In this document: piece by piece, positions 1-47,700 of the stretch
How positions within the stretch are numbered: the first letter of the stretch is position 1
Layout: each line of letters opens with the position of its first letter
Virus record (IMG/VR): IMGVR_UViG_3300030117_004991
Location: 1-47,700 of that record
Direction: 5' to 3' (one strand)
DNA: 47,700 nt
Source: a virus
Program-made: the position numbers and the translations under genes
Notes under the pieces: model-generated
What the model was told of the DNA's origin: nothing
Databases searched by the model: none
What the model saw: the letters and a program-made list of their open reading frames with translations, nothing else

Positions 1-93
1 CACTCAAGTAATGACTAATGTACAAGGTGCAGATGAAGACTTAAGAAAAGATATGATTCTTACAGAAGCAGGTCTTGAAGTATGTCTTCCTGA
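1..93. repeat. Left copy of 93-bp terminal overlap
   Basis: Bases 1-93 are identical to 47608-47700. Since the repeat lies inside a single capsid gene that reads through intact, it is best explained as the assembler's overlap of a circular (circularly permuted or concatemeric) genome, not as a true direct terminal repeat. Confidence 0.9.
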
Positions 94-127
94 GTCACAC
101 TACTTGATTAACCTAGAAGGAGTGTAA
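1..127 (+). CDS. Major capsid protein, C-terminal end (SU10/DUF5309-like), continues from 46313
   Basis: This is the last part of the capsid gene whose start lies at 46313. Base 1 equals base 47608, and the reading frame runs through the joint without a break: the codon series begins at base 2 and ends with TAA at 125-127. Joined, the gene is 1422 bp and encodes about 473 residues. The tail end ends in a ...GVCLPESH-like stretch (E-V-C-L-P-E-S-H) and ...LINLEGV, typical of the C-terminal beta region of DUF5309-type capsid proteins. The following gene starts one base after the stop. Confidence 0.85.
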   Translation, partial: TQVMTNVQGADEDLRKDMILTEAGLEVCLPESHYLINLEGV

Positions 128-128
128 A

Positions 129-599
129 ATGGCTAAAGGTAATGTATTAGAACAAAATAGTGCAGAATACGGAAAGCAGTATAAAAAATATGATTTAGAA
201 GCAGTAACTGCTGATAAAACATTAACTAAGGATGACTCAGGCAAATTGTTTGTAGTAAATCCTGCTGCTGAAACAACTATAACTCTACCTAGTGTAGGAT
301 TAAAAGGTTGGTATTGTGACGTTGTAGTTAGTGAAGGTATTGCAGTAACAGATGGTTCTATGGACCAAGTTGTTAATATTGCATACGGACAAGGCGACAA
401 CATAGGTCAAGTACACGAAGTTGACGGTGCTGCAGGTAACTTTGCAGCTACTGGAGATGACTTCTTTGTATTTACTGCTGCTGCTACACCAGGAGATAGA
501 ATACATATTGTATCTGATGGAGTACAGTGGATTTCACAAGCATACGTGAAAGACCTAAGTGATGCTGATTTCTCAGCTAATGCAACAACTATTGCATAA
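129..599 (+). CDS. Capsid decoration/head-fibre-like protein
   Basis: A 156-residue acidic protein made of alternating short beta-type segments rich in Ala, Thr, Val and Gly, with no membrane segment. It starts one base after the capsid stop codon, with AGGAG of the capsid gene's end serving as its Shine-Dalgarno. This is the usual place for a head decoration or capsid-stabilising protein. I recognise no specific family; the role is inferred from position and beta-rich composition. Confidence 0.5.
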   Translation: MAKGNVLEQNSAEYGKQYKKYDLEAVTADKTLTKDDSGKLFVVNPAAETTITLPSVGLKGWYCDVVVSEGIAVTDGSMDQVVNIAYGQGDNIGQVHEVDGAAGNFAATGDDFFVFTAAATPGDRIHIVSDGVQWISQAYVKDLSDADFSANATTIA

Positions 600-632
600 C
601 ATAATCTGTGAAGATTAACAGTGTGGGTACTG

Positions 633-662
633 TGGGGTTATTCGTAAAAAGGTTTAACCCCA
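633..662. other. Intergenic hairpin after capsid genes
   Basis: TGGGGTTA at 633-640 pairs with TAACCCCA at 655-662 (8 bp, 14-nt loop). It is followed by A residues, not T, so it is not a normal plus-strand terminator. It may be an RNA processing or stability hairpin behind the abundant capsid/decoration message. Confidence 0.45.
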
Positions 663-683
663 AAAACCCGAAAAGGAGTTATT

Positions 684-899
684 ATGTGGAGTATATTTAA
701 AGACGAAAATGAGTATAATGAAAAAGCAATTATAGGATTTATATCCTTTGCTTTAATGTGTGTATTTGGAATTGTAGACTTAGTTATGGGCATCATAGGT
801 ATAGAACTTATGGTTAATGATTATATTTATAATTCATTTGTTTGGGTAACATTAGGAAGCTTTGGTATAGCTGGAGCAGAAAAAGTTTATAAGAAATAA
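684..899 (+). CDS. Small two-helix membrane protein (holin-like)
   Basis: A 71-residue protein with two hydrophobic stretches (about residues 17-40 and 51-66) and a charged N-terminus beginning MWSIFKDENEYNEK. A strong AAGGAG lies 7 nt before the ATG. Similar short proteins with a W-x-x-x-K-D-E-N-E start occur in marine phages next to structural genes. It could be a holin or holin-like accessory protein, but a better 3-TM holin candidate lies at 5998-6369. Confidence 0.55.
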   Translation: MWSIFKDENEYNEKAIIGFISFALMCVFGIVDLVMGIIGIELMVNDYIYNSFVWVTLGSFGIAGAEKVYKK

Positions 900-911
900 T
901 AGGAGAAAAAA

Positions 912-1103
912 ATGGCAAATTATAGTGGAGTAGAAGTTAAAGTTATAATAAATGATGCAACAGTAGAAGCTAGTTCTGTTGATGGTTCATTAGCTAAAGA
1001 AGTAAAAACTTTTATAGCATCTTTAACAGATAATACAATTATATCTATTAACACGGTGAAATATGATGCAAGTAGAGTAGCTTACATAATTACTTATATG
1101 TAG
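912..1103 (+). CDS. Hypothetical 63-residue protein
   Basis: A short soluble protein of alternating beta-like segments, with AGGAG upstream of its ATG. It lies one base before the zinc-ribbon gene, so the two are translationally linked. I do not recognise a family. Confidence 0.55.
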   Translation: MANYSGVEVKVIINDATVEASSVDGSLAKEVKTFIASLTDNTIISINTVKYDASRVAYIITYM

Positions 1104-1104
1104 T

Positions 1105-1356
1105 ATGGCTAATTGTCAGCATTGTAATACACCAAATCCAGAAGGTCATTTTAATTGCAGGTCTTGTGGCAAACGTGCTCATCCTTCAAAATGGAGCACA
1201 CAATTTGTTGTTAGAGATACTCCTATGGCTACAGCTATAAGAAAAGACCAGATAGACTTTAGCACAAAAGATATGAATGTTCATATTAAAGAAACTCAAG
1301 AAAAAAATGCAAAAGCAAGAGAGAAGAAGATAAATTCGCTTATTAAATGGAAGTAA
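1105..1356 (+). CDS. Zinc-ribbon protein
   Basis: 83 residues. The N-terminus carries a CxxC...CxxC zinc ribbon (C4, C7, C18, C21: MANCQHC... then FNCRSCG). A lysine-rich helical tail follows (residues 55-83), suggesting nucleic-acid or protein binding. It starts right after the stop of the previous gene. No specific function can be assigned. Confidence 0.6.
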   Translation: MANCQHCNTPNPEGHFNCRSCGKRAHPSKWSTQFVVRDTPMATAIRKDQIDFSTKDMNVHIKETQEKNAKAREKKINSLIKWK

Positions 1357-1359
1357 ATT

Positions 1360-1497
1360 GTGAGAGGTTTATACAAAAAACAAACTAGAAGAAGTAATGG
1401 ACCTAAAAAAACAAGACAGGGTCGTGGAAAAAGAACTAAATATGGCAATAAAATGAGTAAAAAGTATTACAAGAAAAAGAAAAGAGGTCAAGGATGA
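1360..1497 (+). CDS. Small highly basic protein (GTG start)
   Basis: A 45-residue open frame beginning at GTG 1360, with GGAAG about 6 nt upstream. It ends in a TGA that overlaps the next gene's ATG (ATGA at 1494-1497). It is extremely rich in Lys and Arg and ends with a YYKKKKRGQG-type tail. It resembles the basic mini-proteins at 5156-5970 in composition. It is probably a DNA-binding or virion-associated basic protein. The tight overlap supports reality, but the GTG start is uncertain (an internal ATG lies at 1453). Confidence 0.5.
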   Translation: MRGLYKKQTRRSNGPKKTRQGRGKRTKYGNKMSKKYYKKKKRGQG

Positions 1498-2513
1498 GAA
1501 GTCCTCAAGACATAGTATCTGAAAATAATGTAATGCAAAATGATGAGATGAAGAAAGAAATAAATAGAGAAAGCGTTCATTTAGCTTTAGCAGCAGCTGG
1601 ACTTACTCCTGGAGTAGGTATTTTTGCAGATGCAGCAGATACAGCATTGTATTTAGCAGAAGGAGAATATGGAGATGCTTTATTTTCTTCTGTAGCTATG
1701 ATACCATTTGTAGGTCAATATGCTGGTAGTTTAAGATTGCTTGAAAAGGCAAAAAAAAATAACGAACCTATTGTAAAGTTTTATAGAGGAGTTACAGACG
1801 TAAGATATGAAAAAACATTCGAAAAAGATGCAGCAAGAATGAAATCTTCAATTGGATTAGATAAAAAAGTACCTGAAGGTAATATAATTGGTGGTGGTGA
1901 TATAATTCAAGCTAGAGAAGGTGCTTACAAAGGAACTTTAGGTCGTTATGGTAGCACTACAGATTTATCTGAACCTTCAGCTATGATGCAAAGACAATAT
2001 TTTGGAGTAGATGATGCTACTAGAAACTTACCTTCTCAAGCATTATATACTTCTACTAATCCTGATATAGCAAAGCTATATGCAACTAAAGGATTTAGTG
2101 GAGCAAATATTCCTGCAGATTTTGCAAGTAGAAAACCTTTGATTTTAGAATTTGAAGTACCTGTAAGTTGGTTACAAAAAAACTCTAGTAAAATACTTTC
2201 TGCTGATAAAGATTTATATGATATGTATAAATTAGGTGGACCTGGTTCTAAACTTCCTGGGCAGTTTCAAGATATGACTGTATTTGATTTAGGTTTGCCA
2301 AAAGGATTTTTAAGCAAAGTTCATAGATATGATATGGATGAATTACGAATGAGCAGAGGAACTAGTTTGTTTTCATTGAAACCACAAAAGGGTCACATTT
2401 CTGCAGATAAACTTACAAGCACGTTTGATGATATAAGAAAAGCTCAACAAAAACAATCAGAAGGATATAAACAATTATTTGAAGAAATAAAAAAAATAAA
2501 TGAGATAAAATAA
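1494..2513 (+). CDS. Candidate virion-associated ADP-ribosyltransferase with pretoxin-like N-terminus
   Basis: 339 residues. Residues 36-80 form a Gly/Ala-rich hydrophobic stretch (TPGVGIFADAADTALY ... IPFVG) like the pretoxin segments of polymorphic toxins. The C-terminal part shows an ADP-ribosyltransferase-like order: a beta strand with FYRG (R98), an STS-type box YTSTNPDIAKLYA (185-197), then ILEFEVPVSWL (217-227). A catalytic Glu is not certain; E285 in MDELRM or E219/E221 are possibilities. It sits in the structural cluster between capsid and connector genes, which suggests packaging into the particle, as with T4 Alt. That role is inference. It could instead be a structural protein with a coincidental pattern. 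Confidence 0.45.
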   Translation: MRSPQDIVSENNVMQNDEMKKEINRESVHLALAAAGLTPGVGIFADAADTALYLAEGEYGDALFSSVAMIPFVGQYAGSLRLLEKAKKNNEPIVKFYRGVTDVRYEKTFEKDAARMKSSIGLDKKVPEGNIIGGGDIIQAREGAYKGTLGRYGSTTDLSEPSAMMQRQYFGVDDATRNLPSQALYTSTNPDIAKLYATKGFSGANIPADFASRKPLILEFEVPVSWLQKNSSKILSADKDLYDMYKLGGPGSKLPGQFQDMTVFDLGLPKGFLSKVHRYDMDELRMSRGTSLFSLKPQKGHISADKLTSTFDDIRKAQQKQSEGYKQLFEEIKKINEIK

Positions 2514-3532
2514 TGGCTAACTTTGCAACAAGAATAAAAGATTTAACTGGATTTGATGCAGATTCTTCTGCAAAACAAACAAGTGTAGATGATTGGTTAA
2601 CTGCAGGTGCTCGTACGGTGCTCAACATTTTACCAATAAACAAATTATTAAGAATTGCAAAAACAGATAATTTTACAAATGACATAGATGTAGAAGGTAA
2701 AAAAATTATTTCTGTATTAAGAAAAGATGCAGGTAATAGTAATTTACATATGCCTTGTAGAGAGTTACCACCATCAATGATGGGTAAAGTAAATGATGCT
2801 AATTATATGGAAAAAGCAACTGCATCTGACCCAGCATACATTATATATACGAATGTATTAAATACTTTTCCGGTGAGTGCTAGTTCTAATGATAGTAGAT
2901 TAGTTTCTATAGATACGTCTATAACAGTAGCATATAATTCTAGTTCTATATCAGACTTTCCAGATGAAGCAGAAGAAGCAGTAGTTTTATATGGAGCAAG
3001 AAATGCACTGGAAAGATTAATGAATGATTTACAAACAAACACTGATATAGATAACGCACTTGGTAGCGTAAAACAAGCTTTAGAACAGGCAGAACTAGAC
3101 TTAGATAAAATGAATGCTGAAACTGAATCAGTTTTTGGAGATGAAGATACATTTACAACTACAAGCTCACAACTTACAAGAGTAAAAGATGCTTTAGACC
3201 AAGCAAAAGATGTTATAAACAACAACCAACCTGATGCAAATACAGATGCATTTGGTGCTCAAGCAGCAGAAGACACAGAACTTGTCGCATCAGCTTTAGC
3301 TATAGTTCAAACAGAAATTCAAAGAGCTCAAACACATTTAGCAGAATGGACTTCTATTGGAGATATGAGAATTAAACAAGTAAATGCATCTCTTTCAGAG
3401 TCTCAAGGTTTGATAGGAGAGATGACAGCAAGATTAGGTCAAGACCAAGCAAAATACCAATGGTATACACAGCAGTATGCACAAATAGACGCAAGATATA
3501 AAGAACAAATACAAACACTTCAAGGGGTGTAA
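2513..3532 (+). CDS. Structural protein with long coiled coil
   Basis: 339 residues; TAATG overlap with the preceding gene. The N-terminal half is globular (residues 1-150). Residues about 155-339 are almost continuous Gln/Ala/Glu-rich helix with heptad-like spacing. The position among head-tail genes suggests a virion or head-tail joining protein. I do not recognise the family. Confidence 0.5.
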   Translation: MANFATRIKDLTGFDADSSAKQTSVDDWLTAGARTVLNILPINKLLRIAKTDNFTNDIDVEGKKIISVLRKDAGNSNLHMPCRELPPSMMGKVNDANYMEKATASDPAYIIYTNVLNTFPVSASSNDSRLVSIDTSITVAYNSSSISDFPDEAEEAVVLYGARNALERLMNDLQTNTDIDNALGSVKQALEQAELDLDKMNAETESVFGDEDTFTTTSSQLTRVKDALDQAKDVINNNQPDANTDAFGAQAAEDTELVASALAIVQTEIQRAQTHLAEWTSIGDMRIKQVNASLSESQGLIGEMTARLGQDQAKYQWYTQQYAQIDARYKEQIQTLQGV

Positions 3533-3533
3533 G

Positions 3534-3881
3534 ATGGCAGTAAAAACATTTACAGGTAAAGAAATACATAGTAGAGTTCTACAGGCAGTTCCTGAATTAT
3601 CAGAAAACTATGTATTAAATTTAATTAATCAGGCATTATTAGACATTGGACAACACAGTTCAAATCATTCTAATGCTAAAACAAATTTAAATCATAATCA
3701 GTTATGGTATGCACTGAATGATGCAGAAGGAATAGGTATTAATAAAATATACAGATGTTCTATTTTAAATAAAGATGGTGAATATATAATGATACCTAGG
3801 TTAACACCTTCTCAAATAAAACAATTTTATAATGAATCTATTGCTGATAGTAAAACAAATACAAGCTGGACGGAGTTATAA
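3534..3881 (+). CDS. Hypothetical structural-cluster protein
   Basis: 115 residues, starting one base after the previous stop, with AGGGGTGTAAG as leader. Its stop overlaps the next ATG (TAATG at 3881). It has a helical N-terminus followed by mixed secondary structure. It probably belongs to the head-tail connection with 3881-4330; no family recognised. Confidence 0.5.
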   Translation: MAVKTFTGKEIHSRVLQAVPELSENYVLNLINQALLDIGQHSSNHSNAKTNLNHNQLWYALNDAEGIGINKIYRCSILNKDGEYIMIPRLTPSQIKQFYNESIADSKTNTSWTEL

Positions 3882-4330
3882 TGGGAGCAATATCAAGTAC
3901 ATATACAGACCCTTCTGATACTTTTGTATGGTGGATAGAAGGAGATAGAATAGCTATCGCTACTACAGAAGGAGATGGAACAACAACTGAAACTTCTGAA
4001 GGAGATTTAAAAGCAGTTCAATTAGGTGCAAGTAATTTTATTACTGGTGGTATAATTATATCTTATAAAGGAGACCCTGATAGAATAGATGCTATTACTG
4101 ACACTTTAGATTTGGATAATAGTTTACAACCTTTGTTAATAGATTATGTAAAGGGTCACGCATTATTAGATGCAGCAGCAAAAGATGCAAACCCTGCTAC
4201 AGCACAAATTAAAATGGCTTTAGCACAAACATTTCTTAATAACTATAAAGAAGGTTTAAGAAAATTTGGTATGAAGAAAGTAGATAAAATAGGGGGAACT
4301 AGAGCAGTAGTTCCTGCAAACTTGGTATAA
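3881..4330 (+). CDS. Head-tail connector-like protein
   Basis: 149 residues. The first half is beta-rich (two sheets with VWWIEGDRIAIAT). The second half is an alpha-helical region (IDYVKGHALLDAAAKDAN ... LNNYKEGLRKFG) of the kind found in small phage head-tail adaptor proteins. Gene order (after capsid, before tail and lysis genes) fits an adaptor role. The assignment is from pattern and context only. Confidence 0.5.
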   Translation: MGAISSTYTDPSDTFVWWIEGDRIAIATTEGDGTTTETSEGDLKAVQLGASNFITGGIIISYKGDPDRIDAITDTLDLDNSLQPLLIDYVKGHALLDAAAKDANPATAQIKMALAQTFLNNYKEGLRKFGMKKVDKIGGTRAVVPANLV

Positions 4331-4331
4331 T

Positions 4332-4484
4332 ATGTTTAATGGACCAAATGGAGCAGGAAAAGGAGACAAGCCTAGACCTATGTCTATATCAAAAGCAGAG
4401 TATGATAAACGTTGGAAAAAAATATTTAACAAACACAGATTAGAAAAGGCAGGCATTAAAGATGGAAGTAGGAAAAGACACTAA
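4332..4484 (+). CDS. Small GKGDKPRP-motif phage protein
   Basis: 50 residues, ATG one base after the upstream stop. The N-terminus carries the motif GAGKGDKPRPMS followed by AEYDKRWKKIF, a pattern seen in many short phage proteins of unknown function. It overlaps the next gene by 23 bp in another frame. Confidence 0.65.
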   Translation: MFNGPNGAGKGDKPRPMSISKAEYDKRWKKIFNKHRLEKAGIKDGSRKRH

Positions 4485-4758
4485 ATTTACCCTATCTATA
4501 GAGACAGGTGTTAGCATACTTGTGACTGTAGGTATGATTATAGGTATGTGGTATTCTTTGCAAGCAGAGATTGAATTAGCTAAAGAATTACCAGAGCCTG
4601 AAGTTTCACGTATGGAATATGATTTAAAAGACCAAATGATACGTGATTCTATATTAAATACAGAAGAAAAAGTAGACAAACTTGAAGAAAAGGTAGACTC
4701 TGTTAAAGACGATACAAGAATGATTCAAGAAACTTTACTTGATATGAATAAAAACTAA
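4462..4758 (+). CDS. Single-TM coiled-coil protein (possible spanin or lysis accessory)
   Basis: 98 residues. One hydrophobic helix (about 15-30, VSILVTVGMIIGMWYSL) is followed by a charged helix with heptad spacing (35-95, E/K/D rich). This N-in, C-out coiled-coil design is that of i-spanin-like or other lysis accessory proteins. The thioredoxin-like secreted protein follows 12 nt downstream. The lysis role is inferred from topology only. Confidence 0.45.
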   Translation: MEVGKDTKFTLSIETGVSILVTVGMIIGMWYSLQAEIELAKELPEPEVSRMEYDLKDQMIRDSILNTEEKVDKLEEKVDSVKDDTRMIQETLLDMNKN

Positions 4759-4770
4759 TGAGGTTTACAG

Positions 4771-5154
4771 ATGAACAACAAATTTATATCATACTTGGTA
4801 TTAACTTTTTGCTCGTTATCTTCTTTGTTGCACTCACAGTCAGTCAACTTAGATAGTTTTGCAGAAATACAAGGATTGAACATACAAAAATGTGCAGTAG
4901 TACAAGTTAATGCATCTTGGAATCACGCAAATAGAGTTAAAGTAGAAAAGCTGTCTAAACTTTGTTATGTAGGTGAAATAGATTTAAGTAATAAAACTAT
5001 CGGTGCAGTCATTCAAAAAGAATGGAATATCAAAGTAGTTCCTACTATTATTATTTTAAAAGAAGGTAAAGAGGTAATGAGATATGAACCTGGTATAAGT
5101 ATGAGATTTGATGAACAAGAAGTGTTTGACAAGATAAAGAAAGTGATACAATAG
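4771..5154 (+). CDS. Secreted thioredoxin-fold protein lacking the CxxC motif
   Basis: 127 residues. Residues 1-24 look like a cleavable signal peptide (basic N-terminus, hydrophobic core, Ser/His/Gln end). The rest follows the thioredoxin pattern: beta strand AVVQVNASW (42-50), the active-site loop position, then KVVPTIIILKEGKEV with the expected cis-proline (P91). The redox motif WCxxC is replaced by SWNHANR, so it cannot act as a dithiol oxidoreductase. Such proteins recur in marine phages. It may be a periplasmic structural or chaperone-like factor. Confidence 0.65.
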   Translation: MNNKFISYLVLTFCSLSSLLHSQSVNLDSFAEIQGLNIQKCAVVQVNASWNHANRVKVEKLSKLCYVGEIDLSNKTIGAVIQKEWNIKVVPTIIILKEGKEVMRYEPGISMRFDEQEVFDKIKKVIQ

Positions 5155-5155
5155 T

Positions 5156-5335
5156 ATGGCAAAAAAAAGAAAAAAAACTAAAAGAAAAAAAGGTAGTCCT
5201 ACTCCAACAAATAAAGCTCTTTATTCAAGAGTAAAAGCAGCAGCTAAAAGAAAGTTTGATGTATATCCTTCTGCTTATGCTAATGCTTGGCTTGTAAGAG
5301 AATATAAAAAACGTGGTGGTAGGTATAGAGCATAA
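5156..5335 (+). CDS. DUF5872-like basic protein, N-terminal-type half
   Basis: 59 residues, ATG one base after the previous stop. A Lys/Arg-rich start (KKRKKTKRKK) is followed by LYSRVKAAAKRKFDVYPSAY and a WLVREYKKRGGRY-type end, the signature of DUF5872 proteins of phages and large DNA viruses. Its stop overlaps the next ATG (TAATG). The following gene carries the other conserved part of the family, so the protein seems split in two here. A DNA-binding or packaged role is likely but unproven. Confidence 0.65.
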   Translation: MAKKRKKTKRKKGSPTPTNKALYSRVKAAAKRKFDVYPSAYANAWLVREYKKRGGRYRA

Positions 5336-5616
5336 TGGCTTATAGAGGTGGACTTAGAAAATGGTTCAGTGAAAACTGGGTAGATATTGGTTCTAAAAAG
5401 AAAGGTGGAGGTCACAAAAAATGTGGTCGTAAATCTGCTAAAGGTAGTAAAAGAAAATATCCTAAGTGTGTACCAGCCTCTAAAGCAGCAAGAATGACAG
5501 CAGCACAAAAAAGAAGTGCAGTAAGAAGAAAGAGAGCAAAAAAACAAGGCGTTGGTGGTAAACCAACTAATGTAAAAACATTTGCTAAAAGAACTAACAG
5601 TAAAAAAAGAAAATAA
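5335..5616 (+). CDS. DUF5872-like basic protein, C-terminal-type half
   Basis: 93 residues, strongly basic. It starts GGLRKWFSENWVDIGSKKKG, then has a CGR...KYPKCVPASKAARMT block and AQKRSAVRRKRA. These are the features of the conserved DUF5872 C-terminal region with its two cysteines (C25 and C45 approximately). It is coupled by TAATG to genes on both sides. Confidence 0.65.
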   Translation: MAYRGGLRKWFSENWVDIGSKKKGGGHKKCGRKSAKGSKRKYPKCVPASKAARMTAAQKRSAVRRKRAKKQGVGGKPTNVKTFAKRTNSKKRK

Positions 5617-5918
5617 TGGCAAGAAAAAAAGCAAAAGCAATACGAAGAACAACTAAAGGTAAAAACGCCAACTATAGAAAAACTAAAGATGGTGCTGGTA
5701 TGACCAGAAAAGGTGTTAAAGCTTACAGAAGAGCTAACCCTGGAAGTAAATTAAAAACTGCTGTAACTGGTAAAGTAAAAAAAGGTAGTAAAGCAGCTAA
5801 AAGAAGAAAGTCGTATTGTGCAAGGTCTTTAGGACAACTTAAAAGAAGTTCTGCTAAAACAAGAAATGACCCTAACTCAAGAATTAGACAAGCACGAAGA
5901 AGATGGAAATGTAGATAA
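5616..5918 (+). CDS. DUF6321-like basic protein
   Basis: 100 residues, Lys/Arg rich. It contains GMTRKGVKAYRRANPGSKLK, then a KRRKSYCARSLGQLK segment and a final RRRWKC, a layout matching DUF6321-type proteins (start GLTxKG, core RRKSFCAR, end RWxC). These occur with DUF5872 proteins in phages and giant viruses. The family has no fixed biochemical function; the basic charge suggests nucleic-acid binding, perhaps condensation of packaged DNA. Confidence 0.6.
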   Translation: MARKKAKAIRRTTKGKNANYRKTKDGAGMTRKGVKAYRRANPGSKLKTAVTGKVKKGSKAAKRRKSYCARSLGQLKRSSAKTRNDPNSRIRQARRRWKCR

Positions 5919-5928
5919 AGGATATATT

Positions 5929-5970
5929 ATGTATAATAAAAAAAAGAAAAGAAAAAAAAAGAGGTATTAA
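5929..5970 (+). CDS. Possible micropeptide of Lys/Arg
   Basis: A 13-codon frame (MYNKKKKRKKKRY) with AAAGGA 6 nt before its ATG. It lies directly after three larger basic proteins. So short a frame can arise by chance in A-rich DNA, so reality is doubtful. If translated it would be one of the most basic peptides in the genome. Confidence 0.25.
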   Translation: MYNKKKKRKKKRY

Positions 5971-5971
5971 T

Positions 5972-6010
5972 ATGAATTGTGAATGTGGATGTGGACAATG
6001 CCTAGACTAG
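5972..6010 (+). CDS. Possible cysteine-rich micropeptide overlapping the holin start
   Basis: A 12-codon frame, MNCECGCGQCLD, with four cysteines (C-x-C-x-C-x-x-C). AAAGAGG lies 8-12 nt upstream of its ATG. It overlaps the first codons of the holin gene. It could act as a translational leader for the holin or as a metal-binding peptide, or simply be chance. Confidence 0.25.
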   Translation: MNCECGCGQCLD

Positions 6011-6369
6011 ACATTGTTACAGGTATAATAGATAAAGTAGCTGGTCACGTAGACAAGTTTACTTTAGATAAACAAGAAAAAGCTCAATTAATCGCTGAGA
6101 TAAACAAAGCTCAAATGGAAGTTAATAAAGTAGAAGCTGGACATACGTCTATGTTTGTAGCAGGCTGGAGACCTTTTACTGGATGGATATGTGCTTCTGC
6201 TTTGGCGTATCACTATATTCTACAACCTTTACTTACTTTTATATTGTATAGTTTTGGAAATGAAGTAGTTTTACCAACCTTTGATATGGGTACGTTAACG
6301 ACTGTACTTTTAGGTATGCTCGGTCTTGGGGGAATGCGTAGCTTTGAAAAGGTACAAAGAAGTGCCTAG
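5998..6369 (+). CDS. 3-TM holin family protein
   Basis: 123 residues from ATG 5998; a longer frame opens at 5983. An amphipathic N-terminal helix comes first (IVTGIIDKVAGHVDK ... KVEAGHTSMFVAGWRPF). Membrane segments follow at GWICASALAYHYILQPLLT and TLTTVLLGMLGLGGMRSFEK. The GWRPFxGWxCA and LLGMLGLGGxRSxEK motifs match the 3TM holin family, which forms the inner-membrane lesions that release the endolysin. The matching lysozyme is on the other side of the genome (42736-43308). It overlaps the next gene by 8 bp. Confidence 0.8.
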   Translation: MPRLDIVTGIIDKVAGHVDKFTLDKQEKAQLIAEINKAQMEVNKVEAGHTSMFVAGWRPFTGWICASALAYHYILQPLLTFILYSFGNEVVLPTFDMGTLTTVLLGMLGLGGMRSFEKVQRSA

Positions 6370-9058
6370 GAGTCAATTTACATTAAATGATTTTACAGGG
6401 GGAATGAATACAAAATCTTCCCCCAGAGATATTGCTGTAAACGAAACAGTTCAATCAGACAATGTTATTACTTCTTACAAAGGATTAGTTAAGTCTACTT
6501 CTAAAGCAACTGCTAAAGTAAGTGGCTCTACAACATTAACACACGATGCTACTGGCAATGGTGCTTTTATATTTAATTCAGAAAATAACTTAGATTTAAG
6601 TGGTACTTTAACACAAGGTATTCAAGTTATTACTCATCCGACTCAAAACGGAAACGGAAAGACAACAATAGATTTTTTTTCTAGAAACTTTGGTTCTACA
6701 GGAAACTTTACTCATTTAAATGGAACTCAAGCATCTAAACAATTAAATGGTTCTACAAACAACCTTTTAAATATGGTAGGAAATCTTAATGATTCTGCTA
6801 CATCTATTACTGTAGACGATTCTTCTGTATTTAATGTAGGTGATTTTATACAAATAAATAGTGAAGTTATGGAGATTACTGCTATTGCAGTTGATAATGC
6901 AATGACAGTAGTAAGGGCTTGTAAAGGAACTAGTGCAGCAGGTCACAATAATAATGACCCTATATTAGAAGTAGACCCTTCTATAAATATGGGAACAACT
7001 AATCAAGTAGAGCCTGTTTACTATTATGTAAATGGAGTTTTATATGTTTCAGACAAAAAAGTAGTAGATGGAAGCAACTCTTCAACACCTAAATCTTTTC
7101 AGTACATAGATAAAGACAGATTTAATACTACTACTATTTCTGAATGGATTGATGGAAATGCAGACATAGAAACAACTACTGATGCTATATTTGAAACTCT
7201 TCACGTTGATGGAACGAATTTAAATAGTCAACCGAGTGCAGCTGGTGAGTTTATTATGACTCTAAAACAATTTGATAGCTATACTTCATCTACTGCTGTA
7301 ACTAGCGATGGTTCTAATGCAGTTACATTAAATGGTGCTATAGATTTTGATACTACGACTTTAACAGTTCAAGCATCTTCAGGTACTGCTAATAACAATT
7401 TAACTACTGGTACTATATTTTTAATTGGAAATGAAGCTATGCAAGTAGAAAACAGAGTTGGTTCTACTATCATTCAAGTATCTAGAAATGTACTAGGAAA
7501 TGCAACTAGTTTAGAACATCCAGACGGAGCAGGTTTAATACAACAAACAGAAGATGCTATTACTGGTGGTGGATGGACTGAAGGAGATTATGAATTTACT
7601 TATAGTTTAATAGACTATAATGACAACGAATCATTGCCACATACATTTTCTACACCTTTAAATACTGCTACTATAGGTATTGGTAAATATTTTGCAGACG
7701 TAGGAATTAGAATTAACACATCTGAAACATTTAGAAAAACAGAAAAAGGTTTTAGAATATATACTAGAAAGAAAAATACAAATGATAAATTAATATTATT
7801 TCTTGACGTAGACTACGATAGAGGAGTAAGAAAAAACTTTTTTGAAGAATATACTTCTTGGAATGTAAGCAATACATATGGAGACTCAGCAGATGCATTT
7901 GCTAAAGTAGAAAACATTAATATTATTAATCCTTCATTGGAAACATATGAATCGATTAATGGATATTCACAAGAAGAAAAATCTATTTCATTTGGAACAG
8001 GTGGTTATAAATGTGCTACAGTTTGTGCTAGTAGAGCTTGGGTAGCTAATGTTAAAAAAAATGGAGAGAAATATAACGATAGAATTTATTATACACTACC
8101 TAACAGATACACAACTTTTCCTGATACTTTCTTTTTAGATATAGGTATTAATGACGGAGATTCTTTTACTGCTTTACATAGTTTAGGAAATAGATTATTA
8201 GCATTTAAACAAAAAAAATTATATGTAGTTAACATATCTTCTACTTCTGAAGCAGGATGGTATTTAGAAGGAGAGTTTGAAGGTATGGGCTGTATAAGTC
8301 AAGAAGCTGTTACTAAAACACCTTTTGGAGTATGTTGGGTAAATAATCACGGAGTTTATATGTTTAATGGAAGCTCTGCACCAGTAGAGTTAACAACAAA
8401 ATTAGATGATAAAACTTGGTATGATGGTCAGGTGCTCAGTGGTGCTCAACTTAAACCTTCTATTGGTTACAACAACAAATATAAACAATTATTAGTTTTT
8501 CAAGATTCAGCTATAACAACAAATGGTTCAGTAACAACAGAAGAAGAAATATTTGTATTTGATTTTGTTACACAATCTTGGTCTACAACAACTATTATTG
8601 TAGCATCAGGTGGTCTTTTTTCAGAGGGAGGAACAACTGCAACTCAAGTTTCAAACTTTGTAGAATCTTTTGATGGAGTGTTTTTCTTTGAAGGATTAAA
8701 TAACAACAAAAAAAATCTAGCTATATTTACTGGAGACCACGGAACAAATGCAATAAGCTTTATAACTAAAGATTTAGACTTTGAAAATCCAGGTTTGAAA
8801 AAGAAAATTTTTAATGTTATAGTAACAGTAAAAGATGATGGTGGAAACAGAAGTTTAAATGTTGCTTATGCTTTAGACGGTAGCACATCATTTACTAGCA
8901 TAGGTGCACAATCTATTAATACTACTGAATATGACGTAAAAACATTTACAGTTGGTCAAGATTGTCAATCAATATCATTAAAAATTACTTCTACTGGTAA
9001 AGTAGAAATAAACGACGTAACAATAGAATACAGATTAAGTAGAAGAAGAGTTACATAA
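6362..9058 (+). CDS. Tail nozzle/stabilisation protein (P22 gp10-like beta protein)
   Basis: About 898 residues if it starts at GTG 6362 (SQFTLNDFTGGMNTKSSP...). The frame is open further back to TTG 6326, but that lies deep in the holin gene. The N-terminal GGMN-x-K-x-S-P-x-D pattern is typical of podoviral tail tubular B / gp10-like proteins. So are the later propeller-like segments (RIYYTLPNRY, LHSLGNRLLAFKQKKLYVV, GVYMFNG, EIFVFDFVTQSW). It would form the tail nozzle between the portal/adaptor ring and the fibres. It is followed by the fibre gene with an ATG overlapping its TAA. Confidence 0.65.
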   Translation: MPRSQFTLNDFTGGMNTKSSPRDIAVNETVQSDNVITSYKGLVKSTSKATAKVSGSTTLTHDATGNGAFIFNSENNLDLSGTLTQGIQVITHPTQNGNGKTTIDFFSRNFGSTGNFTHLNGTQASKQLNGSTNNLLNMVGNLNDSATSITVDDSSVFNVGDFIQINSEVMEITAIAVDNAMTVVRACKGTSAAGHNNNDPILEVDPSINMGTTNQVEPVYYYVNGVLYVSDKKVVDGSNSSTPKSFQYIDKDRFNTTTISEWIDGNADIETTTDAIFETLHVDGTNLNSQPSAAGEFIMTLKQFDSYTSSTAVTSDGSNAVTLNGAIDFDTTTLTVQASSGTANNNLTTGTIFLIGNEAMQVENRVGSTIIQVSRNVLGNATSLEHPDGAGLIQQTEDAITGGGWTEGDYEFTYSLIDYNDNESLPHTFSTPLNTATIGIGKYFADVGIRINTSETFRKTEKGFRIYTRKKNTNDKLILFLDVDYDRGVRKNFFEEYTSWNVSNTYGDSADAFAKVENINIINPSLETYESINGYSQEEKSISFGTGGYKCATVCASRAWVANVKKNGEKYNDRIYYTLPNRYTTFPDTFFLDIGINDGDSFTALHSLGNRLLAFKQKKLYVVNISSTSEAGWYLEGEFEGMGCISQEAVTKTPFGVCWVNNHGVYMFNGSSAPVELTTKLDDKTWYDGQVLSGAQLKPSIGYNNKYKQLLVFQDSAITTNGSVTTEEEIFVFDFVTQSWSTTTIIVASGGLFSEGGTTATQVSNFVESFDGVFFFEGLNNNKKNLAIFTGDHGTNAISFITKDLDFENPGLKKKIFNVIVTVKDDGGNRSLNVAYALDGSTSFTSIGAQSINTTEYDVKTFTVGQDCQSISLKITSTGKVEINDVTIEYRLSRRRVT

Positions 9059-12000
9059 TGCCTAATTCAGGTAGACATAGAGAAGATAGTTTTGATTCTT
9101 TCAGAACAAACAGACCCTCTAATAATGAAATAAAAGAAGGTCAATCTATATCTTTTATAGACAAAGGTAATCTTGTAAGACTAGAAAAAAGAAAAGGCAT
9201 AGTTTATGAAAGTAGATTAATTGAAAGTGGAAGAACTCCCATTGGTGCTTCTATTACTACTACACCTATTTCTAGTGGTGGAGACATAACTTCTGTTGTA
9301 GCTAGCACTGGTTTAACTGGTGGAGGTACAGCTGGTTCTGTTTCTTTAGCTATTGACTCTACTGTAACTACTCTTACTGGTACACAAAATCTTACTAATA
9401 AAACATTAACAAGTCCTGTTATAAATACAGGTGTAAGTGGTACTGCTATTTTAGATGAAAACGATATGTCTTCTGATAGCGACACTAAACTTGCTACACA
9501 ACAATCAATTAAAGCCTATGTAGATTCAGAAATATCAAGTATAGCTGCTCCTGCTAATGCAACTATTACTTTGAGTCCTGGTGCAGGTATAGGTTCTATA
9601 GGAAACTTTACTACAAATCAAAGTAGTAATGAAACATTAACCATTGGAGTAGATGGTGTCTTAGAAGATTTAGATGCTATGACTGCTGTAAGTAGTGCAA
9701 ATCAATTTATTGTATCTACTGGTTCAGGAGCATATCATCACGAAAGTGCAACAAATGCTAGAACAAGTTTAGGGCTTGGAGATTTAGCAATTAAAGATGA
9801 AGTATCAGATGGCGATGTTGCTTCAGATGCATCTATAGCTATCAGTAAACTAGCTGAGTCTGCTGTAACAATAACTGCTGGAGCAGGATTAATAAACGGA
9901 GGTTCAGTTTCTTTAGGTTCAAGCACAACTTTAAACATAGGAGCTGGTACAGGAATTACTGTTAATGCTAATGATGTAGCTCTAACTAATACATCTGTAA
10001 GCTATGGTGGAGTAAGTGTGGCTTTAGGAGCTAGCGATGCAACACCTGCGTTTGACTTACAAGATGCTACAGGATTACCTATTATTGGAGGAACTACAGG
10101 AACTTTAAGTATTGCTAGAGGTGGTACTGGAGGAACTACTACAACTGCAGCGAGAAGTAATTTAGGTTTAGGAGATTTGGCAGAATTAGACACTATAAGT
10201 GATGGTCAAGTTGCTTCTGATGCAGCTATTGCTATTACTAAACTAGCTGCAAATAGTATTACTGTTTCAGATGGTTCTAACTCTACTCAAAGAACTTTAG
10301 GAAGTACAATTACATTTAGTGGAACTTCAAATGAAGCAACTGTTGCAGAAAGTTCTGGTACAATAACTATTGGTTTACCAGATGATGTTGTTATTGCTAA
10401 CAGTCTTGTAGTAAACGGAACTACAACTACAATAGACACTAATAATCTTATAGTAGAAGACCCTTTAATCAAACTAGCAAAAGCTAACAATGCTGCAGAT
10501 TCTGTAGATATTGGTTTTTACGGTTTGTACGATACAAGTGGAACTGATAAATATGCAGGTTTATTTAGAGATGCTAATGATAGTGGTAAGTTTAAATTAT
10601 TTAAAGATTTACAAGTAGAGCCTACAACTACAGTAGATGTAACTGAAACAGGATATGCAAAAGCAACACTTGTTGCAGATTTAGAAGGTAATGTAACTGG
10701 TAATGCTACAGGTAATGCAGGAACAGCAACTAAGCTTGCAAATGCTAGAGATATATCATTAACTGGAGATATAACAGGTGTAACACCAGGAGCAGGTTTT
10801 GATGGTAGTGCAGCAGTAAATATTGCTACAACGATTGCTGATGATAGCGTAGCATTAGGAACAAAAACTACTGGTAATTATGTTGCAACATTGACTGCAG
10901 GTAGTTTAATTGAACTGTCAAACAATAGTGGAGAAGGAGCTACACCAACCATAGATGTAGACTTATCAGAACTTAACACTTCTACATCAGACGGAGACGG
11001 AGACTTTTTTGCAGTGGTAGATAGTTCTAATGCTCAGAAGAAACTTACAAAAGGCAATATTAATATATCTGGTTTTAACAACGATTCAGGATTTACTTCT
11101 AATGCTGGTACGGTTACTTCTGTAACAGTTACTGGTGGTAATGGTTTAACAGGTGGTGGTTCTGCAATTACAGGTTCAGGTACAGTAACTCTTGCAGTAG
11201 GTTCAGATAGTTTAGCTATAAGTTCTAATAAAGTAGATATAGCTTTTAGTGCACTTTCTACCATATCTGATAGCATAGCAACAGATGATAATATAATATT
11301 TTTTGATTCATCAAATAATAATGAGGTTCAAATAAACGCAGTAAGCGATTTACCTTTTACTAATAATGCAGGTACAATTACATCTGTTACTGGTGGTTCA
11401 GGTTTAAGTGGTAGTGCTAGTTCAGGTGGAGTTACCTTAGCAGTAGGTGCTGGTACTGGTATAAGCGTTGCAACAAATTCAATAAGTACTAACGATTCAG
11501 AAATTGTACACGACAATCTTAGTGGCTTTGTAGCTAATGAACATAAAGACCATAGTTCTATAGATATAGCTTCAGGTGCAGGATTAACAGGTGGTGGAGA
11601 TATTACTGCTACAAGAACTTTAGCAGTTGGAGCAGGAACTGGTATAACAGTAAATGCTGATGACATAGAGGTTAATATAGATGGACTAACTTCAGTTAGC
11701 AGTTTAGACGCATCAAGTGATACTATAATGTTTCACGACAATGGTGTAGGTCTTAAAAAAATATTTGTAGAAGATTTACCTTTTAGTAATAATAGTGGAG
11801 ATATAACAAGAGTAAATATAACTGCTGGAACAGGTTTGACAGGAAGTCAAGATACTCTTTCTGGTATTCACACTCAAACTTTAGCTGTAGATTATTTACC
11901 AGCAACTGATGATAGAGATGTTAAACCTAATGCTATTACAACAAGTGGTAGAAAACAAGTAAGAGCATATTTCACTACATTAGAGGGTTTAACTGGTAGT

Positions 12001-15000
12001 TCTGGAAGTGATTATCAAGACTTATTAGTTTTATCTACATATTCAGATGGTACTGGTGGAGATATGAATGCTTTAGCATTTGATAAAAGCACTCAAAATA
12101 TTTATCATTATTTAGCAGACCAAAGTGCTACAACTTGGGGAACTCCAAAAAGAATAGCTTATATAGAAAATGGCTCTAATAATAGAGTGATGACTGCTAC
12201 TAATAGTTCTACAGTAAATGGTGAAGCTAATCTTACTTTTAATGGAAGCTTATTAACTAATACTGGAGATATTAAAATAGATTCAGGTGCATTAGGTGTT
12301 AATACTAATGCTTTAGGAGATAATGGTAGTATTATTGCAACAAATGATATTATTGCTGGACACGGTGGTGGAAGTGTAGCAATGACTATTAATGATGGTG
12401 GTGGTAATGCTAATTTAACATTTAACCATAGAAATAAACAACCTGACCAAGACGGAAATTCAGGTAGGATTGAAGTGAATGTTGATAGTTCTGGTGGTGC
12501 TTATATGGCATTTGAAGTAGCGTCAAATGTTACAAGTGGCACAACTGTTTCTACAAGTCAAAAATTAAGAATAGATGATGCAGGAGTAGACATAAATGGT
12601 AATATACTTACTGGTAATGCATCTAATCCTTCTATAGAAATTAGAAATACAGCAACAAGTGCAGGTAGTGGACCTTCTTTAATATTTGGTCATAGCCAAT
12701 CAGGAACATCATCAGTAGCAAAAATAGATACGCATTTAACAGACGGTAGTGAGTCAGGTAGAGCAGGACATTTAGACTTTCACACTCGACAAGGTGGAAC
12801 ACTGACTCGAAAATTTAGAATAGATTCTGATGGTTCACTTATTATGAACTCAGGAGAAAAGTTTTATTTAGACGGAAAAAGTGATACTTATTTTCATAAT
12901 CCATCAGGAGATACAATAGATTTTGTTGCAGGTGGACAACAAATGTTAAGAATGTTTGAAGGTGGAACTGATTATGTTCATACAGACGACAATGTAAGAT
13001 TAGGTGTAGGTAATGACCCTGATTTAGTACTTTATCACACTTCAGGTGCAAGTTACATATCAAATGATACTGGTATGTTTACTATTAGAAACACTGCATC
13101 AAACCAAGATATAAGATTTACAGTCAATGACGGTGGTAGCACATCTAACATATTAACGTTAAATGCTGCTTCATCAAGAGTAGGTATAGCAGAAACTTCA
13201 CCTGATACTTTATTACACATTACAAATACTGGAAGTGGTACTACTTCTACTTTGAAACTTGAAGACAATGCAAGAATAATGTATTTAGGTAGAGATGCTA
13301 TTGGTGTTACAGATTTATCAGGAAGTGCTGCACAATTATATATTAATAGTAGTTCAACTCATAATGGAAGTATTTCTACTAATTATGGTGTACATTTTAC
13401 AAATGGTAATACCAACTTCCTTATGTATAATAATACTGGAGATGATTTAATCTATTTAAGAGATACTACCAATAGTGCAATGTTGCAAACTTGGACACCA
13501 AGTCAAACCACTATACATAAAAATTTAATCGTTGATGGTGGACTACTTACTATTGATGATGGTGGAGATGCTAATGAAGGTGGAGAAATAGTTATTAATC
13601 CTGGCACAAGCCATAGTTGTATATGGAGAATAGATAGTTTTTATGGGCATTTAAGATTTTTTGGTTCGGATACATCTGGCGAACAAATGGCTCTCACAAA
13701 TACTGGAAATTTATCTATTCTTGCTGGAACTAAATTTAGCTTAGATGGTAGAGGTGGTCATACTTATATACAAGAAGAAAGCGATGGAAATGTTGTATTT
13801 TATGCTGACAATAGACAAATGCTTAGACTACACGAAGGTAATCAAGAGGTAGTAGTTAACGACCCTGGAGTTAATACAGATTTTAGAGTAGAGAGTGATA
13901 CGATTGATGATTTGCTATTTTGTGATGCAAGTACAAGTAGAGTTGGTATAGGAGAAACATCTTTAGATGCTAACTTACATATTACAGGAAGTCCAGTAGT
14001 TCTTAAACTGGAAAGACCTGGTCAAAGAGCTATAAGAATGGGAACTCCTGATAATAGTTCACAGTTTGTAATTGCAGATAGTGATGACCTAAAATCAAAT
14101 CAACGCTATTTAATAGACAGCTCTGGTAATCATAGTATCTATGGTAATACTTCATTTAGTTCACCAATGTCAGTTCAATATGGTGCAGTATTTAATGAAG
14201 GTGGACACGATAGCGATACAAGAATTGAGGGAGATACTGATACAAATTTATTTAGAGCAGATGCATCTGCCGATAGAATAGGAATTGGTACTGGCTCTCC
14301 TGGAGGAAAGCTCCACGTTCAAGGTAGTGCAAGTGCTAATAATTTAATTCTTGGTGCATCAATGCATACAGTGGGTGGTGGACATTTATCTAATTATCAA
14401 ACTTTATTATTTAAAAACACTTACAATGAAACTGGATATGCTGCTATTAGACACTTTGCAAACTCACATAACGATTCTGCAAGTCAATTAAGGTTTTTAA
14501 CTTCTAATACGTCAGGAACAATGAACAATCAAATGACTGTTGATGATACTGGACGAATTGGTATTGGTACAACAAGTCCAAGTTTAAGCTATGCTAATAA
14601 GGGTTTAGAAATACAAGCAGCAGATGAGCAAGTTAGTTTAAGACTTGAAAGAACAGGCAGTTCTACAAATGTGTTAGAAATATCAGCAAGAAATAGTGAT
14701 ACGTTAATTTATAATGTAGGAACAGCAAGAAATTTTAGATTTGGTATTGCAGGTACTGAAGAATTTAGAATGGACACTTCAGGAAACTTTCACGCAGATG
14801 CAGATGTTATTGCTTTTTCTACTACAACAGCATCAGATATAAAATTTAAAGAAAATTTAAAGTCTATACCTTATGGACTAAAAGAAGTATTACAAATGAA
14901 TCCTGTAGAATTTGACTGGATAGAAAAAAGAGATGGGCAACACGATATAGGATTTATTGCACAAGAAATGGAAAAGATTGTGCCTGAAGTTATTAAAGAA

Positions 15001-15129
15001 ACAGAAACATTAGAAGTAGGTGGGACACATAAAACAATGGATTATGCTAAACTTACTTCAATATTGGTACAAGCAATAAAAGAACAACAACAACAAATAA
15101 ACAAATTAGAGGAGAAGTTAAATGGCTAA
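9058..15129 (+). CDS. Giant tail fibre with C-terminal S74 intramolecular chaperone
   Basis: 2023 residues. An N-terminal particle-binding part leads into many short beta repeats (for example GAGTGITVNA and LTGGG/ITAGTGLTG units, and a TNKTLTSPVIN segment). The last 110 residues form a peptidase_S74 domain. It begins TTTASDIKFKENL, continues with PVEFDWIEKRDGQHDIGFIAQEME and ends in a Gln-rich coiled coil. S74 domains trimerise the fibre and then cut themselves off; the S-D-x-K-x-K-E-N start supplies the expected serine. This is the main host-recognition fibre. Confidence 0.85.
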   Translation: MPNSGRHREDSFDSFRTNRPSNNEIKEGQSISFIDKGNLVRLEKRKGIVYESRLIESGRTPIGASITTTPISSGGDITSVVASTGLTGGGTAGSVSLAIDSTVTTLTGTQNLTNKTLTSPVINTGVSGTAILDENDMSSDSDTKLATQQSIKAYVDSEISSIAAPANATITLSPGAGIGSIGNFTTNQSSNETLTIGVDGVLEDLDAMTAVSSANQFIVSTGSGAYHHESATNARTSLGLGDLAIKDEVSDGDVASDASIAISKLAESAVTITAGAGLINGGSVSLGSSTTLNIGAGTGITVNANDVALTNTSVSYGGVSVALGASDATPAFDLQDATGLPIIGGTTGTLSIARGGTGGTTTTAARSNLGLGDLAELDTISDGQVASDAAIAITKLAANSITVSDGSNSTQRTLGSTITFSGTSNEATVAESSGTITIGLPDDVVIANSLVVNGTTTTIDTNNLIVEDPLIKLAKANNAADSVDIGFYGLYDTSGTDKYAGLFRDANDSGKFKLFKDLQVEPTTTVDVTETGYAKATLVADLEGNVTGNATGNAGTATKLANARDISLTGDITGVTPGAGFDGSAAVNIATTIADDSVALGTKTTGNYVATLTAGSLIELSNNSGEGATPTIDVDLSELNTSTSDGDGDFFAVVDSSNAQKKLTKGNINISGFNNDSGFTSNAGTVTSVTVTGGNGLTGGGSAITGSGTVTLAVGSDSLAISSNKVDIAFSALSTISDSIATDDNIIFFDSSNNNEVQINAVSDLPFTNNAGTITSVTGGSGLSGSASSGGVTLAVGAGTGISVATNSISTNDSEIVHDNLSGFVANEHKDHSSIDIASGAGLTGGGDITATRTLAVGAGTGITVNADDIEVNIDGLTSVSSLDASSDTIMFHDNGVGLKKIFVEDLPFSNNSGDITRVNITAGTGLTGSQDTLSGIHTQTLAVDYLPATDDRDVKPNAITTSGRKQVRAYFTTLEGLTGSSGSDYQDLLVLSTYSDGTGGDMNALAFDKSTQNIYHYLADQSATTWGTPKRIAYIENGSNNRVMTATNSSTVNGEANLTFNGSLLTNTGDIKIDSGALGVNTNALGDNGSIIATNDIIAGHGGGSVAMTINDGGGNANLTFNHRNKQPDQDGNSGRIEVNVDSSGGAYMAFEVASNVTSGTTVSTSQKLRIDDAGVDINGNILTGNASNPSIEIRNTATSAGSGPSLIFGHSQSGTSSVAKIDTHLTDGSESGRAGHLDFHTRQGGTLTRKFRIDSDGSLIMNSGEKFYLDGKSDTYFHNPSGDTIDFVAGGQQMLRMFEGGTDYVHTDDNVRLGVGNDPDLVLYHTSGASYISNDTGMFTIRNTASNQDIRFTVNDGGSTSNILTLNAASSRVGIAETSPDTLLHITNTGSGTTSTLKLEDNARIMYLGRDAIGVTDLSGSAAQLYINSSSTHNGSISTNYGVHFTNGNTNFLMYNNTGDDLIYLRDTTNSAMLQTWTPSQTTIHKNLIVDGGLLTIDDGGDANEGGEIVINPGTSHSCIWRIDSFYGHLRFFGSDTSGEQMALTNTGNLSILAGTKFSLDGRGGHTYIQEESDGNVVFYADNRQMLRLHEGNQEVVVNDPGVNTDFRVESDTIDDLLFCDASTSRVGIGETSLDANLHITGSPVVLKLERPGQRAIRMGTPDNSSQFVIADSDDLKSNQRYLIDSSGNHSIYGNTSFSSPMSVQYGAVFNEGGHDSDTRIEGDTDTNLFRADASADRIGIGTGSPGGKLHVQGSASANNLILGASMHTVGGGHLSNYQTLLFKNTYNETGYAAIRHFANSHNDSASQLRFLTSNTSGTMNNQMTVDDTGRIGIGTTSPSLSYANKGLEIQAADEQVSLRLERTGSSTNVLEISARNSDTLIYNVGTARNFRFGIAGTEEFRMDTSGNFHADADVIAFSTTTASDIKFKENLKSIPYGLKEVLQMNPVEFDWIEKRDGQHDIGFIAQEMEKIVPEVIKETETLEVGGTHKTMDYAKLTSILVQAIKEQQQQINKLEEKLNG

Positions 15130-15367
15130 AGTAATCGCAGAAAAAACACAAGAAGCAGTTGATTCACCTAAAATGGTTGAAATCAAACATACACGAATGA
15201 TGAAAGACGCTGCAGGTAAAGATGTGGAAGTATTAGATTGGACTGATGTAAAATCAGTTGATGAAGCTATATCGGAAGCAGAAGCAAGAAAAGCAAGTCT
15301 TGAAGCAGAAGTGGCTGAAGTAGATGCAGAATTAGCAGACTATATAGCAATTAGAGATGCTGAATAG
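15122..15367 (+). CDS. Small tail-fibre-associated coiled-coil protein
   Basis: 81 residues, overlapping the fibre gene by 8 bp. Gly/Lys-rich beta start, then an Ala/Glu-rich helix (about 45-78). The position suggests a fibre chaperone or accessory protein. No family recognised. Confidence 0.5.
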   Translation: MAKVIAEKTQEAVDSPKMVEIKHTRMMKDAAGKDVEVLDWTDVKSVDEAISEAEARKASLEAEVAEVDAELADYIAIRDAE

Positions 15368-15413
15368 TGATTGGCTATCTTATTAGATTAATTAATCGTA
15401 TAAAGGGTAAATA

Positions 15414-15734
15414 ATGGCAGTACCTAATACTAATGTAAAACTGAAAGCTGACATTGCAGATGAATGTAAAGTAGTAGAAACAACCGATATAAGTTTATCA
15501 TCTATGATGACAGACTCAAATGTTGGTGGTATTACACTTTCATTTGCCAATTTAACAACTGGTGGACCTTGTAATGCTTTTGAAAAAATAGGTGGTAGTA
15601 ACAACCCTTTACAAAGCACAGCAAATTCAGATGTAACTAATGCTAATATTAGTGATTTAAGTACAGCTCCACATAGAATAAGCGAATGTATTGGAGGAGA
15701 CCATTTAGCATCTGGTGGAGGTCCTGGACGATGA
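15414..15734 (+). CDS. Hypothetical tail-region protein
   Basis: 106 residues, preceded by AAGGGTAAATA. It is beta-rich in the first half and ends in a Gly-rich stretch (LASGGGPGR). Such Gly-rich tails occur in fibre tips or adhesins. Its stop overlaps the ATG of the methyltransferase-like gene (ATGA at 15731). A tip or adhesin role is inference. Confidence 0.45.
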   Translation: MAVPNTNVKLKADIADECKVVETTDISLSSMMTDSNVGGITLSFANLTTGGPCNAFEKIGGSNNPLQSTANSDVTNANISDLSTAPHRISECIGGDHLASGGGPGR

Positions 15735-16396
15735 AGGGGTACGCATCAACAGCAAACTATACAGTTAAAGAAGATTGTATTATAGATGAAGCTACTGGTT
15801 GGGATGTAATGTCTGACTGGGAAACTCCTATAATGCAATTACACGCAGATATTGTATGTGCTAATGGTGGACATATATTAGAGTTTGGTTTTGGTATGGG
15901 TATAAGTGCTGACTTAATACAAGCACACGACATAGAATCACATACTATTATTGAAATCAATGACAATATATACGATGCATTGGTAGAGTGGGCAAAAGAT
16001 AAACCTAATGTAATACCAGTCAAAGGCGATTGGTATGATGATATACCTACTGATAGAAAGTATGATGGTGTATTTTATGATGGATTTGGAGATATGTTTA
16101 ATAAAAGATATTTTCCTACAAGAATAATGCAACATTGTAAAGAAGGTACTATTTTAACTTGGTATAACAACTATCTTGAAGAACAAAGTCAATATGATGG
16201 TGAAGTTAAAACAATGAATAGATTGCATAAAAACAAACCTTTAGGAGATTTAGAGCAGTTTGGTAGGCAAGAAAGAATTGAGTATAGTTCAGTTACTTTG
16301 GAAATACCAGAAGAAGCTAGAATTAAATGGTATTTAAAGGGTGATGGTAATACATACTATGCACCTAAATTAGTGGTAGATAATAATGATTTATAG
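15731..16396 (+). CDS. Class I SAM-dependent N-methyltransferase (guanidinoacetate/arginine methyltransferase-like)
   Basis: 221 residues from ATG 15731, which overlaps the preceding stop; an upstream start at 15686 exists but would lie within the previous gene. Motif I is HILEFGFGMGISADLIQ (48-64). The acidic SAM-ribose residue is in HTIIEIND (E75). A GDWYDDI strand comes next, then YDGVFYDGFGD (111-121). This layout matches guanidinoacetate/RMT2-type enzymes that methylate guanidino groups. Lying between the fibre and ejection genes, it could modify a virion protein, the host receptor or a metabolite. Confidence 0.65.
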   Translation: MKGYASTANYTVKEDCIIDEATGWDVMSDWETPIMQLHADIVCANGGHILEFGFGMGISADLIQAHDIESHTIIEINDNIYDALVEWAKDKPNVIPVKGDWYDDIPTDRKYDGVFYDGFGDMFNKRYFPTRIMQHCKEGTILTWYNNYLEEQSQYDGEVKTMNRLHKNKPLGDLEQFGRQERIEYSSVTLEIPEEARIKWYLKGDGNTYYAPKLVVDNNDL

Positions 16397-16441
16397 TAGA
16401 AATGAGCACATATTTATCAATAAATTAAAAAGGATTAAATT

Positions 16442-17278
16442 ATGAGATTCTCTAGAGCACAACAGAGTAAATTAGACTTCGGTACAACAAAAGCAGAAGA
16501 TAAAGCTGCTACTAGTACAGCTTTGTACAACATTGGCATACAAGATGCTGCTGATAAAGCTATATATAATATATTTGGAGAAGAATTAAAAAGAGAAACA
16601 GAGAGAGTACAAAGAGAGTTTAAAAAACGAACAGGTTTAGCAGACACTTTAGCTAAAGCAGCTGGTACAGTATTGCCTGCAGCTGTAGATTTTTTAGCAC
16701 CTGGAGTAGGTACAGCTGGAAGAGCTCTTTTAGCAACTGCTGGTAAAGAAGGTTTAAGGTACGCAGCAGGTGGTTACGAAGGTGCTCGAGATGAAAGACT
16801 TCGTAGTTTAGGTATGCCAAAAACTTTATTTAGAACAAAAAGTGTAGGTGCTCAGTTAGTAAAAAATCAAGAAGCTATACTAGAAGGTTTTGAAGATATA
16901 GAATCTGCGAGAAAGACTAACCTAGCTATTGGTGCAGTGTTAGACACAATCACTACAGGTATAGAAAGTAAGCAATATATGGACAGAAAAGTAGAAGGTT
17001 CACCTTTGACAAACAGAGAGTTATTAATGGCAGAAGGTAAAGATAGAGAAAAAATGGGAATGGGTGATTATTTGAGCACTAGATTTACTGCTAATATTCC
17101 AAATGAAAAGTTTTTTGAGTTTTCTTTAGACCAGTTTAATCTTAAAAACCCTGGTGCTTCTCAAGAAGAAAAAAATACTTTTTTAAGAAAAATATATGAT
17201 ATATATCCTGACATAGCTATGAGTAGAGGGTATAACCCTTTTGAAGATGCTGCTAGTGTTTATGGACAAGGAGAATAA
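16442..17278 (+). CDS. Internal virion/ejection-like protein A
   Basis: 278 residues, AAGGA before the ATG. Mostly alpha-helical, with an Ala/Gly-rich middle (LAKAAGTVLPAAVDFLAPGVGTAG split over about 75-100) that could contact membrane. It heads a four-gene series (16442-24574), each overlapping or within 6 bp. The organisation is like podoviral ejection proteins that leave the capsid before the DNA. No family recognised. Confidence 0.5.
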   Translation: MRFSRAQQSKLDFGTTKAEDKAATSTALYNIGIQDAADKAIYNIFGEELKRETERVQREFKKRTGLADTLAKAAGTVLPAAVDFLAPGVGTAGRALLATAGKEGLRYAAGGYEGARDERLRSLGMPKTLFRTKSVGAQLVKNQEAILEGFEDIESARKTNLAIGAVLDTITTGIESKQYMDRKVEGSPLTNRELLMAEGKDREKMGMGDYLSTRFTANIPNEKFFEFSLDQFNLKNPGASQEEKNTFLRKIYDIYPDIAMSRGYNPFEDAASVYGQGE

Positions 17279-17284
17279 AATAAT

Positions 17285-18037
17285 ATGGCTTTTGAAGATA
17301 TAATGAAAATGAATAACTTGCCACAAACATTCAGTAATAATCCTAATACTGAAATAGCGAAAACTGCTAGTCAAGGTCTTGGTTCTGGTAATGGTGTCCA
17401 AAGTGCTCAAGCTGTGCAAAACAATATGAGCACCAATAGAAGTAATGTAGACTTTACACAAAATCCATTAGATATTCTTACTAGTTTATTTCCCAATGTA
17501 AATCCTAGCACCTTACAAGATTATACGCCTTTTATTGCTCCTATATCACAAGAGCTTTATGATGCAGCAGACCCTAATAATGCTATGTATAACATACAGT
17601 TTCAAGAACGTGCAGGTTTTGCAGGCGACGTTTTAGATATGAGAAGAGGAAAAGCTATGAATCAAATTTATTCAGCAGCAGATAAATTTAGAGGAAGTGC
17701 TGGTAAAAGAGGAACAGGTCTGAATATAGGTAGAGATTTTATGGGAGAACTTAGTAGAGAAGCTAGTTTCTTGTCAGAAGATATGACAGGAAGTTATGGT
17801 AAAAGTTTATACGATATTACTTCAAGCATTGTAGATGAAATAAATAGAAATAAATTATTAGTATCTCAAGCAGAAGCAACTCGAAGACAAACAGCTATGC
17901 AACTAGCAGGTCTAGGAGAGTTCTTTGTACCAGACCCAAATGCAGATAATAACCCTTATAGTAACTTACCTGAAGATATGCAATCAGATATAATGACATA
18001 CCTAGAGGAACAAGCAGGAGATAGAAGATATGGCTGA
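17285..18037 (+). CDS. Internal virion/ejection-like protein B
   Basis: 250 residues, Asn/Gln rich at the N-terminus, then helical with FQERAGFAGDVLDMRRGK and QAEATRRQTAMQLAGLGEF. It begins 6 bp after the preceding gene and overlaps the next by 8 bp. The role is assigned by context only. Confidence 0.5.
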   Translation: MAFEDIMKMNNLPQTFSNNPNTEIAKTASQGLGSGNGVQSAQAVQNNMSTNRSNVDFTQNPLDILTSLFPNVNPSTLQDYTPFIAPISQELYDAADPNNAMYNIQFQERAGFAGDVLDMRRGKAMNQIYSAADKFRGSAGKRGTGLNIGRDFMGELSREASFLSEDMTGSYGKSLYDITSSIVDEINRNKLLVSQAEATRRQTAMQLAGLGEFFVPDPNADNNPYSNLPEDMQSDIMTYLEEQAGDRRYG

Positions 18038-19148
18038 AGTAGATATGAAGTTAGCTAACTTTGCAATAGACAAGTTAAATCAAACAGTAGAAATGAATAA
18101 AAGACTTCAACAGCAAAGTGATATTGCTGTCAGAAGTTTAAATAGTACAAGTGAGCAGAACAGAGTAAAAAATTATCGCAATCTTGTAAATGATGAAACT
18201 GATGATATAAAACAAATGTTTGAGCTAACCAAGGGTTTAAATTTAAGTGATAAACAACTAGCACAAATGTTTAAAGCTAATGGTTTAAATTATAAAACAA
18301 CAGAAGCACAAAATGCTATTCAGATGTTCTCAGGTGCTTTAGAAACTTCTGACACAAACAATCAAGCTATTTTTACTGACTTTAACGAAAATGTAAAAGA
18401 AAAATCTGGAGATGATATGTATGCAGGTATTGTAAGTATTAGAAATAATACTTCATATGACAAGACTTCTACGGCTTACAAAAATATAGAAACACAAATG
18501 GAGAATAAGGAAAAAGGATTTATTTTTGACACTACTAAAGAAGCAGGTCAACTAACTTTAACTTCTATACCTTTCTTATCTGAAGAAGAAAAAACTGCTT
18601 TTTCTAACAGGCTAAAAGCTACTAGCAATGTAGGACAAGTAGAATCAGTTTTAAAAGATGCTATGAGTAGAGCAGGTCAAATATCTAATAATCAAGCTGA
18701 AGTTGATAAAATAGTCGCAGAAAATTTGTTAAGTGGTAGTGTATTTGATACAATTACAAAGCTTAATAAACTACAAAAAGATGCTGTAAGCAATGACGTA
18801 AGATTTACTGCAGATGCAGGTTTAAATGTATTCAATAATATTTTGGGCTCAGTTCCTTTTGGTATGGCTGGACAACAATTTAATTTAGATAAAAATAAAC
18901 CAGTAATCTTAGCTCAGCCTGATGCAAATGAAACTTTTTCAATAAACCTTGGAAATAGACAAGCCGATAGAATACCACTAAATGCAGCAGGAGAAGTTAT
19001 TCCGTCTCCTAGTGCAGGTATTAGCAAACAAGATGCAGAAAGAATTAAACAACATTTTAAAGCAAATCCAGGTGACTATAAAAGCTTTAGAGATAAACTT
19101 TTAGAAGCATATCCTGATATGCCAGTTCCTGAAACAATAAACTATTAA
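18030..19148 (+). CDS. Internal virion/ejection-like protein C
   Basis: 372 residues, almost entirely alpha-helical, with many Gln, Asn and Lys residues. It starts inside the end of protein B. It ends 5 bp before the giant protein. It fits an elongated internal-core protein. No recognised motif. Confidence 0.45.
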   Translation: MAEVDMKLANFAIDKLNQTVEMNKRLQQQSDIAVRSLNSTSEQNRVKNYRNLVNDETDDIKQMFELTKGLNLSDKQLAQMFKANGLNYKTTEAQNAIQMFSGALETSDTNNQAIFTDFNENVKEKSGDDMYAGIVSIRNNTSYDKTSTAYKNIETQMENKEKGFIFDTTKEAGQLTLTSIPFLSEEEKTAFSNRLKATSNVGQVESVLKDAMSRAGQISNNQAEVDKIVAENLLSGSVFDTITKLNKLQKDAVSNDVRFTADAGLNVFNNILGSVPFGMAGQQFNLDKNKPVILAQPDANETFSINLGNRQADRIPLNAAGEVIPSPSAGISKQDAERIKQHFKANPGDYKSFRDKLLEAYPDMPVPETINY

Positions 19149-19153
19149 GACAT

Positions 19154-22100
19154 ATGAAATTTGTTCCTGTTGATAACATAGAACAGAACGAAGAGAAACA
19201 AGATTCTCTTTCTTTTTTAGATAGACTTACTGGGTTTTTTAAAAAAAACATAGAAACTAGTAAGCAAAGAAAGATTGAATTAAAAGAAAGACAAAGACAG
19301 CAACTAAAAACCAAAGCACCTGATTATTATTTTTCCCAAGTACAAGAAAAACCTAAAGTAGATGCTACTGTAAAAGCTGTTACAAAAGCAGTAAGAGAGC
19401 CTTTACAAGCAGGTTTTGATGTAAAATTCAGCGACAATCCTGAAATAACACAAACTTTTTATAATGCTCAATATAATATGCCTTACTCCAATGAAGAACC
19501 ACGTAAACGTAATCCAAAAGTTGTAGATGAATATTTCCAGGGTTTTGGTAGTGCTTTTTTTATTGAACCTGATGTACCTATAGTTGAACTAGGTTTGGGA
19601 GATAAGGCTGCGAGAGGTGCAGGGTATGTAACTGGTATGGCTACTATGGCAATGTCTATCTCAGCATCAACAATTAGAGGACTAATTACTGGTCCTATGT
19701 ATGCATTAAATGGTAAAAAACTTACAGATGCAGCTAACTTATGGAACACAGGTAAAAGAGCTGAAGCCATAGCTAAAACAGGAATAGGTGTAAAAGGTGG
19801 TGGTTTAGGTTCTAAGCTTAGACCTGGTGGACCTTTAGAAGGTAATTTAAATAGATTTTTTGGAGATGTAGCAAAATATGGACCTGACAGAGCTAGAACC
19901 TTAGAATTTTTAAGAGGTGCAAACAGAGAAGGTTTTATATGGTCTTCACTAGGACAATTATCTGCAGATGACCAAATTAGTATGCAACAACGAATAATGA
20001 GATTGCCTGTAGACTATTTAGCAGGTGGATTGTTTGCACGTTCTCAGTATAAATATGCTCAGATTTTATCTCCTGGTCATACTTTTAAAAACAAAGCAGG
20101 TAAAGAAGTAATAGGTTACAAGCCTAGTCAATTATTCGAACCAGTTGCCACTTCAGCTATAGCAGGTGGAATAGCACCAATGATGACATCAGAAGGTTCT
20201 ACTTTTACAGATAGGCTTATATCAGCTGGTGTAACCACAGGTATTTCAAGACTTGCAGGAGGTTTTCAGTTTCAAACAACAAGAGCAGATGTTAGTAGGT
20301 CTTTACAAATTGCAGGTATGGAAGACCCAGTTGCAAGAAGTTTGATAGCAGACAATATTTTAGTTAAAGTGCATAATGAAATGCCTAAGCTTTTAGACTA
20401 CTATAGTGGATTAGAGTTTAAAAATGAAAAAGGTTTTAGAGCTAAACTAAGAAAAATTAACACAGACAAAGATGACCCAGCAGGGCAATATAGTGTAGTA
20501 TATGATGTCTATTATCCTAATGGAAACATAAAACAAAAAAATGTAGTATCTAGAAGCTTTGAAGATTTTTTCGGTCTTTATAGAACTTCTGATTATTTAG
20601 ACAATATAGAGCCACTAAAAAGAGGTGTAGAAAGAAGAGTAACTGTTAAAGACGGAGAAGAGATTGTAGAGGAAGCACCAATACCTACATTTCAATCAGA
20701 GAAAGATATAACAAAACTAATAGAGAATGGTAAGTATGGAATATTAGGTGCTCAAAACGGACCTAATAGAATATTAGTAAATGCTAAACCTGGTTATGAT
20801 TACACAGATTTATTGCTAGAAGAAATACTAGCTTTAGGATATAATAAAAAAGACATTTTTGTAATAAACTCTATGGTTAACGGTTCTTATCAACCTAGAG
20901 TGCTCGTTAAAGGTCTAAAACAAAATGATGCTTTTGAGTTAAGCAGAAAATTTGGTCAAGAAGGTTTTGAAAATCAAAGTGGTTTTGTACAAATCAAATA
21001 CAATAAAGGAGACAATACAAAAGCTTCTAATGTAGAAGATGTAAAACTATTTAAAAGAGAGCCTGGTATGTCTATGACTACACCAACTGTTACAGTAAAA
21101 ACAAAAAAAGGTGGTGGAGTAAGAATTGTAGATGACGGAGAAGGTGGTAAAAAAGCAGAGATTATGACAGAAATTATTACTGACGATTCACAGCCAGTTC
21201 CTAAAATAGCAGAGTTTTATACAGCAAGAGGTGGAGGTAGAGTAAGAGACCACAACCTCATAAAGTTAAACAATGGTAATACTGTAGCTTTCAAGATGTC
21301 TTATGATATGGGTATAGCAGACAAAACAAATATACCAAAAAACTTGATTAATGCATATGGAGATGATTTACGTTCTGCTGCATTCGGAAGACCTGCAATC
21401 ACAGGAAAAGATGTAGATGGTTTGTTTTTAGCTACACGTAGAGCAGATGAAGATTTTGGTATACAAGGTGCTCAGGCACGAGCACTTAGAAGAAGTTTGT
21501 TTGGTAAAGAAAAAAGTAATCAACTTACAGCAGATGAGCACATTACATATCAAAACTTATTATATGGTTTAGAATCATACGGTAGTGATAACTCTAAATA
21601 CTTTAATAGAGCATATCAATTAAAAATTAACACAGCAGAAGATAATACCTGGGGAACTCTTGGTAATATTATAAATAGAGTAGGAAAGGTAAAAGACGGT
21701 ATAGGTAATCAAATTTTACCTATGTATAGATTTTGGGATTATTCTTCTAGAAAATACAACTCACCAACAATGAGAAAAATATCTTATATATTAACTGATA
21801 AAGTAAATGAGACTTTAAGGCTTAAAGAAGACGGAAGAATACATATGGAACAAAACTTTTTTAAGTTGGCTGAAGATTTAGGTTTTAGCAGAACAAAATT
21901 AAATGAAACAAATATGATGGCATTAATTATGCCTGAGGTGTTTGGTCCTTTGAGCACCTTAACAAAAGCAGAACGAAGAAAGCTCAAACCTTTAGTAGAC
22001 AAGCATTTTGAATTTACTGATAATGCTTTCAAAATATTAAAAGACTATAATGTAAAAGAAAAATACATAAATCCTAAAACTAAAAAACCTGCGTGGAGAG

Positions 22101-24574
22101 ATATTACAAAAGTTGATAACTTTATGCCATTAACAGTAACAGATGACCTGGTTTCTTTACTACATAACAATCAAAGCTTGAAACAACAAGTGCTCAGGGA
22201 TATACAATCTGATGCTGCTAGAAGAGGTAAAAAACTTACATTACAAGAAGCTTTAGAAAGATTCGAGCAAACTACTGCTCGTTCTGAAAAACACGGAATT
22301 TACGGAACTCAGTTTTCAAGAGTATTTCAGTTACAACCAGTATACTTTTTAGACGATGCTGGTAGAGTTATAGCTGCAACTGCAAAAGATTATAAAAAAC
22401 AAGTCGGAGATACGATAGGAAGGTCAAGAATTAAAATTGCAAAAAGAATAGAATCTTATGATATGAACTATCAAAATTCTATGGATAGATATATTTCTAG
22501 ATATGCTAATATTGCACCTAATACAAAATACTTTGGATATGAAGGACTATGGAAAGCTGGAGACAAACCTGGTTCACCTTATGGTTCTGTTGTTGCTGGA
22601 TTTATGAATAGAATGAAGTTTGAATTAAGTGCTCAAGATTATAAATATTACCAAAGTTATTTAGAAGATGATTTAAAACAGTTGATGGGGTTAAAGTCAT
22701 CAAGTCCTGTAAAACAAGCTTTTGCTAAAGGAGCTAACAATATAACTGGTTTTACTGCTACTGCTATGCTTTCAGGATTTATCTCACCTATTAAAAACTT
22801 TGGGCTGGGAAGTGCTCAAAGCTATTCTACATTTGCAGAAGAAGCGTTAGCTCGTGGTGGTGCAAATTATATATATGACCAAGCTATGTATCTTGGCAAA
22901 GGAATTACCACTAAAGATTTTGAGCAACTTCAACGTTCAGGTGCTAAGTTATCAGGACAAAAACTTATAGATACTGCAACTAATAATTTTTTATTTGAGC
23001 AAGGTGATTTAGGTAAGCTTGCACAAAGAACTGCTACTATTGGTATGCAAGTTACTGAGATAGGAAATAGAAATGTTGCAGCATATACTGCAGCACACGC
23101 TGCTGATATGGCTTTAGAAGTGCTCAAAGGAAATAGAAAAGGTTTGACTATTTCTGATGAGCAAGCAGTTGTAAATGCAGAAAGAATGCTTAGAGAAACA
23201 TTACGTATGAATGATGAGAGTTATTATCAGTTAATGTCTAAAAAAAGATACTTTGATAAAAATGGTAAAGAAATTTATTTGACTGCAGATGATGTAGATT
23301 TAGGTGCTGGAGTAATGAAAGAGTACAAAGTAGGTGATAAGATTGGTAGCAAGGTTGTAGCAGAAGCTATAGACGACCCACAAGAGTTTACAGAAGTACA
23401 AAGAATTATGATTATGTCTAGAGGTCACTCTATGACTCAAGGATTAACTGAGGCTGAATATCTACCTAAAATATTTAACAACGAATTTTTAAAGCCTTTA
23501 ACTTTGTTTACTAGAATTGCAACAAGTGTTACAGACAATGTTTACAATAACGTATTTAGACCTGCAGTAGAAGACGGCAATGTAGGTGGTATGTTAAGAT
23601 ATTTAGCAAGCTCTTATACTAATGGTGCAGGTATAGAATATATGTATCACGAAGGTCTTGGAACACCAGTTGAACAATTCAGAACACCTATGCAAGTTCA
23701 TATGGATAGACTTTTGACTGGAGAAATAGGTGGTATTTATCAAATCATAGCTGAAACTGCAGGTAGAGGTGGAGTTACTAGCTTAGCAAACTTTACACAG
23801 GCAGAAAACATAGCAGGATTTTTAGGAGATAGTTTAAGACTTCCAGGTGCATTTATTACTCAAAGATTATATAGTGACCCTGAAAACAATCCTGTTCAAG
23901 CATCTTACTATGATTTAAATGCAAATCAAAGATTAAAACTTTGGGGGGAAAGTTTAGCAAAACTTACAGCTTTAAGTGCTCAAGGATTAAAAAAAGCACA
24001 ACAAAGTGCTCGACCAGAGTATCAATTATATCAAAAATTTCAAAAATATCAAAACGACTACAGAAGAAATATACTTGCAGAACCTCAAAGAAAGAGAAGC
24101 GACAGAGCAGAATCTTATTTCTTTGAAGACAAAGGAAGATATATTTATGATATTTTGGAAAAAGAATTTTATTCTGATATAGACATTAACAAAGTTGCAG
24201 TTGCAGTTTTTGCAGCCGTTCAATATGAGGCAGACCAGGCTTTATCCAAATATCAAAACGATGCAGATAATCCTGATAGACTATGGAATGATATGTTTGA
24301 AAAAGTAATGGACTCTAATGTTGGTGGTCTAGACCCTGTAAACTTGAGCACTAAAGAAAAACCTGGTGTAAGAGGAACTAATTATAAAGATTTTTATACT
24401 AGAATGTCAAGCAAAGACCAACAAGATTTAGAGAAGGTAAAACAATTTCATCAAAAAAGATTGTCTGAACTCAACAATCAGATACAACTAAAAAGAGCAC
24501 AATATAAGAATGCCTGGTTAAGTTCTTTAAAAGATATGGAATTTAATATGGGAACTATTCAAATAGATTTATAG
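19154..24574 (+). CDS. Giant internal virion (ejection) protein
   Basis: 1806 residues, the last plus-strand gene before the convergent replication operon. It is long and helical. Hydrophobic or Gly/Ala-rich patches occur (AAGYVTGMATMAMSISAST near 155-175; NITGFTATAMLSGFISPIKN near 1190-1215) that could insert in membrane during DNA injection. A very large final protein after three smaller ones is the pattern of internal virion proteins of T7- and other marine podoviruses. I saw no lytic transglycosylase or peptidase motif. Its 3' end overlaps dnaB-like DNA by 20 bp, tail to tail. Confidence 0.55.
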   Translation: MKFVPVDNIEQNEEKQDSLSFLDRLTGFFKKNIETSKQRKIELKERQRQQLKTKAPDYYFSQVQEKPKVDATVKAVTKAVREPLQAGFDVKFSDNPEITQTFYNAQYNMPYSNEEPRKRNPKVVDEYFQGFGSAFFIEPDVPIVELGLGDKAARGAGYVTGMATMAMSISASTIRGLITGPMYALNGKKLTDAANLWNTGKRAEAIAKTGIGVKGGGLGSKLRPGGPLEGNLNRFFGDVAKYGPDRARTLEFLRGANREGFIWSSLGQLSADDQISMQQRIMRLPVDYLAGGLFARSQYKYAQILSPGHTFKNKAGKEVIGYKPSQLFEPVATSAIAGGIAPMMTSEGSTFTDRLISAGVTTGISRLAGGFQFQTTRADVSRSLQIAGMEDPVARSLIADNILVKVHNEMPKLLDYYSGLEFKNEKGFRAKLRKINTDKDDPAGQYSVVYDVYYPNGNIKQKNVVSRSFEDFFGLYRTSDYLDNIEPLKRGVERRVTVKDGEEIVEEAPIPTFQSEKDITKLIENGKYGILGAQNGPNRILVNAKPGYDYTDLLLEEILALGYNKKDIFVINSMVNGSYQPRVLVKGLKQNDAFELSRKFGQEGFENQSGFVQIKYNKGDNTKASNVEDVKLFKREPGMSMTTPTVTVKTKKGGGVRIVDDGEGGKKAEIMTEIITDDSQPVPKIAEFYTARGGGRVRDHNLIKLNNGNTVAFKMSYDMGIADKTNIPKNLINAYGDDLRSAAFGRPAITGKDVDGLFLATRRADEDFGIQGAQARALRRSLFGKEKSNQLTADEHITYQNLLYGLESYGSDNSKYFNRAYQLKINTAEDNTWGTLGNIINRVGKVKDGIGNQILPMYRFWDYSSRKYNSPTMRKISYILTDKVNETLRLKEDGRIHMEQNFFKLAEDLGFSRTKLNETNMMALIMPEVFGPLSTLTKAERRKLKPLVDKHFEFTDNAFKILKDYNVKEKYINPKTKKPAWRDITKVDNFMPLTVTDDLVSLLHNNQSLKQQVLRDIQSDAARRGKKLTLQEALERFEQTTARSEKHGIYGTQFSRVFQLQPVYFLDDAGRVIAATAKDYKKQVGDTIGRSRIKIAKRIESYDMNYQNSMDRYISRYANIAPNTKYFGYEGLWKAGDKPGSPYGSVVAGFMNRMKFELSAQDYKYYQSYLEDDLKQLMGLKSSSPVKQAFAKGANNITGFTATAMLSGFISPIKNFGLGSAQSYSTFAEEALARGGANYIYDQAMYLGKGITTKDFEQLQRSGAKLSGQKLIDTATNNFLFEQGDLGKLAQRTATIGMQVTEIGNRNVAAYTAAHAADMALEVLKGNRKGLTISDEQAVVNAERMLRETLRMNDESYYQLMSKKRYFDKNGKEIYLTADDVDLGAGVMKEYKVGDKIGSKVVAEAIDDPQEFTEVQRIMIMSRGHSMTQGLTEAEYLPKIFNNEFLKPLTLFTRIATSVTDNVYNNVFRPAVEDGNVGGMLRYLASSYTNGAGIEYMYHEGLGTPVEQFRTPMQVHMDRLLTGEIGGIYQIIAETAGRGGVTSLANFTQAENIAGFLGDSLRLPGAFITQRLYSDPENNPVQASYYDLNANQRLKLWGESLAKLTALSAQGLKKAQQSARPEYQLYQKFQKYQNDYRRNILAEPQRKRSDRAESYFFEDKGRYIYDILEKEFYSDIDINKVAVAVFAAVQYEADQALSKYQNDADNPDRLWNDMFEKVMDSNVGGLDPVNLSTKEKPGVRGTNYKDFYTRMSSKDQQDLEKVKQFHQKRLSELNNQIQLKRAQYKNAWLSSLKDMEFNMGTIQIDL

Positions 24575-25922
24575 CTTCTTCTTCTTGAGTAAGTGCTCGG
24601 TCCTCAGAATGTGCTCGAGCTTCTGCTGGGGAGTCTAATATCAGAGCACTATCTCCGTCGTAACCCATATCAAACTTACAAGTTGTACCATATCTGTTCT
24701 TAGCAATAATTATTTGTTGACCAAATTCTCCGTGCTCGGCATTGTCATACTCATAAACATATGGATAATAATTGAAGATAACTATCTCTGCATCTTGCTC
24801 AAGATTTCCAGACTCAGCAAGGTCGCTGAGCCGTGGAATCTTATCTACTCTATGCTCGATGTTTCTATTAAGTTGAGAAACTAGAATAACTGCACAACCA
24901 ATTTCTTTTGCAAGCCATTTATATCTACGAGTAACTTCTGCTATACGATGTCTAGTATCTTTTTTATCATAGTGAGGAAACTCTATAAAACCTATATGGT
25001 CATCAATGATAACGTCAGGTCTGACTTTTTTTGCTTCGTTGATTGCTTCATCTAGACTTCTTAAATTATCAAATAATGAAAGCGATTTGTAATACTTTCT
25101 TATAAAATCTAAACCTTTTTCTATTTCTTTTCTGTGATTTTCTGCATTACCACGCATATCTTTATTTTTTACTTTTGTGTGCATAGCTAAAAGCTTTTTA
25201 ATAATCTCTACCCTTGGCATTTCACGTGAAACGAACATTACTTTCTTGCCGTCGAGCACCATATTTTTTGCAATATTAAGTGCTAAGGTACTTTTACCAT
25301 TACCAGGTCTACCTGCTATAATAGATATTTCACCTTTTGTCATACCGACAATAGCTTTATCTATTTTTGTTAAACCAGTTTGTACTAAATTCTTTTTAGC
25401 AAATATACTTTCTATCATTTCATCTGTGATGTTTGAGATGTCACCACTGCCTATATCTGCTTTTTGAGCAAAGTTACTTGCTATCTTTTCTAATAAGTTT
25501 ATATCTGATGATATGTGTTTGTATGAGCTTTCAACATCTAATCTTTTTAAGAAGTTGTGACATTTTTTGTAAAGCTCTCTACGAATGTAAAGATTATAAA
25601 TTATTCTTGCGTGGTGCTCAACTCTTGATTGTAATGTTCCGTCAGTTACCATACCGGTTAAATAAAACGTAAGCTTATGACCTTTCTCACCTAGATAATT
25701 AGCTACCGAGCTTACATCAATTACTTCATTTTTTTGAGATAAAGCATAGATTGCAGACCAAATAATTTGGTGGTCATCAAAGTAAAAGATTTGTTTGTTA
25801 ACTAAAAGCTTTCTGACTTTGTGTAAGTTGTCAGAGTTCATTAAGATAGATGCCAGGACTTCTCTTTCCGATAGACCACTATACATCTTTGAAACTTCTA
25901 AGTTATGATGTCTTTCACTCAA
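24555..25922 (-). CDS. DnaB-type replicative helicase
   Basis: 455 residues. The N-terminal helical domain (18-110) is followed by a RecA-like helicase domain. This has Walker A GRPGNGKS (204-211), a catalytic-type Glu in SREMP (E234), Walker B VIIDDH (304-309), motif ILVSQLNR (346-353) and SDLAESGNLEQDAEIV (366-381). A conserved KNRYG precedes the C-terminus. It would unwind DNA at the fork and recruit host polymerase; no phage polymerase is seen. It is last in the minus operon and overlaps the upstream gene by 8 bp, a probable loader. Confidence 0.9.
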   Translation of the reverse strand: MSERHHNLEVSKMYSGLSEREVLASILMNSDNLHKVRKLLVNKQIFYFDDHQIIWSAIYALSQKNEVIDVSSVANYLGEKGHKLTFYLTGMVTDGTLQSRVEHHARIIYNLYIRRELYKKCHNFLKRLDVESSYKHISSDINLLEKIASNFAQKADIGSGDISNITDEMIESIFAKKNLVQTGLTKIDKAIVGMTKGEISIIAGRPGNGKSTLALNIAKNMVLDGKKVMFVSREMPRVEIIKKLLAMHTKVKNKDMRGNAENHRKEIEKGLDFIRKYYKSLSLFDNLRSLDEAINEAKKVRPDVIIDDHIGFIEFPHYDKKDTRHRIAEVTRRYKWLAKEIGCAVILVSQLNRNIEHRVDKIPRLSDLAESGNLEQDAEIVIFNYYPYVYEYDNAEHGEFGQQIIIAKNRYGTTCKFDMGYDGDSALILDSPAEARAHSEDRALTQEEEAINLFE

Positions 25923-26259
25923 GGTTGGGTGGTAGCTCCTCTAAATTGTTTTTTTCTAGCTTAAGTTTTTCGTCAAACTTTTTGCTCTCGTTTCTCAATA
26001 TACCTATAAAATAATATACATCAAAACCTTTTTCTGCTAAATTGCGATTAATCCACACATTTATACAATGTTTCAAGACTTCATCCTCAACATCTTTGGC
26101 AGTGTGAAGTAACGTGTAAGCATTTAATGGTTCTAGTTTTGACAAAAATAATTCTTCTAGTTTTTCTAATAGTTCTGGATTTAAATGTTTTTTGAGCACC
26201 AAGTTTTTTCTTGGATAATTTTTTAAAGTATTAGACCAACCACAAGAAGGACATCTCAT
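25915..26259 (-). CDS. Possible helicase loader / replication accessory protein
   Basis: 114 residues. It begins with MRCPSCGW, a half zinc-finger, and then is all helical with many Leu, Lys and Glu. It sits directly before the DnaB-type helicase with an 8-bp overlap. That is where small helicase loaders or replication initiators usually lie. No family signature supports this, so the role is inferred from position. Confidence 0.45.
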   Translation of the reverse strand: MRCPSCGWSNTLKNYPRKNLVLKKHLNPELLEKLEELFLSKLEPLNAYTLLHTAKDVEDEVLKHCINVWINRNLAEKGFDVYYFIGILRNESKKFDEKLKLEKNNLEELPPNLE

Positions 26260-26435
26260 ATCAGATACTTTGCCGTAAGTTTAGAGTGAACTTCTTCTGT
26301 GCAAGAGGAACAATATTTTATATTTGTTTGTTTGTAATAATGTTTTTGTAAATAGTTTACAGGACTACTGATGGGCTTTGAGCACTTGTCGCAGTTAGCA
26401 ATTATTTTTTTATGCAATTTAATTCTTTTGGACAT
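26256..26435 (-). CDS. Small zinc-ribbon protein
   Basis: 59 residues. Two CxxC pairs, CDKC (15-18) and CSSC (42-45), lie 24 residues apart, as in a zinc ribbon, with a basic tyrosine-rich loop. Its ATG (26435) lies inside the preceding gene and its stop overlaps the next ATG (ATGA at 26256-26259). Translational coupling supports it as a real gene. It is one of several zinc-ribbon mini-proteins in this operon. Confidence 0.6.
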   Translation of the reverse strand: MSKRIKLHKKIIANCDKCSKPISSPVNYLQKHYYKQTNIKYCSSCTEEVHSKLTAKYLI

Positions 26436-26734
26436 TCTTTTTTCTCCATTGGCACTCCTTTACCGAGGAACTCTCTGAGTGCAACTTTACCTTTTGGCAT
26501 TGTATAATATCTCCAAGGCTTTGAGCACCTTGGGCAGCGATAGGGCTGGAACTTAGATTTATTGCTATAAGCAACTTCGTTTTTCTTTCTCTTTTCGCTT
26601 TCGATGTATTCGTCATCAAACCATTCTTCTTCTTTAAAATAGTTTTTTAACGTTTCTTTTGAGTAATTAGATTCTCTAAGATAAAGTAAAGCTTTCTGAA
26701 CAAGCCTAACAAACCTAGTCGTCACATACTTCAC
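26402..26734 (-). CDS. Cysteine-containing hypothetical protein
   Basis: 110 residues. The N-terminal 60 residues are helical and charged. The C-terminal half holds CPRC and ECPKELNC, which could form a zinc ribbon. It overlaps both neighbours. No family recognised. Confidence 0.5.
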   Translation of the reverse strand: MKYVTTRFVRLVQKALLYLRESNYSKETLKNYFKEEEWFDDEYIESEKRKKNEVAYSNKSKFQPYRCPRCSKPWRYYTMPKGKVALREFLGKGVPMEKKECPKELNCIKK

Positions 26735-26921
26735 AATTAGGATTTACCTGAGATAGTTGTAATTCTTGAGCAGTGTAAGTGCCTTTAGGTTTTTCTTTTT
26801 CAACGTCTTCACAATATAAACCTAGCCTCATACAAACAACTGACAAGTGTAAATAGAAAGTTTGTATGTCTTCTTTACTTATTTCTTTTCCGTCTTTTCT
26901 AGTGATGTTGAACTTGCTCAT
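26715..26921 (-). CDS. Hypothetical early protein with C-terminal CxxC
   Basis: 68 residues; a helix and an ending NCEVCDD. It overlaps the next gene by 20 bp and the previous by 4 bp (ATGA). No recognised function. Confidence 0.5.
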   Translation of the reverse strand: MSKFNITRKDGKEISKEDIQTFYLHLSVVCMRLGLYCEDVEKEKPKGTYTAQELQLSQVNPNCEVCDD

Positions 26922-27127
26922 TGAGCACTCTCTTTATCATAACTATACTCGGCAATAGATTTTCCTTGAGGTGTAGTTATATTTCTAGTTTTAATTGGGT
27001 GACCTTGGTCTCTTAAATCCCATATACGAGCACTTAAACGTAAACAACCAAACTTTTCTAATGCAGATAGTTGTGTAATTTTCTCACCATTTTTTAGTGC
27101 TACCAATATCATATCATTTTGTACCAT
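26918..27127 (-). CDS. Helix-turn-helix protein (HTH_39-like)
   Basis: 69 residues from ATG 27127, chosen because AAGGAG lies 5 nt upstream; the frame is open to 27190. The sequence follows the HTH_39 pattern: MILVALKNGEKITQLSALEK, then FGCLRLSARIWDLRDQG (recognition helix), then a beta wing PIKTRNITTPQGKSIAEY. These short winged-helix proteins are frequent in phages next to replication genes. They may bind DNA as regulators or initiators. It is the only clear DNA-binding HTH protein in the genome and so a candidate for the factor behind the operator sites. Confidence 0.65.
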   Translation of the reverse strand: MVQNDMILVALKNGEKITQLSALEKFGCLRLSARIWDLRDQGHPIKTRNITTPQGKSIAEYSYDKESAQ

Positions 27128-27144
27128 TTTTTCTCCTTGGTATG

Positions 27145-27261
27145 TTAACTTCCCTTCTGTTAATAGTAGCCAACCATATTGTATTTGCATTATATTATAA
27201 GGGTAAGTAGGGTTGATTACCTACGAGCATCCTTTTAATGCACATTTTGAAGGGAAGTTAA
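27145..27261. repeat. 13-bp perfect inverted repeat, 91-nt spacer
   Basis: TTAACTTCCCTTC at 27145-27157 and its exact reverse complement at 27249-27261. It flanks the short noncoding gap upstream of the HTH gene, which also holds a TATAATATAAT-like stretch on the minus strand (about 27191-27200). It may be a binding site for a dimer or tetramer, or a long-range RNA stem occluding the HTH gene leader. Confidence 0.55.
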
Positions 27262-27264
27262 GTT

Positions 27265-27468
27265 TTAAGCTTTCGCTTTTTTCTTTTCTTTTTCTTCTTC
27301 TCTTTTTAGAAGCAAATCGTTAATAGATGCAATAGCCCCCATTAAACGTTGTTCTGACTTTTTAAGCATATCAAGTTCGCCTACGTGCAAGTTAATCGAT
27401 TCTTGCACCTTTTTAAGCTCTTCTTGATACGTTTCTAGAGTTTCTTTTGCATATTTTTCAAAGTCCAT
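27265..27468 (-). CDS. Small coiled-coil protein
   Basis: 67 residues, a single long amphipathic helix with heptad-like spacing from residue 5 to 50 and a Lys/Glu-rich tail. It starts one base after the resolvase-like gene. Unknown function. Confidence 0.55.
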   Translation of the reverse strand: MDFEKYAKETLETYQEELKKVQESINLHVGELDMLKKSEQRLMGAIASINDLLLKREEEKEKKKAKA

Positions 27469-27469
27469 T

Positions 27470-27799
27470 CTATTTTTCCTTTTCTTTTGTACATTGTTTT
27501 ATCATAGCTATCAAGCTCAAATAATATTCTTGAGACATAATAGCTAAATCTTTTCCTCTGTCTTCTCCAACAAATTGAACGTGAATTTCATCGATGGGTT
27601 TTAGGTGCTCGGCAATTTTTTTTCTTTTCTTGCACTGAACATAAATACTATCTTCTATAACCATATCTACTTCTTGGTGTAAACCTCTACTTCTTCCGTC
27701 TGAGCCCCAAGTTCTTTCTGCTTTTAAATCATATTTTTCACAAGTCTCTACGCACTTTCTTTCGTAGTACGTTCCTCTTCTTTTATTTTTAGCCGGCAT
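27470..27799 (-). CDS. Hjc-like Holliday junction resolvase
   Basis: 109 residues, a PD-(D/E)XK nuclease of the archaeal Hjc type. It has a basic N-terminus GTYYERKCVE (E13), then RTWGSDGRSRG, HQEVDMVIED (D45) and YVQCKKRKK (Q55 with K57). It would cut four-way junctions formed during recombination-dependent replication and packaging. It sits downstream of the SSB/annealase/nuclease set. Confidence 0.75.
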   Translation of the reverse strand: MPAKNKRRGTYYERKCVETCEKYDLKAERTWGSDGRSRGLHQEVDMVIEDSIYVQCKKRKKIAEHLKPIDEIHVQFVGEDRGKDLAIMSQEYYLSLIAMIKQCTKEKEK

Positions 27800-27935
27800 A
27801 ATTATTATCCTTTAAGTTATCCACATAAATATCCACAAATTGTGTATAAGTAAGGTAGCTAGCCGTTGACGATTAACAACTAACTGAGAGATATATGAGA
27901 AAACTAGCTACCTAACTACACGTTACCTTAGGCAA
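27800..27935. other. Candidate replication origin with DnaA boxes
   Basis: The longest gap in the recombination cassette. It holds TTATCCACA (27817-27825, a perfect DnaA box), ATATCCACA (27829-27837, one mismatch) and TGTGTATAA (27841-27849, the reverse of TTATACACA, a perfect box), all within 33 bp. Next comes a 10-bp inverted repeat, AGGTAGCTAG (27853-27862) and CTAGCTACCT (27904-27913). Its loop includes a forward TTGACG. The lack of a phage initiator or polymerase and the presence of a DnaB-type helicase fit host DnaA-dependent initiation here. Confidence 0.55.
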
Positions 27936-28445
27936 TTAAAAAGGTAAATCATCATCTGCAATATCTTCAGTTACTTTTTGCTTTTGAGCACTTGTAACAT
28001 TTTTGACTCTTGCAGTTTTCATAAGGTTGCCTTCTCTACCAGTCCATTCTTCCATAACTACATCAACTTTATACTCGTATTGTTTTAACAATTCGAGAGT
28101 TACTGGTGGCAACATCATTTTTCCGTCTTTCTCTTCGACGACATCTAATAGTTTTACGAACGCAAAGTAACCTGAGTTACTTCCCATATCTGATTGAAGG
28201 TGTGGATATAAAGCTTGGTCAGGCTTTTTAAATCTAAACAAACCTTTATGCTTTACCTCTCTACCTTTAATCTCAAATACTGGTTCATAAATATCTGCCA
28301 AGAATTTACCTTGGACTTCTTTGTCTTTCTTTATGACCAAGTCTGTGACTTGAGCACTATAAGAACCTTCTTCCAAAGGTGTTGACTTTGCTTCTGAAGG
28401 GTCAAACCACGCGTCTGCTCCTCCTATCAATTCATCAATCGACAT
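27936..28445 (-). CDS. DUF669-type single-stranded DNA-binding protein
   Basis: 169 residues from ATG 28445, chosen for GAGGAGAAG 6 nt upstream. It begins IDELIGGADAWFDPSEA, followed by a beta-rich OB-like region. It ends with the acidic tail DIADDDLPF, the hallmark of SSB C-termini that recruit partner proteins. DUF669 proteins sit beside phage recombinases, as here next to the DUF1071 annealing protein. Its start overlaps that gene by 11 bp. Confidence 0.75.
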   Translation of the reverse strand: MSIDELIGGADAWFDPSEAKSTPLEEGSYSAQVTDLVIKKDKEVQGKFLADIYEPVFEIKGREVKHKGLFRFKKPDQALYPHLQSDMGSNSGYFAFVKLLDVVEEKDGKMMLPPVTLELLKQYEYKVDVVMEEWTGREGNLMKTARVKNVTSAQKQKVTEDIADDDLPF

Positions 28446-29043
28446 TTTTCTTCTCCTCTTTTTTAGTTTTCTCTGCATCCTTCATAAGCTTTTTAAAGTA
28501 CTCTTCGAAGTTGCTAGAATTTATTTTCTCTTGTTTGATTGCTTGAGCAAGTTGTTGTTTATACTTAGCACTTTTGTTTGCAACAAGACTCATCATTTGC
28601 TTGTATTGAGAATCATTAAGTGGTTTTGGTTTATCAACCTCAGGCAAATCTTCTCCTTGATAAATATAAAGACCAAGACCGAATAAAGCAAAACACTTTA
28701 CCAAACAACGTTTGATAGAGTTATTAATCTGAACGGCATTAGGTTCTTTGATAGATTTATTGAAATTATCCATTACTGCGTGAATCTCAGTTCTCGTGAT
28801 ACCTTCGATAGTCACGGAAACTTTTACAAAGCAACCTGCATCGGTGCTCATATATGGTTGAGAACCGAAACCTTCTCCATTTGAAAATTCGTGAACATCC
28901 CAAGTTGCATCAGGGTATTCTTTTAGAATGTATGCTAAAGCATCACTCCAGGAAAGGTAATCGTATCTTCCCTTCTTTTCTTTAAACTCATTAGCATTAA
29001 TAGCAAACAAGTTATCAAAAACACTTTTTTTCTTTTCAGGCAT
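28435..29043 (-). CDS. DUF1071 (Sak3-like) single-strand annealing protein
   Basis: 202 residues. The conserved region starts SVFDNLFAINANEFKEKKGR and has YLSWSDALAYILKEYPDATW. It continues with HAVMDNFNKSIKE and NSIKRCLVKCFALFGLGLYI before YQGEDLPE, the standard DUF1071 series. It would anneal complementary single strands made by the neighbouring nuclease. The C-terminal 60 residues are lysine-rich helix. Confidence 0.85.
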   Translation of the reverse strand: MPEKKKSVFDNLFAINANEFKEKKGRYDYLSWSDALAYILKEYPDATWDVHEFSNGEGFGSQPYMSTDAGCFVKVSVTIEGITRTEIHAVMDNFNKSIKEPNAVQINNSIKRCLVKCFALFGLGLYIYQGEDLPEVDKPKPLNDSQYKQMMSLVANKSAKYKQQLAQAIKQEKINSSNFEEYFKKLMKDAEKTKKEEKKNVD

Positions 29044-29056
29044 TGTTTTCTCCTAG

Positions 29057-29926
29057 TTAGTTAATGTGAGGACATAAGTGTCTAACTTCACAATAGTTTC
29101 TACATTTATTGCCTTCCCAAGTCTCTTTATCCGAGCACTTTTCAGGCAAAGTTTTTTCAGACAAGTGTTGTAACAATTTGTCTCTCTTACCAATAAAATA
29201 CGGAATTAAAATATCATTGTCAATAAAAGGAATATCAACAAAGTATATATTTCTAGATACTCCTCTATCTTTAGCACTATAAGTTCCGGCATCTCTTATG
29301 TTCATTTGAAGTTTCATATGCTCAACTTCGTGACCTTGTTGTTCTAATAAATATCGATACATATTTACTTGAAATCCCCAGTCACCAAAATCTTTAAGGT
29401 TCTCATCCTCATAAAATTCTTTTACTTTTTTAATAGTTCCGGCTTTTCCCCACTTACCTGAACGTTTGTATTTGCTTCCCAGAGGGTCTGGAACTAATCG
29501 GTGAGCAAGTCCGAGCACCTTCGATGCTTTAAAGCTTCCAGTGTTTTTGTAATCAATTAAAGTTTTTGTTTCTACGTCGTAGAAATCTAGAATACCGGTG
29601 ATATTAAATCCCTCTAGCTTTTGTTCTTGTAAATATTTGTCTTCAGGTAAATCATTGTGCTCAAGTTTGAGATGGTGTATTGTTCCCATAATTGCAAATG
29701 CTCGTTCTTGAGGGTTGATAAAATAATCTTCGGTTCTTTTAAGATAGCTTTCACAAGTTCCTGATAAAAGCTCTGTAGTGCTCGGTGGTCTGTCGTTAGG
29801 TCTTTGTTCTGCCATAGCTTTCAAAGTAGCTACTGACATACATCTTTCTGACATTCTGCAGTGCTCGAAACAATCCTTGAATGATGTTGTTTCTTCATCA
29901 GGACAAATAAAACCTATGATTGACAT
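29057..29926 (-). CDS. Cas4/RecB-like PD-(D/E)XK exonuclease with Fe-S cysteines
   Basis: 289 residues. The nuclease core shows GTIHHLKLEH (H84-85), GILDFYD (D114) and TLIDYKNTG (D125, K127). An N-terminal Cys in GTCESYLKR (C58) and a C-terminal set C264, C275, C279, C285 fit the iron-sulphur cluster of Cas4/AddB-type nucleases. It would resect ends for the DUF1071 annealing protein downstream. Its leader contains a terminator hairpin (29944-29991), so its expression may be attenuated. Confidence 0.8.
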   Translation of the reverse strand: MSIIGFICPDEETTSFKDCFEHCRMSERCMSVATLKAMAEQRPNDRPPSTTELLSGTCESYLKRTEDYFINPQERAFAIMGTIHHLKLEHNDLPEDKYLQEQKLEGFNITGILDFYDVETKTLIDYKNTGSFKASKVLGLAHRLVPDPLGSKYKRSGKWGKAGTIKKVKEFYEDENLKDFGDWGFQVNMYRYLLEQQGHEVEHMKLQMNIRDAGTYSAKDRGVSRNIYFVDIPFIDNDILIPYFIGKRDKLLQHLSEKTLPEKCSDKETWEGNKCRNYCEVRHLCPHIN

Positions 29927-29943
29927 AATTAGAATATAAGCAT

Positions 29944-29991
29944 AAAAAAAAAGAGAGGCAAGTGCTTACTATATAAGTTACTCACCTCTCT
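29944..29991 (-). terminator. Intrinsic terminator-like hairpin before the nuclease gene
   Basis: Read on the minus strand, AGAGAGG (29991-29985) pairs with CCTCTCT (29958-29952). It is followed at once by nine T residues (29952-29944). It lies between a minus-strand promoter (30036-30065) and the nuclease start at 29926. It would end either a short leader RNA of about 80-90 nt or act as an attenuator. Confidence 0.7.
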
Positions 29992-30030
29992 ATCCCAACA
30001 CCACGAAAGGAACTTATCGAATGATAAGAT

Positions 30031-30057
30031 GCTAGAATCTAGCAAGCTAGTACTAGC
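30031..30057. promoter_or_regulatory. Two adjacent GCTAG/CTAGC palindromes overlapping promoter P4
   Basis: GCTAGAATCTAGC (30031-30043, perfect arms around one base) and GCTAGTACTAGC (30046-30057, a perfect 12-bp palindrome). They overlap the -10 and spacer of P4. Further copies lie at 30081-30092 (CTAGCTAGCTAG), at 38716-38747 and at the origin candidate. The geometry is that of paired repressor operators. Confidence 0.6.
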
Positions 30058-30065
30058 AATGTCAA
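30036..30065 (-). promoter_or_regulatory. Minus-strand promoter P4 with A-tract
   Basis: TTGACA (30065-30060) is followed by an 18-bp spacer and TAGATT (30041-30036), or 17 bp and CTAGAT. An A/T tract lies upstream. Palindromic operator-like sites cover the spacer and -10. The only downstream items are the hairpin at 29944-29991 and then the nuclease gene. Confidence 0.5.
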
Positions 30066-30094
30066 GTAATATTTTTTTAACTAGCTAGCTAGAA

Positions 30095-30123
30095 AAGCTA
30101 AAGCTAGAAATAATGTTTGTCAA
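30095..30123 (-). promoter_or_regulatory. Minus-strand promoter P3
   Basis: TTGACA (30123-30118), 17-bp spacer, TAGCTT (30100-30095). A nine-base A tract lies directly upstream on the minus strand. It sits just after the terminator at 30142-30179. CTAGCTAGCTAG lies just downstream of the -10. The -10 is weak; the -35 and A-tract match the other promoters. Confidence 0.45.
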
Positions 30124-30132
30124 GTTTTTTTT

Positions 30133-30179
30133 TAAAAGAAAGGGGGAAGATAGAGATTTTGCGTTACGAGACTTCCCCC
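30133..30179 (-). terminator. Intrinsic terminator after gene 30213-30413
   Basis: On the minus strand GGGGGAAG (30179-30172) pairs with CTTCCCCC (30149-30142), 8 bp GC-rich, followed by TTTCTTTT. It lies about 35 nt after the stop codon at 30213. A second hairpin (GATGCAC/GTGCATC, about 30183-30212) sits right after the stop. Confidence 0.7.
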
Positions 30180-30212
30180 AGTGATGCACAAGATAACCGA
30201 TTATAAGTGCAT

Positions 30213-30413
30213 CTAATCTTCAAAGACGTAGTCTTTTTCGAAATCAACATTTCTGTTTCTTTCTGTGCTCACCTTGAGCACTGCGTCTTTTAAGTTTTTA
30301 GCAAAGAATGAGCAAGTAACGTAACCTTTTACTGCGTGCTCATCTTTAAGCATAAATGTAAATTGCTTTAGTTTGCCACAACTTATTTTTTTAGTAGTTT
30401 TCATATCGAGCAT
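30213..30413 (-). CDS. Hypothetical early protein
   Basis: 66 residues, with GAGGAG 6 nt before ATG 30413. Mixed alpha/beta, strongly charged C-terminus ending YVFED. It is last in its transcription unit, before a double hairpin terminator. No family recognised. Confidence 0.5.
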   Translation of the reverse strand: MLDMKTTKKISCGKLKQFTFMLKDEHAVKGYVTCSFFAKNLKDAVLKVSTERNRNVDFEKDYVFED

Positions 30414-30478
30414 ATGTAACTCCTCATATTGTTGAATATAGCAATATTTACTAACTTAATAATAAACTGAGCACAATT

Positions 30479-30625
30479 TCAACTTGTTTCTTTTTTGAGC
30501 TTTTCTAGCTCATTTGTGAGTCTTTTTAACTCTTCTTCTTCGTGTGCCAAAGCAAGAGTAAGTTTTTCTACTACAACATTTAAAGATTTAAGTGCTTTGA
30601 ATAGTTCTTCTATTGGTTCTTTCAC
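30479..30625 (-). CDS. Small coiled-coil protein (GTG start)
   Basis: 48 residues. Starts at GTG 30625, whose bases overlap the upstream stop (GTGA), a coupling pattern common in this operon. The whole protein is a Leu/Glu/Lys helix with heptad spacing (ELFKALKSLNVVVEKL ... LKRLTNELEKLKK). Unknown role; probably an oligomeric early protein. Confidence 0.5.
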   Translation of the reverse strand: MKEPIEELFKALKSLNVVVEKLTLALAHEEEELKRLTNELEKLKKETS

Positions 30626-30897
30626 AATACCTCGCTTTCTATAATTTTATCTCTGTTTACCCACCTATCATTGTGCTCATCAAATTCCAGGTCGTTGGTC
30701 ATTGAATCGTTTGCGTGGTCTAAATTTTTCTCTCTTTGCCCTTCATACTCTGCCTCTTCTTGAGAAATATTTCTTTTTTGTCTAATAGAAGAGATGTTAT
30801 TAAAGAACATAAACTCATACCCAAGCTCATCTAGCTTCTTGAGCAACTTTTTTATAAGCTTGTGAGTCTTAAGTGCTCGTGTACTATTATCTATCAT
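30622..30897 (-). CDS. Hypothetical early protein
   Basis: 91 residues. A helical basic N-terminus (KTHKLIKKLLKKLDELGYEF) and a very acidic C-terminal half. It overlaps both neighbours. No recognised family. Confidence 0.5.
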   Translation of the reverse strand: MIDNSTRALKTHKLIKKLLKKLDELGYEFMFFNNISSIRQKRNISQEEAEYEGQREKNLDHANDSMTNDLEFDEHNDRWVNRDKIIESEVL

Positions 30898-31105
30898 AAT
30901 TTAGCTCCTTTATCTTTTCGTTTGCTTTTAGTATTGCACGTCTTAGTTCATCATACATACTTTCTTCGTCGATGTGTACTTCTCCATAACAATCAACGTG
31001 CCAATAAAATTTTGGTAGTAAAGGTTTCATTCTGTTAATGTGAGCACTAAAAAGTTGCTCACGTTCTTGAATGACTGAGTCGTTGACTCTTTTAGATTCT
31101 TTCAT
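30887..31105 (-). CDS. Hypothetical early protein
   Basis: 72 residues, helical ends with a central FYWHVDCYGEVHIDEESM segment. It overlaps the next gene by 11 bp. Unknown. Confidence 0.5.
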   Translation of the reverse strand: MKESKRVNDSVIQEREQLFSAHINRMKPLLPKFYWHVDCYGEVHIDEESMYDELRRAILKANEKIKELNYDR

Positions 31106-31108
31106 AAT

Positions 31109-31252
31109 TTATTTCCTCTCGTGTTCATATTCACTGACTACTCTATTGTGCTCATCAACGAGACATTCATAGTCTTGTTTTTGTTTTATTAGGTCTTTGT
31201 GTTGTACTGCATTGTAAGCAATACTAATGATTAACAAAATCTCTAGCATCAT
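31109..31252 (-). CDS. Small membrane-anchored protein
   Basis: 47 residues from the double ATG at 31252/31249 (a longer frame to 31366 would lie inside the upstream gene). A hydrophobic N-terminal helix (LEILLIISIAYNAV) is followed by a charged helix. Upstream GGAGGA touches the first ATG. Possibly a membrane-tethered accessory or spanin-like peptide; unknown. Confidence 0.45.
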   Translation of the reverse strand: MMLEILLIISIAYNAVQHKDLIKQKQDYECLVDEHNRVVSEYEHERK

Positions 31253-31458
31253 TCCTCCATTACGTAAATTTCTATATCGTCTGTAAGCTCCATATGCTCG
31301 GCATCTAGCTTTTGGTCGTCTATGATATGATAATACTCTGTAGCTCCAGTTGGTTCGTGATGCCAAACAAAAGTAACTTTCTTATCTCCGTGTCTCTCTT
31401 CAAGCTTTTTTAGTTCTTTGATTAGCTTTTTTATTTTCATAAATATCTCCTTTTTCAT
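31249..31458 (-). CDS. Hypothetical early protein
   Basis: 69 residues from ATG 31458 (ATGA overlap with the previous stop), or 63 residues from ATG 31440, which has a better AAGGAG 7 nt upstream. Lysine-rich helix, then beta strands VTFVWHHEPTGATEYYHIID, and an acidic end. This resembles small phage host-takeover proteins in style only. Confidence 0.5.
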   Translation of the reverse strand: MKKEIFMKIKKLIKELKKLEERHGDKKVTFVWHHEPTGATEYYHIIDDQKLDAEHMELTDDIEIYVMEE

Positions 31459-31667
31459 AGTATATCCTTTAGTAGTATTTCTCTTTCAATGTCTCTAAGT
31501 AAATCTTTCAAGATGTCAATATCTTTAGTTGTATTTACTTGATAATACATTCTTCTGACTAGTCTTCTTGCTAAGATAATAGACTTAAGCACCGACTCGC
31601 GATTTAGTTTTAACGTTTCGAGTTGGTGCTCAAGTGCTTTTATCTGCAAGCTATGCTTGACCGACAT
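31455..31667 (-). CDS. Hypothetical helical early protein
   Basis: 70 residues, almost all helix with many Arg and Leu. It overlaps the preceding 299-residue gene by 17 bp. Unknown. Confidence 0.5.
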   Translation of the reverse strand: MSVKHSLQIKALEHQLETLKLNRESVLKSIILARRLVRRMYYQVNTTKDIDILKDLLRDIEREILLKDIL

Positions 31668-32550
31668 TTTCGTCTTTCGCCATAACTCTTGGCAACATAG
31701 ATACTGCTTTCTTCAAGAGCTTTAGCTCTTCGTCCATAGCATCTATAATATCCCAAGGTTCGCAAAGTTGTCTCATCTTAGAAGGTGTTACTTCTATACC
31801 TTGTTTTTCAAGCTCTTTTAAGTGCTTACCTTTATAGTTACATATAACTGAGTTTATAAAGTTAAGTATAGTTTTAACTTCGTCTGAGTGACTATTTCTA
31901 AAACTTTCACTTAAGAAGTCTAAGTCCTCTTCTACTGCTTTATTAAAGTAGAATGGTTTAGTCTCATTAGAATCTGCATTAACAACGCATTTGACGACGT
32001 TTTCGTAGTCCATACCCTTGTCTTTCATTGCCTTTAGAACACCATTAATATCTGATTTGTATTCATTAAATGCATCTTCTTCTGACATTCCTGTAGACAT
32101 AGACATATGGTAAACTGACATTCTCCACTCGTAGAGTGAGAACTCTATTGACCTTTTGTGCTCAACGACATAGCCTTCGTGAATAAGTCTAGCTAAGTCT
32201 CTGAAGTACATATCACCAAGTTCCCAAGAACCATAAGTGGCATCACTCTTTACTGCCGTAAAGATTCGAGAATCGTTCTCGTGATTGAGCACTTTTAGTG
32301 CTTTTGGACTTTGCCAAAACTTTAGCACTCTAAACTCTGCGTTAGAACCATAAATATCGTGAGGTCTTACAAGCTTGTAAGATACATAAGGCTCTTCAGT
32401 CTTACGTTCTTTGTTGCAAGTGTTGATATTTAATTTGCTAAAGTCCATAGTGGATATAGCTTGTGAATATTGTTTGAACTCTTCACCAGTCATATTTGAA
32501 ACTGGATTCATAGTTACTTTTGAAACGTGTGCATCATTTGGTATACTCAT
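31651..32550 (-). CDS. Hypothetical 299-residue early protein
   Basis: AAGGAG lies 7 nt before ATG 32550. A promoter with a shared operator-like box lies directly upstream (32568-32623), so it heads a transcription unit. Helical, charged, with several Met/Tyr/Trp residues (LYEWRMSVYHMSM); no motif of a known enzyme was seen. The strong individual promoter suggests an early abundant protein. Confidence 0.55.
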   Translation of the reverse strand: MSIPNDAHVSKVTMNPVSNMTGEEFKQYSQAISTMDFSKLNINTCNKERKTEEPYVSYKLVRPHDIYGSNAEFRVLKFWQSPKALKVLNHENDSRIFTAVKSDATYGSWELGDMYFRDLARLIHEGYVVEHKRSIEFSLYEWRMSVYHMSMSTGMSEEDAFNEYKSDINGVLKAMKDKGMDYENVVKCVVNADSNETKPFYFNKAVEEDLDFLSESFRNSHSDEVKTILNFINSVICNYKGKHLKELEKQGIEVTPSKMRQLCEPWDIIDAMDEELKLLKKAVSMLPRVMAKDENVGQA

Positions 32551-32551
32551 T

Positions 32552-32842
32552 TTATCTCCTTGTGGTTAGTTGAAAGTATCGCAAAATCTCCCATAACTTA
32601 CGGCTTTTAAAAATTTTTGTCAAGGTTTTTTTTGTTAGTGTCGATAACACTGCTAAATTAAACATTGGCAAAAACATTAATGAGAGTCCGGCTAAAAGTT
32701 CAGTGACCCATACGTAAGCATTTTGTGTTAATATATCGTATTTAATGTGCTCAAATACTAAAACGTTAAACATTGATATAGAGAGTGACACAAAAAATGT
32801 CACCCTCCATATAAGTTGATTTACTCTGTTAGCAAACTTCAT
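32552..32842 (-). CDS. Two-TM membrane protein
   Basis: 96 residues with two long hydrophobic segments (about 12-32 and 42-68) and a basic C-terminus. Its ATG overlaps the upstream stop (TAATG). The last third of its DNA doubles as promoter P2. It could be an early membrane-modifying or superinfection-type protein; unknown. Confidence 0.5.
   Translation of the reverse strand: MKFANRVNQLIWRVTFFVSLSISMFNVLVFEHIKYDILTQNAYVWVTELLAGLSLMFLPMFNLAVLSTLTKKTLTKIFKSRKLWEILRYFQLTTRR
32568..32588 (-). promoter_or_regulatory. Operator-like box downstream of promoter P2
   Basis: The minus-strand pair GATTTTGCGAT and TTTCAACT lies just after the -10 of P2, at about the transcription start. Promoter P1 has the same pair at 34670-34688, spaced two bases closer. 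It may be a repressor site in DNA or a leader element in RNA. Confidence 0.55.
32595..32623 (-). promoter_or_regulatory. Minus-strand promoter P2
   Basis: TTGACA (32623-32618), 17-bp spacer, TAAGTT (32600-32595), with an A-tract upstream. The -10 and flanks (CCGTAAGTTATG) are identical to P1 at 34697-34725. It lies inside the 3' end of the membrane-protein gene and serves the 299-residue gene. Confidence 0.65.
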
Positions 32843-33135
32843 TAGTTCACCTCCAGGTTTTTAGCTCCGTTTAGCACTTGCTTTAAAAAGAGCATATCTT
32901 TCTTTGCACTCTTCAAAGTAAGTTGAGCACCGGCACAAAATCCAATGTAATACATCGCCATAGCCTCAGAAGGTATCTCACTTATGTCTTTGATACCTAG
33001 GTCTTCACCTTGAGCATATCTTTTAAATGCACCTTTTACTGCTTTTGGTACATCTCCGGTCTCTACTGCATCTATTGCCAAGTCTAAATACTTCTTGACT
33101 CTAGGTGTAATATCTTTCTCTACGTTACTTTTCAT
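32842..33135 (-). CDS. Hypothetical helical early protein
   Basis: 97 residues from ATG 33135 (AAAGGA 8 nt upstream); the frame extends to TTG 33156. Helical, with VKKYLDLAIDAVETGDVPKA and FCAGAQLTLKSAKKD. Unknown. Confidence 0.5.
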   Translation of the reverse strand: MKSNVEKDITPRVKKYLDLAIDAVETGDVPKAVKGAFKRYAQGEDLGIKDISEIPSEAMAMYYIGFCAGAQLTLKSAKKDMLFLKQVLNGAKNLEVN

Positions 33136-33244
33136 TGTTATTTTCCTTTCTATCAAACTCTTTTAATAATTCCCAAATTTTATCAATTTGTTTTTTAGTA
33201 TACCACTCTGATAAGACTTTATATATTTTATCGTAATTACTCAT
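33125..33244 (-). CDS. Small early protein
   Basis: 39 residues (MSNYDKIYKVLSEWYTKKQI ...), one amphipathic helix pair. It overlaps its upstream neighbour by 8 bp and its downstream neighbour by 11 bp, which supports it as a coupled gene. Unknown. Confidence 0.45.
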   Translation of the reverse strand: MSNYDKIYKVLSEWYTKKQIDKIWELLKEFDRKENNNEK

Positions 33245-33452
33245 TCTTCTTACCTTTTCCCTTCGTCTCTTTGAGCACTGGATGTAGGTATGGTGTCAAA
33301 TCTCTTGCACTATTTGCTATATCCTCGAGCACTCTGTTCAGGTCTAGCTCACTCGTATCGACTTGGTACTCTTTTCCGTCGACAAAGACATAGAGTGCAC
33401 CTAGCTCTGCGTTATTAATAAAGTAATCTTGATTTATTTCTTTTTTACTCAT
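33237..33452 (-). CDS. Hypothetical early protein
   Basis: 71 residues; a beta hairpin (LGALYVFVDGKEYQVDTSEL) followed by a helix and a lysine-rich tail. It overlaps the next gene by 4 bp (ATGA). Unknown. Confidence 0.5.
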   Translation of the reverse strand: MSKKEINQDYFINNAELGALYVFVDGKEYQVDTSELDLNRVLEDIANSARDLTPYLHPVLKETKGKGKKNE

Positions 33453-33751
33453 CTTTTCACCTCGTCTGTAAGTTCGTTTAAGTTGTGTGTAGTAGTGTCG
33501 ATACTAGCTAAAGGAAATAAATCCGATATACCAGTTCCATTATCTACTGCAACGTGTGCCAATGTCATTTTCATACCTGGTGGTAGTGGCACTGGTTTTT
33601 TAGGCTCAAGTACATATAAATATGTACCCTCGGAAAACCCTCGACCCTCAAAGCACTTTAGGCTTTGAGCACCTTGTTTGTTTACTTGTCTGTACTTTGT
33701 TACTTTCATAGCACCAAAGTCTAGTTTGTCTCCGTATATGTTCTCAAACAT
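33449..33751 (-). CDS. Hypothetical early protein
   Basis: 100 residues, beta-rich with a proline-rich segment (LEPKKPVPLPPGMK). AGGAGGA lies upstream of its ATG. Unknown. Confidence 0.5.
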   Translation of the reverse strand: MFENIYGDKLDFGAMKVTKYRQVNKQGAQSLKCFEGRGFSEGTYLYVLEPKKPVPLPPGMKMTLAHVAVDNGTGISDLFPLASIDTTTHNLNELTDEVKR

Positions 33752-33764
33752 ATTAGTCCTCCTC

Positions 33765-33980
33765 TTATCTTTCTATGGTTATTGTTATTCTCTTTATCTT
33801 GAAAGAAGGTTCATACTTCAGTTCTCCATTCTCCCACTCTAAATCAAACACTTCTGCAATGCCAATATCATTGACTGCTTGTTCTTTGATTATATCAAGT
33901 ATGTTTTCAAATCTAGGTTTGATTGTATCAATAGTAGTCGAAGTATTGCCATTTTTTTTCCAGTTTAATTCAAATTTCAT
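33765..33980 (-). CDS. Hypothetical early protein
   Basis: 71 residues, GGAGGAAAA before the ATG. Beta strands flank a central helix. It overlaps the upstream gene by 11 bp. Unknown. Confidence 0.5.
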   Translation of the reverse strand: MKFELNWKKNGNTSTTIDTIKPRFENILDIIKEQAVNDIGIAEVFDLEWENGELKYEPSFKIKRITITIER

Positions 33981-34308
33981 TTTTCCTCCACATTGCTAAT
34001 CTTGTTGGTGTTTCCCTCTTCGCGACTCTATCATCCACTAAACTTTTTACCAAACCTTTAGCACTTTTATAAGCCCAAGTGCTCATTCTCTCTACCATTG
34101 AGGGTTTAACCTCAACATCACTATCGGCAAGATTGAAGTTCTCGTGGTATTGTTCTAGTAAATCATCAATGTAGTCACATAAGAAAGCATATTCTATTGT
34201 ACCTTCATCTGTTGGTAATGTTTTAATAGCTCTTATCTCTTCAAATAAGTGTGGAACTATTACGTTTCTATATCTATCGAGCAATAGCTTTGCTTGTTTC
34301 TCGTTCAT
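33970..34308 (-). CDS. Hypothetical helical early protein
   Basis: 112 residues, helical, ending in TPTRLAMWRKNEI. The PTRLAM segment also occurs in the neighbouring zinc-ribbon protein, encoded by a 15-bp DNA repeat (33995-34009 and 34396-34410). Its ATG overlaps the upstream stop. Unknown. Confidence 0.5.
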   Translation of the reverse strand: MNEKQAKLLLDRYRNVIVPHLFEEIRAIKTLPTDEGTIEYAFLCDYIDDLLEQYHENFNLADSDVEVKPSMVERMSTWAYKSAKGLVKSLVDDRVAKRETPTRLAMWRKNEI

Positions 34309-34556
34309 TATTCGTCTCCTTCATAAGTTACTTGACATTCGTAGATAGTATTTCCTTCTTTGTCCTCTACTTTAGCCGGACGTTGAAAGAACATAGCTAA
34401 TCTTGTTGGTATTACCTTGGTCTCGTTACACTCTGTGCAACATCTACCATTGGTAAGTGGTTGAGCATTGTGACCTTCTCGCCACATCACTTCTCCAGTC
34501 TCAGGATGATACTGGAAATCTATTTCATTATCACATATTGAACATTTTTTAATCAT
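34308..34556 (-). CDS. Zinc-ribbon early protein
   Basis: 82 residues. CSICD (C5, C8) and CCTEC (C39/C40, C43) form a zinc ribbon around residues 5-43. This is followed by IPTRLAMFFQRP and a beta-strand end. AAGGAG lies 6 nt before ATG 34556. It is the first gene after promoter P1 and a long structured leader. Confidence 0.6.
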   Translation of the reverse strand: MIKKCSICDNEIDFQYHPETGEVMWREGHNAQPLTNGRCCTECNETKVIPTRLAMFFQRPAKVEDKEGNTIYECQVTYEGDE

Positions 34557-34581
34557 ATTAACTCCTTCGTGGTTAAGAGCA

Positions 34582-34633
34582 GAGGGAATGAGGCAAATGA
34601 ATAAGTCACACTAAAGGAAGACCTCACTCCCTC
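34582..34633 (-). promoter_or_regulatory. Leader RNA hairpin before the zinc-ribbon gene
   Basis: CCTCACTCCCTC (34622-34633) and GAGGGAATGAGG (34582-34593) form a 12-bp stem with one G.U pair in the minus-strand transcript, with a 28-nt loop. It lies about 25 nt before ATG 34556. It could protect the 5' end or control translation. Confidence 0.5.
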
Positions 34634-34669
34634 CACGAGTAGTGTTCTCGACAAAACACCAAAATTGTA

Positions 34670-34688
34670 AGTTGAAAATCGCAAAATC
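34670..34688 (-). promoter_or_regulatory. Operator-like box downstream of promoter P1
   Basis: On the minus strand GATTTTGCGAT followed by TTTCAACT (plus strand: AGTTGAAAATCGCAAAATC). P2 has the same elements at 32568-32588 with two more bases between them. The box lies close to the expected transcription start of P1. Confidence 0.55.
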
Positions 34689-34696
34689 ATCGACAT

Positions 34697-34725
34697 AACT
34701 TACGGCAAATTTTTGAAAGTGTCAA
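34697..34725 (-). promoter_or_regulatory. Minus-strand promoter P1
   Basis: TTGACA (34725-34720), 17-bp spacer, TAAGTT (34702-34697), with AAAAAAAAAC upstream. Same -35, spacing, -10 and flanking CCGTAAGTTATG as P2. It lies just after the terminator of the preceding operon and starts the run of small early genes from 34556 leftward. Confidence 0.65.
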
Positions 34726-34812
34726 GTTTTTTTTTATTCTATGTCGAACAATAACTAGATATGCCGACTTTTGTTGATGTTTTACTTGAGCACTAATTAG
34801 ACGAGCACAAAC

Positions 34813-34840
34813 AAAAAACCCTCGACGATTGCCGAGGGTT
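34813..34840 (-). terminator. Intrinsic terminator of the AAA+/VWA operon
   Basis: On the minus strand AACCCTCG (34840-34833) pairs with CGAGGGTT (34824-34817), 8-nt loop, followed by a run of T (34818-34813). It follows the 57-residue zinc-ribbon gene, closing the unit that begins at 38240. Confidence 0.8.
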
Positions 34841-34866
34841 CTCTGTGTTCTTCTTTTTAGATAATG

Positions 34867-35040
34867 CTAAAAAGAAGGGGGATATTTCTTAAAGCAAGGC
34901 GAGCACTTTAAGCCGAAGAAGATACCATACCTATCGAACCTTCTCCAGGGATGATACCATTCTCCACTGAATGGACTCTTCTCCATTTTTATCTCAGATT
35001 CCTTCTTACAAATCTGACAAGATACGTCAATCTTACTCAT
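34867..35040 (-). CDS. Small zinc-ribbon protein
   Basis: 57 residues. CQIC (C8, C11) and CSPC (C46, C49) form a zinc ribbon with an aromatic loop (WYHPWRRFDRYGIFFGLK). GGAGGTAAATA lies upstream and its ATG overlaps the previous stop (TAATG). Unknown role. Confidence 0.6.
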   Translation of the reverse strand: MSKIDVSCQICKKESEIKMEKSPFSGEWYHPWRRFDRYGIFFGLKCSPCFKKYPPSF

Positions 35041-35117
35041 TATTTACCTCCTTTGCATTTACATTTTGGAAAACATTCTCGAGCATTATAACTGCCACAT
35101 TTTCTGCATCTAAACAT
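35040..35117 (-). CDS. Very small cysteine-rich protein
   Basis: 25 residues with C4, C7, C15, C19 and C21 (MFRCRKCGSYNARECFPKCK...). It looks like a minimal zinc-binding knuckle. It is coupled by TAATG overlaps at both ends, which supports translation despite its size. Confidence 0.45.
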   Translation of the reverse strand: MFRCRKCGSYNARECFPKCKCKGGK

Positions 35118-35350
35118 TATTCGTCCTCCTCGTTGTAAAAGTGCAAGTGCTTGACTACGTCCATAAGTTGGAAGATAGCATTTAGTTCATCTTCTCCTTG
35201 GTATTCCATAGCCTCCTCGAGCCCTCCAGTCTCTTCGATTATCGTCAAACAATCTTGAAGACTCGTCAAAGTGTGTCTGAACACATTCTGAGAGTATCTC
35301 GGATGATTTAGTAGTTCTCTGTCTATAAGTTCTCCATTTGGAAAAGCCAT
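35117..35350 (-). CDS. Hypothetical acidic early protein
   Basis: 77 residues, AAGGAG before ATG 35350. Helical with an acidic C-terminus (YNEEDE). Unknown. Confidence 0.5.
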   Translation of the reverse strand: MAFPNGELIDRELLNHPRYSQNVFRHTLTSLQDCLTIIEETGGLEEAMEYQGEDELNAIFQLMDVVKHLHFYNEEDE

Positions 35351-35371
35351 AATTTATTCTCCTTTTAGTTT

Positions 35372-35395
35372 CCCCTCGACGTTATTGCCGAGGGG
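35372..35395. other. Intergenic hairpin between VWA-like gene and next gene
   Basis: CCCCTCG (35372-35378) pairs with CGAGGGG (35389-35395). No T-run follows on either strand. The arms and loop (CCCTCGACG ... TTGCCGAGGG) repeat those of the terminator at 34817-34840. It is probably an RNA stability or partial-termination element. Confidence 0.5.
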
Positions 35396-35407
35396 ATAGT
35401 GTTAGTG

Positions 35408-36364
35408 TTAGTCCTGGATATGTCCTAGGACGTTGGTTAGTATGTCGTCGAAGTGGTCTGTCTTACCGACGTAAACATCTGACTTGGTCATCTGTTTGAG
35501 CACATCGATATTTCTCTCGACGTTGTGGTCGACATAGAATGGACGACCTAGTCCACCACCAAAGCCGAGACAATCTCTCCAGTATTGGAAGATTAAGTCT
35601 CTGAATATTCCTGACGAGCAATAGTTAACTAGCTTTGTCTCGTTCAGAGGAACACCTGAAGGCTTAGCAATGAACTTAGTTACACCGAGGAAACTGCCCT
35701 CAGGGAAGTGCTCAAAGTGTGAGTTGTGTCGTTGGTCTGAGTTAAACTCTGACGTAGTACCGAACGCAATCTCTGTCGAGTAGCCTTTCTTCTCAAGGGT
35801 CTTGCAAATTGCAATAGCTCGAGTTGCAGTCTCGAAGATTCTCTCGGAAGGAACTGAACAAGACTGAGCATAGTCGATAAAGATTCTGACTGACTTCTGT
35901 CTGTTGTTCCTCTTGTAAGACTCCATAGGGTCTACACCGACCATAGCTTTGTCGATGTTGACGATGCAACCGGCTAAGTCTCGACGACGTTTACGACGAG
36001 TGTCTTGACCAATGTTACCGAGCTTAGCGACGTTGCTAGGGTCGGCGAGCACCTTGGACTTCTCGTTCGCGTAGTACTCCCAACCTTCTTTCGTTGCATA
36101 GCCTCGACGAAGAGACTCGAGCAACGTCTTCCTGGAAGTATAGTCGAGCACTTCCTCGAAGTCTGAGTAGTGTCCAACGCGTTCTAAGAACAATTCGTTC
36201 TCAGGACTTTCTGCTTTCATCTCGTCTAAGAACTCGACGAGACTACCGAACTCCTGAGAGACTACCGACTTAGTTTTCGTCAAGCCTCCATAGTGATTGG
36301 TCTCTACGCGTGAGACTTTGCTACGCGTAGCAGTCAATGGTCTGTTGTTCGCGTTCTTAGCCAT
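35408..36364 (-). CDS. VWA-like (DUF7192/CobT-like) partner of the AAA+ ATPase
   Basis: 318 residues. The basic N-terminal 150 residues lead to a Rossmann-like region: VRIFIDYAQSCSVPSERIF (strand plus the MIDAS position, but without the full DxSxS), then AIAICKTLEKKGYSTEIAF and YWRDCLGFGGGLGRPFYVD. This is the layout of VWA-like DUF7192 proteins found in phages. A degenerate MIDAS suggests altered metal binding. It directly follows the MoxR-like ATPase (TAATG overlap, GGAGGG upstream), as in MoxR-VWA and CobS-CobT pairs. Confidence 0.6.
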   Translation of the reverse strand: MAKNANNRPLTATRSKVSRVETNHYGGLTKTKSVVSQEFGSLVEFLDEMKAESPENELFLERVGHYSDFEEVLDYTSRKTLLESLRRGYATKEGWEYYANEKSKVLADPSNVAKLGNIGQDTRRKRRRDLAGCIVNIDKAMVGVDPMESYKRNNRQKSVRIFIDYAQSCSVPSERIFETATRAIAICKTLEKKGYSTEIAFGTTSEFNSDQRHNSHFEHFPEGSFLGVTKFIAKPSGVPLNETKLVNYCSSGIFRDLIFQYWRDCLGFGGGLGRPFYVDHNVERNIDVLKQMTKSDVYVGKTDHFDDILTNVLGHIQD

Positions 36365-37767
36365 TATGCACCCTCCACTGAGAAGAACTCGTCTTGGTCG
36401 ACGTTGATAGTGACGAGACCGAAACGTCTCTTGCTCTTGTCTCGAGATACTCCGATTGAGTGTAGCTCGTCGTCTGACCAGTCCTGAAGGTAAATCTTGA
36501 GCACCTCCTCAGGTCTCCAACCTTCGCGTACTAGCTTAGCTCCTTGCTCGATAAATCGAGGGGAACAAAGCTTTCTGATTTGTTTCTCAGGTCTGAAGGA
36601 ATGTTCGACGATAGCATCGAAGATTCGACGTAGCTCGATAACAAATGGTTTCACGTCGAGCATCTCCTCACTAGTCAACCAAGGCATCGTCGGATAGTCG
36701 ACGAAGTCGTCCTCTAGTCCGGCGATAGCATTGACGATTCTTCTGTCGACCTCCAACGCGAACTTGGAACAAGTGAATCTGTCGAGGGTAGCATCGTCAA
36801 GCTCCTTACGCACGTAGTTACCGACTGCCATTGCGTCCTGAGCACCTCCCCAAGTGTTTGCCGAAGTTATGACGTAGCACTGAGGATGACGAATAGCTAG
36901 CTCATTCCCTTCGCGAAGAGGAACTGAAATTTCGTCGTTCGCGAGCAGTTGGTTCAGACCGACGAGGACATCAGGGTCTCCATTGTCAAACTCGTCGAGA
37001 AGAATCGTACCACCATTCTCGACGATGTCCAAGAATTTTGTCGACTTGAAATCGCCATTGATGACCATTCTCCCAGTCAAGTGAGCCTCGGAAACTCCGG
37101 CACTTAGCGAGATAGGATAGAACCTATCGTCGTCGTGACCTAGCTTCGCGTTCAGTTGCTTGCCGATTGTCGTCTTACCAGTACCGGCACCACCGACGAG
37201 AAGAACTTGTTTGTTCGTCTTGAGCATCGAGTGAATCTGAGGCATAGCCCAGTGCTCGATAAGACCATTCTCGTCCTTCGTAGGTGAAGGCGTACCAGGG
37301 TTATCTCGGTTGACGATAGCATCAAAAAGCTTGTCGAGCTTGTCGTCGGTTGAGGATTTGTACTCGTCGAACTTCTTCTCGAGACCAGTATCAGGTGCTC
37401 CCTCGGTGCTCGGTTGTGGTTGTTCTTCGCGTTCAGGTTGCTCCTCAGGTTGCTCCCCAGGTTGCTCGTCGGTGAAGTGTTGTCTAAGTTCCTGAGCTAG
37501 TCTCTTCAGAGAATGCTTGTTTCCATCTCTGATTTCTTGACGCATCTCTGATGCATCAGAACGCGTGATAGCTCCAAACTCCTCTGCGACGTTGACTGCA
37601 TCGCGTAGGACTGGTCGCATCTCGTCCTTCACTCTCAGGCTACCAAGAATAGCCTCTCTTAAAGCTCCTCTAATCATATCGTTTTCTATTTTCATCTCTG
37701 ACCCTCCTTCGGTCTTTGGTGTTGGTGTTGTTAGTTTTGTCGTCTTATTCTTACTCGGTGCTCTCAT
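36364..37767 (-). CDS. MoxR/CobS-like AAA+ ATPase
   Basis: 467 residues. The N-terminal helical region (30-97) and an EQP-rich linker (101-120) precede the AAA+ core. This has Walker A GGAGTGKT (192-199), Walker B ILLDEF (255-260), sensor-1 TSAN (301-304) and an Arg-finger type DRF (329-331). MoxR-family ATPases remodel protein complexes together with a VWA partner, here encoded next. Base composition is far more GC- and CpG-rich than the late genes. The strong GGAGGTAGATAATG start overlaps the upstream stop. Confidence 0.8.
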   Translation of the reverse strand: MRAPSKNKTTKLTTPTPKTEGGSEMKIENDMIRGALREAILGSLRVKDEMRPVLRDAVNVAEEFGAITRSDASEMRQEIRDGNKHSLKRLAQELRQHFTDEQPGEQPEEQPEREEQPQPSTEGAPDTGLEKKFDEYKSSTDDKLDKLFDAIVNRDNPGTPSPTKDENGLIEHWAMPQIHSMLKTNKQVLLVGGAGTGKTTIGKQLNAKLGHDDDRFYPISLSAGVSEAHLTGRMVINGDFKSTKFLDIVENGGTILLDEFDNGDPDVLVGLNQLLANDEISVPLREGNELAIRHPQCYVITSANTWGGAQDAMAVGNYVRKELDDATLDRFTCSKFALEVDRRIVNAIAGLEDDFVDYPTMPWLTSEEMLDVKPFVIELRRIFDAIVEHSFRPEKQIRKLCSPRFIEQGAKLVREGWRPEEVLKIYLQDWSDDELHSIGVSRDKSKRRFGLVTINVDQDEFFSVEGA

Positions 37768-38240
37768 TATCTACCTCCTTCGCGTAGTAGTCCATTGATT
37801 GCGTCCTGGAATCTCTTAGCTCTATCGACACAAATCACGTCGAGTGCTCGGTGGTATGGGTGGTCGAACTCCTCGTGTTTTGAGTCGACAACCTTGAGCA
37901 TACTATTCCAAGCCTCGAGGTAACCGACGATGAAAGCATCGCCTGATTCCTCTTCGCGTACGATTCCCTCGGCTATGAGGTGATTCGTAGTAAGCCATTC
38001 TGCTACGCGTAGTTCGTGTTGCTTATATAATTTCACGCACGTAGAAAGCTCGTCAGATTTCTCGAGGACGAGTTGATTGTATCTTACGCGTAGAGAGTGT
38101 TCGAAATCGGGATTTCTTGGCTCTTCTTCGCGTACCATTGTTCTCTCGATGTAAGAACGCGTAGTGCTCAATATGTCGATTGAGTTCGCGAACGCATCGC
38201 TTGTTACTATGTGTGCATCTCTCTGAGATAACTTATTCAT
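37767..38240 (-). CDS. Helical protein heading the AAA+/VWA operon
   Basis: 157 residues, helical and charged, with REEEPR and VREEESGD segments. GAAGGAG lies 10 nt before ATG 38240. It is the first gene of the leftward early operon and coupled to the ATPase gene, so it may be a third subunit or adaptor. Arg is often encoded by CGC or CGT, unlike the AGA of late genes. No family recognised. Confidence 0.5.
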   Translation of the reverse strand: MNKLSQRDAHIVTSDAFANSIDILSTTRSYIERTMVREEEPRNPDFEHSLRVRYNQLVLEKSDELSTCVKLYKQHELRVAEWLTTNHLIAEGIVREEESGDAFIVGYLEAWNSMLKVVDSKHEEFDHPYHRALDVICVDRAKRFQDAINGLLREGGR

Positions 38241-38480
38241 TTTCTAGCTCCTTCGCTATGTCGAGACATTGGTGTTGTCTCCTCGACGTGTCTCGTTTTT
38301 CGTCGATGAGTGCCAAAGTTTACGAATTCCTCACATATAATGCAAGCACTAATTCATTTTCTCGAGGGTACTCAGTACGCGTTACGCGTTCGGTACTCTT
38401 ACGCGTAGGAAGACTAGGTGCTAGAATTTGACGTTTGTCGTCATAAACGTCGTCGACAAAACTTGCGAAAAAAAAATCAG

Positions 38481-38504
38481 AAAGTGCTCAAAAAAGTGCT
38501 CAAA
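38481..38504. repeat. Tandem AAAGTGCTCAAA repeat
   Basis: Two exact 12-bp copies back to back (38481-38492, 38493-38504), with a third GTGCTCA at 38519-38525. This is the only place where the genome-wide GTGCTC motif occurs as a direct repeat in noncoding DNA. Confidence 0.7.
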
Positions 38505-38747
38505 CTGCTTTCGCCTGCGTGCTCAGATTCTAACCCAATCTCTAACTTTACCGACGAGACTCAACGACTTTTTCCTAACCTAGAACCGACAAGGGGGGGC
38601 TTGTGCACACAAAAAAAGAACCTCACACATACTTAAGCTATTTTTTTAGTTTGGGTTGTGTCTCTAAGTCAAGATATATAAAGAGTTGGAGGGTTCGCTA
38701 ACTATACTAACTATACTAGCTAGAGGTTTGACGCTAGTTCTAGCTAG

Positions 38748-38776
38748 AAATTAATGAGTTTTAGTACCGAAGTCAA
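38748..38776 (-). promoter_or_regulatory. Leftward early promoter P5
   Basis: TTGACT (38776-38771), 17-bp spacer, TAATTT (38753-38748). CTAGCTAG sites lie directly downstream (38740-38747, 38716-38723). It would transcribe the AAA+/VWA operon through a long leader. A second possible TTGACT lies near 38669. Confidence 0.45.
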
Positions 38777-38821
38777 GGAATATCGTAAAATAGATTATAA
38801 AAAAATTTTTTAAAAAAAATC

Positions 38822-38849
38822 TTGACAAATGTAAAATATAGTTTATAAA
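38822..38849 (+). promoter_or_regulatory. Rightward promoter P6
   Basis: TTGACA (38822-38827), 16-bp spacer, TATAAA (38844-38849), with a long A/T tract upstream. The predicted start of transcription (about 38856) almost coincides with the GTG at 38858, so the first message may be leaderless. Confidence 0.6.
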
Positions 38850-38857
38850 CTTATTTA

Positions 38858-39199
38858 GTGACCAAAGCACTTAAAATACCAAGTAGTAATCTAAAACTAG
38901 AAATTAATGGTCACACCTATACTATTCGTTTTATTTCAGGCTCTAAGGCAGATTTTGGTACAGATGATACCGAGATATTAGGTGCTATATCTATGCGTCA
39001 GTGCGAAATCATTATAGAGGCAGAAATGAAACACTCTAAAATACTAGAAGTATTGTGTCACGAAGTAATGCACGGTATAACTTTTGGTACAAGTCTTGAA
39101 ATGTCAGAAACACAAGTACAGGTAGTAGCTAATAGTTTATATAGATTAGGCTTTGGTAACTACTTATGGGAAAAATCTGGAGGTAAATATGATTCCTAA
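38858..39199 (+). CDS. HExxH zinc metallopeptidase-like protein
   Basis: 113 residues starting at GTG 38858; an in-frame TAA at 38846 excludes an earlier start. CHEVMHGI gives an H68-E69-x-x-H72 zinc site, as in small ImmA/SprT-like phage peptidases. A beta-rich region precedes it and a helix follows. There is no Shine-Dalgarno because the promoter -10 lies directly upstream. Target unknown; possibly host protein cleavage early in infection. Confidence 0.6.
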   Translation: MTKALKIPSSNLKLEINGHTYTIRFISGSKADFGTDDTEILGAISMRQCEIIIEAEMKHSKILEVLCHEVMHGITFGTSLEMSETQVQVVANSLYRLGFGNYLWEKSGGKYDS

Positions 39200-39536
39200 C
39201 TATGATGCTATCATAAAAAGAGCTAAATCTTTATGTGATAACAAGAATATTGACTATGCACAGCAAAAAGAACCTTTTTCTAACTTTGAAATGGTAGAAT
39301 CTTTAAAAATATGTGATACACCTACTGGTATTTTAGTAAGAATATCAGATAAAATTGCTAGAATTGCTAATTTATTGAAGAGAAAAGGCGAAAAAGCAGT
39401 AAAAGATGAAAAACTTGAAGACACAATGCTAGATTTAATAAATTATAGCATAATTTTATTAAGCTACTATATGTATATTGAAAATTCATTGCATATTTTA
39501 GACAAAGAGGAAAAAGAAAATGATAATTCCAGGTAA
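39189..39536 (+). CDS. Nucleotide modification associated domain 1 (DUF1599) protein
   Basis: 115 residues from ATG 39189 (GGAGG upstream; a longer frame opens at 39153). The C-terminal half follows the family pattern VRISDKIARIANLLKRKGEK, then EKLEDTMLDLINYSIILLSYY. These all-helical proteins relate to MazG-type nucleotide pyrophosphohydrolases and are linked with modified nucleotides. It overlaps the peptidase gene by 11 bp and the phosphoesterase by 17 bp. Confidence 0.65.
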   Translation: MIPNYDAIIKRAKSLCDNKNIDYAQQKEPFSNFEMVESLKICDTPTGILVRISDKIARIANLLKRKGEKAVKDEKLEDTMLDLINYSIILLSYYMYIENSLHILDKEEKENDNSR

Positions 39537-40263
39537 AATACACGAAGTAACGTTAAAAAAGCCTAAAGTAAACATTCATTGCCTTACAGATGTACACGTA
39601 GGTAGTAAAGTATTTGATAGAATGTTATTCTTAAAGGTTGTAGACAAAATAAAGAAAGACCCAAATGCAGTTTGGTTTGGAAATGGAGATATGTTAGAGT
39701 TTATACCACCAAATTACCATATTCCTGAAGGAGACCAGGCTTTTAACAATAATGAGCAGTATGAACAGTTTGTAAGTATGATAAAACCTATTAAAGATAA
39801 GTGTTTATTTGTTCGTGGTGGTAATCACGATACATTACGTTCTGTTAGGCTTGCAGGTATTGATATAATACGTGTTATGTGTGATGATTTAGAAATACCT
39901 TATTATCCATTTCCTGGATATACAGTAGTAAACTACAAAGGTGGTTCATTTACATTCGCTAGTGGTCACGGTAAAAGTGGAGCTAAGAATGGAGATATGG
40001 AGTTACAAAGACTAAGAAACATTTTTCCTGATGCCGATATGTACTATTTAGGTCACAATCACCAGCTTTACGCAAAACCTATTGATTCTTTTGAAATCTT
40101 CAAAGATAATGAAGAAGTTAAAAGACAATGGTTTGTTAGGGGTGGTTCTTTTATAGGATATGCAGAATACGCACGATATGCTATGTTTGAGCCACAAACT
40201 AAAGGTTGGGTAGAGGTTAGGCTTAGTTCTAATCAACCTGAGTATATAGTTCATAGAAAATGA
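39520..40263 (+). CDS. Calcineurin-like metallophosphoesterase
   Basis: 247 residues with the full metal-binding series: LTDVHVG (D24, H26), GNGDM (D57), GGNHD (N102-H103-D104), SGHGK (H150) and GHNHQ (H179, H181). Phage enzymes of this type act as nucleases or nucleotide phosphatases. Placement after the DUF1599 gene and before terminase suggests DNA or nucleotide processing before packaging. Confidence 0.8.
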   Translation: MIIPGKIHEVTLKKPKVNIHCLTDVHVGSKVFDRMLFLKVVDKIKKDPNAVWFGNGDMLEFIPPNYHIPEGDQAFNNNEQYEQFVSMIKPIKDKCLFVRGGNHDTLRSVRLAGIDIIRVMCDDLEIPYYPFPGYTVVNYKGGSFTFASGHGKSGAKNGDMELQRLRNIFPDADMYYLGHNHQLYAKPIDSFEIFKDNEEVKRQWFVRGGSFIGYAEYARYAMFEPQTKGWVEVRLSSNQPEYIVHRK

Positions 40264-41018
40264 AAAAAAGAACTATTAAAGATAAGGAGCACATAGTATA
40301 TGAAAATATCGATGAACTCAGGCAGGTTATGCCAGATATTAAAATATATGAAGATTGGAGAAATGCTCCCCTATGGTCTTGGGTTTTGACAGATGATGGG
40401 CAGGTTTGTCAAATTATAGACAAAGGAACATTAAACAATAGAGAATATATAAGAACGGCTATCGGAATGTTTGCTTGTGCTCCTTCTCAACGTATGGAAG
40501 GAGAACTACGTAAAAACATATATAACTTTAATGGTATAAACAGTAAAGAACATTTTAAAGCAAGAAATAGTCCTACTAAACAAGAATTTTTATTTGCTAA
40601 GTATGTAGTTAAAGGTGAAAAGGTAATTGACGCATACAAAAAAGCTTTTCCTTCTGCTAAGTCAGAAGATTATATAAAATCTCAAAGCACAGCTTTGATG
40701 AAAACTAAAAGGATAGAAACATTGATAGATAAAGAATTAGAAGCATTATTAGAAAAAGTTGAGATAACACCTCAATATTTACTAGAAAAAACAAAAGAAA
40801 TAGTAGATAAGGTAGATGTCAGAGACAATGACAAGTTAAATTCTATAAAAATACTAATGGAGCTCTCAGGTATGTTAAACAAAAAAGAAAAACAAACTGA
40901 GTCTATTGCACTATTTAGTGGATTTTCAAATGAACAATTAAAATTATTAGAGGGTAACAATGTCAAAAAAATCGCCGAACAAACCAGGGAAGTGTCTGAT
41001 ATGCCAGAAACCGATTAA
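40260..41018 (+). CDS. terS: Terminase small subunit
   Basis: 252 residues. N-terminal 95 residues unknown. From about 98 it matches terminase small-subunit style: SPTKQEFLFAKYVVKGEKVI, then DAYKKAFPSAKSEDYIK, tandem helices RIETLIDKELEALLEKVEIT, and an oligomerising C-terminus. It would recognise phage DNA and start packaging with the large subunit 160 bp downstream. ATGA overlap with the phosphoesterase. Confidence 0.7.
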   Translation: MKKRTIKDKEHIVYENIDELRQVMPDIKIYEDWRNAPLWSWVLTDDGQVCQIIDKGTLNNREYIRTAIGMFACAPSQRMEGELRKNIYNFNGINSKEHFKARNSPTKQEFLFAKYVVKGEKVIDAYKKAFPSAKSEDYIKSQSTALMKTKRIETLIDKELEALLEKVEITPQYLLEKTKEIVDKVDVRDNDKLNSIKILMELSGMLNKKEKQTESIALFSGFSNEQLKLLEGNNVKKIAEQTREVSDMPETD

Positions 41019-41187
41019 ACTAACTCAAACTTTTATTTCTATATACGATGTATTGTTTGATGATTTTGTTGATATTCCTGTTGATAAATATGTTAGTGTA
41101 AATTGTAACTGTTTATCTGTATATAATAAAGAAGCTGAGTTAATTGGCTTAAATAAAACATTTGTAGAGCAACACGGTGAAGCCTAA
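40960..41187 (+). CDS. Hypothetical cysteine-containing protein between terminase genes
   Basis: 75 residues. CLIC near the N-terminus and NCNC in the middle could bind a metal. It overlaps the small terminase by 59 bp and the large terminase by 11 bp. Unknown. Confidence 0.45.
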   Translation: MSKKSPNKPGKCLICQKPIKLTQTFISIYDVLFDDFVDIPVDKYVSVNCNCLSVYNKEAELIGLNKTFVEQHGEA

Positions 41188-42739
41188 TATATCAGAAAAA
41201 GAAGAGTTGCTATATAAAGCATCTAAAGATTTAATACTGTTTGGTAAGTTATTCTTACCAAATGATTTTTTACATAAATCTGCATCACCTCCTTTTCATT
41301 ACGACTTAGGTAAAAAATTGATTAGTACAAAACCTGGAGCACGTATTTGTAACGTGCTACCTAGAGGTTTTGGAAAATCAGTATTAATGAAAGCAGCAAT
41401 AATGCATAAATTGTGTTTTGGTAGTAAAGACGATGCAATGTTTATGGCTTGGGTTGCTGAAGAACAAGGACAATCTATTGACCACGTTAAGTATATACGT
41501 TCACACTTAGAAACAAACCAAGCTATAAGATATTACTTTGGTAACCTTTGTGGTGGTGATGTTGGTAAAAGATGGACCGAAAAAGACCTTATAACTACAA
41601 AAGGTCATCGTATTATAGCAAAAGGTACTTCACAGCGTTTAAGAGGTCGTGCAGAAGTAGACACACGTTATACTGGTATTATACTAGATGACTTTGAGTC
41701 AGAATTAAATACAAAAACTGCTGTACGTAGAGATGAAATTAAACAATGGATTGTATCTACAGTTTATCCTGCATTAGAAGAATCTCCAGGTAAAGAAGGT
41801 TGGATATGGTTATCTGGAACTATTGTACACTATGACGCGTTTTTGCAAAACATATATGACGGTTGGCAAGAAGCTGAAAAAAATAATAAAAGATTTCCTT
41901 GGGATGTAACATTTATACGTGCTATTGAAGATGGTAAGCCTGCTTGGGAAGAACAATTTTCTCTAAAAAAATTAGAACAAAAAAAACAAGAATACATAGA
42001 AGCAGGTAAAATTGACAAATTTGCACAAGAATATTTAAACGATGCTAGAGATACAGACTCTGCTACGTTTCAAATGGATAAAATTCAATATCATAACTAT
42101 GATTTTTTTAGTGATGGTCAATTTTGTTATTTAAAAGGTAAAGATGAAATGATTCCTATATATGTATACTTAGGAGTTGACTTAGCACATACAGCTACAA
42201 AAACATCAGATTATCAAGTTATTATGGTTATGGGTATAGATGCTAATAAAAATAGATACATTATTGATTATTTTCACGACAAGATACCAGCTTTTGATAT
42301 GCCAGAGCAAATTATAAAAACAGCTAAAAAATATAAACCTATAAGAAGAGTTGCAGTAGAAACAGTAGGTGCTCAAGAAATGGTGCGTGATATGGTAGAA
42401 AGAATGGTAAAAAAAGAAAAGAAGCTATTGCCTGGCATAAATTTAGGAGTAAGACCACCACACGGTATTAAAAAAGAAGATAGATTAGAAATGTCATTAG
42501 GTAGTATTGTTAATAGTAAAAAACTTTATATTAAAAAAGAACATACTGAGCTATTAGATGAATTGTTTCAATTTCCTAAAGGAAGAAATGATGATTTGCT
42601 AGATGGATTATACTATTCTGATTTTTTTGCTAAACCACCTAAAAGTACTGTAATCAAAAAAGAAGAGTATGAAAGTGTAGATGATTTGATGCCTAGAATG
42701 AAAACTAAAATAAATTGGATGACAGGACTAAAAGTATGA
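41177..42739 (+). CDS. terL: Terminase large subunit
   Basis: 520 residues, GTG start inside the previous gene. The ATPase half has Walker A LPRGFGKS (61-68) and Walker B TGIILDDFE (166-174). The nuclease half shows LGVDLAHTA (D335), VAVETVG (E395) and GRNDDLLDG (D472/D473). This is the packaging motor and headful or cos nuclease. It overlaps the lysozyme by 4 bp (ATGA). Confidence 0.9.
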   Translation: MKPNISEKEELLYKASKDLILFGKLFLPNDFLHKSASPPFHYDLGKKLISTKPGARICNVLPRGFGKSVLMKAAIMHKLCFGSKDDAMFMAWVAEEQGQSIDHVKYIRSHLETNQAIRYYFGNLCGGDVGKRWTEKDLITTKGHRIIAKGTSQRLRGRAEVDTRYTGIILDDFESELNTKTAVRRDEIKQWIVSTVYPALEESPGKEGWIWLSGTIVHYDAFLQNIYDGWQEAEKNNKRFPWDVTFIRAIEDGKPAWEEQFSLKKLEQKKQEYIEAGKIDKFAQEYLNDARDTDSATFQMDKIQYHNYDFFSDGQFCYLKGKDEMIPIYVYLGVDLAHTATKTSDYQVIMVMGIDANKNRYIIDYFHDKIPAFDMPEQIIKTAKKYKPIRRVAVETVGAQEMVRDMVERMVKKEKKLLPGINLGVRPPHGIKKEDRLEMSLGSIVNSKKLYIKKEHTELLDELFQFPKGRNDDLLDGLYYSDFFAKPPKSTVIKKEEYESVDDLMPRMKTKINWMTGLKV

Positions 42740-43308
42740 GAATTCGTAGAAACCATAATAGTAAATTAGGTAGGGTTATGAAATCTAATTATACATTAGA
42801 TAAATATATTGTCTACTTAAAAAGGGTGGAAGGCTACAAGAATAGAGTAGGGGATACGTTTTATCCATATGAATCACCAGAAGGTGGGTTAAAAACTATT
42901 GGGTATGGGTATAAGATTAAAAGCCTTGAAGAACAGAATGTTTTAGAAAAAACAGGTATGAACGAATACGAAGTTGAAGAAAAGCTTATTGAAGAAGCTG
43001 GAATATCTTTGTATAAAGCTGAAAGATATTGTAATAGAAAAAATTACGACTGGTCAAGAATTGACAAAAAATTAAAATATGCTTTAGCTGACATATGTTT
43101 TAATGTTGGAAGTTTAAGAACTTTTCCTACAACTACAAAATGTTTAGCTAATAATGATGTTATGGGAGCTATAGATGATGACCCAACAAGAAAAGGGTTT
43201 AAACATTACGAAAGAACCTTCAAAGATGCCGACGGCAATAGGAGAGGTCTTGCACGTAATAAAATATTTTATAAAGAATTTTTAGAGTCATATGTGGAGA
43301 AAAAATGA
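42736..43308 (+). CDS. T4-type lysozyme (GH24 endolysin)
   Basis: 190 residues from ATG 42736, overlapping the terL stop. KRVEGYKN (catalytic E32) is followed by SPEGGLKTIGYGYKI (T54). This is the GH24 muramidase signature, with Glu in place of the usual Asp at position 49. A DICFNVG segment and a final RGLARNKIF region complete the fold. A short basic N-terminal extension is present. It is far from the holin gene (5998). Confidence 0.8.
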   Translation: MRIRRNHNSKLGRVMKSNYTLDKYIVYLKRVEGYKNRVGDTFYPYESPEGGLKTIGYGYKIKSLEEQNVLEKTGMNEYEVEEKLIEEAGISLYKAERYCNRKNYDWSRIDKKLKYALADICFNVGSLRTFPTTTKCLANNDVMGAIDDDPTRKGFKHYERTFKDADGNRRGLARNKIFYKEFLESYVEKK

Positions 43309-43514
43309 TTAAATCAGAAAAACTATCAAAAGAAGTTAGAAAATTCAATTTAAAAGATAAAGTTCAAAAAAAGATTAAAGATTTTATGGATAGATTTACT
43401 ATAGATGCTGAAAACAAAAGAAGAAAAGAATATAATGCAAGAGTTGACGCAGGACAGGCTAAAGAAAAAGTAAAATATTTACATACTTATAAAGGAACAA
43501 AATTTGACAAATAG
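43305..43514 (+). CDS. Small basic protein before portal
   Basis: 69 residues, lysine-rich helical, ATGA overlap with the lysozyme. Unknown; possibly a portal or packaging accessory. Confidence 0.5.
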   Translation: MIKSEKLSKEVRKFNLKDKVQKKIKDFMDRFTIDAENKRRKEYNARVDAGQAKEKVKYLHTYKGTKFDK

Positions 43515-43529
43515 TCATAAAGGAATAAA

Positions 43530-45524
43530 ATGGTAAAAGAAGACCAAAAAGCAAGAGATAATAGAAGCATATTTAGAAAATATGCAGATGCAAGAAGAGA
43601 TTGGGATGTAGAAGCTAGAGATGGCATTGATTTTACACTAGGAAATCATTTTACTACAGAAGAGTCAGATATTTTACAATCTATAGGTCAAGCAGACTTT
43701 ACAGTTGATAGAATATATGCTGCTATTGATAAATTAAAATCTTTAATGACTTCTAAGCCAGTTAAGTTTAGTGTATTAGCTAGAGAAGATTCAGATGCTA
43801 AAATGGCTAATGTTTGGAAAACTTTGCTTGAATACATATATGACATATCAGATGGACAACATCATTTTAAACAAGCAGTTCACGATTATGCAACGACAGG
43901 TATGGGATATTTCTATGCATATATAGACCCAGAAAAAGATTTCGGAAGAGGAGAAGTTATGTTTACACATATAAATCCTTTTCGTGTTTATGTAGACCCT
44001 GCATCAAAAGATAGATATTTTAAAGATGCAGCAAATATAATTTTGTCAACCATTATTACAAGAGAACAGTTATTAGACTTGTATCCAGATATAGAGCAAT
44101 TTTTAGATAAGATTGAAAAACATCAAAACTCTGATGTATATGACGATTATCCTGACTCTTTGAATAAAAACTCTCAAAAAGTATTTACACCTTCAGAAAT
44201 AGATAATATGGACTATGATAGTGCTATAACTGATAGATTTAGAATACTTGAACGTTTTACAAAAGTAAAAGTTCCATTTTATAGAGTAGCCGATAATAAA
44301 GAAGAAACTGAAGTAATTATGAGTCAAGAACAATTTTTAGTTTTTTCAGAACAAAATGAAAGAGGTATAGCAGATGGAAGATATGAGTTTGTAGAAATAT
44401 TACAAACTAGAATTAAAGTTACAGCATCTATTGGTCAAGTGTTATTATATGAAAATATTTTAGATACTGATACTTATCCAATAATTCCTATACCTAATAT
44501 ATGGACTAATACTCCTTATCCTAAATCAGATGTTAACAAAGTAAAAGATATGCAAAGATTGCTTAATAAGTTATTTTCTCTTGCATTGTCTCACGCACAA
44601 ACATCAGCAGGATTAAAATTACTAGTACCACAAGGAAGTGTTGAAGATTTAAGGCAATTAGAAAAAGACTGGGCAAATCCTAATGCAGTTATAGAGTATG
44701 ACCCTAGTTTTGGTGAACCTCATTATCCTTCACCTCAACCATTATCAGGTGAATTTTACGCATTGATAAACCAGTGTGAAAAATACATTGATTTAAATTT
44801 TGGTGTTCCTGAATTATTACAAGGTATGAAGTCAGGTGCAGCAGACTCTGTTAGAGGTACTATGCTTTTAGCACAAATGGGTGAAGGTAGAGGAGCAAGT
44901 AAATTAAGAGATATTGAAATGTCTTTACAACAACTAGGTAAAGTAATTTATCAAATGTCTAAAGAACATTATACTTTCCAAAAAAGTTTTAGAATTGTAC
45001 AGCCTAATAATGATATTACTGAGTTTAGTGTAAATGCTAGACTTTATGATGATAAGACTAAAGAATTAATAAAAATTAAAAACGACATAACATCAGGAGC
45101 ATTTGATGTTAGAGTCGTTGCTGGTTCTACAATGCCTTCAAATAAATATGCAGAATATCAAATGTATATGGAGGCGTACCAATTAGGGTTAATTGATAGA
45201 ACCGAAGCTTTAAAGAAAACTGATATATTTGATAAACAAGGTGTTCTTGAAAGAACTGGTGAAGTTCAAAGAATGCAAAGTATTATTGGTCAATTACAAG
45301 ACCAAATAAAAGTTCTTAGTGGTGACTTACAAACTGCTCAAAGGGAATCGATTGCTGACAGAAAACGTGTGGTTGTTGAAAAATTCAAATCACAGGTGGG
45401 TAATGCTGTTACCAAAGCGAATGCCGATACAAGAGTCAATGCTGAGAAAGTAAAACAAAAACAAAAAGAACAGGTGCAGGCTGATATGAGCTCTTTAATG
45501 TCGGAAGATATTAATGAGTTATGA
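43530..45524 (+). CDS. Portal protein (P22-type)
   Basis: 664 residues with AAAGGA before the ATG. The N-terminus (DNRSIFRKYADARRDWDVEA ... GIDFTLGNHF) is the wing and clip of P22-like portals. A long middle and a helical C-terminal third (TGEVQRMQSIIGQLQDQIKV, then a Lys/Gln-rich barrel) follow. It forms the dodecameric DNA channel at the capsid vertex. It precedes scaffold and capsid, as usual. Confidence 0.8.
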   Translation: MVKEDQKARDNRSIFRKYADARRDWDVEARDGIDFTLGNHFTTEESDILQSIGQADFTVDRIYAAIDKLKSLMTSKPVKFSVLAREDSDAKMANVWKTLLEYIYDISDGQHHFKQAVHDYATTGMGYFYAYIDPEKDFGRGEVMFTHINPFRVYVDPASKDRYFKDAANIILSTIITREQLLDLYPDIEQFLDKIEKHQNSDVYDDYPDSLNKNSQKVFTPSEIDNMDYDSAITDRFRILERFTKVKVPFYRVADNKEETEVIMSQEQFLVFSEQNERGIADGRYEFVEILQTRIKVTASIGQVLLYENILDTDTYPIIPIPNIWTNTPYPKSDVNKVKDMQRLLNKLFSLALSHAQTSAGLKLLVPQGSVEDLRQLEKDWANPNAVIEYDPSFGEPHYPSPQPLSGEFYALINQCEKYIDLNFGVPELLQGMKSGAADSVRGTMLLAQMGEGRGASKLRDIEMSLQQLGKVIYQMSKEHYTFQKSFRIVQPNNDITEFSVNARLYDDKTKELIKIKNDITSGAFDVRVVAGSTMPSNKYAEYQMYMEAYQLGLIDRTEALKKTDIFDKQGVLERTGEVQRMQSIIGQLQDQIKVLSGDLQTAQRESIADRKRVVVEKFKSQVGNAVTKANADTRVNAEKVKQKQKEQVQADMSSLMSEDINEL

Positions 45525-45544
45525 GGCACATCTAGGAGGTTCAA

Positions 45545-46297
45545 ATGAGTGATGAAACACTAGTACAAGAAGAAAATGTACAAACTTTAGAAGGTTCAGA
45601 AACTTCTGAAAATAATGTTATAAGTGAAGAAGAAGCAAGTCAACAGGATTTGAGTTCCGACGTAGCTGAAGATAATGAAGCACGTAAATTCCAGTCTATG
45701 TATGACAAAGCTCAATCTGAGGTAGAAAAACTTAGACCAGTAGCACAGCTATTTCAGGACAATCCTGAATTGGTCGATGTAGTTAGAAACCACTTATCAG
45801 GAGGTAAAGGACAACAAGAAGAACAAAAAGTAACGTTAACCCAAGAGGAGTTTAATCCTTGGGATGCATATACAAATCCAACTTCTAAGTCTTATGAAAT
45901 GAGACAACAAGAAATTGATGATGCTGTGAATGCTAAAATGCAAGACTATATGTCTAGATTAGAAGCTCAAAGAGCTGTAGACAATTTGCAACATAAAGCA
46001 CAAGCAGACTTCAAGTTGTCAAATGATGAAGCAAAAGAATTTGTACAATTTGTTACGCAACCTAGAGAACAACTTCCTCTAGATACTCTTTACAGCGTTT
46101 GGAACGCTAAAAAGAACGGAGTTATGACAAGTAATAATAATATTGAGTCTGTAAAAAAGACAAAATCAATTCCTAAGTCAGCAGGTCTAGTCCAAGGTGG
46201 AGAACCACCAAAGATTTCAGACAATGATGCAATGTGGGAAGGTATTATGAAAGCTGGTAACAGAGGTTCTATTGGTAAAGGTATCGCCAAAAAATAA
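45545..46297 (+). CDS. Scaffold protein
   Basis: 250 residues. A highly acidic N-terminus (EEEASQQDLSSDVAEDNEAR) leads to a coiled-coil middle and a C-terminal basic/Gly tail ending GSIGKGIAKK. This is the common build of phage scaffolds. AGGAGG lies upstream. The place directly before the capsid gene supports it. Confidence 0.7.
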   Translation: MSDETLVQEENVQTLEGSETSENNVISEEEASQQDLSSDVAEDNEARKFQSMYDKAQSEVEKLRPVAQLFQDNPELVDVVRNHLSGGKGQQEEQKVTLTQEEFNPWDAYTNPTSKSYEMRQQEIDDAVNAKMQDYMSRLEAQRAVDNLQHKAQADFKLSNDEAKEFVQFVTQPREQLPLDTLYSVWNAKKNGVMTSNNNIESVKKTKSIPKSAGLVQGGEPPKISDNDAMWEGIMKAGNRGSIGKGIAKK

Positions 46298-46312
46298 TCT
46301 TGGAGGATTAAA

Positions 46313-47700
46313 ATGGCAATTAATAGTGGACAGCTGAAAGTAAATAACTTATCAGCTACAACTACAGCTACCGGTGCTACAAACACAGGTGTTGCTCCAG
46401 ACCAAAGACGATTATTCAACTTATCTGATAGGATTGCTGAATTAGCACCTGAAGAAAGTCCATTTTTCGTTTACTTGAGCAAGACTGCCAAACTTCCTAC
46501 TGATGATTCTTTGTTCCGTTATCTCGAAGACAGAACAAAAATTAATTATACCAGTAGAGAGTTTTTCATTGATGGTAATATGAATGGAAGTGCAGCTGTC
46601 GCAGCTGGCGACGATTTAACACTTACAGTAGAAAGTGCAAAAGGTTCATCAGGTTCAGCAGGACGTGTTGAAAACCTAGTTAAAGGAATGGTTATCGCAA
46701 TTAGAACATTGGGAGACAGCGAAGGTGATGCTGGTTACGGTAACGTAATCGTAAGAGTAGAATCTGGATTAACTCAAAATTCAGCAGATACATCATTCTC
46801 AGCTAAAGTAATCTCTGTTTCAAGTACTGCGTCTAATATGAATAAAATTTTAGACGAACAGAGATGTCAGATTATCGGTTCAGCATACGCTGAAGGAACT
46901 GGTTCACCTGACGTATTTTCAGACACAATCGACGATGGATTTGGATATACTCAAATCTTTAAGACTGCTGCTGAAATTTCAAACACAGCACACGCAACAC
47001 AGTTACGTGGATATGCAAATGAGTTTGATAGAGTCTTAGCTCAAAAACTAAGAGAACATAAAATCGATATTGAAAGAGCTATGCTTTTTAACCAAAAAGC
47101 AAGAATTGATGGCATTCAATATTCAGAAGGTCTTGTAGGACATATTATTAAAAATAGCTCAGTAGTTGGTGGTACAACTGATTTATCTTATGAATCAGGT
47201 AAAGCTTACTTTAGAACTGCTCAAGCATCTGAGTTAACTTATGATAGATTCCTAAAGGACTTTGAGGTTCTATTTGACCCAGCTCGTGGTGGTTCAAACG
47301 AACGTTTAGCATTATGTTCATTACCAGTAATTTCATTCTTTAACAAAATGGGTGCTGATGGTTTCTTAAACAAAACATTAGTAGATGGAACATCAACAGG
47401 TGTTAACGATGTTTCTCAGTACAGAGTTAATATGGATAAATTATCTGGCGAATTCGGTCATCAATTAATGGCTCTTAACACTATTCACGGTTCAGTGTAT
47501 ATGGTTAAAGAACCACTATTTAGAGGGCATTCATCAGGTATGATGCTTATGGCTGATATGAGCAAGCTATATTACAGACCATTAGTTGGTAACGGTATTA
47601 ATCGTGACACTCAAGTAATGACTAATGTACAAGGTGCAGATGAAGACTTAAGAAAAGATATGATTCTTACAGAAGCAGGTCTTGAAGTATGTCTTCCTGA
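46313..47700 (+). CDS. Major capsid protein (SU10/DUF5309-like), main part, continues at 1-127
   Basis: The gene begins at ATG 46313 (GGAGGATTAAA upstream) and reads through the contig end to the TAA at 125-127, about 473 residues. It shows RRLFNLSDRIAELAPEESPF near the start. FDRVLAQKLREHKIDIERAM follows, then VKEPLFRGHSSGMMLMADM and RDTQVMTNVQGADEDLRKD near the end. This series is that of DUF5309/SU10 capsid proteins with the HK97 fold. It is the most abundant virion protein. Confidence 0.85.
   Translation, partial: MAINSGQLKVNNLSATTTATGATNTGVAPDQRRLFNLSDRIAELAPEESPFFVYLSKTAKLPTDDSLFRYLEDRTKINYTSREFFIDGNMNGSAAVAAGDDLTLTVESAKGSSGSAGRVENLVKGMVIAIRTLGDSEGDAGYGNVIVRVESGLTQNSADTSFSAKVISVSSTASNMNKILDEQRCQIIGSAYAEGTGSPDVFSDTIDDGFGYTQIFKTAAEISNTAHATQLRGYANEFDRVLAQKLREHKIDIERAMLFNQKARIDGIQYSEGLVGHIIKNSSVVGGTTDLSYESGKAYFRTAQASELTYDRFLKDFEVLFDPARGGSNERLALCSLPVISFFNKMGADGFLNKTLVDGTSTGVNDVSQYRVNMDKLSGEFGHQLMALNTIHGSVYMVKEPLFRGHSSGMMLMADMSKLYYRPLVGNGINRDTQVMTNVQGADEDLRKDMILTEAGLEVCLP
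47608..47700. repeat. Right copy of 93-bp terminal overlap
   Basis: Identical to bases 1-93; see the left copy. It shows that the contig closes on itself and that the unit length is 47,607 bp. Confidence 0.9.

Follow-up and report, generated by a model that had tools for sequence, protein, structure and literature searches.

Phage-borne MoxR-class ATPases and their DUF7192 partners form a conserved gene pair with a predicted NorQ-NorD-like motor and adaptor organisation

Pairs of a MoxR-class AAA+ ATPase and a VWA protein, viral ones included, are already known. In NorQ-NorD, a finger located before strand beta-1 of the VWA domain enters the pore of the ATPase ring and touches the helix-2 insert, and NorD variants mutated in the MIDAS keep NorQ binding while the client stays inactive (PMC9976466, PMC13036017). 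Viruses also encode a MoxR-type ATPase beside a VWA protein, as in p618-p892 of ATV and in the haloviral pairs of Hardycor1 and HVTV-1, and binding of the ATPase to the VWA protein has been shown for ATV (PMC4124505, PMC7911831). CobS-CobT, both viral and cellular, uses an ATPase of the same AAA+ clade, and the cobST genes of phages are likewise a two-gene AAA-VWA cluster. In Midasin/Rea1, an AAA+ ring works with a docking VWA domain.

We describe here a phage locus whose two central products very probably constitute, as predicted from sequence and structure models, a MoxR-class AAA+ hexamer and a dedicated VWA-fold adaptor, NorQ-NorD-like in organisation and with an altered client site. NorQ-NorD provides the best solved fold for each partner, the two genes are adjacent, the ATPase carries a helix-2 insert, and the stretch of the DUF7192 partner ahead of beta-1 lines up with the finger region of VWAs that partner MoxR proteins. 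In contrast to NorD, DUF7192 has no MIDAS, is half the size (318 vs ~640 aa) and lacks the large N-terminal domain; in contrast to NorQ-NorD as a whole, the pair is phage-borne and comes without a nitric oxide reductase client. The vWA partner of the haloviral pairs is larger and MIDAS-bearing (711 aa in Hardycor1), whereas Midasin/Rea1, whose MIDAS-domain VWA fold comes directly behind NorD (Z 5-6.5), is one giant polypeptide of eukaryotes whose MIDAS is intact and binds UBL domains.

The window, i.e. the whole stretch of DNA analysed, is an entire IMG/VR record of 47,700 bases from a marine tailed phage, with a GC content of mostly ~33%. The trio of ORFs at the centre of this study was confirmed on the minus strand: a putatively helical 157-aa protein, the first gene of the block (37767..38240), the ATPase (467 aa, 36364..37767) and the DUF7192 protein (318 aa, 35408..36364). 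The TAATG overlaps by which the initial annotation had joined the three genes are present at both junctions (AAGGAGGTAGATAATG and GGAGGGTGCATAATG); since each downstream gene also has a Shine-Dalgarno-like sequence of its own, translational coupling is likely, not obligatory. The trio heads a leftward block with further genes for DnaB, a Sak-type annealing protein and an exonuclease; the rightward block, which carries the terminase and a P22-like portal, starts at 38858. The position at the head of the leftward block, together with the operon content, makes it plausible that the trio acts early in infection. The ~620-bp divergent intergenic region between the blocks (38240-38858) contains A/T tracts and short ACTATACTA repeats and would be a natural place for promoters of both arms. 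The segment 34867-38240 is a compositional island, with a GC3 of 0.44-0.55 for its five genes, compared with 0.12-0.33 for 15 others elsewhere in the window; its ATPase-DUF7192 part is also GC-raised in the viral contigs L004, L095, L101, L103 and L104, and is therefore old in this lineage.

Homologues of the locus were found on the independent contigs L002 (94% for the ATPase, 89% for the VWA-like protein), L003, L004 and L095. The 157-aa protein has homologues in L002, L003 and L095 only, and unrelated ORFs occupy its place in L004 and L101-L104. Judging from this distribution, the 157-aa gene is not part of the conserved core module; of the three-gene set originally proposed, the pair of ATPase and VWA-like gene is conserved and the third gene is limited to these relatives. 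Two further small minus-strand genes with raised GC3 lie in the block, one for a 77-aa protein (35117..35350, GC3 0.44) and one for a 57-aa protein with a homologue in L002 (34867..35040, GC3 0.48). The latter had been described as a zinc knuckle; its pattern is CxxC...CxxC rather than CCHC, and we regard it as zinc-ribbon-like. Directly downstream of the block, on the same strand, an 82-aa protein carries a CxxC...CCxxC pattern (34308..34556), and a similar ORF is present in L002, L004 and L095. The 157-aa and zinc-ribbon proteins are best explained as lineage-specific extras.

The ATPase matches Pfam AAA_5 (1.8e-14) and phrog_249 (2.4e-27), a family annotated as 'porphyrin biosynthesis'. It possesses a Walker A motif (192-199), a Walker B motif (255-259), sensor 1 (N304), an Arg finger (R330) and sensor 2 (R404), and the alignment columns of K198, D258/E259, N304, R330 and R404 are invariant or nearly so. 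Within the helix-2 insert (~232-243), short strands are predicted at 233-241, G232 is invariant, and T243 is conserved in a 12-sequence set; the N-terminal part contains a helical domain (46-99) and a coiled coil (130-152). In a fold search of the PDB with the AF2 model (pLDDT 81), rows 1-10 were all NorQ or CbbQ (Z 17.1-19.5), with NorQ the best at 19.5, and the best fold outside this group belonged to sigma-54 activators (Z 16.7). The motifs, the insert and the fold thus uphold the earlier description as a MoxR/CobS-like ATPase and, as judged from sequence and model, place the protein in the NorQ/CbbQ/CobS-like clade of MoxR-class AAA+ proteins.

The VWA-like protein matches DUF7192 (PF23822; 39.4 bits, curated cut-off 27) and phrog_1909, both of which are without an assigned function. 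Its AF2 model (pLDDT 85.9, pTM 0.85) finds the NorQ-bound VWA domain of NorD as the best match in the PDB (Z 7.0), followed by the MIDAS domains of Rea1 and human midasin; rows 1-8 are all NorD or Rea1/MDN1 MIDAS domains (Z 5.1-7.0), i.e. VWA domains working with MoxR-clade rings, and because these Z values are moderate the match is taken with caution. The separate structure searches for the two proteins nevertheless converge on the two halves of one solved complex, NorQ and the VWA domain of NorD. Against a viral structure library, the model matched DUF7192 proteins first and phage CobT-type proteins next. From ~117 onwards, profile comparison lines DUF7192 up with both the finger and beta-1 of bacterial VWAs that partner MoxR proteins, with scores of 28.2 and 25.5 for the CoxE-type and CobT_C-type VWAs; the scores exceed shuffles or controls (25.5 for the CobT_C type against a maximum of 16.3 in 60 column shuffles), and since the associated probabilities are only 2.5-12% the alignments were used for register only. 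Relatives were sought with profiles because tblastn with the window protein found no phage relative. Among 84,980 species genomes, a pattern of one DUF7192 subgroup matched five times, always in MAG contigs, and in one phylum it matched 1 of 398 genomes, which was the centre genome itself; on this subgroup's pattern, DUF7192 looks like an essentially phage-borne family. We found no mention of DUF7192 in the literature searched, and none of the sources consulted identifies it as a MIDAS-deficient adaptor that constantly accompanies this ATPase family.

An intact MIDAS (DxSxS-T-D), a feature of MoxR-associated VWA adaptors (NorD, CbbO, CobT, midasin), is absent from the window DUF7192 protein. 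The initial annotation had called its MIDAS degenerate, and this is borne out by the sequence DYAQS at residues 164-168 and by the family as a whole, in which only 2 of 76 members retain a complete D-x-S-x-S. In order of conservation, MIDAS columns 164, 166 and 168 rank only 56th, 102nd and 21st. Other positions are strongly retained: K234, R255, F259 and G273 are near-invariant, G132 is invariant (76/76) and G143 is present in 66/76, while column 145 is proline in 55/76 and aspartate in the window. G132, G143 and column 145 lie in a glycine-led segment ahead of beta-1 (122-157), which is predicted to be a finger from its alignment with the corresponding region of MoxR-partner VWAs. The motor-coupling side of DUF7192 appears, from these column counts, to have been kept and the client side to have been rebuilt. 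As NorD needs its MIDAS for the client and DUF7192 has lost it, the mode of client binding must differ from that of NorD, and we infer that K234 and R255 may form the replacement client site.

The two genes are consistently found together. Viral contigs of IMG/VR were scanned with an ATPase alignment and, judged on the ATPase alone, the 80 loci most similar to the window ATPase were retained; a DUF7192-type gene adjoins the ATPase on the same strand in all 79 loci with flanking DNA, the left-over locus (L049) ending within the ATPase gene. A first profile detected DUF7192 in 75 of these. The ATPase comes first in 66, where the two genes mostly overlap or are separated by a short gap, and DUF7192 comes first in nine; a second profile, constructed from the sequences so found, added the remaining four. 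An ATPase without the VWA-like gene, which would speak against the pair as a unit, was seen in 0 of the 79; because only the 80 closest relatives were kept, distant phage CobS proteins, reported to be CobT-paired (PMC8651126), lie outside this statement. ATPase relatives occur in 349 phage records, and each gene of the pair was matched in 236 Staphylococcus phage records. Nine phages were fetched (Staphylococcus, Listeria (two), Acinetobacter, Mycobacterium, Gordonia, Rhizobium, Lactobacillus and crAss-like), and in each the ATPase is followed by a DUF7192 gene of 254-392 aa that scores above the Pfam cut-off, with one or two small ORFs between the two genes in Lactobacillus 3-521 and Rhizobium P106B. 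The distances among the ATPase proteins and those among the DUF7192 proteins are correlated (r 0.70; maximum of 0.12 in 2,000 permutations), which reflects, at the level of sequence, joint inheritance and is alone no proof of contact.

We propose the following mechanism for the pair. The adaptor would dock on the ATPase ring, with its finger (~122-157, including G132 and a G143-x-P tip) reaching into the pore to meet the helix-2 insert. ATP hydrolysis would then turn or pull the adaptor, and this movement would remodel a client protein gripped at a non-canonical site near Lys234/Arg255, instead of a metal-bound MIDAS. Gene position suggests that the pair would act early. The position of the genes in the window, crAss-like cr125_1, Listeria LP-026 and Lactobacillus 3-521 tentatively points to a DNA replication/recombination complex of the phage or of its host as the client; in cr125_1, for example, the neighbours include a polymerase, a helicase, Sak4, a primase and a resolvase. 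Certain loci are close to terminase or structural genes, which makes the replication link weak, and a census of 125 large neighbouring ORFs gave a mixed picture, with terminase as well as primase/exonuclease signals. A more far-reaching version, to which we give little credence at present, is that a metal-free basic client clamp (Lys234/Arg255) mounted on a MoxR motor serves as a widespread, phage-specific remodeller of replication complexes in diverse tailed phages; if true, the same clamp machine would occur in phage K, A511 and crAss-like phages.

Several other roles have to be weighed against this motor and adaptor model. Viral cobST clusters have been hypothesised to boost cobalamin synthesis by borrowing the CobN of the host (PMC8651126), and a CobS-CobT cobaltochelatase of this kind would agree with the 'porphyrin biosynthesis' annotation in phages, the phrog_249 match and the weak similarity to CobS and CobT. 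The ATPase, however, scores only 22.1 bits against a CobS equivalog cut-off of 558.55, the partner is a DUF7192 protein that has lost the MIDAS, CobT_C (PF11775) has no match in the window partner or in three phage records, and no CobN was found in 13 phage records (phage genomes only). Staphylococcus and Lactobacillus brevis, which are not known to make cobalamin, are among the hosts whose phages carry the same pair. The porphyrin or cobalamin label is thus unsupported by the CobS score, CobT_C and CobN searches, and a cobaltochelatase is highly improbable.

The pair could alternatively take apart, at an early stage of infection, a defence or restriction complex of the host. Its place at the front of the leftward block, which is probably early, the small lineage-specific genes around it and the raised GC3, which suggests a separately acquired cassette, would all suit such a role. 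Counter-defence genes usually turn over, whereas this pair is retained across phages of unrelated hosts, and PADLOC shows nothing beyond generic P-loop matches; likewise, no third component characteristic of the MoxR-vWA ternary conflict systems (VMAP, iSTAND, FtsH) was detected, the third gene differing between lineages. We consider counter-defence unlikely, and of the original suggestion of a remodelling set akin to those in defence systems, the motor and partner unit is supported while PADLOC provides no tie to known defence systems. A chaperone for virion or tail assembly, similar to ATV p618-p892, has a viral MoxR-VWA precedent in which interaction and ATPase stimulation were shown (PMC4124505), and terminase genes lie near some loci. 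In ATV, p618 is part of the virion and has been linked to growth of the tail. The window pair and those of the Staphylococcus, Listeria LP-026, Lactobacillus and crAss-like phages are located away from the structural block and have replication, repair or small early-type genes as neighbours, and we hold an assembly role to be doubtful as well.

The NorQD-like motor and adaptor model has consequences for the annotation of phage genomes. The pair is annotated as 'porphyrin biosynthesis' or 'hypothetical protein' in hundreds of sequenced phages, among them the widely used Staphylococcus phage K and Listeria A511, and the model hands DUF7192 a testable function. The model also speaks against listing these genes as vitamin B12 auxiliary metabolic genes. 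The pair would represent a compact MoxR-VWA system whose client binding is predicted to be independent of the canonical metal site.

Some loci depart from the common arrangement. DUF7192 precedes the ATPase in L050, L068, L072, L078, L079, L082, L087, L089 and L094, and the DUF7192 proteins of eight of these nine loci, when aligned, are mutually similar. Mycobacterium phage Finemlucis encodes a second DUF7192 protein, gp129, as an orphan with no ATPase beside it (L112:3077-3928), a copy that counts against the motor and adaptor model. The DUF7192 gene of crAss-like cr125_1 (L010:4123-5034) contains four in-frame stops under table 11, and reading TAG as glutamine gives read-through. Finally, a 100-kb viral contig encodes a Ro60-like TROVE and vWA protein (L086:7066-8690; vWA_Ro60 7.8e-10, TROVE 1e-6) near an ATPase/DUF7192-like pair.
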